Source of the DNA: Methylotenera sp. | Lineage (GTDB): Bacteria; Pseudomonadota; Gammaproteobacteria; Burkholderiales; Methylophilaceae | Length of the DNA stretch: 64,000 nucleotides | Direction: 5' to 3' | Assembly: GCF_029946165.1 (NCBI RefSeq) | Contig: NZ_JAQSDZ010000001.1 | Coordinates: forward strand, 248,001 to 312,000 | In this document: positions 1-64,000 of the stretch, one piece after another | Layout of the letters: every line of letters starts with the position of its first letter | How positions within the stretch are numbered: position 1 is the stretch's first letter | Program-made: the position numbers and the translations under genes | Notes under the pieces: model-generated | What the model was told of the DNA's origin: nothing | The model's input: the letters and a program-made list of their open reading frames with translations, nothing else | Database searches by the model: none

Positions 1-1598
1 GGTCGTGTAGCCGTGAATTTTCGGTAACTAATCGCACCTTGATTGATATTATCGTCCGTGGGGAAAACTTGCTTAAATGCGTGGTTAATCCAATCAACCA
101 CCGCAGGGTGTGAGCGATTATTACGGCTTAATTGCAATCGTGTAAGCGGCAAATGACCAATACCAAACTCGCTGGCTTGCAGAAACAAGCTTACATCGGC
201 TTTGCGAAAACGATAGATGGACTGCATAGGATCACCCACGCAGAATAGCGTGCGCCCATCATCTGGCTGCCAGCCCTCAATGAGCTTCTCAATTAAACGC
301 GTTTGCACTGGACTGGTATCTTGGAACTCATCAATCAGCAAATGTGAAATTTTGTAGTCTAGTTTTAGCGCTAAATCAGTCGCGCCTTGCTCGTTTTCTA
401 GCGCCAGTTGGGCACTTTGTGCAATGGCGACGAAATCCACCTCCCCTGCCGCTTGAAAAACTATCCATAAATGCCGCTCAGCCAATATTAGTAAGCGAGT
501 GAGTGCTTTAATAATCTCTTGATTCTCGGCAATATTTGCTAAAGCAGGTAAATCGAGCACACTGGCAATGACTTGGCTATTTTCTAAGCCATTAACGATT
601 TCAAAGTAGGCTTCTTTATGAGTTTTGCCTTCATCAGTCGCAGGAAAACCTATATTCTTATTGAGGCTTTTACGAAAGGTACGCTCGGTTTTGGTCACCA
701 AAAAATTTGCGAGTGCTTGCCATTCCAACAAGCATTCAGCCTCTGCGGTGAGTGGTTGCTGCCATTCGCGCAAAGGCGCAATATCAGCGTCTGCCTCTAT
801 ATTGCCGGCAGCATATCTGGCAAGCGGCATGAGTAAACTTTGCGCTCTAGCGCCTAATGTATCAAGCACATCTTGTAGGCTCTCAGCAATTAAGTGTTGT
901 AGCGCAACTGCTGTATTTTGCGAGACCTCTTCAATATCCTTAGTATGCAAATCTACCGCGTGTGGCAGCCATTGGTCGCGCCTTGCTAACATTTTTGCCA
1001 ACAACTCGGCGAGCTTTTCACTATTGTTATCTAAATAACTTAGGGCAATGGTGACGGTATCGTCGGGTTGTGTTTCATGCACGATATGTGCTATTGCTCG
1101 ACGTGCAGCTTCTATGTAGTGACTATCCGTATCGTCACTCACAGCAGGTTGACCACCAAACTTACTCAGCAAAGGCATCTGCCGCGTTAGGCTGCTACAC
1201 AGAGCATCTATGGTTAGAATGCGTAGCCTGCTTGGCTGATTAATAATATCCCATGCTTTGGACTTGGATTGCGTGAGCGCGGCATTTGCTAACTCGCGTG
1301 TTCTTAATTTGTGAGCAGCGGTTTCTATGGTTTGGTGTTGCGCATTTTCTAAACTGAGCAAAATACGGTTACGCATTTCAGCTGCAGCTTTATTGGTAAA
1401 AGTCAGCGCGATAATTTCTTCTGGCTCATTCACTGTCGCCAATAGTTTTAAGTAGCGCTGCGTGAGCAACTCGGTTTTACCTGCACCAGCAGGTGCTTCT
1501 ACAATAAATGAAGCGAGTTCTAATGCGCGAACACGATTTAATGTGTCCATTTCATTTAAGTCTAAAGTAGCTAAATTAAGAGAATTCAAAGCAGTCAC
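1..1598 (-). CDS. AddA/RecB-like UvrD-family helicase (3' end cut by window edge)
   Basis: ATP-dependent DNA helicase of the UvrD/RecB superfamily 1, expected to unwind DNA ends for recombinational repair with the nuclease encoded just upstream. Read on the minus strand, the frame is open from a GTG at 1598 to the window edge, so about 530 residues are visible and the C-terminal half is missing. Seen: Walker A APAGAGKTE near residue 34, ALTFTNKAA (motif Ia), LLIDEFQDTSPVQ (motif II, Walker B) and VGDPMQSIYRFR (motif III). The GTG overlaps the upstream stop by one base (TAGTG) and has GGAGGG about 8 bases before it; the nearby ATG at 1605 is out of frame and soon stops. A later in-frame ATG (residue 17) is possible. 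The family is clear; whether it is a true AddA or a RecB-like relative is not. Confidence 0.88.
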   Translation of the reverse strand, partial: MTALNSLNLATLDLNEMDTLNRVRALELASFIVEAPAGAGKTELLTQRYLKLLATVNEPEEIIALTFTNKAAAEMRNRILLSLENAQHQTIETAAHKLRTRELANAALTQSKSKAWDIINQPSRLRILTIDALCSSLTRQMPLLSKFGGQPAVSDDTDSHYIEAARRAIAHIVHETQPDDTVTIALSYLDNNSEKLAELLAKMLARRDQWLPHAVDLHTKDIEEVSQNTAVALQHLIAESLQDVLDTLGARAQSLLMPLARYAAGNIEADADIAPLREWQQPLTAEAECLLEWQALANFLVTKTERTFRKSLNKNIGFPATDEGKTHKEAYFEIVNGLENSQVIASVLDLPALANIAENQEIIKALTRLLILAERHLWIVFQAAGEVDFVAIAQSAQLALENEQGATDLALKLDYKISHLLIDEFQDTSPVQTRLIEKLIEGWQPDDGRTLFCVGDPMQSIYRFRKADVSLFLQASEFGIGHLPLTRLQLSRNNRSHPAVVDWINHAFKQVFPTDDNINQGAISYRKFTATR

Positions 1599-4345
1599 TA
1601 TGCATTCCCTCCATTTTGTAAAGCCACTTGCATGTTCTCAAATTGCAATAATCGTTCAGGTAAACGTAACAGTGGTTTAACATCGCAATAAATCAAATCA
1701 GCTTCGTTGCTCATTGTTACATCGGCGACCCCTGTTTTGATTTCTTGTGCAATATTGGTCAAGCTGGTGTACCAATGCTCTAATAAAACATCCCAATTTG
1801 AAAACTCATAAAACGCTGAACTTTTAGCCACTTTTCCTAATGTTGTCACTTTTGGTAACACATCTTGCTCAGCAGATAAGCCAATAAACTTGGTTTCATC
1901 ACTGCGGATTTTGGCAAAACTGACGGCTACCACTTGCTCGTACTTAAGTGCCAGCACTACATAAATAGGCAACTGTGGCTCGGCAATGCGGTCTTCTGCC
2001 CAGCTTGAAGGACTCACGACAGTGCTGGTTTTGTAGTCGATGACAACTAATCCGCCTTCTGCAAGCTTATCAATTCGGTCTATGCTTAAGTTAAGCTTTA
2101 GCCCTTCAACATCAAGCTCAAATTTTTTCTCGCAGGCGTCCACCACAAAATCAGCGCGTTCGAGTTCTAATGTTAGCCACGTTTGCATGAGTTGGCGAAG
2201 TCTGTTTCTTTCAATTTGCAAAACTTGCGGTGGAATGTGATAGCTAATTTCTGCACTTAAAGCTTGTATGCTTTTTTCGATTGCATCATTAATTTTTTCA
2301 ATTAACAACGTTTCAGAAAAAGATTTTAGATTGCTCAACGTTTTGCAATCTTGCCAAAAAAGTTGCAATACCATGTGTAGCAAGCTGCCTCGCGACATCG
2401 TATCTAAGCCATCAACAGGGGTTTCTAGCTTAGCCGCACCAAGCCGATATTGATAGAACGCCCATGCAGGACATTTGGCTTGGGTGGCAAATAAATTCAC
2501 ACCGCCACGCACGTTTTCATCGGCTAAAACAGCAGGCGCGATAAAGTCATCAAGTAGCTGCAAAGTCGCTGGTTGCGCTAATCGTTCTGCCAGCGTTTGA
2601 ATGGTATTCGATGTGTATATCTCATCTTGAATATCTAACAAAGGTGATGGGCGCAATTCGCGCTCTTCTTCTTTTGTTGCATATGAAAAAATCACCTCTG
2701 GTGCACATGTCATTAAGCGTTGATGTACTAATGACGCAAACTGGCTCTGCACCGCCGCACTGGCGTTGGGCGTACCGCGGTTTCTTTGCAAATCTGCGGG
2801 TAATAGCGGGTTAAGTTTTACCGCAGGCGGCCAATGTTGGTCGTTCATGTTCAGCGCCCAGACGGCATCTAGTTGCACCGCTGGTGTTTCTAAAAGCCCT
2901 AAAATTTGAATACGAATATTGCCTTTAGCTTCTGCCTGAAACATGGTGGCATTGCAAAGCTCGGTGATTTTTTGCACAGCAGTGCTCGCAGAAATATTGC
3001 CAAATATCGCATCTAAGCCATTTAGCTCTTTTAAGCACTTCAAAAAAGCTTGCTGAGTTTGAAACTCATGACTTGAGAGCGAGCGTGTTTTAGCCCAATG
3101 CAACTCATCTAGCAATTGCACAAAAGCCGTCACCCAAGCAGAAAGTAGCTGTCGTTGCTTGCCCAGTTGATTTTGAAACCGTGAAATTTGCGTTAAGTTT
3201 TCAAGCAACTCGTCTAATGATGCGCCGTTGGTTTGCAGTTTGCTTGCTTGCTTGATGAGCGATTCTAAGTGATAACTGGCATTCATATTTCTGCGCAAAT
3301 GCGCATCCAGTTGCGCTCTGGCATCCAACTCTTGCTGGCTACCCCAATAGACATCTTGTAAAAGTGGCGTGACTTCATCAAAAATCAAATCTGCTTTGCT
3401 AGCCGCCAAACGCAAAAGCTGTAATGCACTATGCACAATTGCGTACTCTGTGAGCGCTAAACCCAACGAAAAATCATAGCAGCGTGGCGTTTCATATAGG
3501 CTGGAATCCAGCGTTTCAGAGTGAAAGGTATCATCGAGTAAATCAGCCAACTCACGGCGAATACTACCCAACGCTGGGCTAATAATCGCCAATTGCGCTT
3601 TAGGATTTTCTGTCAGCTTTTGCTTTGCCCAAGCCACAGCAGCGCGACATTCGCTATGTGCATCCATCGCTGCTAAGTATTGAATATCAGTTTGACTATG
3701 TATATTGCTTGCCAGCACTTCAATTTTTACACCAGAAACTTTTAACAGCTCAAACAAGCGTAATTCTAATGGTGTAATGCGGTCAAAACCAGCTAACTGA
3801 ATATGGGATGGCAACGCTAGTTCACTGGTAATTTGTTGTTGAAACTGTGCAAATAGCGCGATTTGTAATGCAGTTAAGCGTGCGGACTCGATAGCATTTT
3901 GCTTGGTACAAAAGTCTTCAAACGTATGTCGCCAACGCAAAAATTGACGCGTTTCTTGCGTGATAAAATCATGGTTAATATCAGCTTCAAGCAGTTGCCA
4001 ATTAAGCATTAAGTTATTCGCTTCAATCGCAGATTTTGCCATCGAACGAATATCAAACAAAGCCGCAGCCTCATGCTTGGCTAGACAAGTTTCAATCGCT
4101 TGCTCCCACAAGTATGCTTCTGCAATGTTGCTCAACGTCACCGTGGGTAAAGCATCGCCGGGTAAAATCCCGAATAAACTGGCATGGCTTATCAGCTCAT
4201 CTAGCCATTGCTGCAGTGTATAAGCCTGAGCAGATTGCCACTGCGTAGCGCCGCTTTCGAGCTGTTGTTGCTGATGCTGAGCAAGCACACCGCGCACAAG
4301 TCGCGCAGTCGCACAGATAGTAATTTTATGAGGTGTTAAAGACAT
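1598..4345 (-). CDS. AddB-like PD-(D/E)XK nuclease, probable DNA repair protein
   Basis: About 915 residues, the usual size for the beta/gammaproteobacterial 'probable DNA repair protein' family related to AddB. The N-terminal two thirds look like an inactivated helicase fold. The C-terminal part carries a RecB-type nuclease core: a conserved Cys-Pro-Ala stretch (ATQAKCPAWAFYQYRLGA), then LSIDRIDKL and VVIDYKTS, which supply the Asp and D-Y-K catalytic residues, and a downstream EPQLPIY motif. It is translationally coupled to the helicase gene (one-base overlap), so the two probably act as one end-processing complex. The frame can be extended to a TTG at 4384, but I prefer the ATG at 4345, which gives MSLTPHKIT; neither has a strong ribosome site. 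Exact substrate and Chi dependence cannot be judged. Confidence 0.85.
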   Translation of the reverse strand: MSLTPHKITICATARLVRGVLAQHQQQQLESGATQWQSAQAYTLQQWLDELISHASLFGILPGDALPTVTLSNIAEAYLWEQAIETCLAKHEAAALFDIRSMAKSAIEANNLMLNWQLLEADINHDFITQETRQFLRWRHTFEDFCTKQNAIESARLTALQIALFAQFQQQITSELALPSHIQLAGFDRITPLELRLFELLKVSGVKIEVLASNIHSQTDIQYLAAMDAHSECRAAVAWAKQKLTENPKAQLAIISPALGSIRRELADLLDDTFHSETLDSSLYETPRCYDFSLGLALTEYAIVHSALQLLRLAASKADLIFDEVTPLLQDVYWGSQQELDARAQLDAHLRRNMNASYHLESLIKQASKLQTNGASLDELLENLTQISRFQNQLGKQRQLLSAWVTAFVQLLDELHWAKTRSLSSHEFQTQQAFLKCLKELNGLDAIFGNISASTAVQKITELCNATMFQAEAKGNIRIQILGLLETPAVQLDAVWALNMNDQHWPPAVKLNPLLPADLQRNRGTPNASAAVQSQFASLVHQRLMTCAPEVIFSYATKEEERELRPSPLLDIQDEIYTSNTIQTLAERLAQPATLQLLDDFIAPAVLADENVRGGVNLFATQAKCPAWAFYQYRLGAAKLETPVDGLDTMSRGSLLHMVLQLFWQDCKTLSNLKSFSETLLIEKINDAIEKSIQALSAEISYHIPPQVLQIERNRLRQLMQTWLTLELERADFVVDACEKKFELDVEGLKLNLSIDRIDKLAEGGLVVIDYKTSTVVSPSSWAEDRIAEPQLPIYVVLALKYEQVVAVSFAKIRSDETKFIGLSAEQDVLPKVTTLGKVAKSSAFYEFSNWDVLLEHWYTSLTNIAQEIKTGVADVTMSNEADLIYCDVKPLLRLPERLLQFENMQVALQNGGNA

Positions 4346-4401
4346 GCCGTGATTGTAGCGTTTAGTCGAGACCCATAACGGCAAATCTCAAAAAATTTCA
4401 T

Positions 4402-4431
4402 AAAAAAAAGGCCGCATATGCGACCTTTTTT
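4402..4431 (-). terminator. Rho-independent terminator after the first receptor gene
   Basis: On the minus strand an AAAAAAGG/CCTTTTTT outer stem, one T-G wobble and an inner CGC-ATAT-GCG hairpin are followed by a run of eight T. It lies downstream of the receptor ending at 4536 and before the repair operon start at 4345. The A-run on the other side could let it work in both directions. Confidence 0.85.
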
Positions 4432-4469
4432 AAAAGCTTAAGAAATGCATCATTGCCCATGCAATTTCT

Positions 4470-4531
4470 TGTAGGAGCGACGTCTCGTCGAGATTTGCAC
4501 CGTAACTTCGCGACGAGACGTCGCTCCTACA
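4470..4531. repeat. REP/BIME-like inverted repeat, perfect 21-bp arms
   Basis: Left arm 4470-4490 and right arm 4511-4531 are exact reverse complements over 21 bases, separated by 20 bases. Each arm starts TGTAGGAG and holds a small hairpin of its own (CGACG-TCT-CGTCG). This is the layout of two bacterial REP units in opposite orientation. It begins five bases past the stop codon of the receptor at 4536-7793, so it forms the 3' end of that transcript. The same head sequence recurs at 19779-19851. Confidence 0.8.
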
Positions 4532-4535
4532 TCGG

Positions 4536-7500
4536 TTAAAACTCTTCCCAATCGCTGTCATCCGTGCCCGATTTTGTAACAACTTTTATAGGTTTAGTTG
4601 TTGATGGCTTACTTTCAACCAGTCTTGGTTTTGTAGCTACAGCTTTACTTGTAGTGGCATTATTGGCAGAGCCTCGCATCGCATTGTGTGCTGTTCGTAG
4701 CTCTACTGAACTGGTGCGTTTAGACTGACTTTCACCTTCTAATTGAAATACGCTAACAGCGTTCATCAGCTCATCGGCTTGCTCCATCATAGATTCAGCC
4801 GCTGCAGCGGCCTCTTCTACCAAGGCCGTATTTTGTTGCGTCATGTCATCCATCTTCATCACAGCTTCATTCACTTGCTCAATGCCTGCGCTTTGCTCAC
4901 TGGAGGCGGCGGCAATTTCGCTGATGATGTCGGATACACGTTTAACTGAGGTTACAATTTCATGCATAGTGTGACCCGCATTTTCAACTTGGCGTGTACC
5001 TTCAGCCGTTTTGCTGACTGAGTCAGAAATAAGTTCTTTAATCTCTTTAGCAGCACTAGCCGAGCGTTGTGCTAAGTTGCGTACTTCGCCTGCAACAACG
5101 GCAAAACCACGCCCTTGCTCACCCGCTCTTGCCGCTTCTACCGCGGCATTAAGCGCAAGGATGTTGGTCTGGAAGGCAATGCCATCAATGACAGAAATAA
5201 TGTCTTCAATCTTTTTAGCGCTACTATTAATTGAGCTCATAGTTGCAACGACTTCACTGACAACATTGCCGCCTTTTACCGCCACACCTGAGGCCGCAGT
5301 GGCAAGCTGATTAGCTTGTTTTGCATTATCGGCATTTTGTTTAACTGTTGAAGACAACTCTTCCATACTAGCGGCAGTTTTTTCAAGTGAAGCAGCTTGC
5401 TCCTCAGTGCGGCGAGACAAGTCAGCGTTACCTTGAGCAATTTCTTTTGCAGCAGTACTGATGGTTTCTACAGCAACTTTGACCGTGCCTATCGGACCAA
5501 CGATCATTTCAAGCGTTTCATTGACACCTTCTACAATCTTGCGGAAATCGCCTTGGTGCGCGCTGGCATCTGCGCGAACAGAAACACGACCTTCATTTGC
5601 AGCGTTAGCTAACATTTGAACGTCACCCACTAATGCATTGATGGACTCGATACAAGTATTTAGATTGTCTTTAATATTATTGAAGTCGCCACTGTAATGT
5701 TCAGTAATTCTTTGTGGAATGTCTCCACGTGCGATGCTATCCAAGTTTCTAGCAGCCATATTTAAAGGCGTTACAATCGCGTCTAAAGTAGCATTTAACC
5801 CTTCAATCACTTTGCGATACTCGCCCAAGTGTTGCGTTGCATCTGCACGTGCAGTTAACACCCCTTCATCAGCTGCTTTAGCTAACATATTGCCATCGGC
5901 AACCAGCGCTTTAATAGCAGAGCCACAAGCATTTAAATTGTTTTTGATAATATTAAAGTCACCGTGGTAATCATCGGTGATTTCATTGGGAATCACGCCT
6001 TTAGACAGATTATCAACATACGCGGCTGCCATATTAAGCGGATTAATCACCGCCTCTAATAAGCGGTTCATACCTACGCCAGTATCTCGCAAGAAACCGA
6101 CAGGTAATGTTGCTACATCTAGACGCTCAGTCAAATTACCCGCAACGGTCTTCTCAATCAGTGCAGCCACTTTTTTCTCTGCACTTAGTTCATCTGTTCT
6201 ATCTACCCATTGAATCATGCGGCCAATATAGCGACCTTCCTCATTATGAACGGGGTTAAAGGTTAGATCTAATTGACGCGCGCCAATCTCAGTTGATAGC
6301 ATTTTGGTGCTTACGACTGGTGCTACATAATTTGCACGTTGCTCTTCATTTTCAATATATTGTCCCAGTCTGCTGCCAATGAGTTTGTCTATTGAAAAAT
6401 CAGGATGACGTTTTAATAAATCAGACTCCATTTTTTTCCATAAATCAAAACCTGCATGATTCATGTAAATAAGCGTGTTATTTTCATTGCCTACAGTCAC
6501 TGGAATGGTTGCGTAATCTAAAGCCGATTTAATGCGATCGATACCAGCAAAGGCATCGCTGTTGTCAAAATCAATACGCGCCCTCAATGCTCTGTAAGCA
6601 TTCATCACAGTGGTCAACTCGTCACGATGATCTGTAGTTATTACAGAGTCATGCTCAAGCCCCTGAGAACTAGCCAACAAGTATTTAACGGCGTCATTCA
6701 CACGCGGCATAATCGCTTTATATAGCATCCAGCCAAGCAAGCTAGACAAACCAAGGCTAACTAGAATTAGGAAAATATTCTGATTGCGTTTATTAATATA
6801 GTTAGCGTCAGCAGCAAGGTATTCCTCACCTGCTACTTTCAATTGCAAATTAGTTAACTGACTAATTTTATCTGATAGTGGATCAATCGCTGGGTATAGT
6901 TCGTTAGTGGTAAATTCAGCCATACGATTACCATCTTGACTACGCATGATACTTTTTAGCGCCTCAGTGGCAGTATTAGCTTTTACAAAAAGCGGTTTGG
7001 CTTCAGCAACCAGCTTTTTCTCATCTTCGACCAAATAAGTTGAGGTATAGGCCTTCCACTGTTTATCTACCTCTTTTAGTGCATTATCGACATTCTCCAG
7101 ACCTTGTGCCCAAGTTAGGTTTCCATTTCTAACCTTATGTGAAGTATCGACCACATTCACCGCATACATATCAGCAACAATTTTAAGCTGTTGGAGTGGG
7201 ATGACACGATCTTGATAGACTGAGGATAGTTTATTATTACTCGCCTGAATACCAATTAAGCCATTGTAACCAAGCACTAAACTACTAAAAGCGACCACCA
7301 TGAAAATAGAGATGATTCTAGATTTCACCGTAAAATTACGTTTAAAACTTTGATAAGCACTTTTGATGCGGTTAAACCAACTTTCACCTTCTATAAGCAC
7401 TTGATAGTAGCGCATTGCATTTTCAATCTGCTCACGACTGGCTTTCTTTCTAACAGAAATATACCCGACCACTTGACCGTTTTCTGCAAAGGGTGAAACT

Positions 7501-7793
7501 ATCGCCTCTACCCAATAATAATCACCATTTTTGCAACGATTTTTGACGATCCCTATCCATGGCTTGCCAGACTTCACCGTATCCCATAAATCGGCAAAGG
7601 CCACTGGAGGCATATCAGGATGCCGGACTATATTATGGCTTTGTCCGATTAACTCCTCTTCTGCAAATCCACTAATCTCTATAAAGTCACGATTAACAAA
7701 GGTGATTATTCCTTTTAAATCAGTCTTTGAGACGATTTGTAAAGAGTCTTTATATTCGACCTCACGCTGGGTCACTGGCATATTTATTTTCAT
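4536..7793 (-). CDS. Aer-like chemoreceptor with PAS domains and poly-HAMP array
   Basis: Methyl-accepting chemotaxis protein, 1085 residues. The N-terminal PAS domain (about 20-115) closely follows the FAD-binding PAS of the aerotaxis receptor Aer: [23 protein letters not shown] and [10 protein letters not shown] are visible. Then come a membrane segment near 158-182, a roughly 150-residue periplasmic helical part, a second membrane segment near 339-361, another PAS-like domain (about 415-535) and several HAMP-like repeats (about 535-770, marked by P-L-N-M-A-A and G-D-F-N-I-I-K). The signalling tip is at 871-911 ([20 protein letters not shown]). The last residues DWEEF match a CheR/CheB tether. 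A redox or oxygen signal is inferred from the PAS; the periplasmic part suggests a second input. AAGGA precedes the ATG. It is followed by a REP element and a terminator. Confidence 0.9.
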
Positions 7794-7905
7794 TCTGAAT
7801 CCTTACTATTCTGTACTTTTTGTATTCGATAAACGGTTTAATAACTTTTAAATTTAAATACAGACGCAAAGGTTTCATAAGCGCTATGATGCTAGAAAAG
7901 TCATA

Positions 7906-7954
7906 TGTAAGAGCTGCGCCCCATCGGGAATAATGATGCAATCTCGACGAGGCA
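7906..7954. repeat. Decayed REP-like remnant
   Basis: Between two receptor genes lie GTAAGAGCTGCG and, further on, TGCAATCTCGACGAG. The second is nearly the reverse complement of bases 4481-4497 in the intact REP element (one base missing); the first resembles the GTAGGAGCG head. No perfect stem remains. I read it as an eroded copy of the same repeat family; the match is short. Confidence 0.45.
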
Positions 7955-7968
7955 CTTAATGAAAATAC

Positions 7969-10620
7969 TTAAAACTCTTCCCACTCGCTGTCGTTCGTAC
8001 CCGTCTTGGCAGCAGCTCTGACTGAAGACTCTTTTTTATCAGAGCTTGATTGAATACCACTGAGGTGCCTTTTAGGAGAAGGAGAAGCTTTATGCGCTGT
8101 TTTTGGTGTGCCACTATCTAGCTGAAACACACTCACTACCGCTGTCATTTCTTCAGATTGCTCCATCAGAGATTCAGCCGCTGCCGCAGCTTCTTCTACC
8201 AAGGCGGTATTTTGCTGCGTCACATCATCCATCTTCATAATGGCTTCATTAATCTGTGCGATACCAGTGCTTTGCTCGGTTGATGCCGCGGCAATCTCAC
8301 CGATAATATCGGTCACTCGTTTAACTGAGCTGACAATCTCTTTCATCGTCTCGCCGGCCATTTCAACTTGTCTCGTGCCTTCTGCCGTTTTGCTCACAGA
8401 ATCTGAAATAAGCTCTTTAATTTCTTTAGCAGCACTGGCAGAACGTTGCGCAAGATTGCGTACTTCTGCTGCAACCACCGCAAAGCCACGACCTTGCTCA
8501 CCCGCTCGAGCCGCTTCCACTGCGGCATTCAGCGCAAGAATATTCGTTTGGAAAGCAATACCATCAATCACAGAAATAATATCTTCAATCTTTTTAGCGC
8601 TGGAATTAATCGCACTCATCGTACTCACTACGTCGCCCACGGCATCGCCACCTTTAACGGCCACACCTGAGGCTGCAATAGCCAATTGATTCGCTTGTTT
8701 AGCATTGTCTGCATTTTGTTTAACAGTAGATGAGAGTTGATCCATGCTTGAGGCCGTGCGTTCTAAACTAGCCGCTTGATCTTCAGTGCGACGTGATAAA
8801 TCTGCGTTACCTTGTGCAATCTCTTTAGCTGCAGTATTAATCGCTTCAGCAGATTGTTTAACCGTCACAATTGGTTTAACAATCATCTCTAAGGTTTCAT
8901 TCATACCAATCACGATTTTGCGATAGTCGCCTAAATGCCTATCGGTATCAGCGCGCACCATCACGCGACCTTCACGAGCGGCATCTGCTAACAGTTGCGC
9001 ATCTTCATTCAATGCTTTCAAATTACTACGCACTTGCTCAATCGCTTCATTCACGAAAACTTTTTTTCCTGGGAAAATTTCTAGTGGTGCATCAAAATTA
9101 CCTTCACCAAACTCTTTAACGCAAGCTAAAGCTTTTTCAGTAAGTTCTAGTTGACCGCCTACAATTTTATTCACTGACGTGGCAATTTCACTAAAGCCAC
9201 CTTTAAACATATGCGCATGCAAACTCATGTCGATATTGCCTTGCTCATGTTCAGCTGTTACCCATTTCACTGAGTCTACAATCCCTTTAAGTTTGCCGTT
9301 CAATCGGTCTAAATTCTTATTGATTTCGGCTTTTTTACCTGGAAATTGTTGCATCTTAACTTCAAAATCACCATCGCCAAGTGCGCGAATTAATTGAATC
9401 ATTTGATTTTTTTCTTGAACATGACCACCGACCATGGTATTCACACCATGCGCCATTTGCGCATATGCACCTTTGTATTTTGCCTCATCAATCACGACAT
9501 CTACATCACCAGCGTCATGCTCTTTAGACATGTAATCCATGTCGGCTATAACGGTTTTAATGTTGCTACGTAATTGCTCTACGCTATCGTTAATAAATAC
9601 TCGTTGACCAGGAAATCGCTCTAATGGTGCTTCAAAATTGCCGTTAGCAAACTCAGAGATACAGGCTGTAACTTTGCGCATTACTTCAGCCTGATTATTC
9701 GCCATTTCATTCACGTTTTCTGCCATAGCTTTATAGCTACCCAGAAATTTATGTGTGTTGATATTCGCTTTGATATTGCCAGCTTTGTTTTCAACAGACA
9801 TTGCACTTTGCTCATCAATCACGGCCTTAAGTGTTTGCTGCATGGTGTGCATTGCTGCCATTAAACTGCCAGCACTACCTTTTTGTATGTCTATATGACG
9901 ATTCAAATCGCCTTCAGCGATATTTTTTGCAATTGCTGCCACTTCCTCTGGCTCACCACCTAATTGTTTACGTAGATTACGGGTAATCATAAAACCAATG
10001 ATTCCGATAGCTAGTAAAGCTAATGCGCCACTAATTAACGAAACATTTCTGGCTGATTCTTTAACAACTGCGGCATCGTCAGCCATACTTTTACCCAACG
10101 CAACTTTATAATCAATATGCGCTGCAATGCTGTTATTAGCTTTTTCTGCAGTCTCGCGAATGTCGATATAGAGCTGTTGTGCCCCGGCTTTTTCGTTGAT
10201 TCTTGACGACGCTAATATTGGCTCCAAACGTGCATAATATTCTTTCAAGTTAGCTTTATCAGCCTCGAGCATTTGCTTCTCTTTATCGTCAGATAAATAG
10301 GTTTCATACCCTTGAAAAAGCATGTCAAGCTCACTTTGCAACTTCTTAATAGTCACATCAATCTCAGCCGTTTTGGCAGCATCTTCAATAATGGTGTGAT
10401 TTGCCGTGTTAATCTGTAAACTATTAAATTTATTTTTTACCTGATCTAACACAAGAATACTAGGTGTTATATTCGTATTAGCGAAATTAGTTTCGGCGTA
10501 AACTTTTTCCATTTGATGCTGGCTTAATGCCATCCCACCTATCAATCCAGTCATGGCGATAAAAGTTAGTAACAACATTTTTCTAGCGATAGTCATTTTC
10601 ATTTTCATTTTCATTTTCAT
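7969..10620 (-). CDS. Methyl-accepting chemotaxis protein with poly-HAMP array
   Basis: Chemoreceptor of 883 residues. A membrane helix (about 12-33) is followed by a periplasmic four-helix-type sensor (about 34-190), a second helix (about 192-212) and a canonical HAMP starting at the conserved [11 protein letters not shown]. The long cytoplasmic stretch has several more HAMP-like units, each with a F-P-G-K/Q-K/R-x-x-I/V-N motif alternating with G-N-I-D or D-A-G-D-V-D motifs. The signalling tip [20 protein letters not shown] and a C-terminal EWEEF CheR-tether follow. The ligand is unknown; the sensor part has no PAS or Cache motif that I recognise. The start region is a run of ATGAAA repeats giving MKMKMKMKM, so five in-frame ATGs compete; I use the outermost, which has GAGA five bases before it. 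It shares a 53-base identical tract with the next receptor gene. Confidence 0.9.
10594..10620 (-). repeat. Hexanucleotide microsatellite (ATGAAA)4 ATG over a start site
   Basis: Four perfect tandem ATGAAA units plus a fifth ATG form the first nine codons of the receptor gene. ATGs lie at 10620, 10614, 10608, 10602 and 10596, all in frame. Unit gain or loss would change the protein by two residues and shift the distance between ribosome site and start, without a frameshift. Confidence 0.9.
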
Positions 10621-10674
10621 TTTGTTCTCACATTTCGATACAAATACTTAGTTAATAAAGCTTACCAACTGATA

Positions 10675-13311
10675 CTAAAACTCTTCCCACTCGTCATCAT
10701 TGGTGCCATTTTTAGTCACTAGTTTAGGTGCCGGCCTGCTTGCTACCGCTTGCACCTTCTTAACTGTGGTTCGCAATGGGCTGCTCACTGCTCGGCGATT
10801 ATCACTAGATCTACCAGTATTATTTAACTTAAATACGCTCACCACATCAGAAAGCTGTATCGCTTGTTCAACTAGGCTTTCTGCGGCGGCGGCGGCTTGC
10901 TCAACTAGCGCAGCATTCTGTTGTGTCACTTCATCCATGCTGGTAATCGCCGTATTAACTTGGTCTATGCCTGCGCTTTGCTCTACTGAGGCCGCAGTGA
11001 TCTCTCCCATAATGTCTGTCACGCGTTGTACCGACGACACGATCTCTGCCATGGTTTTACCCGCTTGCTCCACTTGTAAAGTTCCTTCGGCAGTTTTGCT
11101 TACTGAATCTGAAATAAGCTCTTTAATTTCTTTAGCAGCACTGGCAGAACGTTGCGCGAGGTTACGCACTTCACCAGCCACCACTGCAAATCCTCGACCT
11201 TGTTCACCCGCACGGGCTGCTTCCACCGCAGCATTAAGGGCTAGGATATTGGTTTGGAAGGCAATGCCGTCAATCACGGAAATAATATCTTCAATCTTTT
11301 TAGCGCTGCTGTTGATGGCGCTCATGGTGTTAACCACTTGACCAACGACCTGGCCCCCTTTCACCGCAACGCCTGAAGCGGTGACAGCAAGTTGGTTAGC
11401 TTGTTTGGCATTTTCAGCATTGTTTTTTACGGTTGAAGCTAGCTGTTCCATACTAGCAGCGGTTTCTTCTAGACTGGAAGCTTGTTGTTCTGTGCGTTGT
11501 GATAGGTCGTTATTGCCAGTAGCAATTTCATTGGCGGCAGTGGTAATAGTTTCTATGGCCTCTTTAACCGCTGCAATTGGCGCTACGATGGTTTCTAGTG
11601 TGGCGTTCACACCTTCTACCACTTTGCGGAAGTCACCTTGATGAAGCGAAGCATCCGCACGTACACTGACTCTTCCATCGGCGGCTGCTTGGGCCAGCAT
11701 GTTAGCGTCTTCAACCAAGCGGTTAACTGCTTCGATACAATGATTTAAGTTATCTTTGATGATATTAAAATCACCTTTGTAATGCTCGCTTATCTTAGCG
11801 GGGATATCACCTTTAGAAATGCTATCAACACAGTTTGCGGTAACGTTTAATGGTCCAATGACTGAGTCTAATGTGTTGTTCACACCTTCTACAATTTTAC
11901 GGAAATCACCTTGGTGCTTTGCTGCATCCGCACGGGTCGATAATTGGCCTTGATCAGCAGCCTCGGCAAGCATAGCGGCATCTACTACCAAGGCATTAAC
12001 GGCATCAATACATTGATTTAGATTATCTTTAATGGCGTTAAAATCACCCTGGTAAGTCTCGGTGATTTTACTTGGGATATTGCCTTTAGAGATATCGTCG
12101 ACATATTTTGCGGCCATATTTAAAGGCACAATGACTGCGTCTAAAGTCTCATTCACACCTTCTACGATCTTACGGAAATCACCTTGATGTTTACTTGCAT
12201 CGGCTCGAACAGCTAAATGACCTTCTACTGCGGATTTAGAGAGCGCGTTAACATCGTTAACCAATGCATTTATGTTGGCTCTTACTTGTTCAATCGCTTC
12301 GTTTACAAAAGCTTTTTTACCTGGAAACTTCTCTAATGTGGCGCCAAGATTACCTTCGCCAAAAGATTTCACACAGGCTAACGCCTTTCTGTTCATGTCG
12401 ATATGACCAGCCACCATCTTATTCACGCCAGCCGCCATATCGGCATAGCCACCTTTGAATCGACTGACGTCAACATTGACATCAATATCCCCTGCATCAT
12501 GCTGTGCACTCACATATTGCAATGATTGCACAATGCCATCTAAAGTCCTTTGTAAAGACTTTATCGAGTAAGCCACGCTCAACTTATCATTGTCAGCTAC
12601 TATAATTTTTTGAGTCAAATTGCCATCAGCAAAATTCTTGGCTAGCAAGGCTAAGTCTGCAGGGTCACTACCCAACTGCTTAATTAAACCACGTGTAATG
12701 TATACGCCGAGCAAAACGATAATAGACAAAATTAAGCCTGAAATCACCAAAGACTGAACCACTGCTTCATTTTTAATGGTGGCCGCTTTTTCAGCGCTAT
12801 CATTACCTAATTTAACGTTATAGTTACGATGATTGCTAATTGCGTTTTGTACGCTAGAAATCATATTTCCACTCGCGAGCAAAATGCTTCTAGCATTATC
12901 TTTGTCATTAGCTAAAGAGGTAGTGAGTACCTGACCACCCATTTCATCAAATGCCGCTAGCGCCGCACGGTCAGCGACTATCATTTCAGCATCTTTTTTA
13001 TCTGCCACCATGGTCTTTTCATACTGGGCTAGGTTATCCATCAACGCTTTGTGTTCTGCCGCAACCTTGGCTTCAATTTCGACCATTTTGTCATTATCCA
13101 AGCTAGCCATATGTTGCCAAACTAAGCTATTCATTGCTTCAAAATGCGCTAATGCCTCATCCAATAATTGCACGCTTGGCACAGCATTCGTATTGGCAAA
13201 GTTAGTTATAATATAGACTTGGTTAATTTTATATAAACCAATACCCGCCAGTGACACCATGCCCAAAGCCGCAGCCAGTATCAACATATACATTTTCTTT
13301 GTCATACTCAT
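10675..13311 (-). CDS. Methyl-accepting chemotaxis protein with poly-HAMP array
   Basis: Chemoreceptor of 878 residues. Transmembrane helix at about 7-28, periplasmic helical sensor to about 185, second helix about 188-208, then a HAMP beginning near [19 protein letters not shown]. At least five further HAMP-like units follow, three of them nearly copies of each other ([11 protein letters not shown]-x-T-L and Y-x-G-D-F-N-x-I-K-D-N-L-N). The signalling hairpin tip is [20 protein letters not shown] and the protein ends in EWEEF, a CheR/CheB tether. GGAG sits seven bases before the ATG. The ligand is not predictable. It follows the receptor at 13763 across a 450-base gap with a terminator, so it probably has its own promoter, although I could not find a convincing sigma-28 site. 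Confidence 0.9.
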
Positions 13312-13762
13312 TTTATTACTCCAATTTATTGGGCTGTTTAACGTAAATTAACCAGTGATCTGAAAAATTAATTTAAGTCTTTAAAACCGCTTAAACAAAC
13401 TATCGCCATTACCCTAATATTGATCAGATTATCTATAGCTTTAATACAATTTCCATATAGTGATTTTCCTCTTCGGTCGCAATATTTGAATTGCCAAACA
13501 AAGCAGTAAATGCGCATCATCTTTAAGGTTTAGCTTTTATTTAGTCCTAGCAATATGTTAATAGGAGCCACTTAAGCGACGATATGGCAAAAAGCCGAGA
13601 AGGTAATTATTGGAAATTAATCGCAAAACCTCATATGTGTTATTACGTCATTTCTGTTTAAATCTTGAGTGAATATTGAAAATAATTATTCAACCAATAA
13701 GCATAAAAAAAACAGCACCGATAGGTGCTGTTTTTTTAATTGCTTATATTACTAAATCACAA
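13312..13762. other. Intergenic gap between two receptor genes
   Basis: About 450 A+T-rich bases without a credible gene. It contains the terminator at 13706-13737 and must hold the promoter of the receptor starting at 13311. A weak sigma-28-like element (reverse of 13400-13407, GGCGATAG) lacks a matching upstream box. TAGGAGCC near 13560 faintly resembles the REP head but forms no stem. Confidence 0.6.
13706..13737 (-). terminator. Rho-independent terminator, possibly bidirectional
   Basis: CAGCACC (13713-13719), loop GATA and GGTGCTG (13724-13730) form a perfect seven-base stem flanked by A-runs and T-runs on the two sides. It lies 26 bases past the stop codon of the minus-strand receptor at 13763-16801 and closes the che operon. 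Confidence 0.9.
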
Positions 13763-16700
13763 TTAAAATTCTGCCCACTCATTATCATCTGTGCCAGTTT
13801 TAGTTACTACTTTAGCAGGTGCTTGTTTTGCAGCAGGCTTAGATTTATTATCACTTGAAGCTAAACGTAATGGTGCTCGGCTTTTAGCATTATGTGAAGA
13901 GGATGAAGAACCTCCCATTAATTTAAACACACTTACGACTTCAATTAAGCTCACGGCCTGATCAACTAATGACTCAGCTGCTGCTGCAGCCTGTTCAACA
14001 AGCGCAGCATTTTGTTGCGTCACTTCATCCATGCTAGTCACCGCTTGGTTTACTTGGTCTATCCCTGCGCTTTGCTCTACAGAGGCAGCAGTGATTTCAC
14101 CCATAATGTCTGTTACGCGTTGAACGGAAGACACGATCTCTGCCATGGTTTTACCCGCTTGCTCTACTTGTGAAGTACCTTCGGCAGTTTTGCTCACTGA
14201 GTCTGAAATTAACTCTTTGATTTCTTTGGCGGCACTAGCAGAGCGTTGAGCTAGGTTACGTACCTCACCAGCCACCACTGCAAATCCCCGACCTTGTTCA
14301 CCTGCACGGGCTGCTTCAACCGCAGCGTTAAGTGCAAGAATGTTGGTTTGGAAGGCAATGCCATCAATCACAGAAATAATATCTTCAATCTTTTTAGCGC
14401 TGCTGTTGATGGCGCTCATGGTATTGACCACTTGACCGACAACTTCGCCACCTTTAACAGCTACGCCTGAAGCCGCAGCGGCCAGTTGGTTGGCTTGCTT
14501 GGCGTTTTCTGCGTTGTTTTTTACGGTTGAAGCTAACTGCTCCATGCTTGCTGCAGTTTCTTCTAGGCTTGAGGCTTGTTGTTCTGTGCGTTGTGAAAGA
14601 TCGTTATTGCCAGATGATATTTCACCAGCTGCGGTGTTAATTGTATCGCCGGCTTCACGTACTTCTACAATCACTTCAGTCATTTTATCCATTAAGGCAT
14701 TCACACCATCGCAAAGTAAGGCAATTGCGCCGGATTTGCCATCTAATGAAACACGGCTTGATAGATCGCCTGTTTTTGCGCTTTCAATAATGGCTTGGGT
14801 TTCTGCAACCGCCTCTGCCAATACCGCCGCATTTTGATGCTGTTCGGTAATATCAGTAGCATATTTAACCACTTTAAAAGGCTTGCCGTTCATGTCCATA
14901 ATCGGGTTGTAGCTGGCTTGTAACCATACTTCTTTACCGCCCTTGCCGATGCGTTTGTATTGGCCTTCATCAGCAATGCCTTTATTTAGTTTATCCCAAA
15001 AGGCTTTGTATTCATGGCTGGCTTTATAAGCCGGTTCTACAAACATGCTGTGATGATTACCTACGATTTCTTTTTCGCTGTAACCTGTCACATTGGCAAA
15101 GTTTTCATTGACTGCGATAACTTTGCCGGTTAAATCAAATTCAATCACACCTTGGATTTTGCCAATAGCTGCAAGTTGACCAGCATTATCGGCCGCCATT
15201 AATTTTTGCTCCGTAATATCCATTGTGTAATTAACAATTTTGTATGGCTTACCTTTCAAATCATAAATTGGGTTATATGACGCTTGAATCCAAACTTCAC
15301 GACCATCTTTAGTAATTCGCTTATATTGGCCGGTATCGGTGCCACCACTTACCAACTTGGCCCATAAAGCTTTATAGCTATCACTATTGGCAAATGTTGG
15401 ATCTAATACCATGCTGATGTGCTTGCCTAATAATTCACTCTCTTTGTAGCCCAACATATCCAAATATACTTGGTTTGCTTTAGTAACTATGCCGTCTAAA
15501 CACACTTCTATAATGCCTTGCGACTTATCAATGGCAGAAATTTGGCCTTCAAAGTCAGCATTCTTTAATTTTTGTTCAGTGATGTCATAAGCGTATTTCA
15601 CCACTTTATATGGCTTACCTGCTGCAGATAAAATTGGGTTGTAAGTACCATCTATCCAAACTTCTTTGCCATTTTTACCTATGCGTAGATATTGCCCCGT
15701 AACCGCTTCACCTCGATTAAGTGTTTCCCAAAACTGGCGATACTCCGCACTGTTTTTATAAGCGCTGTCCACAAAAGCACTGTGGTGTTGACCAATAGCC
15801 TCACTGGCGCTGTAGCCTAATATATTTAAGAAAATATTATTAGCTGCAATCACCTTGCCATCTAAGCTAAATTCAATCACGCCCATAGATTTGCTAATAG
15901 CAGCTAGTTGGTTTTCATATAAAGTGGACTGATCTGCCACTTGAGCGGCCAAGGCACGTTGATCACCAATGTCTTTCTTAAGCTTGGCTTGCATGCTTTT
16001 TAACGACTGCAGTACGATGCTAAGTTCATCCTTACCCTGCGCATCAATCGGCGTTTCGAAGTTACCATCGGCAATTTTATCAAATACTTCAATGGATTTT
16101 TGCAATGGCTTGGTAATAGAACGTGTAATGATTAACCCTAAGAATATGAGCAAAGCCGTAGCGCCTAACAATCCTAGCAATGTCATAGTACGTATGCTAT
16201 CGAAGCGCTTTACAGCGTCCTGATAAGATTTTGTTGCTGCTTTAGATTGAAAATTAGTTAAAGTTTCAAGACTAGGTCCTGCTGCCGCGTATAGGTCGCT
16301 TGCTTTTCCTGATAACGCTTTTGCCGCTTCATAATCTCCAGCACGCAATGCAATAATTGAGGGTTTTAAAGCTTCTTTAACAAACTTACTGCGATTTTCA
16401 GTGAATCGATCAGCTAAACTTTTTTCCTCAGCTGTTAACCCACTTGCCATGTAGCTTTTCCAGATATTAGTAATCTTTTCAATATTGTGCTCAATCGCAT
16501 CAGCTGACTTAATGGCTTGATCATGATTCATTTCTAATGAAATGTTTTGTTCAGTCACAATTATGCTGACGTCACTTAATGCCGTCCTCAAATAGGTGCG
16601 GTTTTCTAACATCAAATTTGAGATTTTCCCCAAATCTTCAACAGGCTTCATACGTTTTTCATACACATTTTTTAACGCGTAGTTTTGTGTACCCAATTCG

Positions 16701-16801
16701 TAAAGGCCGATTCCTGCCTGCGCTAACACCACAACAGATGCTATAACGATGACGATCATTAGTCGTTTACCAACTTTGAGCGATTGTATAGAAAAATTCA
16801 T
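13763..16801 (-). CDS. Methyl-accepting chemotaxis protein with three PAS domains
   Basis: Chemoreceptor of 1012 residues, last gene of the cheA-cheW operon. Membrane helix about 13-33, a periplasmic four-helix-bundle sensor (about 34-200), a second helix about 205-225 and a HAMP (about 226-280). Three tandem PAS domains follow (roughly 295-420, 425-540, 545-665); each ends in a version of GKEVWI/L...YNPI...GKPxKVVxYxxDITEQ. A HAMP-like unit, the signalling tip [20 protein letters not shown] and a C-terminal EWAEF tether complete it. Such PAS triplets may bind heme, flavin or small ligands; no Cys or His signature settles which. Its signalling-domain DNA shares a 50-base identical tract with the 10675-13311 receptor. 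AAGGA precedes the ATG. Confidence 0.9.
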
Positions 16802-16849
16802 TTTAACTTTTCCTTGATAAAGTGACTTTGTATTTATTCATAATCTTAA

Positions 16850-17368
16850 TTAATGCACCGCTAATGAATCCATAAGCTCCATCTCCTGGCTGCTCATTAA
16901 TTGCTCGATATCCACCAAAATAAACATTTGTTCCTCAACCGAAGCTAAACCTACAATGTATTTTGTGTCGATATTTGAAACTAAAGAAGGCACCTCACGG
17001 ATCTGTTCTTCTTTAAGAGCCATAACATCTGAAACGCCATCGACCACAATGCCAACTACCCGACCATTTAGATTAAGAATAATCACCACGGTAAACTCAT
17101 CGTATTCCACTTTTCCTAAGTGAAACTTGATGCGCAAATCGACAATTGGCACGATTTTTCCGCGTAAATTGACCACGCCTTTAATGAACTCTGGCGTATT
17201 GGCAATTTGTGTCACGGCATCGTAACCACGAATTTCTTGTACTTTTAAAATCTCTAAACCATACTGTTCTTCACCTAATACAAAAGTGAGGTACTCACCC
17301 GCTGCGTTTCTTAATTTGACTGATGAAGGGGCTGAATTATTTGGTCTGCTGACGTTTTCTGTGCTCAT
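16850..17368 (-). CDS. cheW: CheW coupling protein
   Basis: Adaptor of 172 residues that joins receptors to the CheA kinase in the chemosensory array. A single CheW domain fills most of it: [22 protein letters not shown] near the N-terminus, then [23 protein letters not shown], the best-known CheW signature, and VVDGVSDVM. The ATG overlaps the cheA stop by four bases (ATGA) with GGAG upstream, so the two are translationally coupled. It lies between cheA and the PAS-receptor gene, 48 bases before the latter. Confidence 0.97.
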
Positions 17369-19746
17369 TTTGTAAGCTCCTTAGGGATTACTTGGTTTTC
17401 TATTGGTTGTGCTTTTTGGTAGTGTGAAAATGGTGGTGCGCCAGTCAGGTAATTAGTTGTCTGTCCCATTTGAATAATGGCAGAAACGTCTAAAATCAAC
17501 GCAACACAACCATCACCCATGATGGTAGCTCCTGATACGCCTGGCACTTTTCTGTAATTGGTTTCTAAACTCTTAATCACCACTTGTTGCTGTCCGACCA
17601 ACCTATCCACAAACAAGGCCGATTTTTTGCCATCTGATTCCAGCAACACTAATACACCTTGTGTTGGATCGGTAATTTCAGTGGGGTGATTAAACAAACT
17701 GTGCAATGCAATAATCGGTAAGTATTCACCGCGTACATGCACCATGCGACCTTCTCCAGTCACTGTTTTAATGTCTTCCGCACGTGGTTGTAGGGTTTCT
17801 ACAATAAGGTTAAGTGGTATCACATAGATGCTATTGCCTAGCGATACTGACATACCGTCTAAGATTGCGAGTGTGAGTGGCAATGCAATTGAAATAGTGG
17901 TGCCAAAACCCAGTGCAGAACGAATTTCTACCACACCATTCATGGCAGTAATATTTCGTTTCACCACGTCCATACCCACACCACGACCAGAAACATCTGT
18001 CACAACCTCTGCGGTTGAAAAGCCTGGCGCGAAAATCAGATTAAACACATCGGTATCACTCATACTTTCGCTCACTGGCAAGCCATTTTTAGCGGCTTTT
18101 GCTAATAGCTTGTCACGACTTAAACCAGCGCCATCATCAGTCACTTCAATAACAATACTGCCACCTTTGTGCGCAGCTGACAGTGTTAGCGTTCCAGTCT
18201 CGGCCTTACCCGCAGCCCTACGGCCTTCAGGGGTTTCAATACCATGGTCAACACTGTTGCGCACTAAGTGCGTTAATGGATCGACAATGCGTTCGATAAG
18301 GCCTTTGTCCAATTCAGTTGTAGCCCCAACCGTTACAAATTCCACTTTTTTGCCTAATTTTGCAGCTAAATCTCTCACCATACGAGGGAAGCGTGAGAAT
18401 ACAAAATCCATCGGCATCATCCGAATCGACATCACAGATTCCTGTAGATCACGAGTGTTACGTGTGAGTTGTCCTACACTGTTAATTAGCGGTTCGTGTT
18501 GCACTGGGTCTAGTTGGCTGATACGTTGTTCTATCATCGCTTGTGTAATAACTAGCTCGCCTACTAAGTTAATTAGTTGGTCTACTTTTTCTATGCCAAC
18601 TCGGATAGATGAAGACTCTGCGCTCGCAGGTGCTTTATCTGATTCACGACGACCTTGATTGCGTCTATCAGTGGCTTCTGAGGCCGCGGTGTCTGCTGCG
18701 GATTTAGCGGCTGCCGCCTTAACAAGCTCAGCTTTGCCAGAGTTTGCTTCTGTAGCCACGGTGTCATCACCGATTAAATTAGCAACGACAGCATCTTTAT
18801 GTGGCACAAATGGTGCAAAGAAGCCGTAGCCTTCTTCCACGCTTTCTTTACCTTCTTCAGCAAATAAGCCATAACCCACTTCTTCATGAATCTTGACTCC
18901 AGAAGTACTAGCAGGTGCATTCACTGCAGCAGGTTTTACATCATCTTCAAATAGACCGAACCCTGCAACCTCAACTACCGCTGGTATAGCTTCTGCTGTT
19001 ACGGCTGGCGCACTCACAGCTGCGTTTACAGTAATCACTAAATCATCAGGGTCTAATACAAAAGAGCAGATTGAAATAATGTCTGCTTGAGTTGAATCTG
19101 TTGTGAGCTTAAATACGTAACGATTACTTTCATTTTGACTAGACTCAACATCACCTAATAAGCCTAATTCTTCTTTTAGGTTATTCATGTCTTTTTCAGT
19201 GACTTCAGGCAAAACGATATTAAAACGAGTTAAGCCATCATCAGGCACTGCGGCAATCACAGGGTCAACGGGTTTAGGAGCCTCCACAACTGGAGCAGCT
19301 ATGACTGGTGAAGTCTCTGGTGCAGGCGCAGTTTTGGCTGGCTTAATCACAACACCGCCTGCTTCAGAGAGCTGCTTTAACATCATTTTTACATCAGCAA
19401 CTTGCTCTTGATCGACTTCTGTGGCTAATCTATGTCCATCAACTTCCATTTTTAGCACGTCTTTTGCAGCCAAAAATGCATCCACATGTTCGGCAGTGAG
19501 CGCCATTTCATTTTTGCGGATTTTATCTAAGAGATTTTCTAGCACATGGGTAATTTCAGTCATGTCCATAAAGCCAAAAGTGGCAGCGCCACCTTTAATA
19601 GAATGGGCTGCGCGAAAAATCGCATTTAACTCTTCAGTATCAGGGCTTTCTATATCGATACTAAGAAGTAAACGTTCAGCTTCAGCTAATAGCTCTTCTG
19701 CTTCATCAAAGAAGACTTCGTAAAACTGACTCATATCAATTGTCAT
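17365..19746 (-). CDS. cheA: CheA chemotaxis histidine kinase
   Basis: Two-component kinase of 793 residues that phosphorylates CheY (and CheB). Domains in order: Hpt with the phospho-acceptor His48 ([15 protein letters not shown]), a CheY-binding P2-like domain (about 180-260), a long linker, the dimerisation domain ([20 protein letters not shown]), the ATPase with N box ([12 protein letters not shown]), G1 (VTDDGAGL) and G2 (GRGVGMDVV), and a C-terminal CheW-like domain. The linker carries three short repeats, GFGLF, GYGLF and GYGFF, each next to acidic residues. GGAG precedes the ATG and the start matches the E. coli CheA N-terminus. The gene leads into cheW by a four-base overlap. Confidence 0.97.
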
Positions 19747-19778
19747 TGCTGTACTCCATATATCTATTTAGCTACTAA

Positions 19779-19851
19779 GTAGGAGCGGTCTATGACCGCG
19801 AATAAATGTGACTATCAACACTCAATATTCGGGGTGTAACACCCCTCCTAC
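19779..19851. repeat. REP/BIME-like pair between cheY and cheA
   Basis: Two 25-base REP units face each other. The left (19779-19803) is GTAGGAG, stem CGGTC, loop TAT, stem GACCG, tail CGAAT. The right, read on the minus strand (19851-19827), is GTAGGAG, stem GGGTG, loop TTA, stem CACCC, tail CGAAT. Head and tail are identical and the stems differ by compensating changes. The pair sits in the 112-base gap between cheY and cheA. Confidence 0.85.
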
Positions 19852-19858
19852 AAAATTT

Positions 19859-20227
19859 TTACGAACCAATTACTTTTTGCACGACTTCAATTAAGCGCTT
19901 TGGATCAAAAGGCTTAACCAACCAACCATTGGCACCCGCGGCTTTACCTTTTGCTTTCATTTCATCGCTTGATTCTGTGGTGAGCATTAAAATCGGCACA
20001 TTTTGATATGAACCCAACTCACGCAAGTTCTTAATCAATGTTAAACCATCCATAATTGGCATGTTTTGGTCAGTTAGCACAAGATCTACGGTCTTCTCTT
20101 TTGCTTTATCCAAGCCATCTTGTCCATCAACAGCCTGCACTACATCATAGCCAGCAGCTTTAAGACTAAATGCCACCATCTGGCGGAGAGATCCAGAGTC
20201 ATCTACTGCTAGAATTGTTTTTGCCAT
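19859..20227 (-). CDS. cheY: CheY-type response regulator
   Basis: Single receiver domain, 122 residues, the output that binds the flagellar switch when phosphorylated. Visible active-site residues: Asp9-Asp10 (VDD), the phospho-acceptor Asp53 (LVLTDQNMP), Thr83/Thr84 (MLTTESS) and Lys105 (WLVKPFD). No output domain. The frame can start three codons earlier at a GTG (20236), but the ATG at 20227 gives the typical MAKTILAVDDS beginning. It precedes cheA with a REP pair between them and follows the CheZ-like gene. A possible sigma-28 promoter lies about 130 bases upstream. Confidence 0.92.
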   Translation of the reverse strand: MAKTILAVDDSGSLRQMVAFSLKAAGYDVVQAVDGQDGLDKAKEKTVDLVLTDQNMPIMDGLTLIKNLRELGSYQNVPILMLTTESSDEMKAKGKAAGANGWLVKPFDPKRLIEVVQKVIGS

Positions 20228-20356
20228 TTCATTCACTCACTTTTTTCGTTATTAATCTTGCAAATTGTTAATAAATCACCAGAATTACTTAAATTATTTA
20301 AATCGCTGCACATTTTCTTACTATTTTTAGGTGCTATTAAAGGTTTCTCACACTAC

Positions 20357-20383
20357 TTAACGGCAGAATTTCTTTAATTCTTA
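20357..20383 (-). promoter_or_regulatory. Candidate sigma-28 (FliA) promoter before cheY
   Basis: On the minus strand TAAGAATT (20383-20376), 11 bases, then GCCGTTAA (20364-20357). The -10 part matches GCCGATAA in seven of eight positions and the spacing is right, but the -35 part is poor. It would drive cheY-cheA-cheW and the receptor. Prediction only. Confidence 0.4.
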
Positions 20384-20392
20384 ATGGTTTTG

Positions 20393-20935
20393 TTAAAAAA
20401 GCTCAATATCACCTGTCGACATATTTTGCTGATCAACAGAACGTCTTAATCCTCCAGAAAGTGCGCGACTACCCGCATGCAAACTGTGACTCATTTCATC
20501 TAGGAATTTAGCAATTTCTTCGTGCTCGTGCTCTGGATCTATTCCATCACTGTGATTGCCTAATTCGTTAAGCAGATCTTTTAAGCCATTGACTCGTTTG
20601 ATTGTTCTTGCCAACAATTGGCTGGTGAGATCTTGAAATTGTAAGCCTGTCACTGCGGCATTCACTTCTTCTCCGATTTTGTTCTTAAACTCTTCTAATT
20701 TTTTTGCTTCATCAGCATCGAATTGATGATTCATCATCAAGCTATTTAGCACAGACTGCTGTAAGGTCACAGCTTCATGCACTGCCATAAAACTCACCCC
20801 AAGCTTTTCAATTGCCTCGCTAAGCAAGAAGGTGGTTTGTAGCAAATCTGCTTCAACTTCCACTAGATGTTGCTTGCCATGGTCTGCAACCGTGGCAAGC
20901 AAGCTCCTTAATTCAGTCATTGGTAATATTTTCAT
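20393..20935 (-). CDS. cheZ: CheZ-like CheY-phosphatase (short form)
   Basis: Mostly helical protein of 180 residues, likely the phosphatase that clears CheY-P. The key stretch is LQFQDLTSQLLARTIKRV at about 98-115: Asp102 and Gln106 give the D-x-x-x-Q pair that CheZ uses for catalysis (QDLTGQ in E. coli). A flexible acidic segment follows and the protein ends in GDIELF, resembling the acidic-hydrophobic C-terminal CheY-binding peptide of CheZ. It is shorter than E. coli CheZ (214 residues), with a shorter N-terminal helix. Position beside cheY supports the call. An uncharacterised chemotaxis-associated helical protein is the alternative. Confidence 0.75.
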   Translation of the reverse strand: MKILPMTELRSLLATVADHGKQHLVEVEADLLQTTFLLSEAIEKLGVSFMAVHEAVTLQQSVLNSLMMNHQFDADEAKKLEEFKNKIGEEVNAAVTGLQFQDLTSQLLARTIKRVNGLKDLLNELGNHSDGIDPEHEHEEIAKFLDEMSHSLHAGSRALSGGLRRSVDQQNMSTGDIELF

Positions 20936-21023
20936 GTCAGTCTAATCTTGCCTCAAAGTGCTGTATTTCAATTTAGTGAATACGACCAGTTAAACTAATC
21001 AATTCGAATTTTTTCTAATAGCG

Positions 21024-21956
21024 CTATGGACTCTTAATTACTTCACCTAATATTATTGCGCTGTCTTTAGAAGGCACATTGAATGCTGCACCATCTTTTA
21101 ATGCATCTTCTTCAGCCTGCTTGTTCATAATGATGATGCTGATTCGACGATTAGTCGCATTAAAAGGATTTTCTTTATCAAACAGTGCCGCAGAAGAAAG
21201 CCCAACGACGCGCATCAGTTTAGTTTCATTCATACCGCCCGCCACAAGTTCTCGACGTGAAGCATTGGCTCTATCGGATGACAACTCCCAGTTGCTATAA
21301 GACTTCTCACCATTTGGGTAAGGTGTAGCATCGGTGTGACCAGATAAACTGATTTTATTCGGCACATCATTCAAGGTTTTACCGAGCTCTTGTAATATTT
21401 CCCTGGCATAAGGTTGCATTTCAGCTTTAGAGGAATTAAACATGGGTCGGTGCTGCTCATCGACAATCTGCACACGCAGGCCATCTGAAGTAATATCCAG
21501 CAACAGTTGATCCTTAAACTTGCTTAAGGTTGTGCTATCCTCAATCGCTTTTTCTATTTTCTTTTTAAGCTCTTCTAGCTTAACTTTTTCTGCTTGCTCT
21601 AAAGCTTTTTTAGCTCCTTCAGCATCAATTGCAGTTTTCTTACCGTCTGGTCCCTCAACTTTTTTTACCTGTCCTGACTTTTTCGTAAAATCTTTACCAC
21701 CGCCGCCTTTAATAATAGTGTCACTTGCTCCCATTGATGGTCCCATTAACACTTGCTTCAATGGCGTTTGAAAGTATTCAGATATACCTTCTTTTTGCTC
21801 TTTTGAAGTTGAACCTAGCAACCACATGAGTAAAAAGAATGCCATCATGGCAGTTACAAAGTCAGCGTATGCAATTTTCCACGCCCCCCCGTGATGGCCT
21901 CCGCCACCCTTTTTAATTTTTTTTACAATAATCGGTCTTACACGTTGTTCAGCCAT
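21024..21956 (-). CDS. motB: MotB flagellar stator subunit
   Basis: Inner-membrane stator protein of 310 residues that anchors MotA to peptidoglycan. A basic N-terminus with a GGGGHHGG run is followed by one membrane helix beginning AWKIAYADFVTAMMAFFLLMWLL; Asp32 is the ion-carrying aspartate. An OmpA-like peptidoglycan-binding domain is at about 170-280 (LSGHTDATPY, NWELSSDRANASRREL, NRRISIII). The linker is Lys-rich. GGAG lies six bases before the ATG. Partner motA is 42 bases upstream in the same direction. A second stator pair is encoded at 32074-33655. Confidence 0.96.
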   Translation of the reverse strand: MAEQRVRPIIVKKIKKGGGGHHGGAWKIAYADFVTAMMAFFLLMWLLGSTSKEQKEGISEYFQTPLKQVLMGPSMGASDTIIKGGGGKDFTKKSGQVKKVEGPDGKKTAIDAEGAKKALEQAEKVKLEELKKKIEKAIEDSTTLSKFKDQLLLDITSDGLRVQIVDEQHRPMFNSSKAEMQPYAREILQELGKTLNDVPNKISLSGHTDATPYPNGEKSYSNWELSSDRANASRRELVAGGMNETKLMRVVGLSSAALFDKENPFNATNRRISIIIMNKQAEEDALKDGAAFNVPSKDSAIILGEVIKSP

Positions 21957-21998
21957 CGCATGCTCCGTATTCGAATAATTGTTTTAGTTAACAATTAA

Positions 21999-22859
21999 TT
22001 ATTTACCTTTAGTCAGCTTAACGTGTGCTTCTAGCTCAGCAAAACCTGGGCGCTCTGTTGAATACAGTATTTTTCGACCGAACTCTACTGCAATCGCAGG
22101 CGCATAGCCATTAAGGCTAGAAATCAACGTGACTTTTACTGTGTTATACATTTTGGTGCTTTCTTCCAACTTCTGCTCTAACAAGCCTGAAAGTGGACCA
22201 ACGAAACCATAAGCCAGCAAAATACCTAAGAATGTGCCGACCAGCGCGTGGCCAATCAAAATACCTAATTCTGTTGGCGGTAAACTCAAACTTTCCATGG
22301 TGTGTACAACACCCATCACGGCTGCAACAATACCAAATGCTGGCAAGGCATCGCCAAGTTTGGCTATACAATGGGCTGGTACATGGCCTTCCATATGATG
22401 TGTTTCAATTTCACTTTCCATGAGAGTTTCAATCTGAAAAGCATCCATGTTGCCAGAACCCATTAGACGCAAATAATCGGTAATAAACTCTATTAGATGG
22501 TGGTCGTGGAGTAGTTTTGGATACTTACTGAATAGCGGACTGGCTTCAGGATTTTCAACATCGTTTTCAATAGACATCATGCCGTCTTTGCGGATTTTGG
22601 CAAGAATTTCAAATAACATCGCCAGTAAATCCAAATAAAGTGTTTTAGTGTATTTTGAGCCTTTAAATAAAGTAGGAATGGCTTTACCTGTGGCCTTAAG
22701 TGCCTTAATGTCGTTACCCACAACAAATGACCCTAGCGCGCCACCAAAAATCATTAGCACCTCTAATGGTTGCCACAACCCACCCAAATGACCGCCTGCC
22801 ATAGCATAGCCACCAAAAATGGTTCCGCATATAACTACGTATCCTATAATGACAAACAT
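21999..22859 (-). CDS. motA: MotA flagellar stator subunit
   Basis: Channel-forming stator protein of 286 residues with four membrane segments, two at the N-terminus and two at about 170-225. The conserved Pro of the third segment is in GDALPAFGIVAAVMGVVHTM. A charged cytoplasmic loop (KIRKDGMMSIENDVENP) interacts with FliG in the family. GGAG precedes the ATG. It forms a unit with motB and lies 264 bases from the methyltransferase gene upstream. Which ion is used cannot be told from the sequence alone. Confidence 0.96.
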   Translation of the reverse strand: MFVIIGYVVICGTIFGGYAMAGGHLGGLWQPLEVLMIFGGALGSFVVGNDIKALKATGKAIPTLFKGSKYTKTLYLDLLAMLFEILAKIRKDGMMSIENDVENPEASPLFSKYPKLLHDHHLIEFITDYLRLMGSGNMDAFQIETLMESEIETHHMEGHVPAHCIAKLGDALPAFGIVAAVMGVVHTMESLSLPPTELGILIGHALVGTFLGILLAYGFVGPLSGLLEQKLEESTKMYNTVKVTLISSLNGYAPAIAVEFGRKILYSTERPGFAELEAHVKLTKGK

Positions 22860-23123
22860 GTTTAATTACTCCAGACTAGTTCAATAATTTGTAGGGCTAG
22901 ATAAATGAGGGTTATCTACATGATCTAAGAATATCAAGCAACGATAGAAATCAATTTGTAGAATAAAGGGCTGTTTTTAGCCTTATATTGTGAATAGTCC
23001 TTAGCCAAATATCTAAGTTGAAGTTATAAAAACACTTAGAAATAAAGCTAAATCGGAATTTATTAGAATAAAACAGAGTAGATTACTTCAGGAAAGATTA
23101 CATCAGAATAGAACAAGGTCTGG

Positions 23124-24017
23124 TTAAGGGATTTGCCAAACATAAATTTCTGGTGTGTTTTTGTTGCTTGGGATACGCGTAGTTTCTGGCACATCTGGAA
23201 TTTCAAATTCAAGACTGATCAGCAGTGTGCCAGAGCGCATTTCTTTGCTGGCCTTATCCCATAACAAGCGCATAGCCGCGGGAGATAGGTAAGCGAAAAT
23301 GACATCGTATTTCGCAAAATCTAGCGCTTGGTAATTTCCCAAAATAAACTTGGCGGAGGATCTGCGGAACTTGGCGCGAATATAACTAATCATCCATGGT
23401 AATGGCGCAATCTCTATACCTTCAATTTGGCTGTCCGGCCTAGTTTTAGCCATATACATAGACATGTCGCCTAGACCACTGCCAATATCGATTAAACGCA
23501 CAGGACTTTCTTGTGGAATGATACTTGCAACTTGGTGCCATACCACGGGGCGTGATGGAAAAAATGGAACTTGAGTGCGAAATGTCGTCCAAAATAGACT
23601 TAAGCTAATAATGAAACCAACAAGGTAAATCACGTTAGGGATATGCCATTGATACAAGAGCCAAGCGGCGAGCGGAAAACATAAATGTATCCAACGCCAC
23701 CAACTTGCCATGCCTGCGAGATAAGAAAGTGTCGCGGCAGCTAATGCCTGCATCAACACTAAAGTGAAAATTGAGATATTTAAGCTTAGGCCAAAATAGG
23801 CGCTAGCGAAAATTACCGTCCATGTTGTTATGGCTACTGACAGTAAAGCGGCACATTGAATCAATACCGCAAGTGTCGCTGGTACTAAGCGCTTATTAGG
23901 CCTTAGCGTTGGTAACTTATTTAAAGCACTTTTTAGGAATGATTTTTTGTAGAAATAGCTACCAAAAGTAGATTTAGATTCAAATTTCAAAACAAATTTA
24001 TTAAGCACTTTTTGCAT
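23124..24017 (-). CDS. Membrane-anchored SAM-dependent methyltransferase, substrate unknown
   Basis: Protein of 297 residues. The N-terminal half has about four hydrophobic segments (roughly 46-64, 78-104, 108-123, 127-146). The C-terminal half is a class I methyltransferase: motif I is LIDIGSGLGDMSMYMA (175-190), followed by IEGIEIAP as the acidic SAM-ribose strand and YDVIFAYLSP as motif III. It lies between flhC and motA in the same direction, so it may be co-transcribed with flagellar genes, but nothing shows it acts on flagella. The ATG has no clear ribosome site and no other Met occurs near the N-terminus. A housekeeping envelope role is the alternative. Confidence 0.75.
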   Translation of the reverse strand: MQKVLNKFVLKFESKSTFGSYFYKKSFLKSALNKLPTLRPNKRLVPATLAVLIQCAALLSVAITTWTVIFASAYFGLSLNISIFTLVLMQALAAATLSYLAGMASWWRWIHLCFPLAAWLLYQWHIPNVIYLVGFIISLSLFWTTFRTQVPFFPSRPVVWHQVASIIPQESPVRLIDIGSGLGDMSMYMAKTRPDSQIEGIEIAPLPWMISYIRAKFRRSSAKFILGNYQALDFAKYDVIFAYLSPAAMRLLWDKASKEMRSGTLLISLEFEIPDVPETTRIPSNKNTPEIYVWQIP

Positions 24018-24076
24018 AACTTGATATTTGAATACCTAATTTTGGGTAAACCGTTTACAACAGCTGTAAGTCAATA

Positions 24077-24634
24077 TTAAGCTGGTATTGCAACTACTTT
24101 GTAAGTCAATTCTTTAGCTTTTTTAGTTTTACCTGCACGTGAAGGCACGTGGCATAAATTACATACGTATTGTTTATTTAAGTCATAATTATTCACAATA
24201 AAACTACCGCCACAGCAGTTGCAACCTTGCATTTTGAGCATTTTGCTTTCAACAAAACGAACTAATGTCCAAGCACGCGTCATTGACAGTACTGGCTCTT
24301 CATCGCCCTCTTGTTCCACTTGTTGTAAGTAAAGACTATAAGCTTTTATGATGGCATGTATGCCTTTTTCATCGGTGTAATCCACCATGAATTTATAAAT
24401 ATTATAGAAAATAGAGGAATGAATATTTGGCTGCCAAGTCAAGAACCAATCAGTAGAGAAAGGTAACATACCTTTTGGTGGCGATACGCCTTTTAATTCT
24501 TTGTATAGTTTGATTAAACGTTCACGAGATAAGGTTGTTTGAGATTCAAGAAGTTGTAATCTAGCACCTAATTTAATCATTTTAATCGCTAGCTGGATTT
24601 GTTCCGCTTCATTCACTACACTTTTCTTGTCCAT
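24077..24634 (-). CDS. flhC: FlhC flagellar master transcription activator
   Basis: Subunit of the FlhD4C2 activator of class II flagellar promoters, 185 residues. Cys138, Cys141, Cys158 and Cys161 form the paired C-x-x-C zinc site near the C-terminus (GCNCCGG and VCNLCHVPSRAG). The block TDWFLTWQPNIHSS is also typical. GAGGAG lies seven bases before the ATG. It is 46 bases downstream of flhD, the usual flhDC order. FlhDC-type control is found in enterobacteria and many betaproteobacteria, which helps place the organism. Confidence 0.96.
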   Translation of the reverse strand: MDKKSVVNEAEQIQLAIKMIKLGARLQLLESQTTLSRERLIKLYKELKGVSPPKGMLPFSTDWFLTWQPNIHSSIFYNIYKFMVDYTDEKGIHAIIKAYSLYLQQVEQEGDEEPVLSMTRAWTLVRFVESKMLKMQGCNCCGGSFIVNNYDLNKQYVCNLCHVPSRAGKTKKAKELTYKVVAIPA

Positions 24635-24680
24635 CTTATTCTCCTCAACTTAAAATCAAACGCTAACCGCTAACTCTTGA

Positions 24681-25001
24681 TTAATGTGCCATTGTTTCGG
24701 CATTTTGGCCGGCCATTAGAACAGCCGCATGCAAATGTGCCTGTGAGCGATCTTTTGTATAATTTGTTAACATGCCTAAAATTGCGCTATCATCAAAACG
24801 GAAACGTGCTAGCATCATGTTGGCATTGCTGAGTTTTAGTAATTGCAGATTGCTTAAGCCTTCAAGCAAATCCGCAATGTCTTTACTAATTCCTAAACGG
24901 AAAATTGCAGTGGCTTTATCTGAACGAATTAATTGTTGAGCCAACATTAAGTAATTTAAGTTCGCATCTTTAATTTCTGCCATCATTTCTGATTCGTTCA
25001 T
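24681..25001 (-). CDS. flhD: FlhD flagellar master transcription activator
   Basis: Partner of FlhC, 106 residues from the chosen start. The N-terminal helix MNESEMMAEIKDANLNYLML and the following AQQLIRSDKATAIFRLGIS match the FlhD core; MMLARFRFDD is also conserved. The frame extends to an ATG at 25013, but the sequence between (GGGGAATAAA) looks like the ribosome site for the ATG at 25001, which also matches the length of E. coli FlhD before its first helix. It is the first gene of the leftward flhDC unit, with a 700-base regulatory gap upstream. Confidence 0.95.
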   Translation of the reverse strand: MNESEMMAEIKDANLNYLMLAQQLIRSDKATAIFRLGISKDIADLLEGLSNLQLLKLSNANMMLARFRFDDSAILGMLTNYTKDRSQAHLHAAVLMAGQNAETMAH

Positions 25002-25013
25002 TTTATTCCCCAT

Positions 25014-25730
25014 TCACTTTTGTTTCTATTGTAAATAATGTGTTGCGCGTATGGGTGTACTTTGAACTTGTTAACACTTCTTAACAATTAGGGTTTGTCG
25101 ATTAATTAGGTAGGATAAACAGAAACGCCCTTGTAGGTGTTTGTCTTACAAACACCTACAAGGGCTAATATAATCTATATACATCAAATACTTAAACAAG
25201 AAAAAATTGTTTAAATGCGTGTAAAATATGTTAAATCTGTAATTTCATTCTAAAAATTATCCTAAAATTCTTCAAAAGTTTACAAAACCTGCTCGCTTCT
25301 ACAACCTGCGCATTAATTTTTTTGCTAAAACGCTTACCTTAGGAGCGCTAACGGCAGTCATTTCAAATTCTTTAATCCAAATTAAGAAAAAATTTAAAAA
25401 CACTTTCGGTTTCATCTAACAAATCTTTATCGGCAGTACTTTTGAAAACTTTAGAGAAATTTAGAAAAAATTTAAAATTTTTTTAAAAATAATTATAAGC
25501 ACCTGAATTTATTAATAAAATTAAATAAATTAATTTGTAAAAAGTCACCCTTCAAGGGTCTAATTAGGTTAGATTTCACTTAAGACACTCAAGAAAGGGC
25601 TGGTTTCACCCTTTTATTCCAAAGATGCAATCGCATCCATTCACTTGATAATTCATCCCATGTAGTCAACAAAGTAATAGAAAATATTTTCTTGCTTGAA
25701 TGTTGATTTGAAATAACTTTAGGAATCGTC
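25014..25730. other. Divergent regulatory gap between flhD and flhB
   Basis: About 717 bases, very A+T-rich, with no credible gene. It must hold the promoters of flhDC (leftward) and of the flhB-motD operon (rightward). It contains the long hairpin at 25127-25165, runs of A and T near 25440-25510 that suggest bent DNA, the small palindrome ACCCTTCAAGGGT (25547-25559) and a weak stem AAAGGG/CCCTTT (25594-25614) before flhB. No clear binding site of a known regulator was recognised. Confidence 0.7.
25127..25165. repeat. Perfect 18-bp hairpin upstream of flhDC
   Basis: Arms 25127-25144 and 25148-25165 are exact reverse complements with a three-base CTT loop. The arms contain TTGTAGGTG, like the REP head GTAGGAG seen elsewhere. 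No T-run follows on the plus strand, so it is not a standard terminator. It lies about 125 bases upstream of the flhD start. Confidence 0.85.
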
Positions 25731-26930
25731 ATGGCAGAAGACAGCGATTTAGAAAAAACAGAACAGGCCTCCCCCAAGCGCTTAGATGAAGCTCGGAAAG
25801 AAGGTGACGTGCCACGCTCTCGCGAGTTGGCGACTGTAACTGTGCTTTTCACCGCTGGCTTAACCATAGTAATGATGGGTGACCACCTTAATCAAGCTTT
25901 GAAAACCACAATGAGTACTGGTTTAAAGCTTGATCGGACGGCAGCATTTGAACCCACCGTCTTATTAATGAGAACAGCTGATTCTATTTATTCATTGTTA
26001 ACGGCGTTCGCACCATTAGCTTTAATTTTAGTAGCCGTCTCCATTGCAGCCCCAGTGTTGGTAGGCGGTTGGATATTTAGTGGTAAAGCATTCGTTCCAA
26101 AATTTAGCCGTTTGAATCCTATTAAAGGCTTAACCAATATTATTTCTAAAAATTCACTAGTTGAATTAGTTAAATCAATTGCAAAAGTCATGCTGGTAGG
26201 AATAGTAGCCTATACAGTGATTTCAAATGATATGGAACCGATACTTACCTTATCTTCATTGCCTTTGAAATCTGGCATCTCCGAAGTGGGGAGTTTAATG
26301 TTGACGGGATTTTTAACCATCGTCAGCACCTTAGTATTTATCGCTGCGATTGACGTGCCCTATCAACTTTATCAGTACGCTAATAAGTTAAAAATGAGTA
26401 AAGAGGAAGTTCGCCGTGAGTCTAAAGAGTCTGACGGTAATCCAGAGATTAAAGCCAAAATTCGTCAACAACAACGTGAAATGGCTAAACGCAGAATGAT
26501 GTCTGAAATTCCAAACGCAGACGTGGTAATTACTAACCCTACCCATTATGCCGTAGCGATTAAATATCAAGATGAAGGTATGCGTGCTCCTATAGTTGTG
26601 GCTAAAGGTGCTGATGAAGTTGCACTTAAGATTCGTGAAATTGCTGGCGAACATAAGGTATTAATCATGGAATCACCAAAGTTGGCGCGTGCTATTTATG
26701 CACATACTGAACTTGGTAACGAAATCCCTGAAGCTTTATATTCAGCAGTGGCAGAAGTGTTGGCTTATGTGTTTCAAATGCGTATTTTCAAAAAGGATGG
26801 TGGTTTCTACCCAGAAATTCCAACAACACTTGCTGTACCAGATGCGCTGGATCCTCATAGCTTATTGCCTAAGCCTAGTGTTCTAGATAATAGTGTAGTA
26901 GAGAATGAAGAAGCAGGAGTATTCATCTAA
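25731..26930 (+). CDS. flhB: FlhB, flagellar type III export switch protein
   Basis: Export-gate protein of 399 residues in the flagellar basal body; it switches substrate class when it cleaves itself. An acidic, Lys-rich N-terminus (DSDLEKTEQASPKRLDEARKE) is typical. Four membrane segments follow, then the cytoplasmic domain with the self-cleavage site N269-P-T-H (ITNPTHYAVAIKY). AGGA lies six bases before the ATG. It opens the rightward operon and its stop overlaps the flhA start by one base (TAATG). Confidence 0.97.
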   Translation: MAEDSDLEKTEQASPKRLDEARKEGDVPRSRELATVTVLFTAGLTIVMMGDHLNQALKTTMSTGLKLDRTAAFEPTVLLMRTADSIYSLLTAFAPLALILVAVSIAAPVLVGGWIFSGKAFVPKFSRLNPIKGLTNIISKNSLVELVKSIAKVMLVGIVAYTVISNDMEPILTLSSLPLKSGISEVGSLMLTGFLTIVSTLVFIAAIDVPYQLYQYANKLKMSKEEVRRESKESDGNPEIKAKIRQQQREMAKRRMMSEIPNADVVITNPTHYAVAIKYQDEGMRAPIVVAKGADEVALKIREIAGEHKVLIMESPKLARAIYAHTELGNEIPEALYSAVAEVLAYVFQMRIFKKDGGFYPEIPTTLAVPDALDPHSLLPKPSVLDNSVVENEEAGVFI

Positions 26931-29014
26931 TGAACGCACTTAACTTACCTCCTTGGATGAATAAATTCGGAAGTCGTAACGTTGCGGCGCCAGCCATTAT
27001 CATCTTGCTATTAGCAATGATGATATTGCCATTACCAGCAGTTATTCTAGATGTGTTGTTTAGTTTCAATATCGCCATTTCGATTATGGTATTGCTCATT
27101 GGCTTACAAACTAAAAAAGCGCTCGATTTCATCGCATTCCCAACTGTTCTATTAATGACAACCATGTTGCGTTTATCACTTAACGTAGCTTCAACTCGTG
27201 TAGTGTTAGCTGAAGGTCATAACGGCCCTGACGCTGCTGGTAAAGTAATTGAAGCATTTGGACACTTCTTAATCGGCGGTAACTACACAGTTGGTATCGT
27301 GGTATTCGTGATTCTAACTATCATCAACTTTACGGTGGTGACTAAAGGTGCTGGCCGTATTGCAGAAGTTGGCGCACGTTTTACCTTAGATGCGATGCCT
27401 GGTAAACAAATGGCGATTGACGCTGATTTAAACGCAGGTTTAATTGGCGAAGATGAAGCACGTCGCCGCCGTTCTGAAGTGAGCCAAGAGTCAGAATTTT
27501 ACGGCGCTATGGATGGTGCAAGTAAATACGTACGTGGTGATGCAATCGCTGGCATCATGGTGATTATCATTAATATCGTTGGCGGTTTAGTAGTAGGCAT
27601 TGTGCAACATGATTTAGCCTTTGCTGATGCGGTTAAGAACTACACCATGTTAGCGATTGGTGATGGCTTAGTAGCACAAATTCCATCACTTATCATTTCA
27701 GTGGCTGCCGGTGTGGTGGTATCACGCGTTGCTAATAACGAAGATATTGGTGGTCAGTTAGTTACACAGTTATTCTCAAACTCTAAAGTGGTGTATGTCA
27801 CAGCTGGCATCATTGGCGGCATGGGTGCTATTCCAGGTATGCCACATTTTGCCTTCTTGTTATTAGCTGCAATATTAGCGGGTATTGGATACTTTATTGC
27901 TGAACAGAAAAAAGCTGAAGATGCTGAACCTGTGGTAGAAGAGAAAGTTGAAGTGCTTTCAACATTAGAAGAGGCGACTTGGGATGATGTCACGCCAGTT
28001 GATTTAATCGGCCTTGAAGTTGGCTACCGCTTGATTCCTTTGGTAGACAAAGCGCAAGGCGGTGATTTACTTAAACGCATTAAAGGTTTACGCAAAAAAT
28101 TCGCGCAAGAAGTTGGTTTCTTAGCACCGACTGTGCACATTCGCGACAACTTAGAACTAAAACCTTCTAACTATAAAATCACGCTTAAAGGTGTGGAAAT
28201 TGCTAGCGGTGAATCTAATTACGCTCAATTCTTAGCCATAGACCCAGGCATGGTGTCTGGCCCTTTACCCGGCACAATGACTACCGATCCGGCGTTTGGC
28301 TTACCAGCAGTGTGGATAGATAGCAACATGAAAGATGAAGCTCAAAACATGGGTTACACCGTGGTTGATGCTGGCACTGTCATTGCAACACACTTGAATC
28401 ATATTATTTCTCTTCATGCTGCTGAGTTGCTTGGTCGCCAAGAAGTGCAACAATTGCTAGACCATATCAGCAAAGATTCACCAAAATTGGTTGAAGACTT
28501 AACACCAAAACTATTATCACTGTCCGTGATTCAAAAAGTATTGCAAAACTTATTATCTGAAGGCGTTCATATTCGCGATATGCGTACGATTGTAGAAACG
28601 CTTTCAGAATATGCAACGCAAACGCAAGATACCAGCGAGTTAACCGCCGTAGTGCGTGTTCAGCTAGGTCGCGCCATCGTGCAACAACTATTCCCCACTG
28701 GCAATGAAGTCACAGTAATGACGCTTGATAGCAACCTTGAGCGCTTATTAACTCAAGCAATGCAAGGCAATGGCACAGCGGGTTCAGCCATAGAGCCAGG
28801 CATGGCAGAAACATTGTCTAGACAAGCAGAAACTGCTGCTAAACAACAAGAACAAATGGGTATGACACCGGTATTACTAGTGTCAGCCCCTCTTCGCGCG
28901 GCGTTATCTAAATTCTTACGCCGCGCAGTACCGCATCTTCGTGTGTTATCGCACGACGAATTACCTGATTCAAAAACCATACGTGTTACTAGTCTTATTG
29001 GAGGTTCAGCATGA
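26930..29014 (+). CDS. flhA: FlhA, flagellar type III export gate
   Basis: Export-gate protein of 694 residues that docks chaperone-substrate complexes and uses the proton-motive force. About eight membrane segments fill the first 330 residues; the FHIPEP-family signature is seen in FPTVLLMTTMLRLSLNVAS followed by TRVVL. The cytoplasmic ring domain is at about 350-694. GGAG lies close to the ATG, and the end overlaps the flhF start by four bases (ATGA). Length is normal for the family. Confidence 0.98.
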   Translation: MNALNLPPWMNKFGSRNVAAPAIIILLLAMMILPLPAVILDVLFSFNIAISIMVLLIGLQTKKALDFIAFPTVLLMTTMLRLSLNVASTRVVLAEGHNGPDAAGKVIEAFGHFLIGGNYTVGIVVFVILTIINFTVVTKGAGRIAEVGARFTLDAMPGKQMAIDADLNAGLIGEDEARRRRSEVSQESEFYGAMDGASKYVRGDAIAGIMVIIINIVGGLVVGIVQHDLAFADAVKNYTMLAIGDGLVAQIPSLIISVAAGVVVSRVANNEDIGGQLVTQLFSNSKVVYVTAGIIGGMGAIPGMPHFAFLLLAAILAGIGYFIAEQKKAEDAEPVVEEKVEVLSTLEEATWDDVTPVDLIGLEVGYRLIPLVDKAQGGDLLKRIKGLRKKFAQEVGFLAPTVHIRDNLELKPSNYKITLKGVEIASGESNYAQFLAIDPGMVSGPLPGTMTTDPAFGLPAVWIDSNMKDEAQNMGYTVVDAGTVIATHLNHIISLHAAELLGRQEVQQLLDHISKDSPKLVEDLTPKLLSLSVIQKVLQNLLSEGVHIRDMRTIVETLSEYATQTQDTSELTAVVRVQLGRAIVQQLFPTGNEVTVMTLDSNLERLLTQAMQGNGTAGSAIEPGMAETLSRQAETAAKQQEQMGMTPVLLVSAPLRAALSKFLRRAVPHLRVLSHDELPDSKTIRVTSLIGGSA

Positions 29015-30516
29015 ACATAAAACGATTTTTCGGAAAAAACTCACGGGAAGCACTCAGCATGGTGCGTAAAGAACTGGGAGAAAATGCGGTGATATTATCT
29101 AACCGTGCGATGAATGGTGGCAATGAAATCATGGCTTTCAAAGAAGAAGACATGAATGCTATGGTCGCCAGAGATGAAAATCAGCAGCGCTCATTTAGTG
29201 AAGAGAGCAATGATGCTCCTACTCTATTGTCTTTGCTCAGCAAAAATAATCGCAATAAATCAGCTGACATTCAGACGAGTAATAACGAGTCTTCATCAGC
29301 TGAAATTGACGATTATGATGAGATTGTAAGGCGTGCTGAATTAAAAAATAACGCTAATATGAATAGGCAAGCTGAAGTTCAAAAACAAACTGCGCCAGTA
29401 AGACAAGCGGCACCTTTAAGACAGGTTGCACCAGCAAGACAAGCTACACCAGAAAAACCAGTGATGCAACAAACTAGTCGACCAGTAGCGCCTGTCCGCC
29501 AGACAGCTAACCATAATCCGTTGCCTAGCATTCAATCTAATCAACAAATGACTGATATGTTGAATGAAATGCGTAATATGCGTAGCGTGATTGAGTCGCA
29601 ACTTACGGCTATTTCTTGGGGCAATATTCAACAGCGTGATCCTATTAAATCAAAAATGTTAAGCACATTGTTATCTGCAGGCTTTAGCGCTGCACTCTCA
29701 AGACAGTTAACCGAGAAAATGCCTGGAAATCTTAGCGAAGAAAAAGCATTGGCATGGATTAAAGCTATTCTTAGCATTAATTTAAATACTATAGAAAATG
29801 AAACTGAAGTATTGGATCAAGGTGGAATTTTTGCGCTTATCGGCCCAACTGGTGTAGGTAAAACCACTACGACTGCCAAATTAGCTGCGCGTTATGTGAT
29901 GAAGCATGGCACAGAAAACTTAGGCATTATCACTACAGATGCTTATCGTATTGGCGGTCATGAGCAGTTAAGAATCTACGGCAAAATTTTAGGCGTAATG
30001 GTGCATGCCGTAAAAGATGAAGCTGATTTAAAAATCGCGCTTAACGAGCTAAAAAACAAACATACCGTGCTGATTGATACCGTAGGCGTTAGTCAACGTG
30101 ACCGTATGGTGACTGAGCAAATCGCTATGCTTTCCAGCACCAACATGCCTGTAAAAAAATTGTTGTGCCTTAATGCAACTAGCACAGGTGAAACACTTAT
30201 TGATGTCATTAAAGCCTACAAACGTAAAGGCTTAGAAGGTTGCATCATCACAAAATTAGATGAAGCGGCTACAATCGGCAGCGCCTTAGATGTGGTGATT
30301 AGAGAAAAAATTAAACTGTATTACGTAGCGAATGGTCAACGTGTACCTGAAGATATTCATCTCGCTAATAAAGCTTTTCTGATTCAGCACGCATTAAAAC
30401 TTAAATCCATTAACAATCAACCATTCCAATTTTTGAATGATGAATTGCCATTGGTAATGGGCAATACGGTTGGCAACACAATTCAAACTAAGCTAGCGGG
30501 GTTAAGCCATGTCTAA
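29011..30516 (+). CDS. flhF: FlhF, SRP-type GTPase placing flagella
   Basis: Signal-recognition-particle-type GTPase of 501 residues that marks the pole or site of flagellar assembly. An N-terminal basic part (MNIKRFFGKNSREALSMVRKE) is followed by a long disordered linker with repeats of A-P-V/L-R-Q at about 128-165, then the N and G domains. P-loop GPTGVGKTTT is at 278-287; DAYRIGG, DTVGVSQRD and TKLDEA are the other GTPase motifs. All key residues look intact. It overlaps flhA by four bases and flhG by eight, as expected for a partner pair. Confidence 0.97.
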   Translation: MNIKRFFGKNSREALSMVRKELGENAVILSNRAMNGGNEIMAFKEEDMNAMVARDENQQRSFSEESNDAPTLLSLLSKNNRNKSADIQTSNNESSSAEIDDYDEIVRRAELKNNANMNRQAEVQKQTAPVRQAAPLRQVAPARQATPEKPVMQQTSRPVAPVRQTANHNPLPSIQSNQQMTDMLNEMRNMRSVIESQLTAISWGNIQQRDPIKSKMLSTLLSAGFSAALSRQLTEKMPGNLSEEKALAWIKAILSINLNTIENETEVLDQGGIFALIGPTGVGKTTTTAKLAARYVMKHGTENLGIITTDAYRIGGHEQLRIYGKILGVMVHAVKDEADLKIALNELKNKHTVLIDTVGVSQRDRMVTEQIAMLSSTNMPVKKLLCLNATSTGETLIDVIKAYKRKGLEGCIITKLDEAATIGSALDVVIREKIKLYYVANGQRVPEDIHLANKAFLIQHALKLKSINNQPFQFLNDELPLVMGNTVGNTIQTKLAGLSHV

Positions 30517-31342
30517 TTTCCATCAAGATCAAGCAGCTGGATTGCGCCGTATTATGGCGGCACCAAAGCCAAGAGTAGTGTCGATTATCTCTGCAGATAT
30601 CACACAAGATCAACCACGCATGATGACTAATTTAGCGGCTTCAATATTCGGCCAAGGTAGCGATGTGCTGGTAGTACATGCCTCGCAAGAGTCGCGTGAA
30701 GTTAAATATGGTGTAGATAAATTACCCTCATTATTTGATGTGATTTTTGAGGTGAATAACGAAGATTTTTCAATATCTGACGCCATTAGCAACACTAGCT
30801 ATGGTTTTAACGTAGCTAAGCTTATGCAAAAAAGACAATTCAACATTGATATGGAAAGTGATGAATGTGAACTGACTAATCAACTGTTTAATGAGTTAGC
30901 TCATGACTATGAAATTGTGTTGGTGGATGCAACGCTTAATAAAGATAATTTACTACCGCTAAAAATTCTTAACAATGGCGAAATCATTATTCAATTAACA
31001 CGTCAGCCAGAGTCTATTACCAATGCTTACACGCTCATCAAACAAATATGTAGTGAGCTGGGCAGGCGCTCTTTCGGCATTATTGTAGATAACGCAACTG
31101 ATGCTCAAGCGCAAATCGTATTCCGCAATATCTCGCAAGTTGCACGACGTTTCATGCAAATAGAATTAGAGTTCTTTGGCTCTATTCCTTGTGATGACCA
31201 TCTTAGCCGTGCCGCTAAACTGGGTCGTTCAGTGATTGATGCATTTCCATTAGCAAGCGCTTCAACCGCTTTTAAGCAGATTGCACAACGACTAGATTAC
31301 AAACATGATGGCACCGCCATTCACCAAATGGCATCTATCTAG
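30509..31342 (+). CDS. flhG: FlhG/FleN (MinD-like) with degenerate ATP-binding loop
   Basis: MinD/ParA-family protein of 277 residues that normally limits flagellar number and stimulates the FlhF GTPase. The N-terminus keeps the FlhF-activating D-Q-A-x-x-L-R motif (DQAAGLR, 7-13). The deviant Walker A expected after the first strand (consensus KGGVGKT) is replaced: RVVSIISADITQDQPRMMTN has no G-K-T/S. The following strand ends DVLVVHAS instead of the usual D-A-D, and the Walker B strand is YEIVLVDATLN. So it is probably unable to bind or hydrolyse ATP as FleN does. The rest of the fold and the position between flhF and fliA fit FlhG. It overlaps flhF by eight bases. Confidence 0.85.
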   Translation: MSNFHQDQAAGLRRIMAAPKPRVVSIISADITQDQPRMMTNLAASIFGQGSDVLVVHASQESREVKYGVDKLPSLFDVIFEVNNEDFSISDAISNTSYGFNVAKLMQKRQFNIDMESDECELTNQLFNELAHDYEIVLVDATLNKDNLLPLKILNNGEIIIQLTRQPESITNAYTLIKQICSELGRRSFGIIVDNATDAQAQIVFRNISQVARRFMQIELEFFGSIPCDDHLSRAAKLGRSVIDAFPLASASTAFKQIAQRLDYKHDGTAIHQMASI

Positions 31343-31357
31343 GCTAAAGGTTTTACA

Positions 31358-32092
31358 ATGTATACCATTCATGGAAAAAAAGACCAGAAAGACGAACTGC
31401 TAAACAAGCATGCCGTTTTGGTTAAAAAGCTCGCCTATCAGCTTAAAGCCAAACTGCCCCCCAGTGTTGAATTAGACGACTTAATACAGGCGGGCATGAT
31501 GGGCTTACTCGATGCGATTAATCGCTACGAGGATACCCATGGCGCACAGTTTGAAACTTATGCTGCGCAGAGAATTCGCGGCTCTATGCTAGACGAGCTG
31601 CGCAGTGCAGACTGGTTGCCACGTAGTGTACGCAAGAACATGCGTGATGTAGAAGTAGCCATCAGTCAGCTAGAACAACAATTAGGCAAGCCTCCAACGG
31701 AAAATGAAGTAGCTAAAAAACTACAGCTTCCATTGAATGATTACTATGACATGTTGGGTGATTGCAGTGGTCACCAATTAATTTACTACGAAGATTTCCA
31801 TGAATCAGAGGGTGGTGATCACTTTCTTGATCGCTTTAATGCTGATAGCAAGGGTGACCCCATAAAAAGCTTACTTGAAAGCGACTTCCGTGAAGCTTTA
31901 GTAAGTGCAATTACCGCCCTACCTGAACGTGAAAAAATACTGATGGGATTGTATTACGAACAAGAACTAAACTTAAAAGAAATAGGTGCGGTGATGAACG
32001 TTTCTGAATCACGCGTTTGCCAATTACACAGCCAAGCAGTCGCTAGGTTGCGTTCCAACCTAAAAGAGAAATCATGGACTGGAGCAGTTTAG
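31358..32092 (+). CDS. fliA: FliA, sigma-28 flagellar sigma factor
   Basis: RNA polymerase sigma factor of 244 residues for late flagellar and chemotaxis genes. Regions 2 (DLIQAGMMGLLDAINRYE, FETYAAQRIRGSMLDELRSADWLPRSVR), 3 and 4 (LPEREKILMGLYYEQELNLKEIGAVMNVSESRVCQLH) are all present. Its anti-sigma FlgM is encoded at 40706-41026. It starts 15 bases after flhG, and its end overlaps motC by 19 bases. Confidence 0.97.
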   Translation: MYTIHGKKDQKDELLNKHAVLVKKLAYQLKAKLPPSVELDDLIQAGMMGLLDAINRYEDTHGAQFETYAAQRIRGSMLDELRSADWLPRSVRKNMRDVEVAISQLEQQLGKPPTENEVAKKLQLPLNDYYDMLGDCSGHQLIYYEDFHESEGGDHFLDRFNADSKGDPIKSLLESDFREALVSAITALPEREKILMGLYYEQELNLKEIGAVMNVSESRVCQLHSQAVARLRSNLKEKSWTGAV

Positions 32093-32814
32093 GCGGTTTA
32101 GTACTTGCCTTAGTCGGCATTTTACTCGGGCAAGCCATTGAAGGTGGGCAAATAAGCTCACTCATACAGCCTGCGGCATTTCTGATTGTGATGTGCGGTA
32201 CTTTTGGTGCCGTATTACTGCAAACAGATTTAAACAAATTTATTACGGGCTTGAAAATGGTAAGCCAGGTGTTTTATCCACCAATAGATGACAGGCAAGC
32301 CCTTGCCCATCGCATTATTCTGTGGAGCAACTTTGCCCGCAAAGAGGGTATTTTCATGCTTGAAAATTACTTAACGAAAGAGGTCGATCCTTTTATTCAA
32401 AAAGGCTTGAAGTTAATGATAGATGGCACGCCTCCAGATAAAATTCGTCAGGTGGTTGCTATAGATATGCATTTTTTTGAGGTTCATCAACGTAATGCTG
32501 CAAAAATCTGGAGTGCCGCTGGTGGTTATGCGCCAACTGTCGGCATTTTAGGTGCTGTACTGGGATTAATCCATGTGATGGAAAATTTATCTGATCCAAG
32601 TAGACTAGGAAGTGGCATTGCCGTGGCGTTTGTTGCCACAATTTACGGTGTCGGATTAGCAAACCTGGTATTTCTGCCAATTTCGAATAAGCTTAAAGGT
32701 CTGATTCAACAAGAAATGACGCGCCGAGAAATGTTATTAAACGCATGGGTATCTATTGCAAGTGGAGATCACCCTAGAATCGTTGAAGAGCGCTTAATGG
32801 CTTACCTTCGTTAG
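32074..32814 (+). CDS. motC: MotC, second stator channel subunit (MotA family)
   Basis: MotA/PomA-family protein of 246 residues. Two N-terminal and two C-terminal membrane segments; the third contains GGYAPTVGILGAVLGLIHVMENL with the conserved Pro, and the last GIAVAFVATIYGVGLANLVFLPI. It starts inside the end of fliA and is followed by motD after 25 bases, as in other bacteria with a MotCD pair. It is only distantly similar to the MotA at 21999-22859. The ion used is uncertain. Confidence 0.92.
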   Translation: MDWSSLGGLVLALVGILLGQAIEGGQISSLIQPAAFLIVMCGTFGAVLLQTDLNKFITGLKMVSQVFYPPIDDRQALAHRIILWSNFARKEGIFMLENYLTKEVDPFIQKGLKLMIDGTPPDKIRQVVAIDMHFFEVHQRNAAKIWSAAGGYAPTVGILGAVLGLIHVMENLSDPSRLGSGIAVAFVATIYGVGLANLVFLPISNKLKGLIQQEMTRREMLLNAWVSIASGDHPRIVEERLMAYLR

Positions 32815-32839
32815 TCTATTTAGAGATTATTTTTAGCTT

Positions 32840-33655
32840 ATGTTGATAAGAAGACCTCCTTTAGACGATGATGATGAAAGTCCAGATCGCTGGTTGGTTT
32901 CATATGCCGATTTTATTACATTACTTTTTGCATTTTTTGTGGTGATGTATTCCATTTCATCAGTCAATCAAGGTAAATATAATGAATTAATGTCCTCAAT
33001 GGGCATGGCATTTTCGGGGCAAGGTGCTGCTGTAAATTTAAAGACTAATCGCTCTAACCCTAATCTCAATAGCAAAGCTCAAAATCAGGCAGATTCGCTT
33101 ATTAAGCCACTGCCGCTGACATATCTTCATAATGAAAAAATCCGTAAAGAACGAGAGTCCATGACAAATATGGGCGCAGATCTAGCCAACAAGCTATCGC
33201 CTTTGATTAAAGAAGGTAAGGTTCGTGTGATGCAAAATACTCGTGGCATTCGTATCGACATTAATGACAGCTTGTTATTCACACCTGGTTCAGCCGAACT
33301 TGCCGCAGCAGCGTCAACAGTAATAAATGAAATTGCACCACTGTTAAAAGATAATGAGCGCTTAATTCAGGTGGAAGGCCACACGGACAACATAGCCATT
33401 CACAATGACCTATTCTATTCAAACTGGGAACTCTCCGCAGTGCGTGCAAGTAGCGTTGTGAGAATGTTAAGTGATACGGGCATCGCTGAAGCGCGATTAA
33501 GCGCACTAGGCTTTGGTGCTACTCAACCTATTACCGAAAACAGTACTGAACTAGGGCGCGCTAAAAATCGTCGCGTGTCGATTATGGTTCTTTCTGATTT
33601 ACCCAATCAAAAAGAAGCTGCTTTAGAAATTACCCCAAAAACCATTGCCAAATAA
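32840..33655 (+). CDS. motD: MotD, second stator anchor subunit (MotB family)
   Basis: MotB-family protein of 271 residues, partner of MotC. One N-terminal membrane helix, DRWLVSYADFITLLFAFFVVMYSIS, carries the ion-binding Asp24. A periplasmic OmpA-like domain at about 130-255 binds peptidoglycan (VEGHTDNIAIHNDLFYSNWELS, then GRAKNRRVSIMV). The acidic DDDDES stretch before the helix is a notable difference from MotB. It is the last gene of the rightward flhB-motD operon; only 20 bases separate its end from the convergent PAS-GGDEF-EAL gene. Confidence 0.92.
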   Translation: MLIRRPPLDDDDESPDRWLVSYADFITLLFAFFVVMYSISSVNQGKYNELMSSMGMAFSGQGAAVNLKTNRSNPNLNSKAQNQADSLIKPLPLTYLHNEKIRKERESMTNMGADLANKLSPLIKEGKVRVMQNTRGIRIDINDSLLFTPGSAELAAAASTVINEIAPLLKDNERLIQVEGHTDNIAIHNDLFYSNWELSAVRASSVVRMLSDTGIAEARLSALGFGATQPITENSTELGRAKNRRVSIMVLSDLPNQKEAALEITPKTIAK

Positions 33656-33675
33656 AACTAATAGTTTTCAATAAG

Positions 33676-36600
33676 CTAGCTATTTCTTAGCAAATTAGAT
33701 TTAACCAGCACTTCAAATTGTTCGATAGGCACAGGTCTTCCAAAGTAGTAGCCTTGGAAATGCGTACAACCATTATTCAGTAGTAAGCCTTGTTGTTCTT
33801 CAGTTTCTACACCTTCTGCAATGACATTTAGATTAAGTGTATGCGCCATTGCCACTATTGTCCTTACAATTGCCTGATCACTCGTATCCACGGCAATATC
33901 GCGGACAAATGATTGATCAATTTTGAGCTGATACAAAGGTAAGCGTTTAAGATACTGTAATGAAGAATAGCCAGTGCCAAAGTCATCTAACGAGAAGCGA
34001 ATACCAATCTCTTTCAATCTACTCATAGTAGTAACGGTATCTTCAATATTATCTAGCAACATGCTTTCAGTAAGCTCTAGCTTTAGCAGCATGGGGTTAA
34101 CTTCACTGCGCTGAAGCGCTTCACGTACTTGATTAACAAAATCAGTTTGGCGGAATTGCTTAGCACTTACATTAATGGATAAAGTAAGACTACTTGTCAT
34201 CTCATCTTTTTCCCATATTTTTAACTGATTACAAGCAGTTTCTAATACCCATTGGCCAATGGGTAGAATCAAACCAGTTTCTTCTGCAAGCGAAATAAAA
34301 TGGAATGGAGAAACTAAGCCATGCTCAGGGTGCATCCATCTGATGAGGGCTTCTGCGCCTATTGATCGACCAGAAAGATCTACTTGAATTTGGTAGTATA
34401 AATGTAATTGCTGCTTATCTATGGCTTTGCGTAACTCGCGCTCTAAGTCTACTCGGGTATTAATCACTTCTTGCATTTTCGGGTCAAAAAACCGTATGGT
34501 ATTGCGCCCAGCTTTTTTTGCCTGATACATGGCAATATCCGCATGTTTCAGCAGCTCTTCTTGGGACTGATTATGATTACTAAATAATGCTACGCCAATA
34601 CTGGGTGTGCAGTGATATTCATGTTGGCCAAGTTGGTAGGCTTGATTCAAAGAGGCAAGGATTTTCTCGCCTATAACCTCAACCTGAGCCGCTGCTTCAG
34701 GCGCATCTTGACTCAAGCTTTCTAGTAACACCACATACTCATCACCGCCTAATCGAGCAACCGTATCTCCTTCTCGCACACAACCCACCAAACGCTCGGC
34801 AACTTGTTGGAGTAATAAGTCGCCCACATCATGACCCAGCGAGTCATTGAGTGTTTTGAAATGATCTAAGTCCAAAAATAATACTGCACCGTCTCGACCT
34901 GTACGCGCATTAAAGACCAACGCTTGATTAAGTCTATCCACCATGAGACGTCTATTTGGCAAACCAGTCAATGAGTCATAAAAAGCCAGATGCTTAATTT
35001 CTTCGGCGGCGGCTTTATTCATGGTGATATCGGTGAGGGTAGCCACATGATTGGTCACAATACCGTAGACATCTTTAACTACGGTCACGGTCAAATGTTG
35101 AGGGAAAACTTCACCATTTTTACGTCGATTATAAACTTCTCCCGCCCAATGACCTGTGGCGTGCACGCATTCCCACATAGCATCATAAAAGCCTTCGCTA
35201 TGTTGACTGGAGCTTAATAAGCGTGGCGTATGACCTACTGCTTCTTGAGCGGTGTAACCAGTAATATCACAAAAAGCTTGATTGACTTTCAAAATGATAT
35301 TCTTTGCATCTGTCACCATCATGCCTTCTTGCGATTCAAAAGCAATTGAGGCAATACGCAGGTCATCTTCACCTTGCTTACGCTCAATAGCAATACTTGC
35401 TAGATTAGCAGACTGCTCAATCAGCGTAATATCTCTTGGCGTGGGTGCAGTTTGATGGCGATGATAGATGGCAAATGTACCAAGTATTTTGCCGCTATGA
35501 GCCAAAATCGGCTGCGACCAACAAGCGGCCAATCCAGAGTTGATGGCTAAATCTTGATAGCTCTCCCAATAAGGATGTGTTGCTATATCCTCAACAATGA
35601 CACGCTCCCCAGTAAATGCGGACGTGCCACAAGAGCCAACACCCTCGCCAATCTCAGTGCCATCAATCGCAGCATTATAAAATGTAGGTAAACTTGGAGC
35701 AGCCATGGTAACCAGATGCTTACCTTCTGCGTCGATCAACAAAACACTACAGAGCATTTCAGGGTTAAATTGTTCTACACCAAGTACAATCGCTTCAAGA
35801 ATATCTTTTAATGTTAAGTCAGCAATCAAAAGCTCTAATACGCGGCTACGGAATTGCTCAAACATTTCAGCATGCTTGCGTTCATTAATATCCCGCGAAA
35901 AGCCAACTGTCCCCACTACTTCCCCATCTATAGTGACGGGTGACTTATAGATTTCATACCATCTTTTCCGACCATTGATCTCAACAATTTCTTCAGAAGC
36001 TTTTGGCACACCATTTTTCAATACGGCGATATCATCCGAGCGATATTTTTTTGCTAGCTCAATAGGCCAAACATCTAGGTCAGTTAAACCTAACAATAAA
36101 GCTTCTGAATCGTATTCGCTGGCTTCAATAAAAGATTGGTTTACAGCAAGGTAGCGATGCTTTTTGTCTTTCAACCAAACCATAAATGGAAAGTTATCTA
36201 ACAATGAGCGCTGGTAACCTTCGCGTAACTGCATCAATTGCTCAGCCTGTTTAAGTTGAGTCACGTCTTCTAGCGTCACACGTAATATAGGCTGATCCTG
36301 ATCCTCATCATCATCCATACGTAAGCAATGAAGGTTTGCGTTAAATATAGCGCCATTTGCACCAGCAAGCTTAAGGGACAAGCTTAATTCTTCCCCGCCC
36401 TGCATTTCTTTAATCATCTTGAACTGACGACGCCAAAACTTTTTGTCATCTTCTATGACAAATTCCTCAAACCGATGCTGATTAATATCTTTACGTTGCA
36501 AGCCAAACATTGAGGTCACCTTCCAGTTGACCTCAGTAATCATGCCATGCTTAGTGATAGATAAATAACCAATAGGTGCAAACTCATACAAATCGACATA

Positions 36601-39600
36601 GCGCTCGTGAGACTCCAACAACTCACGTTGCATCCGTTTTAGCTTTTCTTCTGCGAGTTTGCGTTCTGTAATGTCTATTTGCGTACCGATCATACGCAAA
36701 GGGTTGTTATTTTCATCGCGACTCACAAGTATGCCGCGACTCAACATCCATTTGTAATGACCGTCTTTACATCTTATACGATACTCAACCATGTAAATTT
36801 CTGTTTTACCATCAAGATAGTCATTACCAGCTGCGATTACTCTTGGTTTATCTTCAGGATGAAGAAGCGCTCGCCATTCACCCCGCGTGGGCAGAATCTC
36901 ACTTGGTTCATAGCCGAGCATTTCTGCCCAGCGTTTAGAGTAGGTCGCTTCCTCAGTCTGGACGTTCACGTCCCAGACGCCATCGCCTGAACCTTCAATG
37001 GCAAATTTTGAGCGATATTCGCTTTCAATTAAAGCTTCCTCAGCTTTCTTACGCTCTGTAATATCTAGCACCGTGCACACATAATAGTTAACGTTATCAT
37101 GATCGTCTTTTATTGCAGTGAGCGTGAGTTGCCCTAGATAAATATCGCCATTCTTACGCTTATTCCAAACTTCACCACTCCATGTGCCAAGCTCTTTAAC
37201 CGTCGTCCATATCTCTACGTAAAAAGCAGGATCATGTTTATCTGATTTAAGGATATCAATAGACTGACCAATGATTTCTTTGTCTGAATATCCAATGGTC
37301 TCAGTAAACGCAGCATTCACTCTCACAATTTTGCGTTCAGCATCGGCGATAAGAATACTTTGTTGAGATTCAAAAGCTGTCGCCGCGATGCTTAGTTCAA
37401 GTTCAGCTTGTTTACGTTTACTAATATCGGTACTTGTACCTATCATACGTAATGGCTTGCCTTGCTCATCACGGCTCACCACCATGCCACGACCTAATAT
37501 CCACTTGTAGCTACCGTCTTTACACTTTATTCGACATTCAACTCTATAAGTGGAGATTTTCCCCTCTAAATACAAACGCATCTCTTCCTCAACCCGCGCC
37601 ATATCATCTGGGTGGAATCGATTTGTCCAGCTTTCACCCGTTGGAAGTATATCTACTGGGGCATAACCAATTATTTCTTTCCAGCGAGCACTATGCTCCA
37701 TGGCATCGGATTGAATATCCCAATCCCAAACTCCGTCGCCAGAACCTTCAATCGCAAATTTCAAACGCTCATCTTTCGCCTTTAAGTCGGCCTCTAGCTG
37801 CTTACGCACGCTTATGTCACTAATAGTACCAACCATACGCAATGGTTTGCCATTTGAATTTCGGTCTAAGACTATACCGCGATCGTGTATCCACTTATAA
37901 CTACTATTGTTAGTGCGTATCCTATACTCACACTCAAATGTGGTTGTAACTTCATCAAGACACTTTTGCAAATTGGTAAACACCGCCGCTTTATCATCTG
38001 GATGAACACGAGACTGCCATTCATCTAGCTTATGATTATGCTCATGTTCAGCGTAGCCTAAAATGTCTATCCATGCTTTTGAATAAGTAATTGTTCGGGT
38101 GACCTCATTTGAATCCCATAAATAATCACCAAATCCTTCAATAGCAAATTTCCAGCGCTTATCCCGCGCCATTAAATCTTGTTGAATTTTTTTAAGCTCG
38201 GTAATGTCAACAACGCTAATAAAAAAACCGTCAACCTGATTTTGCTCATCCATGTTGGGAGTGAAATGTACCAAACCATACATTTCACCGAAACCTGAAA
38301 TATCAGTTTTAAATTCAAACTTAACAGTTTCGCCAGCTATTGCCCGCCTAGCATATGGCTCTTCTTGCTCTAATAAATCTTCACCGAGAATTTCTCGCAT
38401 CGTATGCCCAAGAATTTCTTCTTTAGACTTAGCAAAAACAGTCATATATTGGTGGCTTACATAAACATAGCGGAAGTCATTATCCACACGTGAAGCCGCA
38501 ACGGGTATGTTGTTCATGACTAAATTCAGTTCGCGCTCATTACTTTCCATGCGCTTAGCCATCGTATCGAATTCCTGAGAGGTCTTTGCGAGCTCATCAT
38601 TGCCCCACAAATTAGCGCGAGCCTTCATATCACCTAAACCATAACGTCGCACAGTATCAGCTAAAATTTGAAGACGTTTAATAATGTTACGCTGAACTGC
38701 CGAATCAATTAAAAAACCTATTAATAAGCCAATAGCAAACACGATGCCAACTAAAGAATAAAATAATTGACGCATTGGCGCTAAAATCTCATTCACAGGC
38801 ACTAAGCGCATATAGCGCCAATCTAGGTTAGGCATATGCGCGTCAATAGCGAGGTATTCTCGGCCGTTAATGGTCACCTGCTTATCATATAAATGAGTAT
38901 TCAAACTTGGTTCTTTGTGCACTAAAAGCTCAGCCAAGTCTGGTTCTTGAGTTAGATCCAACTTAAACGTATCTGGATGAGCTATCAGTTGTTTTTGCCA
39001 CGGGCCAGCGTCGATGAAGTCACCTTGTGCATCCATCAATAAGTGTTGCTCGCCAGAATAGCGCTCACTTTTTTGCATTAAGGAAGGAAGCGTTTTAGTA
39101 ATACTAATATCGCGCCCAATTGTCCCTATCCATTTGCCTTTAACATGTAGCGGTAAAACGGCACTTATAATCCAACTACTCGAGACTGGATCAAGCATCG
39201 GAGGCGTCCAACGCACTTCACGTTTGGGGTTTGTGGCCGGGTTACCTAACGTCAGCCAAGGTGTTTGAGTGTAATCTGTATCAGCTTTGATTAAAGCTGC
39301 GAATTCTGGATAAAGATGATCGTAAATAACTTCAGTTTTATCATTAGTCAGCAACCATATATTGCCATATGCAGTGGTAATTGACGTGCCGTAGATATCA
39401 AGTAAATGTTTACTGCGTACATGCAGACTTTTTTGCTCAGCATCTAATACCGCATCTGGCGGTAAAAACACTCCTGCTTCAGTGCGCCCATCAAAACCTT
39501 CGCGTCGATTGCGCCATGCATTATCTGGGTAGCGCTGTATCAATCGGTCAAAGGTTGCGGCTTCTTCCACCTTAGGCGGCTCGGCTAGGGTTTTCTCAAG

Positions 39601-39810
39601 CGTGCTTGACAATGCTTTTAGGCTGAACTCATAACCTAGAAGTGTTTGAGTATTAGTTGCGACAATTGTTTGAGTTTCATTGGTAAGTGTAACTGCTTCA
39701 TTAGCAAGCAAGTTATGCTTTAAGTACAGATAAATACCCGCTAAGGCAGGTATAACCACTAGTAAAACACTAGCCACCACAATGAGTAATAATTTGTGGC
39801 CGACTTTCAT
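33676..39810 (-). CDS. Giant Cache-HAMP-multi-PAS-GAF-GGDEF-EAL cyclic-di-GMP protein
   Basis: Protein of 2044 residues predicted to make and break cyclic-di-GMP. In order: membrane helix 7-30, periplasmic Cache-like sensor to about 340, second helix about 348-370, HAMP, then about seven PAS domains, a GAF domain (around 1320-1480), one more PAS, GGDEF and EAL. Three PAS units share an F-A-I-E-G-S/F-G-D opening and look recently duplicated. The GGDEF site is intact (ARLGGDEYVVLLE) with an inhibitory R-E-G-D five residues before it. The EAL site also looks intact (GAEALIRW, DDFGTGYSSLQYL, LKIDQSFV). The two activities may be alternative. It sits tail to tail with motD; a link to motility is plausible but inferred. 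The ATG at 39810 gives a good N-terminal membrane helix. Confidence 0.93.
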   Translation of the reverse strand: MKVGHKLLLIVVASVLLVVIPALAGIYLYLKHNLLANEAVTLTNETQTIVATNTQTLLGYEFSLKALSSTLEKTLAEPPKVEEAATFDRLIQRYPDNAWRNRREGFDGRTEAGVFLPPDAVLDAEQKSLHVRSKHLLDIYGTSITTAYGNIWLLTNDKTEVIYDHLYPEFAALIKADTDYTQTPWLTLGNPATNPKREVRWTPPMLDPVSSSWIISAVLPLHVKGKWIGTIGRDISITKTLPSLMQKSERYSGEQHLLMDAQGDFIDAGPWQKQLIAHPDTFKLDLTQEPDLAELLVHKEPSLNTHLYDKQVTINGREYLAIDAHMPNLDWRYMRLVPVNEILAPMRQLFYSLVGIVFAIGLLIGFLIDSAVQRNIIKRLQILADTVRRYGLGDMKARANLWGNDELAKTSQEFDTMAKRMESNERELNLVMNNIPVAASRVDNDFRYVYVSHQYMTVFAKSKEEILGHTMREILGEDLLEQEEPYARRAIAGETVKFEFKTDISGFGEMYGLVHFTPNMDEQNQVDGFFISVVDITELKKIQQDLMARDKRWKFAIEGFGDYLWDSNEVTRTITYSKAWIDILGYAEHEHNHKLDEWQSRVHPDDKAAVFTNLQKCLDEVTTTFECEYRIRTNNSSYKWIHDRGIVLDRNSNGKPLRMVGTISDISVRKQLEADLKAKDERLKFAIEGSGDGVWDWDIQSDAMEHSARWKEIIGYAPVDILPTGESWTNRFHPDDMARVEEEMRLYLEGKISTYRVECRIKCKDGSYKWILGRGMVVSRDEQGKPLRMIGTSTDISKRKQAELELSIAATAFESQQSILIADAERKIVRVNAAFTETIGYSDKEIIGQSIDILKSDKHDPAFYVEIWTTVKELGTWSGEVWNKRKNGDIYLGQLTLTAIKDDHDNVNYYVCTVLDITERKKAEEALIESEYRSKFAIEGSGDGVWDVNVQTEEATYSKRWAEMLGYEPSEILPTRGEWRALLHPEDKPRVIAAGNDYLDGKTEIYMVEYRIRCKDGHYKWMLSRGILVSRDENNNPLRMIGTQIDITERKLAEEKLKRMQRELLESHERYVDLYEFAPIGYLSITKHGMITEVNWKVTSMFGLQRKDINQHRFEEFVIEDDKKFWRRQFKMIKEMQGGEELSLSLKLAGANGAIFNANLHCLRMDDDEDQDQPILRVTLEDVTQLKQAEQLMQLREGYQRSLLDNFPFMVWLKDKKHRYLAVNQSFIEASEYDSEALLLGLTDLDVWPIELAKKYRSDDIAVLKNGVPKASEEIVEINGRKRWYEIYKSPVTIDGEVVGTVGFSRDINERKHAEMFEQFRSRVLELLIADLTLKDILEAIVLGVEQFNPEMLCSVLLIDAEGKHLVTMAAPSLPTFYNAAIDGTEIGEGVGSCGTSAFTGERVIVEDIATHPYWESYQDLAINSGLAACWSQPILAHSGKILGTFAIYHRHQTAPTPRDITLIEQSANLASIAIERKQGEDDLRIASIAFESQEGMMVTDAKNIILKVNQAFCDITGYTAQEAVGHTPRLLSSSQHSEGFYDAMWECVHATGHWAGEVYNRRKNGEVFPQHLTVTVVKDVYGIVTNHVATLTDITMNKAAAEEIKHLAFYDSLTGLPNRRLMVDRLNQALVFNARTGRDGAVLFLDLDHFKTLNDSLGHDVGDLLLQQVAERLVGCVREGDTVARLGGDEYVVLLESLSQDAPEAAAQVEVIGEKILASLNQAYQLGQHEYHCTPSIGVALFSNHNQSQEELLKHADIAMYQAKKAGRNTIRFFDPKMQEVINTRVDLERELRKAIDKQQLHLYYQIQVDLSGRSIGAEALIRWMHPEHGLVSPFHFISLAEETGLILPIGQWVLETACNQLKIWEKDEMTSSLTLSINVSAKQFRQTDFVNQVREALQRSEVNPMLLKLELTESMLLDNIEDTVTTMSRLKEIGIRFSLDDFGTGYSSLQYLKRLPLYQLKIDQSFVRDIAVDTSDQAIVRTIVAMAHTLNLNVIAEGVETEEQQGLLLNNGCTHFQGYYFGRPVPIEQFEVLVKSNLLRNS

Positions 39811-40195
39811 TTCGAGCAGTTGAGACTTAGCGAGAAGATTGCGGGGAATTTAGGTAATGAGCAATCATAGATAAAATCTAAGGATGGCTTTAAATTAACA
39901 TGCGGAGAACTGAGGGAATGAAAAGCGGTTTTTAAAAGCGTAATTTTTGACAATATAAACATTTGGAAAATCACTGCAACCGAGAAAAGAAACTTAATAT
40001 TAAAAAGTAATAAGAATTTACTAATGGTCATTTAGTGGTACCAAAACCATCAGGTACGTCCCTTAACTTAATTATATTTTTTGGAAGGATAAACCCTAAT
40101 GCTAACTCTTAGAAACCATTGAGCTTAATTTAAACTGCAAAGTACAGCGGCGCCATAGGCCAATAAAGTGCCACAATTATAACAAGAAAAAATCA
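39811..40195. other. Intergenic gap before the PAS-GGDEF-EAL gene
   Basis: About 385 bases between the start of the giant sensor gene and the end of flgN. A minus-strand open frame at 39807-40031 has no ribosome site or recognisable domain. I see no terminator for flgN and no clear promoter motif, though the promoter of the sensor gene must be here. Confidence 0.6.
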
Positions 40196-40669
40196 TTAAG
40201 CAATTAAAGTTGAGCGAGAGCTGGACTGTGATTTTGCCTGTCCATTTTTGCCGTAGACGCCACCATTTTCTGAGCCGCCTTGCAGTTGATTGAGCAGTTG
40301 TTGGTTACGATTGAAATGTTTATTGATAAGCATGCCATTGAGCCGATTCATTTCTTTGGCTTGGCTGATTGATTTTTGGAAACGTTCCCATGACTGATCT
40401 AATAAGGGCGTGGTTTGACTTTTAATCCAAGTATCCATGCCCGCTTCATTAGGTTCAAAACCACCTGCAGCAAGTGCAGCATAACGAGCATTAGCAGCTA
40501 GACTAATGTTTTGTAGCAACACAGACTTTTCTTCCATGGCAGCTTCTATACCATCTATATCGGTCACCACCAAGCTTGATTGCTCACGCGTTAATACTTC
40601 TAGCAGATTATTCAGTAATTTCGCATCGTGCTCGAAAGTTATTATCACGTTAGAAGTCGGCTGTTTCAT
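40196..40669 (-). CDS. flgN: FlgN, chaperone for FlgK and FlgL
   Basis: Helical flagellar export chaperone of 157 residues for the hook-filament junction proteins. The N-terminal helix FEHDAKLLNNLLEVLTREQSSLVVTDID and the E-E-K-S-V-L-L-Q-N-I block are typical of FlgN. The C-terminal tail is Gly/Ser/Gln-rich and unstructured, where FlgK/FlgL-binding regions lie in the family. It follows flgM by 36 bases in the usual flgMN order; its clients flgK and flgL are at 49952-52829. Confidence 0.85.
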   Translation of the reverse strand: MKQPTSNVIITFEHDAKLLNNLLEVLTREQSSLVVTDIDGIEAAMEEKSVLLQNISLAANARYAALAAGGFEPNEAGMDTWIKSQTTPLLDQSWERFQKSISQAKEMNRLNGMLINKHFNRNQQLLNQLQGGSENGGVYGKNGQAKSQSSSRSTLIA

Positions 40670-40705
40670 CTTATCCTCGTTATACTTGATACATCGTTTT
40701 TACCG

Positions 40706-41026
40706 CTATTTCTGTGTTGATAAAAAATCCTTCACAGAGTTAATCAACCCGTCAGCGACTTTTTCAGAATCTACTTTGAATTGGCCGTTAGCAATTGCTG
40801 ATTTAATCGCATCTACTTTTCCAGCATCAAAGACACTGCTTGCAGCGACTTTTTCTTCAAGAGACTTCATTTGCGCAGATAGTGGCGACAAGGTAACGTT
40901 TTCGGCAGATTTAGTGCCCACTTGTGTAGCTTGTGCATTTTTATTATTTGCTGAACCCAGTTTTGCTGTTACTGTTTTATCAACACCTAGACCAACTGGG
41001 TTCTTAATAGATTCATTAATTTTCAT
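40706..41026 (-). CDS. flgM: FlgM, anti-sigma-28 factor
   Basis: Small protein of 106 residues that binds FliA until it is exported through the finished hook. The N-terminal half is disordered; the C-terminal sigma-binding part shows VTLSPLSAQMKSLEEK and then VDAIKSAIANGQFKVDSEKVADGLI, a strong FlgM signature. AAGGA precedes the ATG. A near-consensus sigma-28 promoter lies 69 bases upstream, giving the expected feedback of FliA on its own inhibitor. Confidence 0.95.
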   Translation of the reverse strand: MKINESIKNPVGLGVDKTVTAKLGSANNKNAQATQVGTKSAENVTLSPLSAQMKSLEEKVAASSVFDAGKVDAIKSAIANGQFKVDSEKVADGLINSVKDFLSTQK

Positions 41027-41094
41027 GGCTATAATCCTTTTTTCGCTTAAATTACCTAGCGTTACTTAAACGTATTAACGCATTCATATTGCTT

Positions 41095-41121
41095 ATATCG
41101 GCATAGTTTAAGCGAACTTTA
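41095..41121 (-). promoter_or_regulatory. Sigma-28 (FliA) promoter of flgMN
   Basis: On the minus strand TAAAGTTC (41121-41114), 11 bases, then GCCGATAT (41102-41095). This matches the sigma-28 consensus TAAAGTTT-N11-GCCGATAA in 14 of 16 positions with exact spacing, 69 bases before the flgM start. Confidence 0.85.
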
Positions 41122-41193
41122 ATACTTTGTAAGCTTTTTATTCATACTTTATATTTAACAACTTAAACCGCAAAGTTAACATTAAGCATTATT

Positions 41194-41961
41194 TCAAAAC
41201 CCCACTTCTACTTGACCACCATTCCTTGCAATTCCTGTGACTATTTGACCACTAGCAACTTTGACCTGTACCACCTGCCCTTCGTTAGCTTTTGCCATGG
41301 AAAGCCCCTCTGCGGAAACACTGAAACCTTGGCCTTTAGACGTTACCATCACGGTTTGTCCTGGCTGTACAACAGGGGTAACTCTTAGCAATTCTTGTCT
41401 AAGCACGGTGCCCACAGTCATAGAGATATTCACAGTTCGACCAAGGGCTTGCGACTGCTCAGTAAAAACTCCTGCTGGCAATTGGGTTAAATCACCATTT
41501 TCAAACATCATATCTTGATCGGTTACCGTTTGACCCTGTGCTAATGGTGATGCTGCAACTAAATATTGTGCTAATACATTAACGCTTGCCTGCACATAGA
41601 TTGTCCAAACATTTGGCGCGTTGCAACGCACGCCCACACTGGTTTTTCCCCATGCTCGACTGCCTGTTGGCATGAAAACCTGCATATCGGGGCATTGCGC
41701 TAACTTTAAGTTAGGGTCTATAGCACCTGCACGGACACTCACTTTTCCAGGGTAGCCAATCGTCTGTGTTTCTAAAAATTCGGTAATCTTTGTTTTTATT
41801 TGCGCCAGATTCTGTTTCCCCATGGGCGCTGCAGTGGCGGTAACAGGCGTTACCGATTCAGCAAAACTAATTGCAGGGCTCATTAAGCTACAAATTAAAC
41901 TAAAGGCAGCTACATTAGAAAGTAAATTAATAAGTACTTTGAATTGATTGCGGTTGAACAT
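41194..41961 (-). CDS. flgA: FlgA, P-ring assembly chaperone
   Basis: Periplasmic chaperone of about 255 residues needed to build the flagellar P-ring from FlgI. A signal peptide (hydrophobic stretch ending near SPAISFAES) is followed by SAF-like and C-terminal FlgA domains: YPGKVSVRAGAIDPNLKLAQCP, QGQTVTDQDMMFENGDL and PGQTVMVTSKGQGFSVSAEG are typical. Possible starts are a TTG at 41979 and ATGs at 41973 and 41961; the last has GGGA six bases upstream and is chosen. It is divergent from flgB across about 250 bases, the standard flgAMN/flgB arrangement. Confidence 0.93.
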   Translation of the reverse strand: MFNRNQFKVLINLLSNVAAFSLICSLMSPAISFAESVTPVTATAAPMGKQNLAQIKTKITEFLETQTIGYPGKVSVRAGAIDPNLKLAQCPDMQVFMPTGSRAWGKTSVGVRCNAPNVWTIYVQASVNVLAQYLVAASPLAQGQTVTDQDMMFENGDLTQLPAGVFTEQSQALGRTVNISMTVGTVLRQELLRVTPVVQPGQTVMVTSKGQGFSVSAEGLSMAKANEGQVVQVKVASGQIVTGIARNGGQVEVGF

Positions 41962-42216
41962 ATTAAATCCCATAAGCAATGGTAAAACTCAATATGTATT
42001 CTACGGTGCTAAGCGCATAGCAAAATTAAGAAAAGGGCAAGTTTTACCCTTTTTCTTGAGCAATCAAACTTAGTCTTTTAATTCTAGACTTGTACGTACT
42101 AAAAATTGTTTGCAAAAAGTAGTTTGCAACTAAGTTATCGGCAGCTAATGACTTTTCTTTAAGATTGTTAAAAGAATTTTAAAGAAAGTTTATGCCGTTA
42201 TAAAAGGAATTTCATC

Positions 42217-42639
42217 ATGCTAAATAGATTAGACGAAGCTTTAAGTTTTCATCAAAACGCTTTAAGAGTACGTGGGCAGCGCCAAGAACTGATTGCGGCA
42301 AATATTGCCAATGCTGACACCCCCAACTTTAAAGCGCGTGACATTGATTTTAAAGCGGCCATGCAGAACGCTGTTGCTGGCATCAATAAAGATGCATTTC
42401 AAACAACAAAAACTTCACCTCTACATTTAGATGGCTCTCGCACGAGCAACAGTAATATTAGCGCTGCTCCAGGCGAGCCTTTATTCCGTCCGATTATTCA
42501 AGGCAGCGTAGATGGTAATACAGTTGACATGGATGTAGAGCGCAACCAATTTGCTGACAATGGCATTCGCTATGAGGCAAGCTTAACACTCATTAACGCG
42601 CAGTTAAAACATATGCTAACAGCGCTTCAAAGCTCTTAA
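42217..42639 (+). CDS. flgB: FlgB, proximal rod protein
   Basis: Rod component of 140 residues, first gene of the flgB-flgJ operon. The family motif ANIANADTPNFKARDIDF is clear, and the C-terminal helix ends in NGIRYEASLTLINAQLKHMLTALQ. AAGGA lies before the ATG. FlhDC control of the operon is expected from family knowledge; no operator was recognised in the upstream gap. Confidence 0.97.
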   Translation: MLNRLDEALSFHQNALRVRGQRQELIAANIANADTPNFKARDIDFKAAMQNAVAGINKDAFQTTKTSPLHLDGSRTSNSNISAAPGEPLFRPIIQGSVDGNTVDMDVERNQFADNGIRYEASLTLINAQLKHMLTALQSS

Positions 42640-42662
42640 ATTTCATTGGGATAGGATAAAAA

Positions 42663-43070
42663 ATGTCTCTATTTAACGTATTCAATATTTCCGGCTCTGC
42701 TATGAGTGCGCAAGCACAGCGCTTAAACACGGTTGCCAGTAATCTCGCCAATGCAGATAGTGCCACTAGCGCAAATGGAACGCCCTACAAATCCAAGCAA
42801 GTGGTATTTAGTGCAACGCCTACGGGCTCACCCGACGCCAGTGGTGTGAAGGTGCTCAAGGTAATTGAAGATAATTCACCAGCTAAAGTGGTTTATGACC
42901 CCAAACACCCACTGGCGAATGAAAAAGGTTACGTCACCATGCCAAATGTCAATGTGACAGAAGAAATGGTGAATATGATTTCTGCTTCACGTGCTTATCA
43001 AAATAACGTCGAAACTATGAATGCGGCTAAAACCATGTTACTAAAAACGTTGACCATAGGACAACAATAA
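42663..43070 (+). CDS. flgC: FlgC, proximal rod protein
   Basis: Rod protein of 135 residues. N-terminal FNISGSAMSAQAQRLNTVASNLANADS and C-terminal VTEEMVNMISASRAYQNNVE are the conserved coiled-coil ends of axial proteins. The stop codon lies in the loop of a small hairpin and in the first unit of a 29-base tandem duplication. flgD follows after 129 bases, an unusually loose spacing for this operon. Confidence 0.97.
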   Translation: MSLFNVFNISGSAMSAQAQRLNTVASNLANADSATSANGTPYKSKQVVFSATPTGSPDASGVKVLKVIEDNSPAKVVYDPKHPLANEKGYVTMPNVNVTEEMVNMISASRAYQNNVETMNAAKTMLLKTLTIGQQ

Positions 43071-43118
43071 GTTGTCCCAGTTAAATAGCACAACAATAAG
43101 TTGTCCTAATTAAATAGT
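43061..43118 (+). repeat. 29-bp tandem duplication at the end of flgC
   Basis: Units 43061-43089 and 43090-43118 match at 26 of 29 positions; a third, broken copy begins at 43119 (ACAGCAATGAG). The first unit includes the last two flgC codons and the stop. GGACAAC/GTTGTCC at 43059-43077 forms a seven-base stem around the stop codon. Confidence 0.85.
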
Positions 43119-43199
43119 ACAGCAATGAGCTTTTTTACACTAAAAAGCGTATCAATAATTAAGTTGAAAAATTGAAGTTTTAAAATAAGGGTAAATACT

Positions 43200-43874
43200 A
43201 TGACCACCGTACAAACTACATCAAACACCCCATCTCAAGCCTTACTTGATAGCGTGAATGGTAAGACAAGTTCAAAAAGTACTGTAGATGCCGCACAAGA
43301 TAGATTTATGACGTTATTAATTACGCAAATGAAAAATCAGGATCCCTTAAACCCAATGGACAACGCGCAAGTAACTAGTCAAATGGCTCAGCTCTCCACT
43401 GTTACGGGGATCAACAAGCTAAATGATACTGTGGAATCCCTGATGAGTAATATGCAATCTGGTCAATCATATCAAGCGGCCAATATGATTGGTCACAGCG
43501 TTTTAGTGCCTGGTACGGCATTGCCTACCACAGGAACTGGTAGCTATTTCGGGGTAGACCTGCCTATTGGTGCAGATAAACTTAGCGTGGTTATTAAAGA
43601 TTCTGCTGGGTCAACTATTCGAACATTAAATCTTGGTGCACAAGAGGCTGGAAGCTTTCCATTGAAATGGGATGGACTTGCTGAAGATGGCACTGTTGCA
43701 ACAACTGGCGTTTATAAATTTGAACTCTCAGCAACAATAGCAGGACAGCCTGTAGTGGCTGAAGGCCTTAATTACGCAGAAGTGATGAGCGTTTCAAATA
43801 ACACCAGCGGAGTGAAATTAAATTTAAGTAATTTAACCAGCGTTAGCACCTCTGACGTAAAAGAAATTTTTTAA
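43200..43874 (+). CDS. flgD: FlgD, hook cap/scaffold protein
   Basis: Hook-capping protein of 224 residues required for FlgE assembly. The N-terminal export and assembly region contains DRFMTLLITQMKNQDPLNPMDN and QMAQLSTVTGINKLN, typical of FlgD; the rest forms the Ig-like and tudor-like cap domains (FPLKWDGLAEDGTVATTGVYKF). AAGGG precedes the ATG. flgE follows 64 bases on. Confidence 0.97.
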   Translation: MTTVQTTSNTPSQALLDSVNGKTSSKSTVDAAQDRFMTLLITQMKNQDPLNPMDNAQVTSQMAQLSTVTGINKLNDTVESLMSNMQSGQSYQAANMIGHSVLVPGTALPTTGTGSYFGVDLPIGADKLSVVIKDSAGSTIRTLNLGAQEAGSFPLKWDGLAEDGTVATTGVYKFELSATIAGQPVVAEGLNYAEVMSVSNNTSGVKLNLSNLTSVSTSDVKEIF

Positions 43875-43938
43875 CCGCCAGCCTTATTAAAACATTCAAT
43901 TAAAACCAATTATTAAGTATTTATAACAGGAGAACACC

Positions 43939-45216
43939 ATGAGTTTCCAACAAGGTTTAAGTGGTCTTAACGCAGCTTCAAAACAATTAGAAGTCATCGG
44001 CAACAACGTAGCCAATGCGAATACCGTAGGTTTTAAACAATCACGCGCTGAGTTTGCAGATGTATTTGCCAATTCACTTACTGGCGGCGGCGGAACGCAA
44101 ATTGGTATTGGTACTAGTTTATCAACAGTTGCACAGCAATTTACCCAAGGCAACATCACTAGTACAAACAACTCGCTGGACATTGCGATTAATGGTGGCG
44201 GCTTCTTTCGTATGACAAATAACGGGGCTGTGACTTATTCACGTAATGGTCAATTTAAGATGGATAAAGATGGTTTTATTGTTGATTCAGCAAATAAGCA
44301 TTTAACTGGCTATGCGGCCGATTCGACTGGGACTCTGCAAAAAGGTGCACCAGTTGACTTGAATATTAGCACTTCAGATTTACAACCTAAATCCACAACG
44401 AGTGTAGTTGGTCTAGTGAATTTGGATTCACGCAAAGCTACACCAGCTGTCACACCATTTGATCCAACAGATCCGACCACTTACAACGATTCTACCGCGG
44501 TCACAGTATTTGATAGTCTTGGCAACTCACATACTTTACAAAGCTATTTTGTTAAAGATGCAGCTCTTCCTAATGTTTGGAATGTTTACACAACTGCTGA
44601 TGGCATTTCTACCACGGTATTACCCGCTCCTACCGCAACAATGACTTTCCCTGCATCGGGAACTGGGATGAACCCTACAAGTGTCCCAGCAAGCCCAACC
44701 ACAGTGACTTTTGCGCCATTAAATCCACCCATTCCTCCAGCGACTGTGCCAACAGTACCGACTGGTGCGGCGGCAGTATCCATCCAAATGGACTATTCCG
44801 GCAGCACTCAATTTGGCTCTAACTTTAGTATCAACAGCCTATCGCAAGATGGCTACACTTCAGGGCGCTTAGCTGGATTTAATACTGGCGCGGATGGCAC
44901 TATCGTTGGGCGCTACAGCAACGGTCAATCAAGAACATTAGGTCAAGTCGTACTAGCAAGCTTCGCCAACCCAAATGGTCTGCAATCACTTGGCGGTAAT
45001 GCATGGAGTGAGAGTTCAACGTCTGGTGCTCCGCTAGTTGGCGTACCAAGTTCAGGGACGCTAGGCGTATTGCAATCATCGGCTGTTGAAGATTCAAATA
45101 CAGACCTGACGGCCGAGCTTGTGAATATGATTACTGCACAACGTTATTATCAAGCCAATGCCCAAACCATTAAAACGCAAGATCAGGTTTTACAAACTTT
45201 AGTTAACTTACGTTAA
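43939..45216 (+). CDS. flgE: FlgE, flagellar hook protein
   Basis: Hook subunit of 425 residues. N-terminal MSFQQGLSGLNAASKQLEVI and NVANANTVGFKQSRAEF, and C-terminal LTAELVNMITAQRYYQANAQ, are the conserved axial ends. The middle contains a Pro/Thr-rich surface segment (about 230-280) that varies between species. CAGGAG lies before the ATG. Length is normal. Confidence 0.97.
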   Translation: MSFQQGLSGLNAASKQLEVIGNNVANANTVGFKQSRAEFADVFANSLTGGGGTQIGIGTSLSTVAQQFTQGNITSTNNSLDIAINGGGFFRMTNNGAVTYSRNGQFKMDKDGFIVDSANKHLTGYAADSTGTLQKGAPVDLNISTSDLQPKSTTSVVGLVNLDSRKATPAVTPFDPTDPTTYNDSTAVTVFDSLGNSHTLQSYFVKDAALPNVWNVYTTADGISTTVLPAPTATMTFPASGTGMNPTSVPASPTTVTFAPLNPPIPPATVPTVPTGAAAVSIQMDYSGSTQFGSNFSINSLSQDGYTSGRLAGFNTGADGTIVGRYSNGQSRTLGQVVLASFANPNGLQSLGGNAWSESSTSGAPLVGVPSSGTLGVLQSSAVEDSNTDLTAELVNMITAQRYYQANAQTIKTQDQVLQTLVNLR

Positions 45217-45267
45217 TAAATAATAGTTAAAGCTAATAAGCCTACTTAAAGATTTAGGAGAGCCGCT

Positions 45268-46008
45268 ATGGATCGCATGATTTACACCGCAATGACAGGC
45301 GCAAAACACATACTTGAACAACAAGCGACTACTGCCCATAACTTAGCTAACGTCACATCAACTGGCTTTAAGGCGCAAGTCGATTCGTTCAGGGCCGTGC
45401 CTGTGATCAGCCAAGGCTTAGCGACACGCGCATTTGTAGTGGACTCTACCGTGGGTGCAGACTTTAACTCAGGCGCCATTCAATCGACTAGCCGCGAATT
45501 AGATGTGGCGATACAAGGTAAAGGTTGGTTATCCATTCAGCGTGCAGATGGTTCTGAAGGCTACACGCGTAATGGATCACTCAAAGTCAGCGAAAATGGC
45601 ATTTTACAAACCGCCACTGGCTTAACTGTTTTGGGCGATGGTGGCCCTATCAGCATCCCGCCAGATGTCGCGGTTTCTATTGCCAAAGACGGAACAGTAT
45701 CAACCGTTGCAAATGGCTCTTTACCAGGAGCATCTAATGTACTGGGGCGATTAAAGTTGGTTAACCCACCAGAAGCAGACCTAGTGCGCGGGGAGGATGG
45801 TTTGTTTGTGACGAGCAATGGCAACCCAGCAGAAGTTGATGCAAACGTACATGTTGTTAGCGGTGCGCTAGAAAGTAGCAACGTTAACGTGATTGATGCG
45901 ATGGTATCGATGATTAGTTTAGCCAGACAATTTGAAACTCAAATGAAGCTAATACAAAGTGCTGAGAATAACGCCAATAAAGCCGCTCAACTCCTAAGTT
46001 TGGGTTGA
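45268..46008 (+). CDS. flgF: FlgF, proximal rod protein
   Basis: Rod protein of 246 residues. MDRMIYTAMTGAKHILEQQ and TTAHNLANVTSTGFKAQVDSF at the N-terminus and SSNVNVIDAMVSMISLARQFE at the C-terminus identify it. AGGAG precedes the ATG. It sits in the usual place between flgE and flgG. Confidence 0.97.
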   Translation: MDRMIYTAMTGAKHILEQQATTAHNLANVTSTGFKAQVDSFRAVPVISQGLATRAFVVDSTVGADFNSGAIQSTSRELDVAIQGKGWLSIQRADGSEGYTRNGSLKVSENGILQTATGLTVLGDGGPISIPPDVAVSIAKDGTVSTVANGSLPGASNVLGRLKLVNPPEADLVRGEDGLFVTSNGNPAEVDANVHVVSGALESSNVNVIDAMVSMISLARQFETQMKLIQSAENNANKAAQLLSLG

Positions 46009-46158
46009 TTAAGCATAGGTTAATATGACTCATAACATTCGAATAAATCAATCAGCGATGAAGTAACCATTCAAAAATATCTGCTGATTTTGACCAGAAT
46101 AAACTGATAAGCGCAACTAAGCCAACTTTGCTGGCGAGTCTTGCTAAAAGGAAATGAA

Positions 46159-46941
46159 ATGATACGCTCACTTTGGATTTCAAAAACTGGACTAGATGCC
46201 CAACAAACACAAATGGACGTGATTGCCAATAACTTGGCAAATGTCAGCACAAATGGTTTTAAGCGCTCACGTGCAGTATTTGAAGATTTGCTCTATCAAA
46301 ATATTCGCCAGCCTGGTGCACAAAGTTCGCAACAGACACAGTTACCTTCTGGCTTACAACTTGGTACTGGGGTACGACCTGTAGCCACAGAACGCATTTT
46401 TAGCCAAGGTAATCTTCAGCAAACCAGTAACAATAAAGACGTCGCCATTCAAGGCGCGGGTTTCTTTCAAGTATTAATGCCAGATGGCACAACAGCTTAC
46501 ACTCGTGATGGTTCTTTCCAGACTGACAGCCAAGGTCAACTAGTAACCTCAAGCGGTTTTCCTGTTCAACCAGCAATTACCATTCCAGCCAATGCGGAAA
46601 GCTTTAGTGTCGGTCGCGATGGTATAGTTTCAGTGACAACGACCGGTTCAACGGCCACCACACAGGTCGGCACTTTACAACTGGCCACGTTTATTAACAA
46701 TGCGGGCTTACAAGGCAAAGGTGAAAACCTTTATGTAGAAACAACAGCCTCTGGAAACCCTACGGTCAATAACCCCGGTACCAATGGCGCAGGTTTATTA
46801 ACGCAGGGTTACGTTGAAACTTCAAACGTGAATGTGGTGGAAGAATTAGTCAATATGATTCAAACCCAGCGTGCTTATGAAATTAACAGTAAAGCCATTA
46901 CGACATCTGATCAAATGTTGCAAAAATTAACGCAGATGTAG
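46159..46941 (+). CDS. flgG: FlgG, distal rod protein
   Basis: Distal rod protein of 260 residues. [20 protein letters not shown] and [24 protein letters not shown] at the start and [22 protein letters not shown] near the end are diagnostic. The frame can be read from a TTG at 46141, but AAAGGAAA just before the ATG at 46159 and the normal family N-terminus decide the start. Confidence 0.97.
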
Positions 46942-46987
46942 ATTCAATAAAAATTAATTGAATATAAATTAAGCAAAAGAGTTAACT

Positions 46988-47674
46988 ATGTTGAATACTC
47001 ATTATCATAAAGCGTGCTATACAGCCTTAAAAAGCATGGCTTTAGCATCATGCTTACTATTTAACGCTTGCGCTTTTACTCCAACAACCGTTGTAAAACA
47101 GCCACTGACCGCAAAACCTACTGCGGCAGCGCCGGTTCAATCTAATAATGGCGCTATTTTTAATGTAGCGGCTTATCGTCCTTTATTCGAAGACCGTCGC
47201 CCACGTTTTGTGGGAGATGTTGTGACGATCAATATAGTAGAAAATACCAACACTATTAAAAACTCTGAAAGCACAGGCAGTAAAGACGGCAAGGCAGATA
47301 ATGCGATTACTAGTTTTTTAGGTCATGCCGTACCTAATGCAAGCTTTGCAGGTAAATCCGCTAACTCTTACAAAGAAAAAGATGATTCTAAAGCTAGCAA
47401 TGTATTCAATGGTTCAATTACCGTTACAGTCATTGAGGTATTGCCCAATGGCAATTTATCGGTAAGCGGTGAAAAACAAATTTCATTTGATAAAGGCACC
47501 GAGTTTGTGCGCTTTTCTGGGGTAGTGAGCCCCGATACCATCACGGTCGGCAATTTCGTACCCTCCAATAGAGTAGCGGATGCCCGTATTGAATATAGAA
47601 CTAACACTAAAGTCGATGCCGCAAATATTGCTGCGATGGTGGCACGCTTTTTCCTAAGTATGGCCGCCCTTTAG
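46988..47674 (+). CDS. flgH: FlgH, L-ring lipoprotein
   Basis: Outer-membrane L-ring subunit of 228 residues. A signal peptide with a lipobox ends at Cys28 (LFNAC). YRPLFEDRRPRFVGDVVTINIVENT and FVRFSGVVSPDTITVGNFVPSNRVADARIEY are strongly conserved FlgH blocks. Its stop overlaps the putative GTG start of flgI (TAGTG). Confidence 0.97.
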   Translation: MLNTHYHKACYTALKSMALASCLLFNACAFTPTTVVKQPLTAKPTAAAPVQSNNGAIFNVAAYRPLFEDRRPRFVGDVVTINIVENTNTIKNSESTGSKDGKADNAITSFLGHAVPNASFAGKSANSYKEKDDSKASNVFNGSITVTVIEVLPNGNLSVSGEKQISFDKGTEFVRFSGVVSPDTITVGNFVPSNRVADARIEYRTNTKVDAANIAAMVARFFLSMAAL

Positions 47675-48804
47675 TGAATATCATGACCAATCGAAACTCA
47701 AATAATGCTTACATACTGCGCTTCATGTGCTTTTCGCTGTTATCCATAGGCTTAGTATTTACGCAATTCGCACATGGTGAAAGATTAAAAGATTTAGCGA
47801 CCATTCAAGGCGTAAGAAACAACCAATTAATCGGCTACGGACTTGTCGTAGGCTTAGATGGCACAGGCGATCAAACACCCTACACCGTGCAAAGTATGAT
47901 TAGTATGATGCAACAAATGGGCGTGAATTTACCTCCAGGCACCAGTGTGCAAATGAAGAATGTTGCCTCTGTGATTATTACAGGTAGCTTGCCCGCCTTT
48001 GCTCAACCAGGTCAAACTTTGGACGTCACTGTTTCATCTATGGGTAGCGCAAAAAGCCTACGCGGTGGCACTTTATTGATGACGCCACTTAAAGGCGCTG
48101 ATGGACAGATTTATGCCATGGCTCAAGGTAACTTAGTGGTAGGCGGCGTTGGTGCGGCCGCAAATGGTAGCCAAACGCAAATTAACCACCTTAGCGTTGG
48201 TAGAATATCTGATGGCGCCACAGTAGAACGCTCGATTCCCAATACCATTAATCAGTCAGGCAATATCAATCTCGAACTTAAAGAGTCAGATTTTTCAACC
48301 GCGTCGTTAGTAGTTGATGCAATTAATAAGCGTTTTGGCGCCAACTCCGCTTTAGCACAAGATGGTCGCGTGATTCATGTGCAAGCACCGGCCAATAGTA
48401 GCCGTGTGAGCTTTCTTGCAGACCTAGAAAAAATTAACGTTGTCCCCGCCCCTACTAACGCTAAAATTATTATGAACGCACGCACTGGCTCTGTTGTAAT
48501 GAATCAAGCTGTCACCTTGGAAAACTGCGCAGTTTCACACGGTAATTTATCTGTAGTGATCAACACCGACCCAGTTATCAGTCAACCTGGCGCATTATCA
48601 AGTGGACAAACCGTATCGACGGCACGCTCCAGGATTGAAATTAACAAAGAGCCAGGCAAGGTTTTAAAACTCAATAGCGGTGCCAATTTATCTGATGTAG
48701 TAAAAGCCCTTAATGCGATTGGCGCCACACCCCAAGACTTACTTGCGATATTGCAAGCGATGAAAGCTTCTGGCTCACTGCATGCGGATTTGGAAGTCAT
48801 TTAA
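47674..48804 (+). CDS. flgI: FlgI, P-ring protein
   Basis: Periplasmic P-ring subunit of 376 residues with a signal peptide ending near QFAHGE. ERLKDLATIQGVRNNQLIGYGLVVGLDGTGDQT is the classic FlgI opening; LNAIGATPQDLLAILQAMKASGSLHADLEVI the classic end. The GTG at 47674 overlaps the flgH stop by one base; the ATG at 47683 (three codons later) is an equally possible start. FlgA is its assembly chaperone. Confidence 0.97.
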   Translation: MNIMTNRNSNNAYILRFMCFSLLSIGLVFTQFAHGERLKDLATIQGVRNNQLIGYGLVVGLDGTGDQTPYTVQSMISMMQQMGVNLPPGTSVQMKNVASVIITGSLPAFAQPGQTLDVTVSSMGSAKSLRGGTLLMTPLKGADGQIYAMAQGNLVVGGVGAAANGSQTQINHLSVGRISDGATVERSIPNTINQSGNINLELKESDFSTASLVVDAINKRFGANSALAQDGRVIHVQAPANSSRVSFLADLEKINVVPAPTNAKIIMNARTGSVVMNQAVTLENCAVSHGNLSVVINTDPVISQPGALSSGQTVSTARSRIEINKEPGKVLKLNSGANLSDVVKALNAIGATPQDLLAILQAMKASGSLHADLEVI

Positions 48805-48828
48805 CATGATTTCAATAGAGAGTTCATT

Positions 48829-49797
48829 ATGATTAACAGCACCGATTTATCTGGGAAAATAGCGTTTGATGCCAATAGCTTAAATGGCTTAAAAAATGCT
48901 GCAAAAGAAAATTCACCAGATGCCATTAAAGGCGTTGCTAAGCAATTTGAAGCTATTTTCATGAATATGATGTTGAAAAGCATGCGTGCAGCTTCCCCGC
49001 AAGATAACCCTTTTGATAACGAACAAAGCCGTACCTTCACTTCGATGCTGGATCAGCAATTGAGCAGCAATTTAGCTTCAAAAGGGCTCGGGCTTGCTGA
49101 TGTTCTCGCTAGGCAACTTAGCCAAGGCAGCAACCCTGTGAACAATACAATGGAGCAAGCTGTCACTGATACACCACCCTCATATGCTTCTGATGCAAAT
49201 GTTAATGCAATTATCAGTAACCCTCTTACGCCAAATAATAAGTCTGTTAATAATATACAAGATTTTAAGGCACTGATTAATAATAACTCGCCTACAGAAA
49301 CCTCGTTAATAAATAACAAAGTTGATGCTAAATCCTCCAATGACAGTACTACTGAGTTTAAAAATCGTATGAGCAAACATGCTGAGGAAGCCAGCCGCAC
49401 TTCTGGTATGCCTGCGCATCTTATGTTAGGTCAAGCCGCACTTGAAAGCGGTTGGGGAAAACGTGAATTAAAAGGCGCAGATGGTACGCCAAGTAATAAC
49501 TTATTCGGCATTAAAGCCACTGGCAATTGGGATGGCAAAGTAATAGAAGCTACCACGACTGAATATATTCATGGCGTAAAACAAAAACGTATAGAAAAGT
49601 TTCGGGCTTATGACAGCTACGCAGATTCATTCAAAGATTTTGCCAATATGATGAACAATAATCCGCGCTACAATAAAGTGATGGCAAACTTAGATAGCGT
49701 AAATGGCTATGCGCAAGCCATGCAAAGTGCAGGCTACGCGACTGATCCAAATTACGCTAGCAAGCTTGCCAGCGTCATACAGAAAGTGATCCCTTAA
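48829..49797 (+). CDS. flgJ: FlgJ, rod-cap muramidase
   Basis: Bifunctional protein of 322 residues. The N-terminal rod-binding part (about 20-110) has VAKQFEAIFMNMMLKSMRAA and DQQLSSNLASKGLGLADVLARQL. A disordered linker (about 115-180) leads to a C-terminal peptidoglycan hydrolase domain (AHLMLGQAALESGWGKRE, NLFGIKATGNWDGK, FRAYDSYADSFKDFANMM) that opens the wall for the rod. Both halves look complete. It ends the flgB-flgJ operon; a new promoter precedes flgK. Confidence 0.96.
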   Translation: MINSTDLSGKIAFDANSLNGLKNAAKENSPDAIKGVAKQFEAIFMNMMLKSMRAASPQDNPFDNEQSRTFTSMLDQQLSSNLASKGLGLADVLARQLSQGSNPVNNTMEQAVTDTPPSYASDANVNAIISNPLTPNNKSVNNIQDFKALINNNSPTETSLINNKVDAKSSNDSTTEFKNRMSKHAEEASRTSGMPAHLMLGQAALESGWGKRELKGADGTPSNNLFGIKATGNWDGKVIEATTTEYIHGVKQKRIEKFRAYDSYADSFKDFANMMNNNPRYNKVMANLDSVNGYAQAMQSAGYATDPNYASKLASVIQKVIP

Positions 49798-49888
49798 AAA
49801 TTACCGTGTAAATTGTATTTCTCAGCACTAATTACATAAACGAAGGTAAGCAAGAAGACCAGAATTAATTAAATTAAGATGTATGGTC

Positions 49889-49915
49889 TAAAGTTTTATG
49901 TATTCTAACCGTCAT
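49889..49915 (+). promoter_or_regulatory. Sigma-28 (FliA) promoter of flgKL
   Basis: TAAAGTTT (49889-49896), 11 bases, then ACCGTCAT (49908-49915). The -35 part is a perfect sigma-28 match; the -10 part keeps the CCG core. It lies 36 bases before the flgK ATG in a 154-base gap. Confidence 0.7.
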
Positions 49916-49951
49916 TATAGTTGTACACAGGTTCTCTAAAGAGTAAATATC

Positions 49952-51895
49952 ATGGCTGACATATTAAGTATAGGAAAAAGCGCCCTTGCAGCTGCTCAAG
50001 TTGGGTTAAGCACAACGGGGCATAATATTGCCAATGCCTCTACGCCTGGCTACTCAAGACAAGTAGTGGTACAAGCTGCCGCCCAAGCTCAATACTCAGG
50101 TAGCGGCTACATTGGTCAAGGTACTGAAATTGCGGGCGTTACGCGCGCTTTTAATGAAATCCTCGCTAGGCAAGTAATAAGCAGCCAAGCGGCCAGTGCT
50201 AGTAGCGATATTTACGCTAGTCGACTAGGTTACATTAATAATATGTTGTCTGATGCTTCCGCAGGCCTAAATCCAGCAATTTCTGATTTTTTTAGCAGTG
50301 TGAGTAACGTAGCTGCTAACCCAAGCGATATCCCTAGCAGACAATCCATGCTGTCTTATGCACAATCTTTGGTGAGTCGTTTACAGAGCACTAGTAACCG
50401 TCTCAATGAAGTGCGTAATGACGTTAACACCGAACTTACATCTAGTGTTAGCCTAGTCAATACCTACGCCAAGCAAATTGCATCTTTAAACAATTCTATT
50501 GAAATTGCCATCAGTAGCAATGGCAATCCGCCAAACGATCTTATGGATCAACGCGATCAACTGGTAACGGAGTTAAGTAAACAAATCAAAACTACGGTAG
50601 TTCCTCAGGGGCAAGGTAGTTACAATATATATGTGGGTAATGGCTTACCTTTAGTCATTGGTAAAAGCATCATGTCGCTGACGACAGCAAGCTCACCCAC
50701 TGACCCATCTCGACTAGAAATAGCCTATCAATCATCAGGTAAATCTACCGTTCTAAGTGGAAATAGTTTACCAGGAGGTGCAATTGGTGGCTTGCTTCAA
50801 TTTAGATCAGAATCGCTAGATGCTATTCAAAATCAAGTTGGACAACTTGCACTCGTTCTTGCTGACACATTTAATGCTCAACATAATCAAGGTATAGACC
50901 TTAACGGCAATGCTGGCGGTAATTTATTTAATGTTCCTACACCTTCAGTAACTAGTAGCATTAATAACAACCTTGTGACTAATGCCGTTGTTACTAGCCA
51001 GATTGTTGACGCAAGAGCTGTGACCAGCAGCGATTACCGTTTGCAATACGACCCTAATTCCGACCCGGCTAACCCATACAAAATCACCCGACTTAGTGAC
51101 AGCACTGTACAAAGTTTTAGCAGCCTGCCACAAACACTAGATGGCGTAAGCTTTAACCTTGCTTCTGGCTCATTCACTCAAGGTGATGATTTTGTCATAC
51201 GCCCAACGAGAAATGCAGCAACAAACATTAGTTTAGCCATTACGGATGCCAAAAAATTGGCAATTGGTAGCGCTACACTTAGTGCAGTTGCTAACACCAC
51301 TAATACTGGCACTGCAAGCATTAGTGTGCCTCCACCAGGTAGCACCTTAACTGGTGACCTTGGCCTGACTTACACCACTGGCGTTCCTGGAACATTGATG
51401 CTTTCACCATCAACACAACCTGTGACAGTCACTGTAGCGGGTGTTCCTACCGTATTCCCACCAGGGTCGCCGATCACTTACACAAGTGGCGCAACCATTT
51501 CTGTTGGTGGTTTAAGTTTTGCAATATCAGGCACACCAGGCGATGGAGATAAATTTACATTATCATCAAGCGGACCAAGTGATAACCGTAACGGTTTGCT
51601 GCTTGCAGGTCTGCAATCACAAGGCACATTGAATAATAGTACGACCAGCTATTCAACCGCTTTTGCTGAAATGGTCAATGGTGTAGGCAATAAAACACGT
51701 GAGTTAAAAATCAACTCTGCATCTGAAGCTCAAGTTTTAGAACAAGCCACTAACGCCATGCAGTCAGAATCAGGCGTCAACTTAGATGAAGAAGCAACCA
51801 ACCTGCTACGCTACCAACAAGCCTATCAGGCTGCAGGCAAAATGATGCAAATCGCTTCTCAACTATTTGATACATTATTGCAATTAGGTAGATAG
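49952..51895 (+). CDS. flgK: FlgK, hook-filament junction protein 1
   Basis: Junction protein of 647 residues. SIGKSALAAAQVGLSTTGHNIANASTPGYSRQ at the N-terminus and GVNLDEEATNLLRYQQAYQAAGKMMQIASQLFDTLL at the C-terminus are diagnostic. The central surface domains include a Thr/Pro-rich part (about 440-540). It has a sigma-28-like promoter upstream and is followed by flgL after 19 bases. FlgN is the expected chaperone. Confidence 0.97.
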   Translation: MADILSIGKSALAAAQVGLSTTGHNIANASTPGYSRQVVVQAAAQAQYSGSGYIGQGTEIAGVTRAFNEILARQVISSQAASASSDIYASRLGYINNMLSDASAGLNPAISDFFSSVSNVAANPSDIPSRQSMLSYAQSLVSRLQSTSNRLNEVRNDVNTELTSSVSLVNTYAKQIASLNNSIEIAISSNGNPPNDLMDQRDQLVTELSKQIKTTVVPQGQGSYNIYVGNGLPLVIGKSIMSLTTASSPTDPSRLEIAYQSSGKSTVLSGNSLPGGAIGGLLQFRSESLDAIQNQVGQLALVLADTFNAQHNQGIDLNGNAGGNLFNVPTPSVTSSINNNLVTNAVVTSQIVDARAVTSSDYRLQYDPNSDPANPYKITRLSDSTVQSFSSLPQTLDGVSFNLASGSFTQGDDFVIRPTRNAATNISLAITDAKKLAIGSATLSAVANTTNTGTASISVPPPGSTLTGDLGLTYTTGVPGTLMLSPSTQPVTVTVAGVPTVFPPGSPITYTSGATISVGGLSFAISGTPGDGDKFTLSSSGPSDNRNGLLLAGLQSQGTLNNSTTSYSTAFAEMVNGVGNKTRELKINSASEAQVLEQATNAMQSESGVNLDEEATNLLRYQQAYQAAGKMMQIASQLFDTLLQLGR

Positions 51896-51914
51896 ATTAA
51901 GTTAAGGAAAAATC

Positions 51915-52829
51915 ATGCGTATTAGCACAAACACAATCTATCAATCTGGCATCTCCAGAATTAACAATCTACAGCTAGAACAGGCTAAATTGTCTGAACA
52001 AATTTCCACTGGTCGCAGAATTTCGTCACCTTCAGATGACCCTGTTGCGGCGGCACGTGCATTAGAAATTTCATCGGCAAAAACGGCTAATGCAAAATTC
52101 GCTGATACCCGTCAAACCGCTCAACTTAAACTGAACACTCTAGAATCTAACTTAACTAGCGTGACCAATTTACTTGTATCGACACAATCCACCTTAATTG
52201 GCGCAGGAAATGCTTCGCTATCTGACACAGAAAGAAGTTTTATTGCCTCTGAATTAAAAGGCTCTCTAGATGCGCTGATTGGGCTTGCCAATACACAAGA
52301 TGCCTCTGGAAACTACCTTTATGCTGGCTTTAAATCCAGCACGAGACCCTTTGTTGCTAACGCCACTGGTGCTACTTATGCCGGCGATAGCAACCAGCAA
52401 TTATTGCAGGTAGATTCACAACGCCAAATGGCCGTCAACGCAACTGGTAATAATATATTTCAAGGTAACGGTAATGACATATTCGCCACACTGAGTAACT
52501 TGGTCACTCTATTAAACACACCAATTACTAACGCCACCACACAGGCCGCATATAACGCAGGAATATCAACGGCGATTGGCAGTTTAAAAGGCTCAGTTGA
52601 TAATGTATTGAATGTACGTGCTGACGTGGGTGCAAAACTCAATGAGCTTGACAGCCTAGATACAGCAGGCTCAGACCGCGCACTGCAATATAGTAAATCG
52701 CTGTCCGATATAATGGATACTGACTACGCCAGCGCGCTTTCGGATCTCGCAAAACAACAAGTCATTATGGAAGCTGCGCAAAAGTCATTTGTGCAACTCA
52801 CCAGTTTATCGCTATTTAAGTTACTCTAA
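51915..52829 (+). CDS. flgL: FlgL, hook-filament junction protein 3
   Basis: Flagellin-family junction protein of 304 residues. N-terminal MRISTNTIYQSGISRINNLQ and SEQISTGRRISSPSDDPVAAARALEI and the C-terminal DYASALSDLAKQQVIMEAAQ are typical. AAGGA precedes the ATG. It is the last flagellar gene in this direction; flagellin itself is not in the window. Confidence 0.97.
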   Translation: MRISTNTIYQSGISRINNLQLEQAKLSEQISTGRRISSPSDDPVAAARALEISSAKTANAKFADTRQTAQLKLNTLESNLTSVTNLLVSTQSTLIGAGNASLSDTERSFIASELKGSLDALIGLANTQDASGNYLYAGFKSSTRPFVANATGATYAGDSNQQLLQVDSQRQMAVNATGNNIFQGNGNDIFATLSNLVTLLNTPITNATTQAAYNAGISTAIGSLKGSVDNVLNVRADVGAKLNELDSLDTAGSDRALQYSKSLSDIMDTDYASALSDLAKQQVIMEAAQKSFVQLTSLSLFKLL

Positions 52830-53789
52830 GAACAATACAATTTATCGCTAAATTGTGAAGCTTACTTATAAGGATAAAAACCTTATTATTCAACACCAGC
52901 ACTCTTTCAGTTAAATAGCCCTTATTTAACTAGCTTCTACGCATATTAACAAAGTTTGTGCACTGCATGATTTAGTGAGCTTGGCTTTGGAATACCGTAG
53001 GAATATGTAGAAACCGTAGAAACTTAGAAACCGCAAAACCCTCAGTTATCTGAAACTAGACTTTAGATAACTCCGACTAGACAGCCTAATCTTATCGACT
53101 ATAAAGCTACCGACCATCTGTTGAGATTGAAATTATCAACGGAGCATGGAAACATTGGAAGCGTTTAACCTTTGCCTGATGGCTGTGATGCGACCTGGTG
53201 ATAGCATATTGATTGAATCGCCCACTTTAAATGCGCTTTAAAATCTATCGAGAGAATTGGAGTCAAAGCAGTTGAAGTGCCTGACCGTCTTAAAAAAGGT
53301 ATTGATCTTGATACGATGAGAATGGACACACGTGCGCCACAAAACCAAAGCATGTTGGCTAACGACGAACTTTCAAAATGGCATTAGCATCGCCCTGGAA
53401 CCCAAATTTTCTGCGCAACGAGCGTTAACAGATTACATGAGGTTAAATTATGGAATATTTGGGATAAAAACATCGAGTCTTCCTTGTAGAAATTTGGTAA
53501 AATAATCACTGATTTAATACCATAAAGCAACGAGAAGTAATTCCCCGTCAGCATATTTTTATATCTTTTCAATTCGTATGTTGACTTCAACTGATATGCT
53601 TTTTATTTAGCTATCTGCTTCTGTTTTAATTCTCCATAAAACCTTATTCTTTGCTATCACTAAACTTGCTAAATATAAAACTGGTCCAAAATAAAAAATT
53701 TGGTTTTCTTACGGGAAATTTTTACCTTTAATAAGTTAACCATTAAATACCTCAAATCGAAATAATTTATTGCCTGTGAGAGCTAGAAA
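52830..53789. other. Gap between flgL and ccoG holding a decayed gene
   Basis: About 960 bases. A weak stem ATAAGG/CCTTAT near 52875-52895 may end flgKL transcripts. The middle (53121-53502) is the remnant of a MocR-type regulator. The last 280 bases are A+T-rich and must hold the ccoG promoter; I found no convincing FNR box. No intact gene is seen. Confidence 0.75.
53121..53502 (+). pseudogene. Remnant of a MocR/PdxR-type regulator (aminotransferase-like domain)
   Basis: Three fragments in different frames align in order with the aminotransferase-like half of GntR/MocR regulators. First (from 53146): METLEAFNLCLMAVMRPGDS followed by ILIESPTLNAL, ending at a stop at 53239; the preceding IING in another frame fits the usual N-G-A-Q/M motif. 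Second (from 53241): KSIERIGVKAVEVPDRLKKG then IDLD, with a stop at 53385. Third (from 53383): ISIALEPKFSAQRALTDYMR then LNYG, which matches the C-terminal S-I-A-P-G...R-L-N-x-G motif. The catalytic-lysine region and the DNA-binding domain are gone. So there are at least two frameshifts and a large internal deletion. Family assignment rests on recalled motifs. Confidence 0.75.
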
Positions 53790-55238
53790 ATGACTGCTAG
53801 TCAGAAATTACCAAAAAAAGTAATCCCAATCGTGGCTCAAACTTCCATGTTTGCTGCACAAAATAAAATCTACCCAAGAGCTACTTCTGGTTATTTTACA
53901 AATTGGCGATGGATCATGGTGTGGATTACCCAGATAATTTTCTATGGCACACCATGGCTTCAATTTGGGCAAAGACAAGCAGTATTATTAGATATTGATG
54001 CCCATAAATTCTATATTTTTGGTTTAATCTTATATCCACAAGATTTAATTTACCTTGCCGTCATCCTCATCATTTCAGCTTTAGCACTCTTTCTTTTCAC
54101 AACTGTCGCTGGGCGTCTTTGGTGTGGATTTTCTTGCCCGCAATCAGTCTACACCAAGATATTTTTGTGGATTGAATACAAAATCGAGGGTGATCGCGCC
54201 ACTCGTATTAAATTAGATAGCAAAAAAATTAGTGTAAAAACCCATTATAAAAAATGGATTAAGCATTTCATATGGATTAGCTTCTCTATTTGGACAGGCT
54301 TTACTTTTTTAGGCTATTTCACACCAATCCAACATCTATTCGATGGCATATTGAGCTTCAGTTTAGGTCCTTGGGAAACCTTTTGGATAAGTTTTTACGG
54401 ATTTGCCACCTATGGCAATGCAGGTTTCTTGCGCGAACAAGTATGTTTACATATGTGTCCGTATGCACGCTTTCAAGGGGTAATGTTTGATAAAGATACG
54501 CTAATCGTTACCTACGATGAAAAACGGGGCGAGCCGCGCAGTGGTCGTTCACGCAACGTAGATGCAAAAGAAAAAGGCTTAGGTGACTGCATTGATTGTA
54601 GCTTCTGCGTGCAGGTTTGTCCTGTAGGGATCGACATACGCGACGGTTTGCAATATGAATGTATTAGCTGCGGCTTGTGTATTGATGCGTGTAATAGCGT
54701 GATGGATAAAATGGATTATCCGCGTGATTTAATTAAATTTTCGACCTTAAATAGTGCCGGTTCAAGTGAGGAAACACTATCTAATGAACTTGAATCGAAG
54801 GCTCCACAGAAGGTTTCTCATCCAATATTGCGTCCCAGAGTGTTAATGTATGGCGGCTTATTACTACTTATTTGCATTGCTTTTGTAGTGTCACTCAGTA
54901 TGCGCAACTCATTTATGGTTGATGTGATCAGAGATCGCGGCGTGATGTCACGCATCACTTCGGATGGCGCTATTGAAAACGTCTATCGCTTACAAATTAC
55001 GAATGCTACGGAGGAAACCCAGACTTACCGTATTTCAGTGACGGGTTTAGATGGATTATCAATCTCCTCAAATAATGTATTTATGGTGAACCCAACGAGC
55101 GAGCGCATGGTGCCAATGAGCCTGCAAATACCTGATGGCTCAGTGAGTAGCGGCTCTCACAAAATCATGTTTAACATTCAAGCGATTGAGAGAGATGAGA
55201 AAATTTCAGAAAAATCTACATTCATAATGCCGCGCTAG
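53790..55238 (+). CDS. ccoG: CcoG, cbb3 oxidase accessory ferredoxin-like protein
   Basis: Membrane iron-sulfur protein of 482 residues (CcoG/FixG/RdxA family) linked to copper delivery or reduction for cbb3-type cytochrome oxidase. About five membrane segments, a C-G-F-S-C-P motif (AGRLWCGFSCPQSVYTK), a bacterial-ferredoxin pair of 4Fe-4S motifs (CIDCSFCVQVCPVGID and CISCGLCIDACNSVMD) and a C-terminal Ig-like domain (about 390-480) are visible. No ccoNOP genes lie nearby, so it stands alone here. It converges on the ovoB gene with only 26 bases between. Confidence 0.95.
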   Translation: MTASQKLPKKVIPIVAQTSMFAAQNKIYPRATSGYFTNWRWIMVWITQIIFYGTPWLQFGQRQAVLLDIDAHKFYIFGLILYPQDLIYLAVILIISALALFLFTTVAGRLWCGFSCPQSVYTKIFLWIEYKIEGDRATRIKLDSKKISVKTHYKKWIKHFIWISFSIWTGFTFLGYFTPIQHLFDGILSFSLGPWETFWISFYGFATYGNAGFLREQVCLHMCPYARFQGVMFDKDTLIVTYDEKRGEPRSGRSRNVDAKEKGLGDCIDCSFCVQVCPVGIDIRDGLQYECISCGLCIDACNSVMDKMDYPRDLIKFSTLNSAGSSEETLSNELESKAPQKVSHPILRPRVLMYGGLLLLICIAFVVSLSMRNSFMVDVIRDRGVMSRITSDGAIENVYRLQITNATEETQTYRISVTGLDGLSISSNNVFMVNPTSERMVPMSLQIPDGSVSSGSHKIMFNIQAIERDEKISEKSTFIMPR

Positions 55239-55264
55239 TAGCCAAGGGTGTTAATGAAAAGCCT

Positions 55265-56434
55265 CTAGCGTGAATTAAGTGTGGTTGCAATGCGGTTTAG
55301 GGCATCTGCAATCACACTGCGTGGTGATGCAATGTTCAGTCGCATAAAGCCACTACCGACATTGCCAAAGGACTTGCCAAGATTAAGCCCAACTTTGGCT
55401 TCTTTTACAAAAAATGCTTCTAGTTGTAAATCCGTCTTTTTTAAGTCGCGGCAATCTAACCAAATTAAATAAGTGCCTTGAGGTTGAATTAACCTTATCA
55501 CAGGAATATTCTTGTTGAGAAAGTCGCTTACATAATCCCTATTACCACGCAGATAAATTAACAGTGCATCAAGCCATGCCTCTCCATCCCTATATGCGGC
55601 TTCAAACGCGGCAATGCTAAATGGGTTGTTATTACTTAAATGTAGACTATCAAACACCTTTTTTAAGGCAACTCTTTGCGCAGAGTTTGGCACAATTAAT
55701 GCGGATAAGCCAAGACCTGGAATATTAAATGTTTTGCTTGGTGCAACTGCGGTAATGATTTTATCGCTACTGTTCGCCAACGTTTCCAAGCTGGTATGCT
55801 GCTCACCGGCATAAATTAAGTCTGCATGAATCTCATCAGATAATATCGTTATATCGTAATGGCGCGTAATGGCTAATAGCTGTTCTAGCTCGGTTTTACT
55901 CCATACTCGCCCAACTGGGTTATGGGGTGAGCAAAATAATAGCAATTTCGCGCCATCTGCCGCGCAGCGTTCTAAGTTTTCATAGTCTATTCGGTAAACC
56001 CCATCCACTAATATCAATGGGTTTTCAATCAAGCGACGTTGGTTAGTCGTTATTGCTGAAAAGAAAGGCGCATACACGGGCGGCTGAATGACAACGCCCT
56101 CGCCTTTTTCTGCAAACGCCATCACACTGGCAAATAATGACGTTACAACCCCTGGCGCAATGACAATCCAATCGCGTTCAACTGTCCATCCATGGCGCTT
56201 TTTAAGCCAACTAATTAGCGCGTCGTACATACTTTCTGGGTAAAAAGTATAGCCGTAAATTGGATGCTCAGCGCGCTGCGTGAGCGCTTTGGTGACGGCC
56301 TCTGGTGCGGCAAAGTCCATATCAGCCACCCATAAGGGCAATATATCTGACGTGCCAAAATAGCCAGCACGACCATCTTGCTTCACCGATGCAGTGCCAT
56401 CTCGCGCTATGATTTTGTCGAAATCAACTCTCAA
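55265..56434 (-). CDS. ovoB: PatB/MalY-type PLP C-S lyase, probable OvoB
   Basis: Fold-type I PLP enzyme of 389 residues, of the cystathionine beta-lyase (PatB/MalY) kind. PLPLWVADMDF at the N-terminus is seen as LPLWVADMDF; CSPHNPVGRVW, SDEIHADLIY and the PLP lysine (about Lys234, APSKTFNIPGLG) are all present. It follows an ovoA-type gene with a four-base overlap (TTGA), so it is probably the sulfoxide lyase that releases the thiol-histidine in ovothiol synthesis. There is no in-frame ATG near the start; the TTG at 56434 has GGGAG about ten bases upstream, whereas a TTG at 56449 has none. If the pathway guess is wrong it is a general C-S lyase. Confidence 0.8.
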   Translation of the reverse strand: MRVDFDKIIARDGTASVKQDGRAGYFGTSDILPLWVADMDFAAPEAVTKALTQRAEHPIYGYTFYPESMYDALISWLKKRHGWTVERDWIVIAPGVVTSLFASVMAFAEKGEGVVIQPPVYAPFFSAITTNQRRLIENPLILVDGVYRIDYENLERCAADGAKLLLFCSPHNPVGRVWSKTELEQLLAITRHYDITILSDEIHADLIYAGEQHTSLETLANSSDKIITAVAPSKTFNIPGLGLSALIVPNSAQRVALKKVFDSLHLSNNNPFSIAAFEAAYRDGEAWLDALLIYLRGNRDYVSDFLNKNIPVIRLIQPQGTYLIWLDCRDLKKTDLQLEAFFVKEAKVGLNLGKSFGNVGSGFMRLNIASPRSVIADALNRIATTLNSR

Positions 56435-58542
56435 GAAATTCGCTCCCAAAGCGTGACTTCTGATAGGGAATGCTGGAATTTTCGTTTAGTTTCACGAATC
56501 ACAAAAGGCACATCCACAGGTGCGGCAACTAAGCGGAAGTGCCCACTAAGCTGCTCTTTTAAACCATCAAGCGTAGTGAAATTTTCAGCGTTGCGTTTAA
56601 AACCGCCTACCCATTCATCGCGCTTGGTATGCTCTTCCAGCCAAGTATAAGGTGAAGCAATAAGCAAAATTCCGCCTATATTCAGTCGTTCATGGATATG
56701 AGAAAGGAATTTTTGAGGACTGTATAAGCGGTCAATCAAGTTAGCCGCTAATATCAAATCATAACTGGTTAATAACGGTTTAAGGTTACAAGCATCGCCT
56801 TGCGAGAACTCTACTTTGCCTTTCAAATTTTCTAGCCCTAAACTTGCTAGCGTGCGTGTCTTGTAGCTTACTAATTGACCTTCATCGACCAATGTATAGT
56901 GCAACTCACCTTTCTCAGCCATTTGAATGCCCGATTCAATCAGACGCACAGAAAAATCCACACCCGCGACATATTCAAAATGTCGTGCTAGCTCAAAAGT
57001 AGCGCGCCCAGAAGCGCAGCCCAAGTCTAAGGCTTTACGCGCAGGTTTATCTTTCATTGCGCTAATGGCTATCTCAGCAAGGCTTTTGGTAAAGTTCGCC
57101 ACACCAAAATAACTATCGCCATAATGAAACTCAGCATACTCTGAAATCAGCTTATCAGTTTCGTAATGGGAAGCTGGCACACTTGCTAGCTCATCGGCCA
57201 CTACATAGCGGAATCCAGCGTGCTGAAAAAAGTGGCGTCGAAACGCATAACGAGCACTGTGTAATGCCTCATTACCAGCTGAAATCCATGAGCCACCTTT
57301 AAGAAGATTGTGTCTGCCATCAAAGGTTGGTGTGGTGAAATCATCGTACAAAGGATGTACTTTAAAACCGCTGAATGGATAGATTGGCGTCTCAGTCCAT
57401 TGCCATACATTGCCAGTCACATCAAAGAGTTCTCCATGACGAAAATCTGTGACAGGGTAAGGTGACGCTGCATGATCTAAATGAATATTAGACGCTGTAA
57501 CTTCGCCGTTTTTCACCTTAGCAACTTTTGCAAAGTCATACAATCGATACCATTCATCTTCGCTAGGTAGTCTCACCTTCAAGCCTGTTTTCTGCGCTTT
57601 CCAATTACAAAATGCTTTGGCTTCATGATAGTTTACCTCCGCAGGCCAATCCCACGGCATCGGCACTTCTTCGGTCATCAGTCTTAACCACCAAGACTCA
57701 TCTTTGCGTAGCCAAAAGGTGGGATGAGTTGCTAAGGTAAATTTTCTCCACATTAAGCCTTCTTCAGCCCAAAGGTTATCTTGCGCATAACCACCAGCCG
57801 TGACAAACTCCAAAAACTCAGCATTACTTACTAAATAACGACTTGCTTGAAACTCTGCAACATCTGCCTCATGCAAGCCATATTCATTGTCCCAGCCATA
57901 TTCTGCGGCATTGTCTTTCTTATCTAGAAAAACTTTACCAGCAGGAATTGAAACCAAATCGTTTTGTGGCGCATCGCCCGAGCGCGTGCACGCTTGCCAA
58001 GCCGCATGCGATTGCACCAATTCAAGCGCTTGTTGGCGAATTAATACAGATGACGTTTCAAGATGAATACGCTCATGCTCTATTCCCATGATAATGACCC
58101 ACCACGGATGATTCCAATCAATCGGTAAAGTGAGCGGCGCAGTTTCAATGAGATTTTGCACCGCATCACGCACTTGGTGCCGATAGTGCCTAACCTCTGC
58201 CGAAGAGGGCCAATCGTAATTTGCATCGTTTAAATCATCCCACCCCATTTCATCCACACCAACCGCAAACGTCGCTTCGAGTTTTGGATTTATGCGTTCA
58301 GTTAACAAGCCAGCTAATAACAATTTATTAAGGTAAAAAGTGGCGGTATGCCCAAAATAAAAGATCAGTGGATGTCGTAGCGCGATAGACTTTATTTGGT
58401 AGGAGTTCTCATCGGCTAGAGTTTCAAATAGCTGCTCATAGCGATTGAACGTGGTCAGAAAATACTCTAGAAATTCTTTGCGCGTACTCACGGCATCGCT
58501 GCCGTTTAAAACAGGCGTTCTTGAAAATAAAGGTTGGGTCAT
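56431..58542 (-). CDS. ovoA: OvoA, 5-histidylcysteine sulfoxide synthase with methyltransferase domain
   Basis: Protein of 703 residues, the normal size of OvoA. The N-terminal DinB-like domain has the non-heme iron motif H-x-x-x-H-x-E at His156, His160 and Glu162 (IEHERIHLETS). A formylglycine-generating-enzyme-like domain follows (about 200-440: VSIPAGKVFL, DNEYGLHEADV, VRLPSEDEWYRLYDFA, GNVWQWTETPIYPFSGF, LLKGGSWISAGNEALHSARYAFRR). The C-terminal class I methyltransferase (about 490-690) starts with ALDLGCASGRATFELARHF. OvoA joins cysteine to histidine and the methyltransferase is thought to methylate the imidazole. EgtB of ergothioneine synthesis lacks this fused C-terminal domain. Its stop overlaps the ovoB start. 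Confidence 0.9.
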   Translation of the reverse strand: MTQPLFSRTPVLNGSDAVSTRKEFLEYFLTTFNRYEQLFETLADENSYQIKSIALRHPLIFYFGHTATFYLNKLLLAGLLTERINPKLEATFAVGVDEMGWDDLNDANYDWPSSAEVRHYRHQVRDAVQNLIETAPLTLPIDWNHPWWVIIMGIEHERIHLETSSVLIRQQALELVQSHAAWQACTRSGDAPQNDLVSIPAGKVFLDKKDNAAEYGWDNEYGLHEADVAEFQASRYLVSNAEFLEFVTAGGYAQDNLWAEEGLMWRKFTLATHPTFWLRKDESWWLRLMTEEVPMPWDWPAEVNYHEAKAFCNWKAQKTGLKVRLPSEDEWYRLYDFAKVAKVKNGEVTASNIHLDHAASPYPVTDFRHGELFDVTGNVWQWTETPIYPFSGFKVHPLYDDFTTPTFDGRHNLLKGGSWISAGNEALHSARYAFRRHFFQHAGFRYVVADELASVPASHYETDKLISEYAEFHYGDSYFGVANFTKSLAEIAISAMKDKPARKALDLGCASGRATFELARHFEYVAGVDFSVRLIESGIQMAEKGELHYTLVDEGQLVSYKTRTLASLGLENLKGKVEFSQGDACNLKPLLTSYDLILAANLIDRLYSPQKFLSHIHERLNIGGILLIASPYTWLEEHTKRDEWVGGFKRNAENFTTLDGLKEQLSGHFRLVAAPVDVPFVIRETKRKFQHSLSEVTLWERIS

Positions 58543-58702
58543 ATTTATTATGAAAGTGATGTTAAGAGAAGTTTAGCGTACTTTGAACTGACAATGCAGC
58601 CATCTAAGAGAACAGCCGATTTATTAGTCATTATTTATATATAAACTTAGGTCAACACGACAAAAGTCCAACTAATGACTAGCTAATCCTTTAACAAACG
58701 AC

Positions 58703-59095
58703 CTATTTAGCTTCAAAACTCAGTGATGCAGAATTAATGCAATACCGCAAACCTGTCGGTGGAGGGCCATCGTTAAATACATGTCCAAGATGAGCATCGC
58801 ACACATTGCAAATTACTTCTGTGCGGATCATGCCATGAGTTGAGTCTTTAAGCTCACGTACATTTGCAGGGTTAAGCGCCTTAAAATAACTAGGCCAACC
58901 ACAACCTGCATCGAATTTGGTATCTGATTCAAAAAGTGGCGTATTGCAACATACACATGTGTAAATACCAGCTTGGTTATGATCTGCGTATTTTCCAGTA
59001 AAAGGTCGCTCTGTCGCTGCATGACGAGTTACTTCATATTGAAGTGGCGTCAGTTGATTTTGCCATTCCAATTCAGTTTTGATAATTTTTTTCAT
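58703..59095 (-). CDS. msrB: MsrB, methionine-(R)-sulfoxide reductase
   Basis: Repair enzyme of 130 residues that reduces methionine-R-sulfoxide in proteins. Two zinc-binding pairs, Cys47/Cys50 (YTCVCC) and Cys96/Cys99 ([14 protein letters not shown]), the conserved DAGCGWPSY block and the catalytic Cys119 (RYCINSASL) are all seen. No signal peptide, so cytoplasmic. It lies 160 bases upstream of ovoA in the same direction; both concern thiol redox protection, but co-transcription is not shown. Confidence 0.96.
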
Positions 59096-59252
59096 GTAAT
59101 CAATTAAGTATTTATGTTAAAAGTTAATATAAAAGTATGCGTATGTTACATGTATGCTGGGCTGTTGCGTAATTGGCTTACCGCCACTAATACTAAAAGA
59201 TTAAATTTTCGTGGATAAGTTCAGGTTTAATTGCATCGAACTGCTGCTGAAT

Positions 59253-60179
59253 CTATTGTTGCTTCTGCTGTCGCTGGTATTCTTTACGCTTCATATCAAG
59301 ATATTCATCTAGCTCAACTTCATGTAACTGGCTGGAATATTGCTCACTGTTTCTATACCAAGTCTGCAAGCTTTTATCTAAGCGATCATCAGCTGGTGCA
59401 GTTAACCCAGCAAGATATGCATCAACTGCAAGATAATAACGCATGGTATTGCGCTCTACCACACCTCTAATCCCTTGAATATACTTTGGTTCCCCGCCAG
59501 CCTGCTTACCTGTAATGGTAAATCCAAGTTTACCTCGGCCAATGGTAGAAAGATAAGTTTGCATGGCAAGTCGACCAGCCACTCCAAAAGAATAAGCATA
59601 GGTGAAATGTAAGAAAGTGTGACCATCTTTGAGCGGTGTCGCTTCAATTAAAATTCGATAATCAGAGGTGCCTAAAGGCCCTTCTTTAGCATCGAATTCC
59701 GCCATAAAATAATTAGGGGTGCTAATAATATCGGGATATTTAAATTCAATTCGATAGGTGTCTGCGAGTGGTTGAAAGTGCTTTTTACCTATATTCAAGG
59801 TCAGTATATTTCCATTTTGATTATTAGCCATATGGCAATATTTGACATTGAGATTGAGTATCATTGCATCGCACCAATGGGCAGGATTACTCAGCGCTGA
59901 ATTGAAAGTAGAAAATGGATAATCTACTACCGCATAAATTTCACCCTTTAAATCGCGCGAAGTCTCTTCTGAATGAAGATAAAGGGCACGGTTGAATTGA
60001 TTGTTTTCTAACTGTTTACTTAATTCGGTGTATTTATTTTTTAATGCAACTGCGGAAGCATTAACCGCAACAGAATTATCTGCAGCAAAAACTTTTTCGC
60101 TCATGAATACTGAAAGCATGCTGAGCATTGCAAAAAAGTGCCATGCACCGACTTGACGATGTTGAATATATTGTTTCAT
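59253..60179 (-). CDS. Unknown exported protein coupled to a PLD-family gene
   Basis: Predicted exported protein of 308 residues with a signal peptide (hydrophobic LSMLSVFMSEKVFAAD). I do not recognise the family with certainty. Visible blocks: GEIYAVVDYPFSTFNSALSN, WCDAMILNLNVKYC (two Cys that could pair), a middle part rich in beta-strand pattern (YRIEFKYPDI, DYRILIEATPLKDGHTFLHF) and a charged helical tail (EYLDMKRKEYQRQQKQQ). The strand-rich middle hints at a START/SRPBCC-like lipid-binding fold, which is a guess. Its ATG directly follows the stop of the cardiolipin-synthase-like gene without a gap, so the two are translationally coupled and probably act together in the envelope. Confidence 0.8.
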   Translation of the reverse strand: MKQYIQHRQVGAWHFFAMLSMLSVFMSEKVFAADNSVAVNASAVALKNKYTELSKQLENNQFNRALYLHSEETSRDLKGEIYAVVDYPFSTFNSALSNPAHWCDAMILNLNVKYCHMANNQNGNILTLNIGKKHFQPLADTYRIEFKYPDIISTPNYFMAEFDAKEGPLGTSDYRILIEATPLKDGHTFLHFTYAYSFGVAGRLAMQTYLSTIGRGKLGFTITGKQAGGEPKYIQGIRGVVERNTMRYYLAVDAYLAGLTAPADDRLDKSLQTWYRNSEQYSSQLHEVELDEYLDMKRKEYQRQQKQQ

Positions 60180-61574
60180 TTATAAAAAACGTGCCCATAA
60201 TCGAGCTGCTCGCTCTTTAATGCGTGCCGCGAGTGAACGGCTTCTCCAAGATTCAAGCGTTATGAGTTGAGACGCCTCTAAGTCTTTTTCAAATAAAGTT
60301 TGCATTTGCGCTCCAAAACTTTGCCCTAATATAACGGCATTAATTTCTTGATTATTTATAAAGCTACGCCAATCAAGATTTGTCGAACCTATGGTCGACC
60401 AAACACCATCAATCATTGCAGTTTTGGCGTGTAATAATGCATCTTGCCTTTCATAAATTTTCACATTGGCTGAAAGCAGCTCATCATAATAAGAGCGCGA
60501 TGCGTAAAGCACTAACATCGAATCGGTTTTTCCAGGTAATAACAAGCGCACATCCACACCACGTTGAACTGCCTCTTTCAAAGCAGCAAGCAGTTTAGGG
60601 TCTGGTACAAAGTAGGCATTAGTAATAAACACTTGGGTTTCTGCGCTATTAATCGCTGAAATTAGCGTGGAGTAAATCTGACTATAAGGCTCGTCCGGGG
60701 AACTTCCAATGGCACGAACCACTTCATTACCTTTGATTGGAGTGTCAGGGAAGTAATTTTTAGCCGCTAAAGTTTCTCCTTTTTGAACACTCCAAGTTGC
60801 CATAAACAATTTTTGGAACTCACCAACTACAGGGCCTTCCATGCGCAAATGCGTATCACGCCAAGGCTGATCTTTCGTTGTGCGTTTTGATTTTCCAAAT
60901 GATCCACTCGAATAAACACTACTAATATTTATTCCCCCTACAAAAGCAATCTTCCCATCAACAATCAATAGTTTGCGATGATCGCGTTGGTTCACTTGCC
61001 AACCTTTACGCGATACCAGTGGATTGATTGGGTTATATTCAAGCACATTAATGCCACTTGCTTTTAATTCATCAAAAAATGCAGTTGGCGTGCTGATTGA
61101 TCCCACACTGTCATAGATAAGGTTTACTTGTACACCGCTTGCTTGTTTAGCGATGAGTAGTCTTGCAAAATGTTGTCCAATTTCATCGTTCTCAATAATG
61201 AAAGTTTCCAAATTTATATGGTCTTTAGCACTTTCTATCGCGGCAAACATCGCTGCATAAGTAGTTGGGCCATCAATTAACAACTCAACTTTATTGCCCA
61301 CCATCAGCGGGCTACCAACGATTTGTGATTCCAGCGCCAAGTGTTTATCAAAAATATTGGTATCGTCACCGTTTTTTTGCAGTTTAGCGAGAATGGCTTG
61401 ACTTTGCTTTGCACTCAACTCGCCATTTATACTGTTTAATTTAACTTGATGCGCCTGTTGCATGGCCATGTCTGGCACCATTGTAGGTATCGATGTACAA
61501 CCGACAAGTAAAAATAAACCTAAGAGTACGCTTACATTTTTAAATCCTGAGAACGTATTTTTTTTTAGTATCAT
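60180..61574 (-). CDS. Phospholipase D / cardiolipin-synthase-like lipoprotein (ClsC-like)
   Basis: PLD-superfamily enzyme of 464 residues. A signal peptide with lipobox (LFLLVGCTS) makes it a predicted lipoprotein, unlike the membrane-helix ClsA type. Two catalytic H-x-K-x4-D motifs are present: DHRKLLIVDGKIAFVGGINI and LLHAKTAMIDGVWSTIGSTN. Cardiolipin synthesis or phospholipid transfer at the envelope is the likely role. ATGs occur at 61580 and 61574; AGGA lies six bases before 61574 and directly abuts 61580, so 61574 is chosen. It is coupled to the exported protein gene downstream. Confidence 0.88.
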   Translation of the reverse strand: MILKKNTFSGFKNVSVLLGLFLLVGCTSIPTMVPDMAMQQAHQVKLNSINGELSAKQSQAILAKLQKNGDDTNIFDKHLALESQIVGSPLMVGNKVELLIDGPTTYAAMFAAIESAKDHINLETFIIENDEIGQHFARLLIAKQASGVQVNLIYDSVGSISTPTAFFDELKASGINVLEYNPINPLVSRKGWQVNQRDHRKLLIVDGKIAFVGGINISSVYSSGSFGKSKRTTKDQPWRDTHLRMEGPVVGEFQKLFMATWSVQKGETLAAKNYFPDTPIKGNEVVRAIGSSPDEPYSQIYSTLISAINSAETQVFITNAYFVPDPKLLAALKEAVQRGVDVRLLLPGKTDSMLVLYASRSYYDELLSANVKIYERQDALLHAKTAMIDGVWSTIGSTNLDWRSFINNQEINAVILGQSFGAQMQTLFEKDLEASQLITLESWRSRSLAARIKERAARLWARFL

Positions 61575-61690
61575 CAACATTCCTAAAGGTTTGGGTGAAG
61601 TATAAAATCATCGCCACACATAAAAATTATAGAAAAGCGTTTAGCTATGTATGCTATTTTTGATTTTAATACGTTTAATCTTACTAGTAT

Positions 61691-61704
61691 GTTCGTTAAC
61701 GAAC
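61691..61704. promoter_or_regulatory. 14-bp perfect palindrome in a divergent promoter region
   Basis: GTTCGTTAACGAAC reads the same on both strands. It lies 117 bases before the PLD-like gene start (minus) and 93 before the exported-protein start (plus). A related site is at 63477-63490. It may be a dimeric repressor or activator site; no regulator is identified. Confidence 0.5.
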
Positions 61705-61796
61705 GCAGTTTTTTTACAAATATAAATTAATATCAATGTAATCAATCGTGTCCACTTGTAATTTGGTGCATTCATAAAAATAGTTAGGAGATGTAA

Positions 61797-62765
61797 ATGC
61801 TCAGAATCCGCAATTTTTCTCTTGCTTGTATATTACTTTTAAGCTCAGCGGTTTCATTCGCGCATCAAACGACCATAAGTATCGGAATATCAAGTAATTC
61901 TATAGGTCTTAACATACGAGATTACCCAGAGTTTCAAATTATTCCAGGTTATCCAGTGTATTACAGTCCATATATGCAATCCAACTACTTCTTTTATGAC
62001 GGGATGTATTGGGTTTATCAAGGGAATAACTGGTATGAAAGCTCGTGGTATGACGGCCCTTGGTGGCAAGTACATCCCGATGAAGTGCCATTGTTTATAC
62101 TTAGAGTTCCTGTGCGCTATTACCGTATGCCGCCACCTTACTTTATTGGCTGGCAATATGATGCTCCGCCGCGTTGGGGTGCTCACTGGGGTAATAACTG
62201 GAGTCAACATAGAAAAGGTTGGGATAAATGGGATCATCACAGGGTTCCAGCACCTGCGCCATTGCCGATTTACCAACAAAACTATTCAGGGGAGCGATAT
62301 CCTAAACAAATAGAACACCAAAGAGAGCTACGTCAGCAAAATTATGAGTTTCAATCTAATGATCCACTGATGCGTAAAAAAAATGACGTTATACAAAATC
62401 ATCGTCAACCAAATCAATATTCAAAAGATCCTAAGCCGAGTGGTCTTGAAGAAAAATATCATCAACAAAGACAGGGCGACAAACAGAGAGATGAATATCA
62501 GCAGAGAGATGAAGACCTGAGAATGCCTTCTCAAGTACAACAAGATCGATTTGAAGATCGGGGTCAGCAATCACGCAAGAACGGCGAGACTAGCATTATG
62601 AGATCAGCCCCTAAAAACTCTCAACAAAGAGATTTTGAATATAGAGAACAGAACCAAAGGCAAGAACGGCATGAACAGCATGAACAGCAAGATCAGACTA
62701 TTCCATATGATCATAAACAGAATAATAAACCTAACCCTAATAGGCAATTTAGGGATGTACATTAG
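61797..62765 (+). CDS. Exported Tyr/Trp-rich protein with Gln/Arg-rich tail
   Basis: Secreted or periplasmic protein of 322 residues, function unknown. A signal peptide ends near SAVSFAHQ. The mature N-terminal part (about 23-150) is rich in Tyr, Trp and Pro (YFFYDGMYWVYQGNNWYESS, GPWWQVHPDEVP, VRYYRMPPPYF), a pattern common in small betaproteobacterial envelope proteins. From about residue 170 it becomes a disordered tail dominated by Gln, Arg, Glu and His, which looks repetitive but has no exact repeat unit. TAGGAG precedes the ATG. It may share regulation with the next, similarly built gene. Confidence 0.8.
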   Translation: MLRIRNFSLACILLLSSAVSFAHQTTISIGISSNSIGLNIRDYPEFQIIPGYPVYYSPYMQSNYFFYDGMYWVYQGNNWYESSWYDGPWWQVHPDEVPLFILRVPVRYYRMPPPYFIGWQYDAPPRWGAHWGNNWSQHRKGWDKWDHHRVPAPAPLPIYQQNYSGERYPKQIEHQRELRQQNYEFQSNDPLMRKKNDVIQNHRQPNQYSKDPKPSGLEEKYHQQRQGDKQRDEYQQRDEDLRMPSQVQQDRFEDRGQQSRKNGETSIMRSAPKNSQQRDFEYREQNQRQERHEQHEQQDQTIPYDHKQNNKPNPNRQFRDVH

Positions 62766-62920
62766 AGTTATATAGTGAGTCATATAGAAAGGAAATATGC
62801 ACAAAGATTGATAACCTTAAGCTGATTTATTAATCGTATTAACTTAACAGTAGGCCCGATAGCCTATTAACAGACCTAACCTAACAAAAAGTTTTAATTT
62901 TTATAAACTAGGAGTTTTAA

Positions 62921-63376
62921 ATGAAGCGTTTAATCATTGCTGCCGCTGTAGTGGTAGCCACACTAAGTACCTCACTAATAAGTCCAACCGTATTTGCTGC
63001 CGATGTAGGCGTTTCAGTGAGCATTGGTCAACCAGGTTTTTATGGCCGACTAGATATTGGCGGATTTCCACAACCCCAATTAATATACCGTCAACCCAGA
63101 ATGGTCGAACGAGTATATATTGAGCGTGAACCCATTTACATGCGTGTTCCACCTGGACATGCCAAGAATTGGCGGAAACATTGTGGTCAATATAATGCAT
63201 GTGGCGAGCGCGTATATTTTGTGCAGGATAATTGGTATAGCAATGAATATGCGCCACGTTACCAAGAGCAGCACTCTAACGGCCGAGGCGGTCATGGTGA
63301 TGATCGCCATGAAAATCGCGGTAACGACAAACATGGTGAAAAACATGGCAAAGGAAATGGCAACAATAAACATTAG
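62921..63376 (+). CDS. Small exported protein, YIERxPIYMRVPPGHAKNW family
   Basis: Exported protein of 151 residues, function unknown. Signal peptide ends at TVFAAD. The core RMVERVYIEREPIYMRVPPG then HAKNWRKHCGQYNACGERVYF is a block I recall from many betaproteobacterial hypothetical proteins; Cys pairs there may form a disulfide. The C-terminal 40 residues are rich in His, Gly, Asp and Lys and could bind metal ions. TAGGAG lies before the ATG. A strong terminator follows. Confidence 0.82.
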   Translation: MKRLIIAAAVVVATLSTSLISPTVFAADVGVSVSIGQPGFYGRLDIGGFPQPQLIYRQPRMVERVYIEREPIYMRVPPGHAKNWRKHCGQYNACGERVYFVQDNWYSNEYAPRYQEQHSNGRGGHGDDRHENRGNDKHGEKHGKGNGNNKH

Positions 63377-63409
63377 TTATTTGTCATAGTTTTCTTAGCT
63401 TCAACCCAT

Positions 63410-63435
63410 ATCTCCGCTCATGCGGAGATTTTTTT
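63410..63435 (+). terminator. Rho-independent terminator
   Basis: ATCTCCGC, loop TCAT, GCGGAGAT, then a run of T. It lies 34 bases after the stop of the small exported protein gene. Confidence 0.92.
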
Positions 63436-63476
63436 ATCTCAGCATATTTCACCCTTCAACCAAAGAATCTGCATAT

Positions 63477-63490
63477 GTACGTTAGCGCAC
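63477..63490. promoter_or_regulatory. Imperfect palindrome related to the 61691 site
   Basis: GTACGTTAGCGCAC matches GTTCGTTAACGAAC at 11 of 14 positions. It lies about 106 bases before the BON-domain gene, a distance similar to the first site and its genes. Confidence 0.4.
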
Positions 63491-63595
63491 AGATTCACAG
63501 TTAAATGTATTGCATGATGATCCTACATTGCTAATTAAGCTTTTTGTTAAACAGTAATAATTTCAAATAACAGATTTTTATCAAGGAGAATTCTA

Positions 63596-63913
63596 ATGAA
63601 ACAATTTAAATACTTATCAATTATCGTGATGGCAGCTCTATTTACCGCAATGATAGGTTGTGCTTCATCTTCAACACGTGAAGGCACAGGAGAATATATT
63701 GATGACAGTGTCATTACTACCAAAGTAAAAGCAGCTGTATTAAATGAGCCAACACTTAAATCTTCAGAAATTAATGTAGAAACCTTCAAAGGTGTAGTGC
63801 AGTTAAGTGGGTTTGTAAATTCAGAGGCCGATATCAAGAAAGCTGCAGAAGTAGCACGTAGCGTTAAAGGTGTCACTTCAGTTAAAAATGATATGCGTCT
63901 AAAAACAAATTAA
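63596..63913 (+). CDS. BON-domain lipoprotein
   Basis: Lipoprotein of 105 residues with lipobox MIGC near residue 20. One BON domain follows: DDSVITTKVKAAVLNEPTLK, INVETFKGVVQLSGFVNSEA and AAEVARSVKGVTSVKNDM, the OsmY/DolP-type phospholipid-binding pattern. With a single BON it is smaller than E. coli OsmY or DolP. AAGGAG lies before the ATG. A stress-protective envelope role is likely from the family; direct evidence is absent. The next gene starts 42 bases on. Confidence 0.9.
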   Translation: MKQFKYLSIIVMAALFTAMIGCASSSTREGTGEYIDDSVITTKVKAAVLNEPTLKSSEINVETFKGVVQLSGFVNSEADIKKAAEVARSVKGVTSVKNDMRLKTN

Positions 63914-63955
63914 TTTATTTGATTTAATCCTCACTTCTAAAAGGGAGTATCAAAA

Positions 63956-64000
63956 ATGATTGAAACAATCGCAATTATCTTAATCGTGCTTTGGTTGCTT
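63956..64000 (+). CDS. Start of a very small membrane protein (lmo0937/DUF5670-like), cut by window edge
   Basis: Fifteen codons are visible: MIETIAIILIVLWLL, with AAGGGAG before the ATG. This matches the opening of a roughly 50-residue two-helix membrane protein family often found beside BON or CsbD-type stress genes. The rest lies outside the window. Confidence 0.65.
   Translation, partial: MIETIAIILIVLWLL

Follow-up and report, generated by a model that had tools for sequence, protein, structure and literature searches.

In published descriptions, FlhG is an ATPase, and control of flagellar number depends on its ATP-driven cycle. The flhG gene in the window (the whole stretch of 64,000 nucleotides of Methylotenera sp. 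DNA analyzed here) encodes a protein in which the ATP-binding loop cannot be recognized, and the question is what such a protein does and whether its state is peculiar to this strain. An earlier note had taken it for an FlhG that retains the FlhF-activating helix, had proposed a permanently monomeric activator of an intact FlhF, and had pointed to FlhDC instead of FleQ as the explanation. The locus comprises the following genes:

24077 to 24634, minus strand: flhC, master regulator subunit (300 bits).
24681 to 25013, minus strand: flhD, master regulator subunit (144 bits).
25731 to 26930, plus strand: flhB.
26930 to 29014, plus strand: flhA.
29011 to 30516, plus strand: flhF, the partner SRP-type GTPase, intact.
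30509 to 31342, plus strand: flhG, FlhG orthologue of 277 amino acids, ATPase-dead by sequence, assigned by its position between flhF and fliA and by matches to FleN and FlhG structures.
31358 to 32092, plus strand: fliA, flagellar sigma factor.

The gene order was flhB-flhA-flhF-flhG-fliA-motA-motB, with flhD and flhC upstream on the opposite strand, and the first 8 bases of flhG lay within flhF. FlhF was indeed intact, with its G motifs present by eye and a score of 276 bits against TIGR03499 (cut-off 174). The window FlhG matched Pseudomonas FleN over residues 123 to 263 (phmmer E value of 2.5e-17) and FlhG of 4RZ2/4RZ3 (E value of about 1e-8), and scored below every curated Pfam and NCBIfam cut-off (20.2 of 27 bits for AAA_31 and 49.6 of 201.75 for minD_arch). 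An FlhG of the order with a Walker A motif (P0003) likewise scored below the NCBIfam cut-offs. A structure model, which the earlier note had listed as a check, was predicted from 18 sequences with moderate confidence (mean pLDDT of 73, pTM of 0.75, and pLDDT under 50 for residues 1 to 9 and 230 to 277) and showed a MinD-like fold; the ten best Foldseek matches were all FleN or FlhG, with TM scores of 0.58 to 0.66 by query length. In a tree of 98 proteins, the window protein clustered with the FlhG of relatives. By synteny, fold, and phylogeny, the open reading frame at 30509 to 31342 on the plus strand is flhG by descent.

The positions of the loop and of DAD were taken from an alignment with loop-bearing FlhGs, which placed S28-ADITQDQP36 at S-GKGGVGKT. 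The motifs kept and lost are as follows:

30527 to 30547, plus strand: FlhF-activating (enhancer) helix motif DQAAGLR, residues 7 to 13, invariant in 18 sequences and found in all 69 family copies.
30593 to 30616, plus strand: former deviant Walker A loop, residues 29 to 36, ADITQDQP replacing GKGGVGKT by alignment.
30677 to 30685, plus strand: end of the former A' or switch I strand, residues 57 to 59, HAS (H57-A-S59) replacing DAD by alignment.
30926 to 30928, plus strand: switch II aspartate D140, kept and invariant in 18 sequences.
30956 to 31294, plus strand: conserved C-terminal half of the FlhG fold, residues 150 to 262, from conservation and structure match.

The motif reading of the earlier note (helix present, loop replaced, DAD lost) was thus borne out by the alignment, in which DAD reads HAS. 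The enhancer helix was modeled at residues 8 to 17, with low confidence at residues 1 to 9. What distinguishes a deviant-Walker ATPase was largely missing, namely, the signature lysine of GKGGxGK[TS] and DAD, and the switch II aspartate alone remained. No shifted or second Walker A was found, GxxxxGK[ST] being absent from the entire window open reading frame. The C-terminal amphipathic membrane helix (FFVERLI in relatives) was missing as well, and the protein terminates YKHDGTAIHQMASI, shortly past the last core helix; by a simple pattern, this membrane helix was present in 47 of 50 genes of the class and in 9 of 69 family copies. Residues 214 to 224 (RFMQIELEFFG) were invariant in 18 sequences of the genus. 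Judged by these motifs, the window FlhG retains no P-loop, neither of the two lysines, neither DAD aspartate, and no C-terminal membrane helix.

The same combination was found throughout the family. In Methylophilaceae (150 genomes sampled, 72 of them matching, 62 of which entered the count of 69 copies), DQAxxLR was present in 69/69 copies and GxxxxGK[ST] in 0/69 over the whole open reading frame, and because it was repeated in every family copy, the pattern of a helix without a loop is not due to chance. Loci L031 to L050 were kept outside this count, many being repeats of genomes already counted. Seven genomes of the window's genus carried two near-full-length flhG copies, both without the loop. 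Fifteen of 20 named relatives were Methylotenera.

We then considered the order, which we take to be the betaproteobacteria (Burkholderiales of GTDB); named Betaproteobacteria/Burkholderiales records, inspected by eye, agreed. From an even draw of 200 genomes, of which 125 matched flhG and 134 had FlhF over the cut-off, a table of one flhG per genome was drawn up for 129 genomes from 41 families. Omitted from it were three loci next to flhF in which FlhG gave no match (L210, L216, and L220), nine intact paralogs (L077, L190, L194 to L196, L198, L200, L202, and L206), a ParA-like locus without DQA (L204), repeat loci per genome, matches that were not fetched (e.g., G157), and two later additions (G288 and G296). 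Strict DQAxxLR was present in 126/129 genes, the three without it being G217 and G316, both with near forms, and G240. GKGGxGK[TS] was found in 0/129, and a Walker A motif was found in 27/129 by pattern and in 26/129 in register (that of G222 was out of register). Two genes scored as lacking Walker A showed a chance pattern further along. Both lysines were present in 4/129, and all four nucleotide-site residues (the two lysines, the switch I aspartate, and the switch II aspartate) were present in 0/129, while flhF lay in the same stretch in 125/129 loci by tblastn. Three of 24 records of a plasmid collection, read by eye, serve as named examples, the first two having the helix but not the loop lysine: FlhG of Burkholderia glumae BGR1 (DQAEGLR and GPVGVGCT), FlhG of Cupriavidus metallidurans CH34 (DQAESLR and ADAGAGAT), and the intact FlhG of Aeromonas caviae (DQASGLR and GKGGVGKT). 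At the level of motifs, loss of the ATP site with retention of the helix is therefore a clade-wide state that extends beyond one strain. The claim of an ATP-less FlhG with the FlhF-activating helix stood insofar as the gene is a real orthologue under purifying selection (see below); that it was one unusual protein did not.

These counts also bear on whether nucleotide might still be bound through a rebuilt loop, with the switch persisting in altered form. Pseudo-ATPases can still bind nucleotide. The retained fold, the retained D140, and the in-register Walker A of 26/129 order members would fit such a switch; in the family, GxxxxGK[ST] occurred in none of the 69 copies, the loop was highly variable in both length and composition, and in the window protein DAD was lost, which makes a rebuilt loop improbable here. 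ATP binding may occur in part of the clade, given the 26 genes with Walker A and the four with both lysines.

Outside the order, the ATP site was kept. A search of the class with an order FlhG bearing Walker A matched 97 of 185 genomes (own genome included) at an E value of 1e-20, and 50 of the 96 other matching genomes were counted. GKGGxGK[TS] and all four residues were present in 50/50 of these genes, strict DQAxxLR was present in 34/50, and flhF lay in the same stretch in 48/50. The 16 gammaproteobacterial FlhG/FleN genes without strict DQAxxLR, a few of which had near forms such as DQAAGMR, represent the reverse case of the window protein, with the same fold, mostly with flhF in the stretch, and with the ATP site intact. 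In a draw from the phylum, 98/150 genomes matched and 30 loci were counted (one, G355, also being among the 50 of the class); all 29 loci outside the order were canonical, and the single order member (L300 in G164) was noncanonical. Thus, the order loses the ATP site and keeps the helix, and relatives outside it keep the ATP site and sometimes lose the helix, with the caution that the query bears Walker A and may favor canonical relatives. In two order genomes, an apparently separate flagellar cluster encoded an intact FlhG-like protein that lacked DQA (L190 in G293 and L206 in G251); because both placed among class sequences in the tree, lateral gain is likely.

The history of the loss was read from the 98-protein tree, from which the helix, loop, and switch I columns had been excluded. 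Canonical and noncanonical proteins were separated by a single branch (SH-aLRT of 100). Three states required 9 changes on the best tree, Walker A within the order required 8, and the supported branches required at least 3 for Walker A; this was a quick tree with long branches, in which 45 of 95 inner branches were open and the inner order was unsure. It is probable that a single event at the base of the order, as sampled, removed the canonical loop, the direction (loss) resting on the canonical state in outside relatives. At the column of the signature lysine, arginine was the commonest residue outside the family (36/124 loci), from which we infer that the signature lysine was lost first; the P-loop lysine would have been lost later, several times. 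Coupled loss of the membrane helix and Walker A was not established (25/27 versus 35/99 by pattern, with three independent pairs on supported branches).

Loss of catalytic motifs, together with erosion or truncation of the protein in some families, is also what a decaying pseudogene would show. The reading frame, however, was open across the 62 family genomes, every copy carried the helix, flhF lay in the same stretch in nearly all order loci, and in comparisons with the four closest of six relatives, omega was 0.08 to 0.10 for flhG and 0.05 to 0.07 for flhF (dS above 1.4 in two of four). For fliA, omega was 0.03 to 0.04 (three comparisons with computable dS), and for flhG residues 123 to 267 it was 0.04 to 0.07 in the four of six comparisons with computable dS (dS exceeding 1.5 in two). 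The window flhG is under purifying selection, with omega of about 0.1, and decay is very improbable.

Which part of the protein is selected was approached through conservation and through the smallest natural version. Across the order, the helix was the best-conserved block (mean column identity of 0.78, versus 0.43 for the C-terminal half). C-terminal columns 171 (Y), 175 (K), and 222 (G) were at least as conserved order-wide as the helix columns, and the helix is therefore perhaps not the sole selected part. In two genomes of one genus (G169 and G296), the frame after flhF encoded a remnant of roughly 117 amino acids, if the TTG overlapping the flhF stop is the start, in which DQAEGLR runs directly into the C-terminal half and the half that would carry the loop is lacking. 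Between these two remnants, dN was 0.017 and dS was 0.109 over 81 codons from the helix onward (3 and 6 changes, which are few), and omega over the entire remnant from the helix onward was 0.32, which points to weaker constraint.

Such observations give some weight to an ATP-independent scaffold, i.e., a constitutive dimer or a binder of the C-ring (FliM/FliN) for which the helix would be one of several contacts and C-ring assembly, not FlhF activation, the main role. Within the genus, conservation of the C-terminal half is strong, and across the order a few of its columns exceed 90%; the natural remnant retains part of it together with the helix, and FlhG binds FliM or FliY according to a review (PMC12826062). 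Yet the helix is the best-kept block (0.78 versus 0.43; 126/129 genes) and has an established action on FlhF, and where studied, dimerization of FlhG is ATP dependent (PMC12826062). We regard the scaffold as possible, if distinctly less probable than an FlhF activator.

The ATP-driven part could have passed to a different ATPase (MinD, a ParA-like protein, or a second FlhG). The window's genome is a draft of 2.94 Mb in 27 contigs, listed as 100% complete, in which a gene could lie in a gap. With the window protein as the query, the only match in this 27-contig draft was the protein itself, and no second FlhG was found. Two further queries, a paralog whose GKGGVGKT is intact and the canonical FlhG of Aeromonas, matched the same flhG and distant P-loop proteins, namely, a ParA-like protein (266 amino acids), an Mrp-like protein (363 amino acids), and a protein of 304 amino acids, plus two more weak ones with the Aeromonas query (the ParA-like and Mrp-like labels were read from sequence). 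No protein of this genome passed the TIGR01968 cut-off for MinD, which was passed in 5 of 14 control genomes. Both candidates, a second intact FlhG and MinD, were thus absent from all searches of the 27-contig draft. In the order, seven loci encoded an intact GKGGVGK[TS] MinD-like protein without DQA adjoining a diguanylate-cyclase-like open reading frame (GGEEF in six), and MinDE of Escherichia coli affects flagellation (PMC12826062). However, none of the seven paralogs had flhF in the same stretch, and the window's draft held no such paralog and no MinD over the cut-off, only the ParA-like, Mrp-like, and distant P-loop proteins, so that a takeover seems even less probable than a rebuilt loop.

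We also assessed the proposal that FlhDC, replacing FleQ as master regulator, accounts for the lost loop. FlhC exceeded the cut-off in 72 of 200 order genomes, 61 of them with E values below 1e-70. Among the helix-bearing order genes, Walker A was gone in 42/51 with a strong FlhC match and in 57/75 without (49/58 versus 50/68 when every FlhC match over the cut-off was counted). There was no clear association, independent tree pairs were too few for a paired test, and FlhDC as the cause of loop loss was not upheld. No clear FleQ was found in the 200 order genomes, in which the best PF06490 match reached 37 bits and the matches were weak and receiver-like, while PF06490 reached at least 40 bits in 66/185 genomes of the class. 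The PF06490 match of G307 was to a response-regulator/AAA protein, for which a FleQ call is not supportable. The family that holds this genome (f37) had some of the least degraded loops. Some relatives outside the order, such as G369 and G514, had canonical FlhG with only weak PF06490 matches; therefore, loss of FleQ alone is insufficient. That no clear FleQ was seen is consistent with loop loss, but neither FleQ loss nor FlhDC suffices alone.

The reading that we favor, with a probability of roughly 0.7, is that the window FlhG would be a pseudo-ATPase kept as a nucleotide-independent activator of FlhF and as an assembly factor. A monomeric state and absence of ATP binding would follow from the loss of the ATP site, and the protein would not cycle between a monomer and an ATP-bound membrane dimer. 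FlhG, apparently produced by translational coupling with FlhF through the 8-base overlap, would activate GTP hydrolysis by FlhF without nucleotide, with Q8 entering the FlhF dimer, and this activation would terminate FlhF action at the nascent basal body. The C-terminal half would probably also keep a contact with the C-ring or FlhF. Timing would be set by the dose of FlhG and the GTP cycle of FlhF itself, not by ATP. According to PMC12826062, the helix glutamine is cocatalytic for FlhF, and FlhG dimerizes on ATP and binds the membrane via its C-terminal helix. FlhF also matters in a species with an FlhG devoid of the loop lysine. Taken together, this leads us to infer that FlhG activates FlhF independently of nucleotide and perhaps contacts the C-ring. 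As described in PMC7226244, mutations in the deviant Walker A of Vibrio alginolyticus FlhG destroyed polar localization and number control, leaving cells hyperflagellated, and a hydrolysis-dead mutant that binds ATP was nearly normal. An ATP-blind FlhG might therefore be expected to be inactive, which counts against the activator that we favor. Bordetella bronchiseptica has FlhF yet is peritrichous (PMC7064773), so FlhF is no guarantee of polar flagella in this clade.

Compared with FlhG/FleN/YlxH of Vibrio, Shewanella, Pseudomonas, and Bacillus, the window FlhG shares the flhF-flhG-fliA order, the DQAxxLR helix, and the MinD-like fold but lacks the deviant Walker A, DAD, and the C-terminal membrane helix, and no clear FleQ/FlrA that it could antiactivate was found in the window's genome. 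The ATPase domain of Campylobacter jejuni FlhG was reportedly found by Gulbronson et al. in 2016 to be dispensable for number control, with the motif still present, and this FlhG is said in the same work to influence the GTPase of FlhF. Both proteins would then do without ATPase activity (a prediction in the case of the window FlhG), whereas the motif is lost on the window side only.

A large clade without the ATP site contrasts with the ATP-dependent cycle ascribed to FlhG. At somewhat less than even odds, the betaproteobacteria as a group may run the FlhF/FlhG switch without ATP following an ancestral loss of the ATPase that made FlhG a nucleotide-blind activator of the FlhF GTPase, pared down in one genus to the helix and half of the fold, with the number and place of flagella resting solely on the GTP cycle of FlhF and on dose. 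The enteric flagellar system, which is without flhFG, is said to derive from the betaproteobacteria and, if the above is true, would stem from an ancestor that was already ATP free. Searches of the open-access literature (subscription papers fell mostly outside this scope) turned up no account of a betaproteobacterial FlhG losing its ATP site; the accessible text of a December 2025 review (PMC12826062) makes no mention of it, and a study of polar flagellates tallied FlhG orthologues at the gene level and, in its accessible part, did not discuss the motif (PMC7064773). The same 2025 review lists the role of FlhG where FleQ/FlrA is absent as an open question (PMC12826062), and on this role the ATP-less clade bears directly. 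A clade that has the helix but no ATP site would amount to a natural separation-of-function experiment.

Two flhG copies were present in each of seven Methylotenera genomes (locus pairs L011/L081, L013/L082, L008/L083, L007/L084, L010/L085, L015/L086, and L014/L087), and the P-loop was absent from both. In genomes G169 and G296, of one genus, FlhG was reduced to a remnant of about 117 amino acids, in which the C-terminal half was fused straight onto the enhancer helix and whose gene overlapped flhF, followed by fliA:

L228, 1197-1547: FlhG remnant (G169)
L283, 1606-1956: FlhG remnant (G296)

Within the order, seven loci (L077, L194, L195, L196, L198, L200, and L202) encoded a MinD-like ATPase with intact GKGGVGK[TS] and without DQA, adjoined by a diguanylate-cyclase-like open reading frame (GGEEF in six of the seven); flhF was absent from these fetched stretches. 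No MinD scored above the TIGR01968 cut-off in the window's genome, listed as 100% complete, and the Min system may be missing from it. In the window, motA/motB directly adjoined the gene of a large protein:

33676-39810, minus strand: 2044-amino-acid protein with repeated PAS-like and GGDEF/EAL-like domains, read by eye

Among class FlhG/FleN proteins (loci L229-L258 and L263-L282), 16 of 50 retained the ATP site but lacked strict DQAxxLR. This is opposite to the window FlhG, in which the helix is kept and the ATP site lost. Loci L190 (G293) and L206 (G251) carried an apparent additional flagellar cluster, with an FlhF-like open reading frame, an FlhG-like protein, and fliA. These FlhG-like proteins were intact, without DQA, and fell with class sequences in the tree; the second cluster was probably gained laterally.
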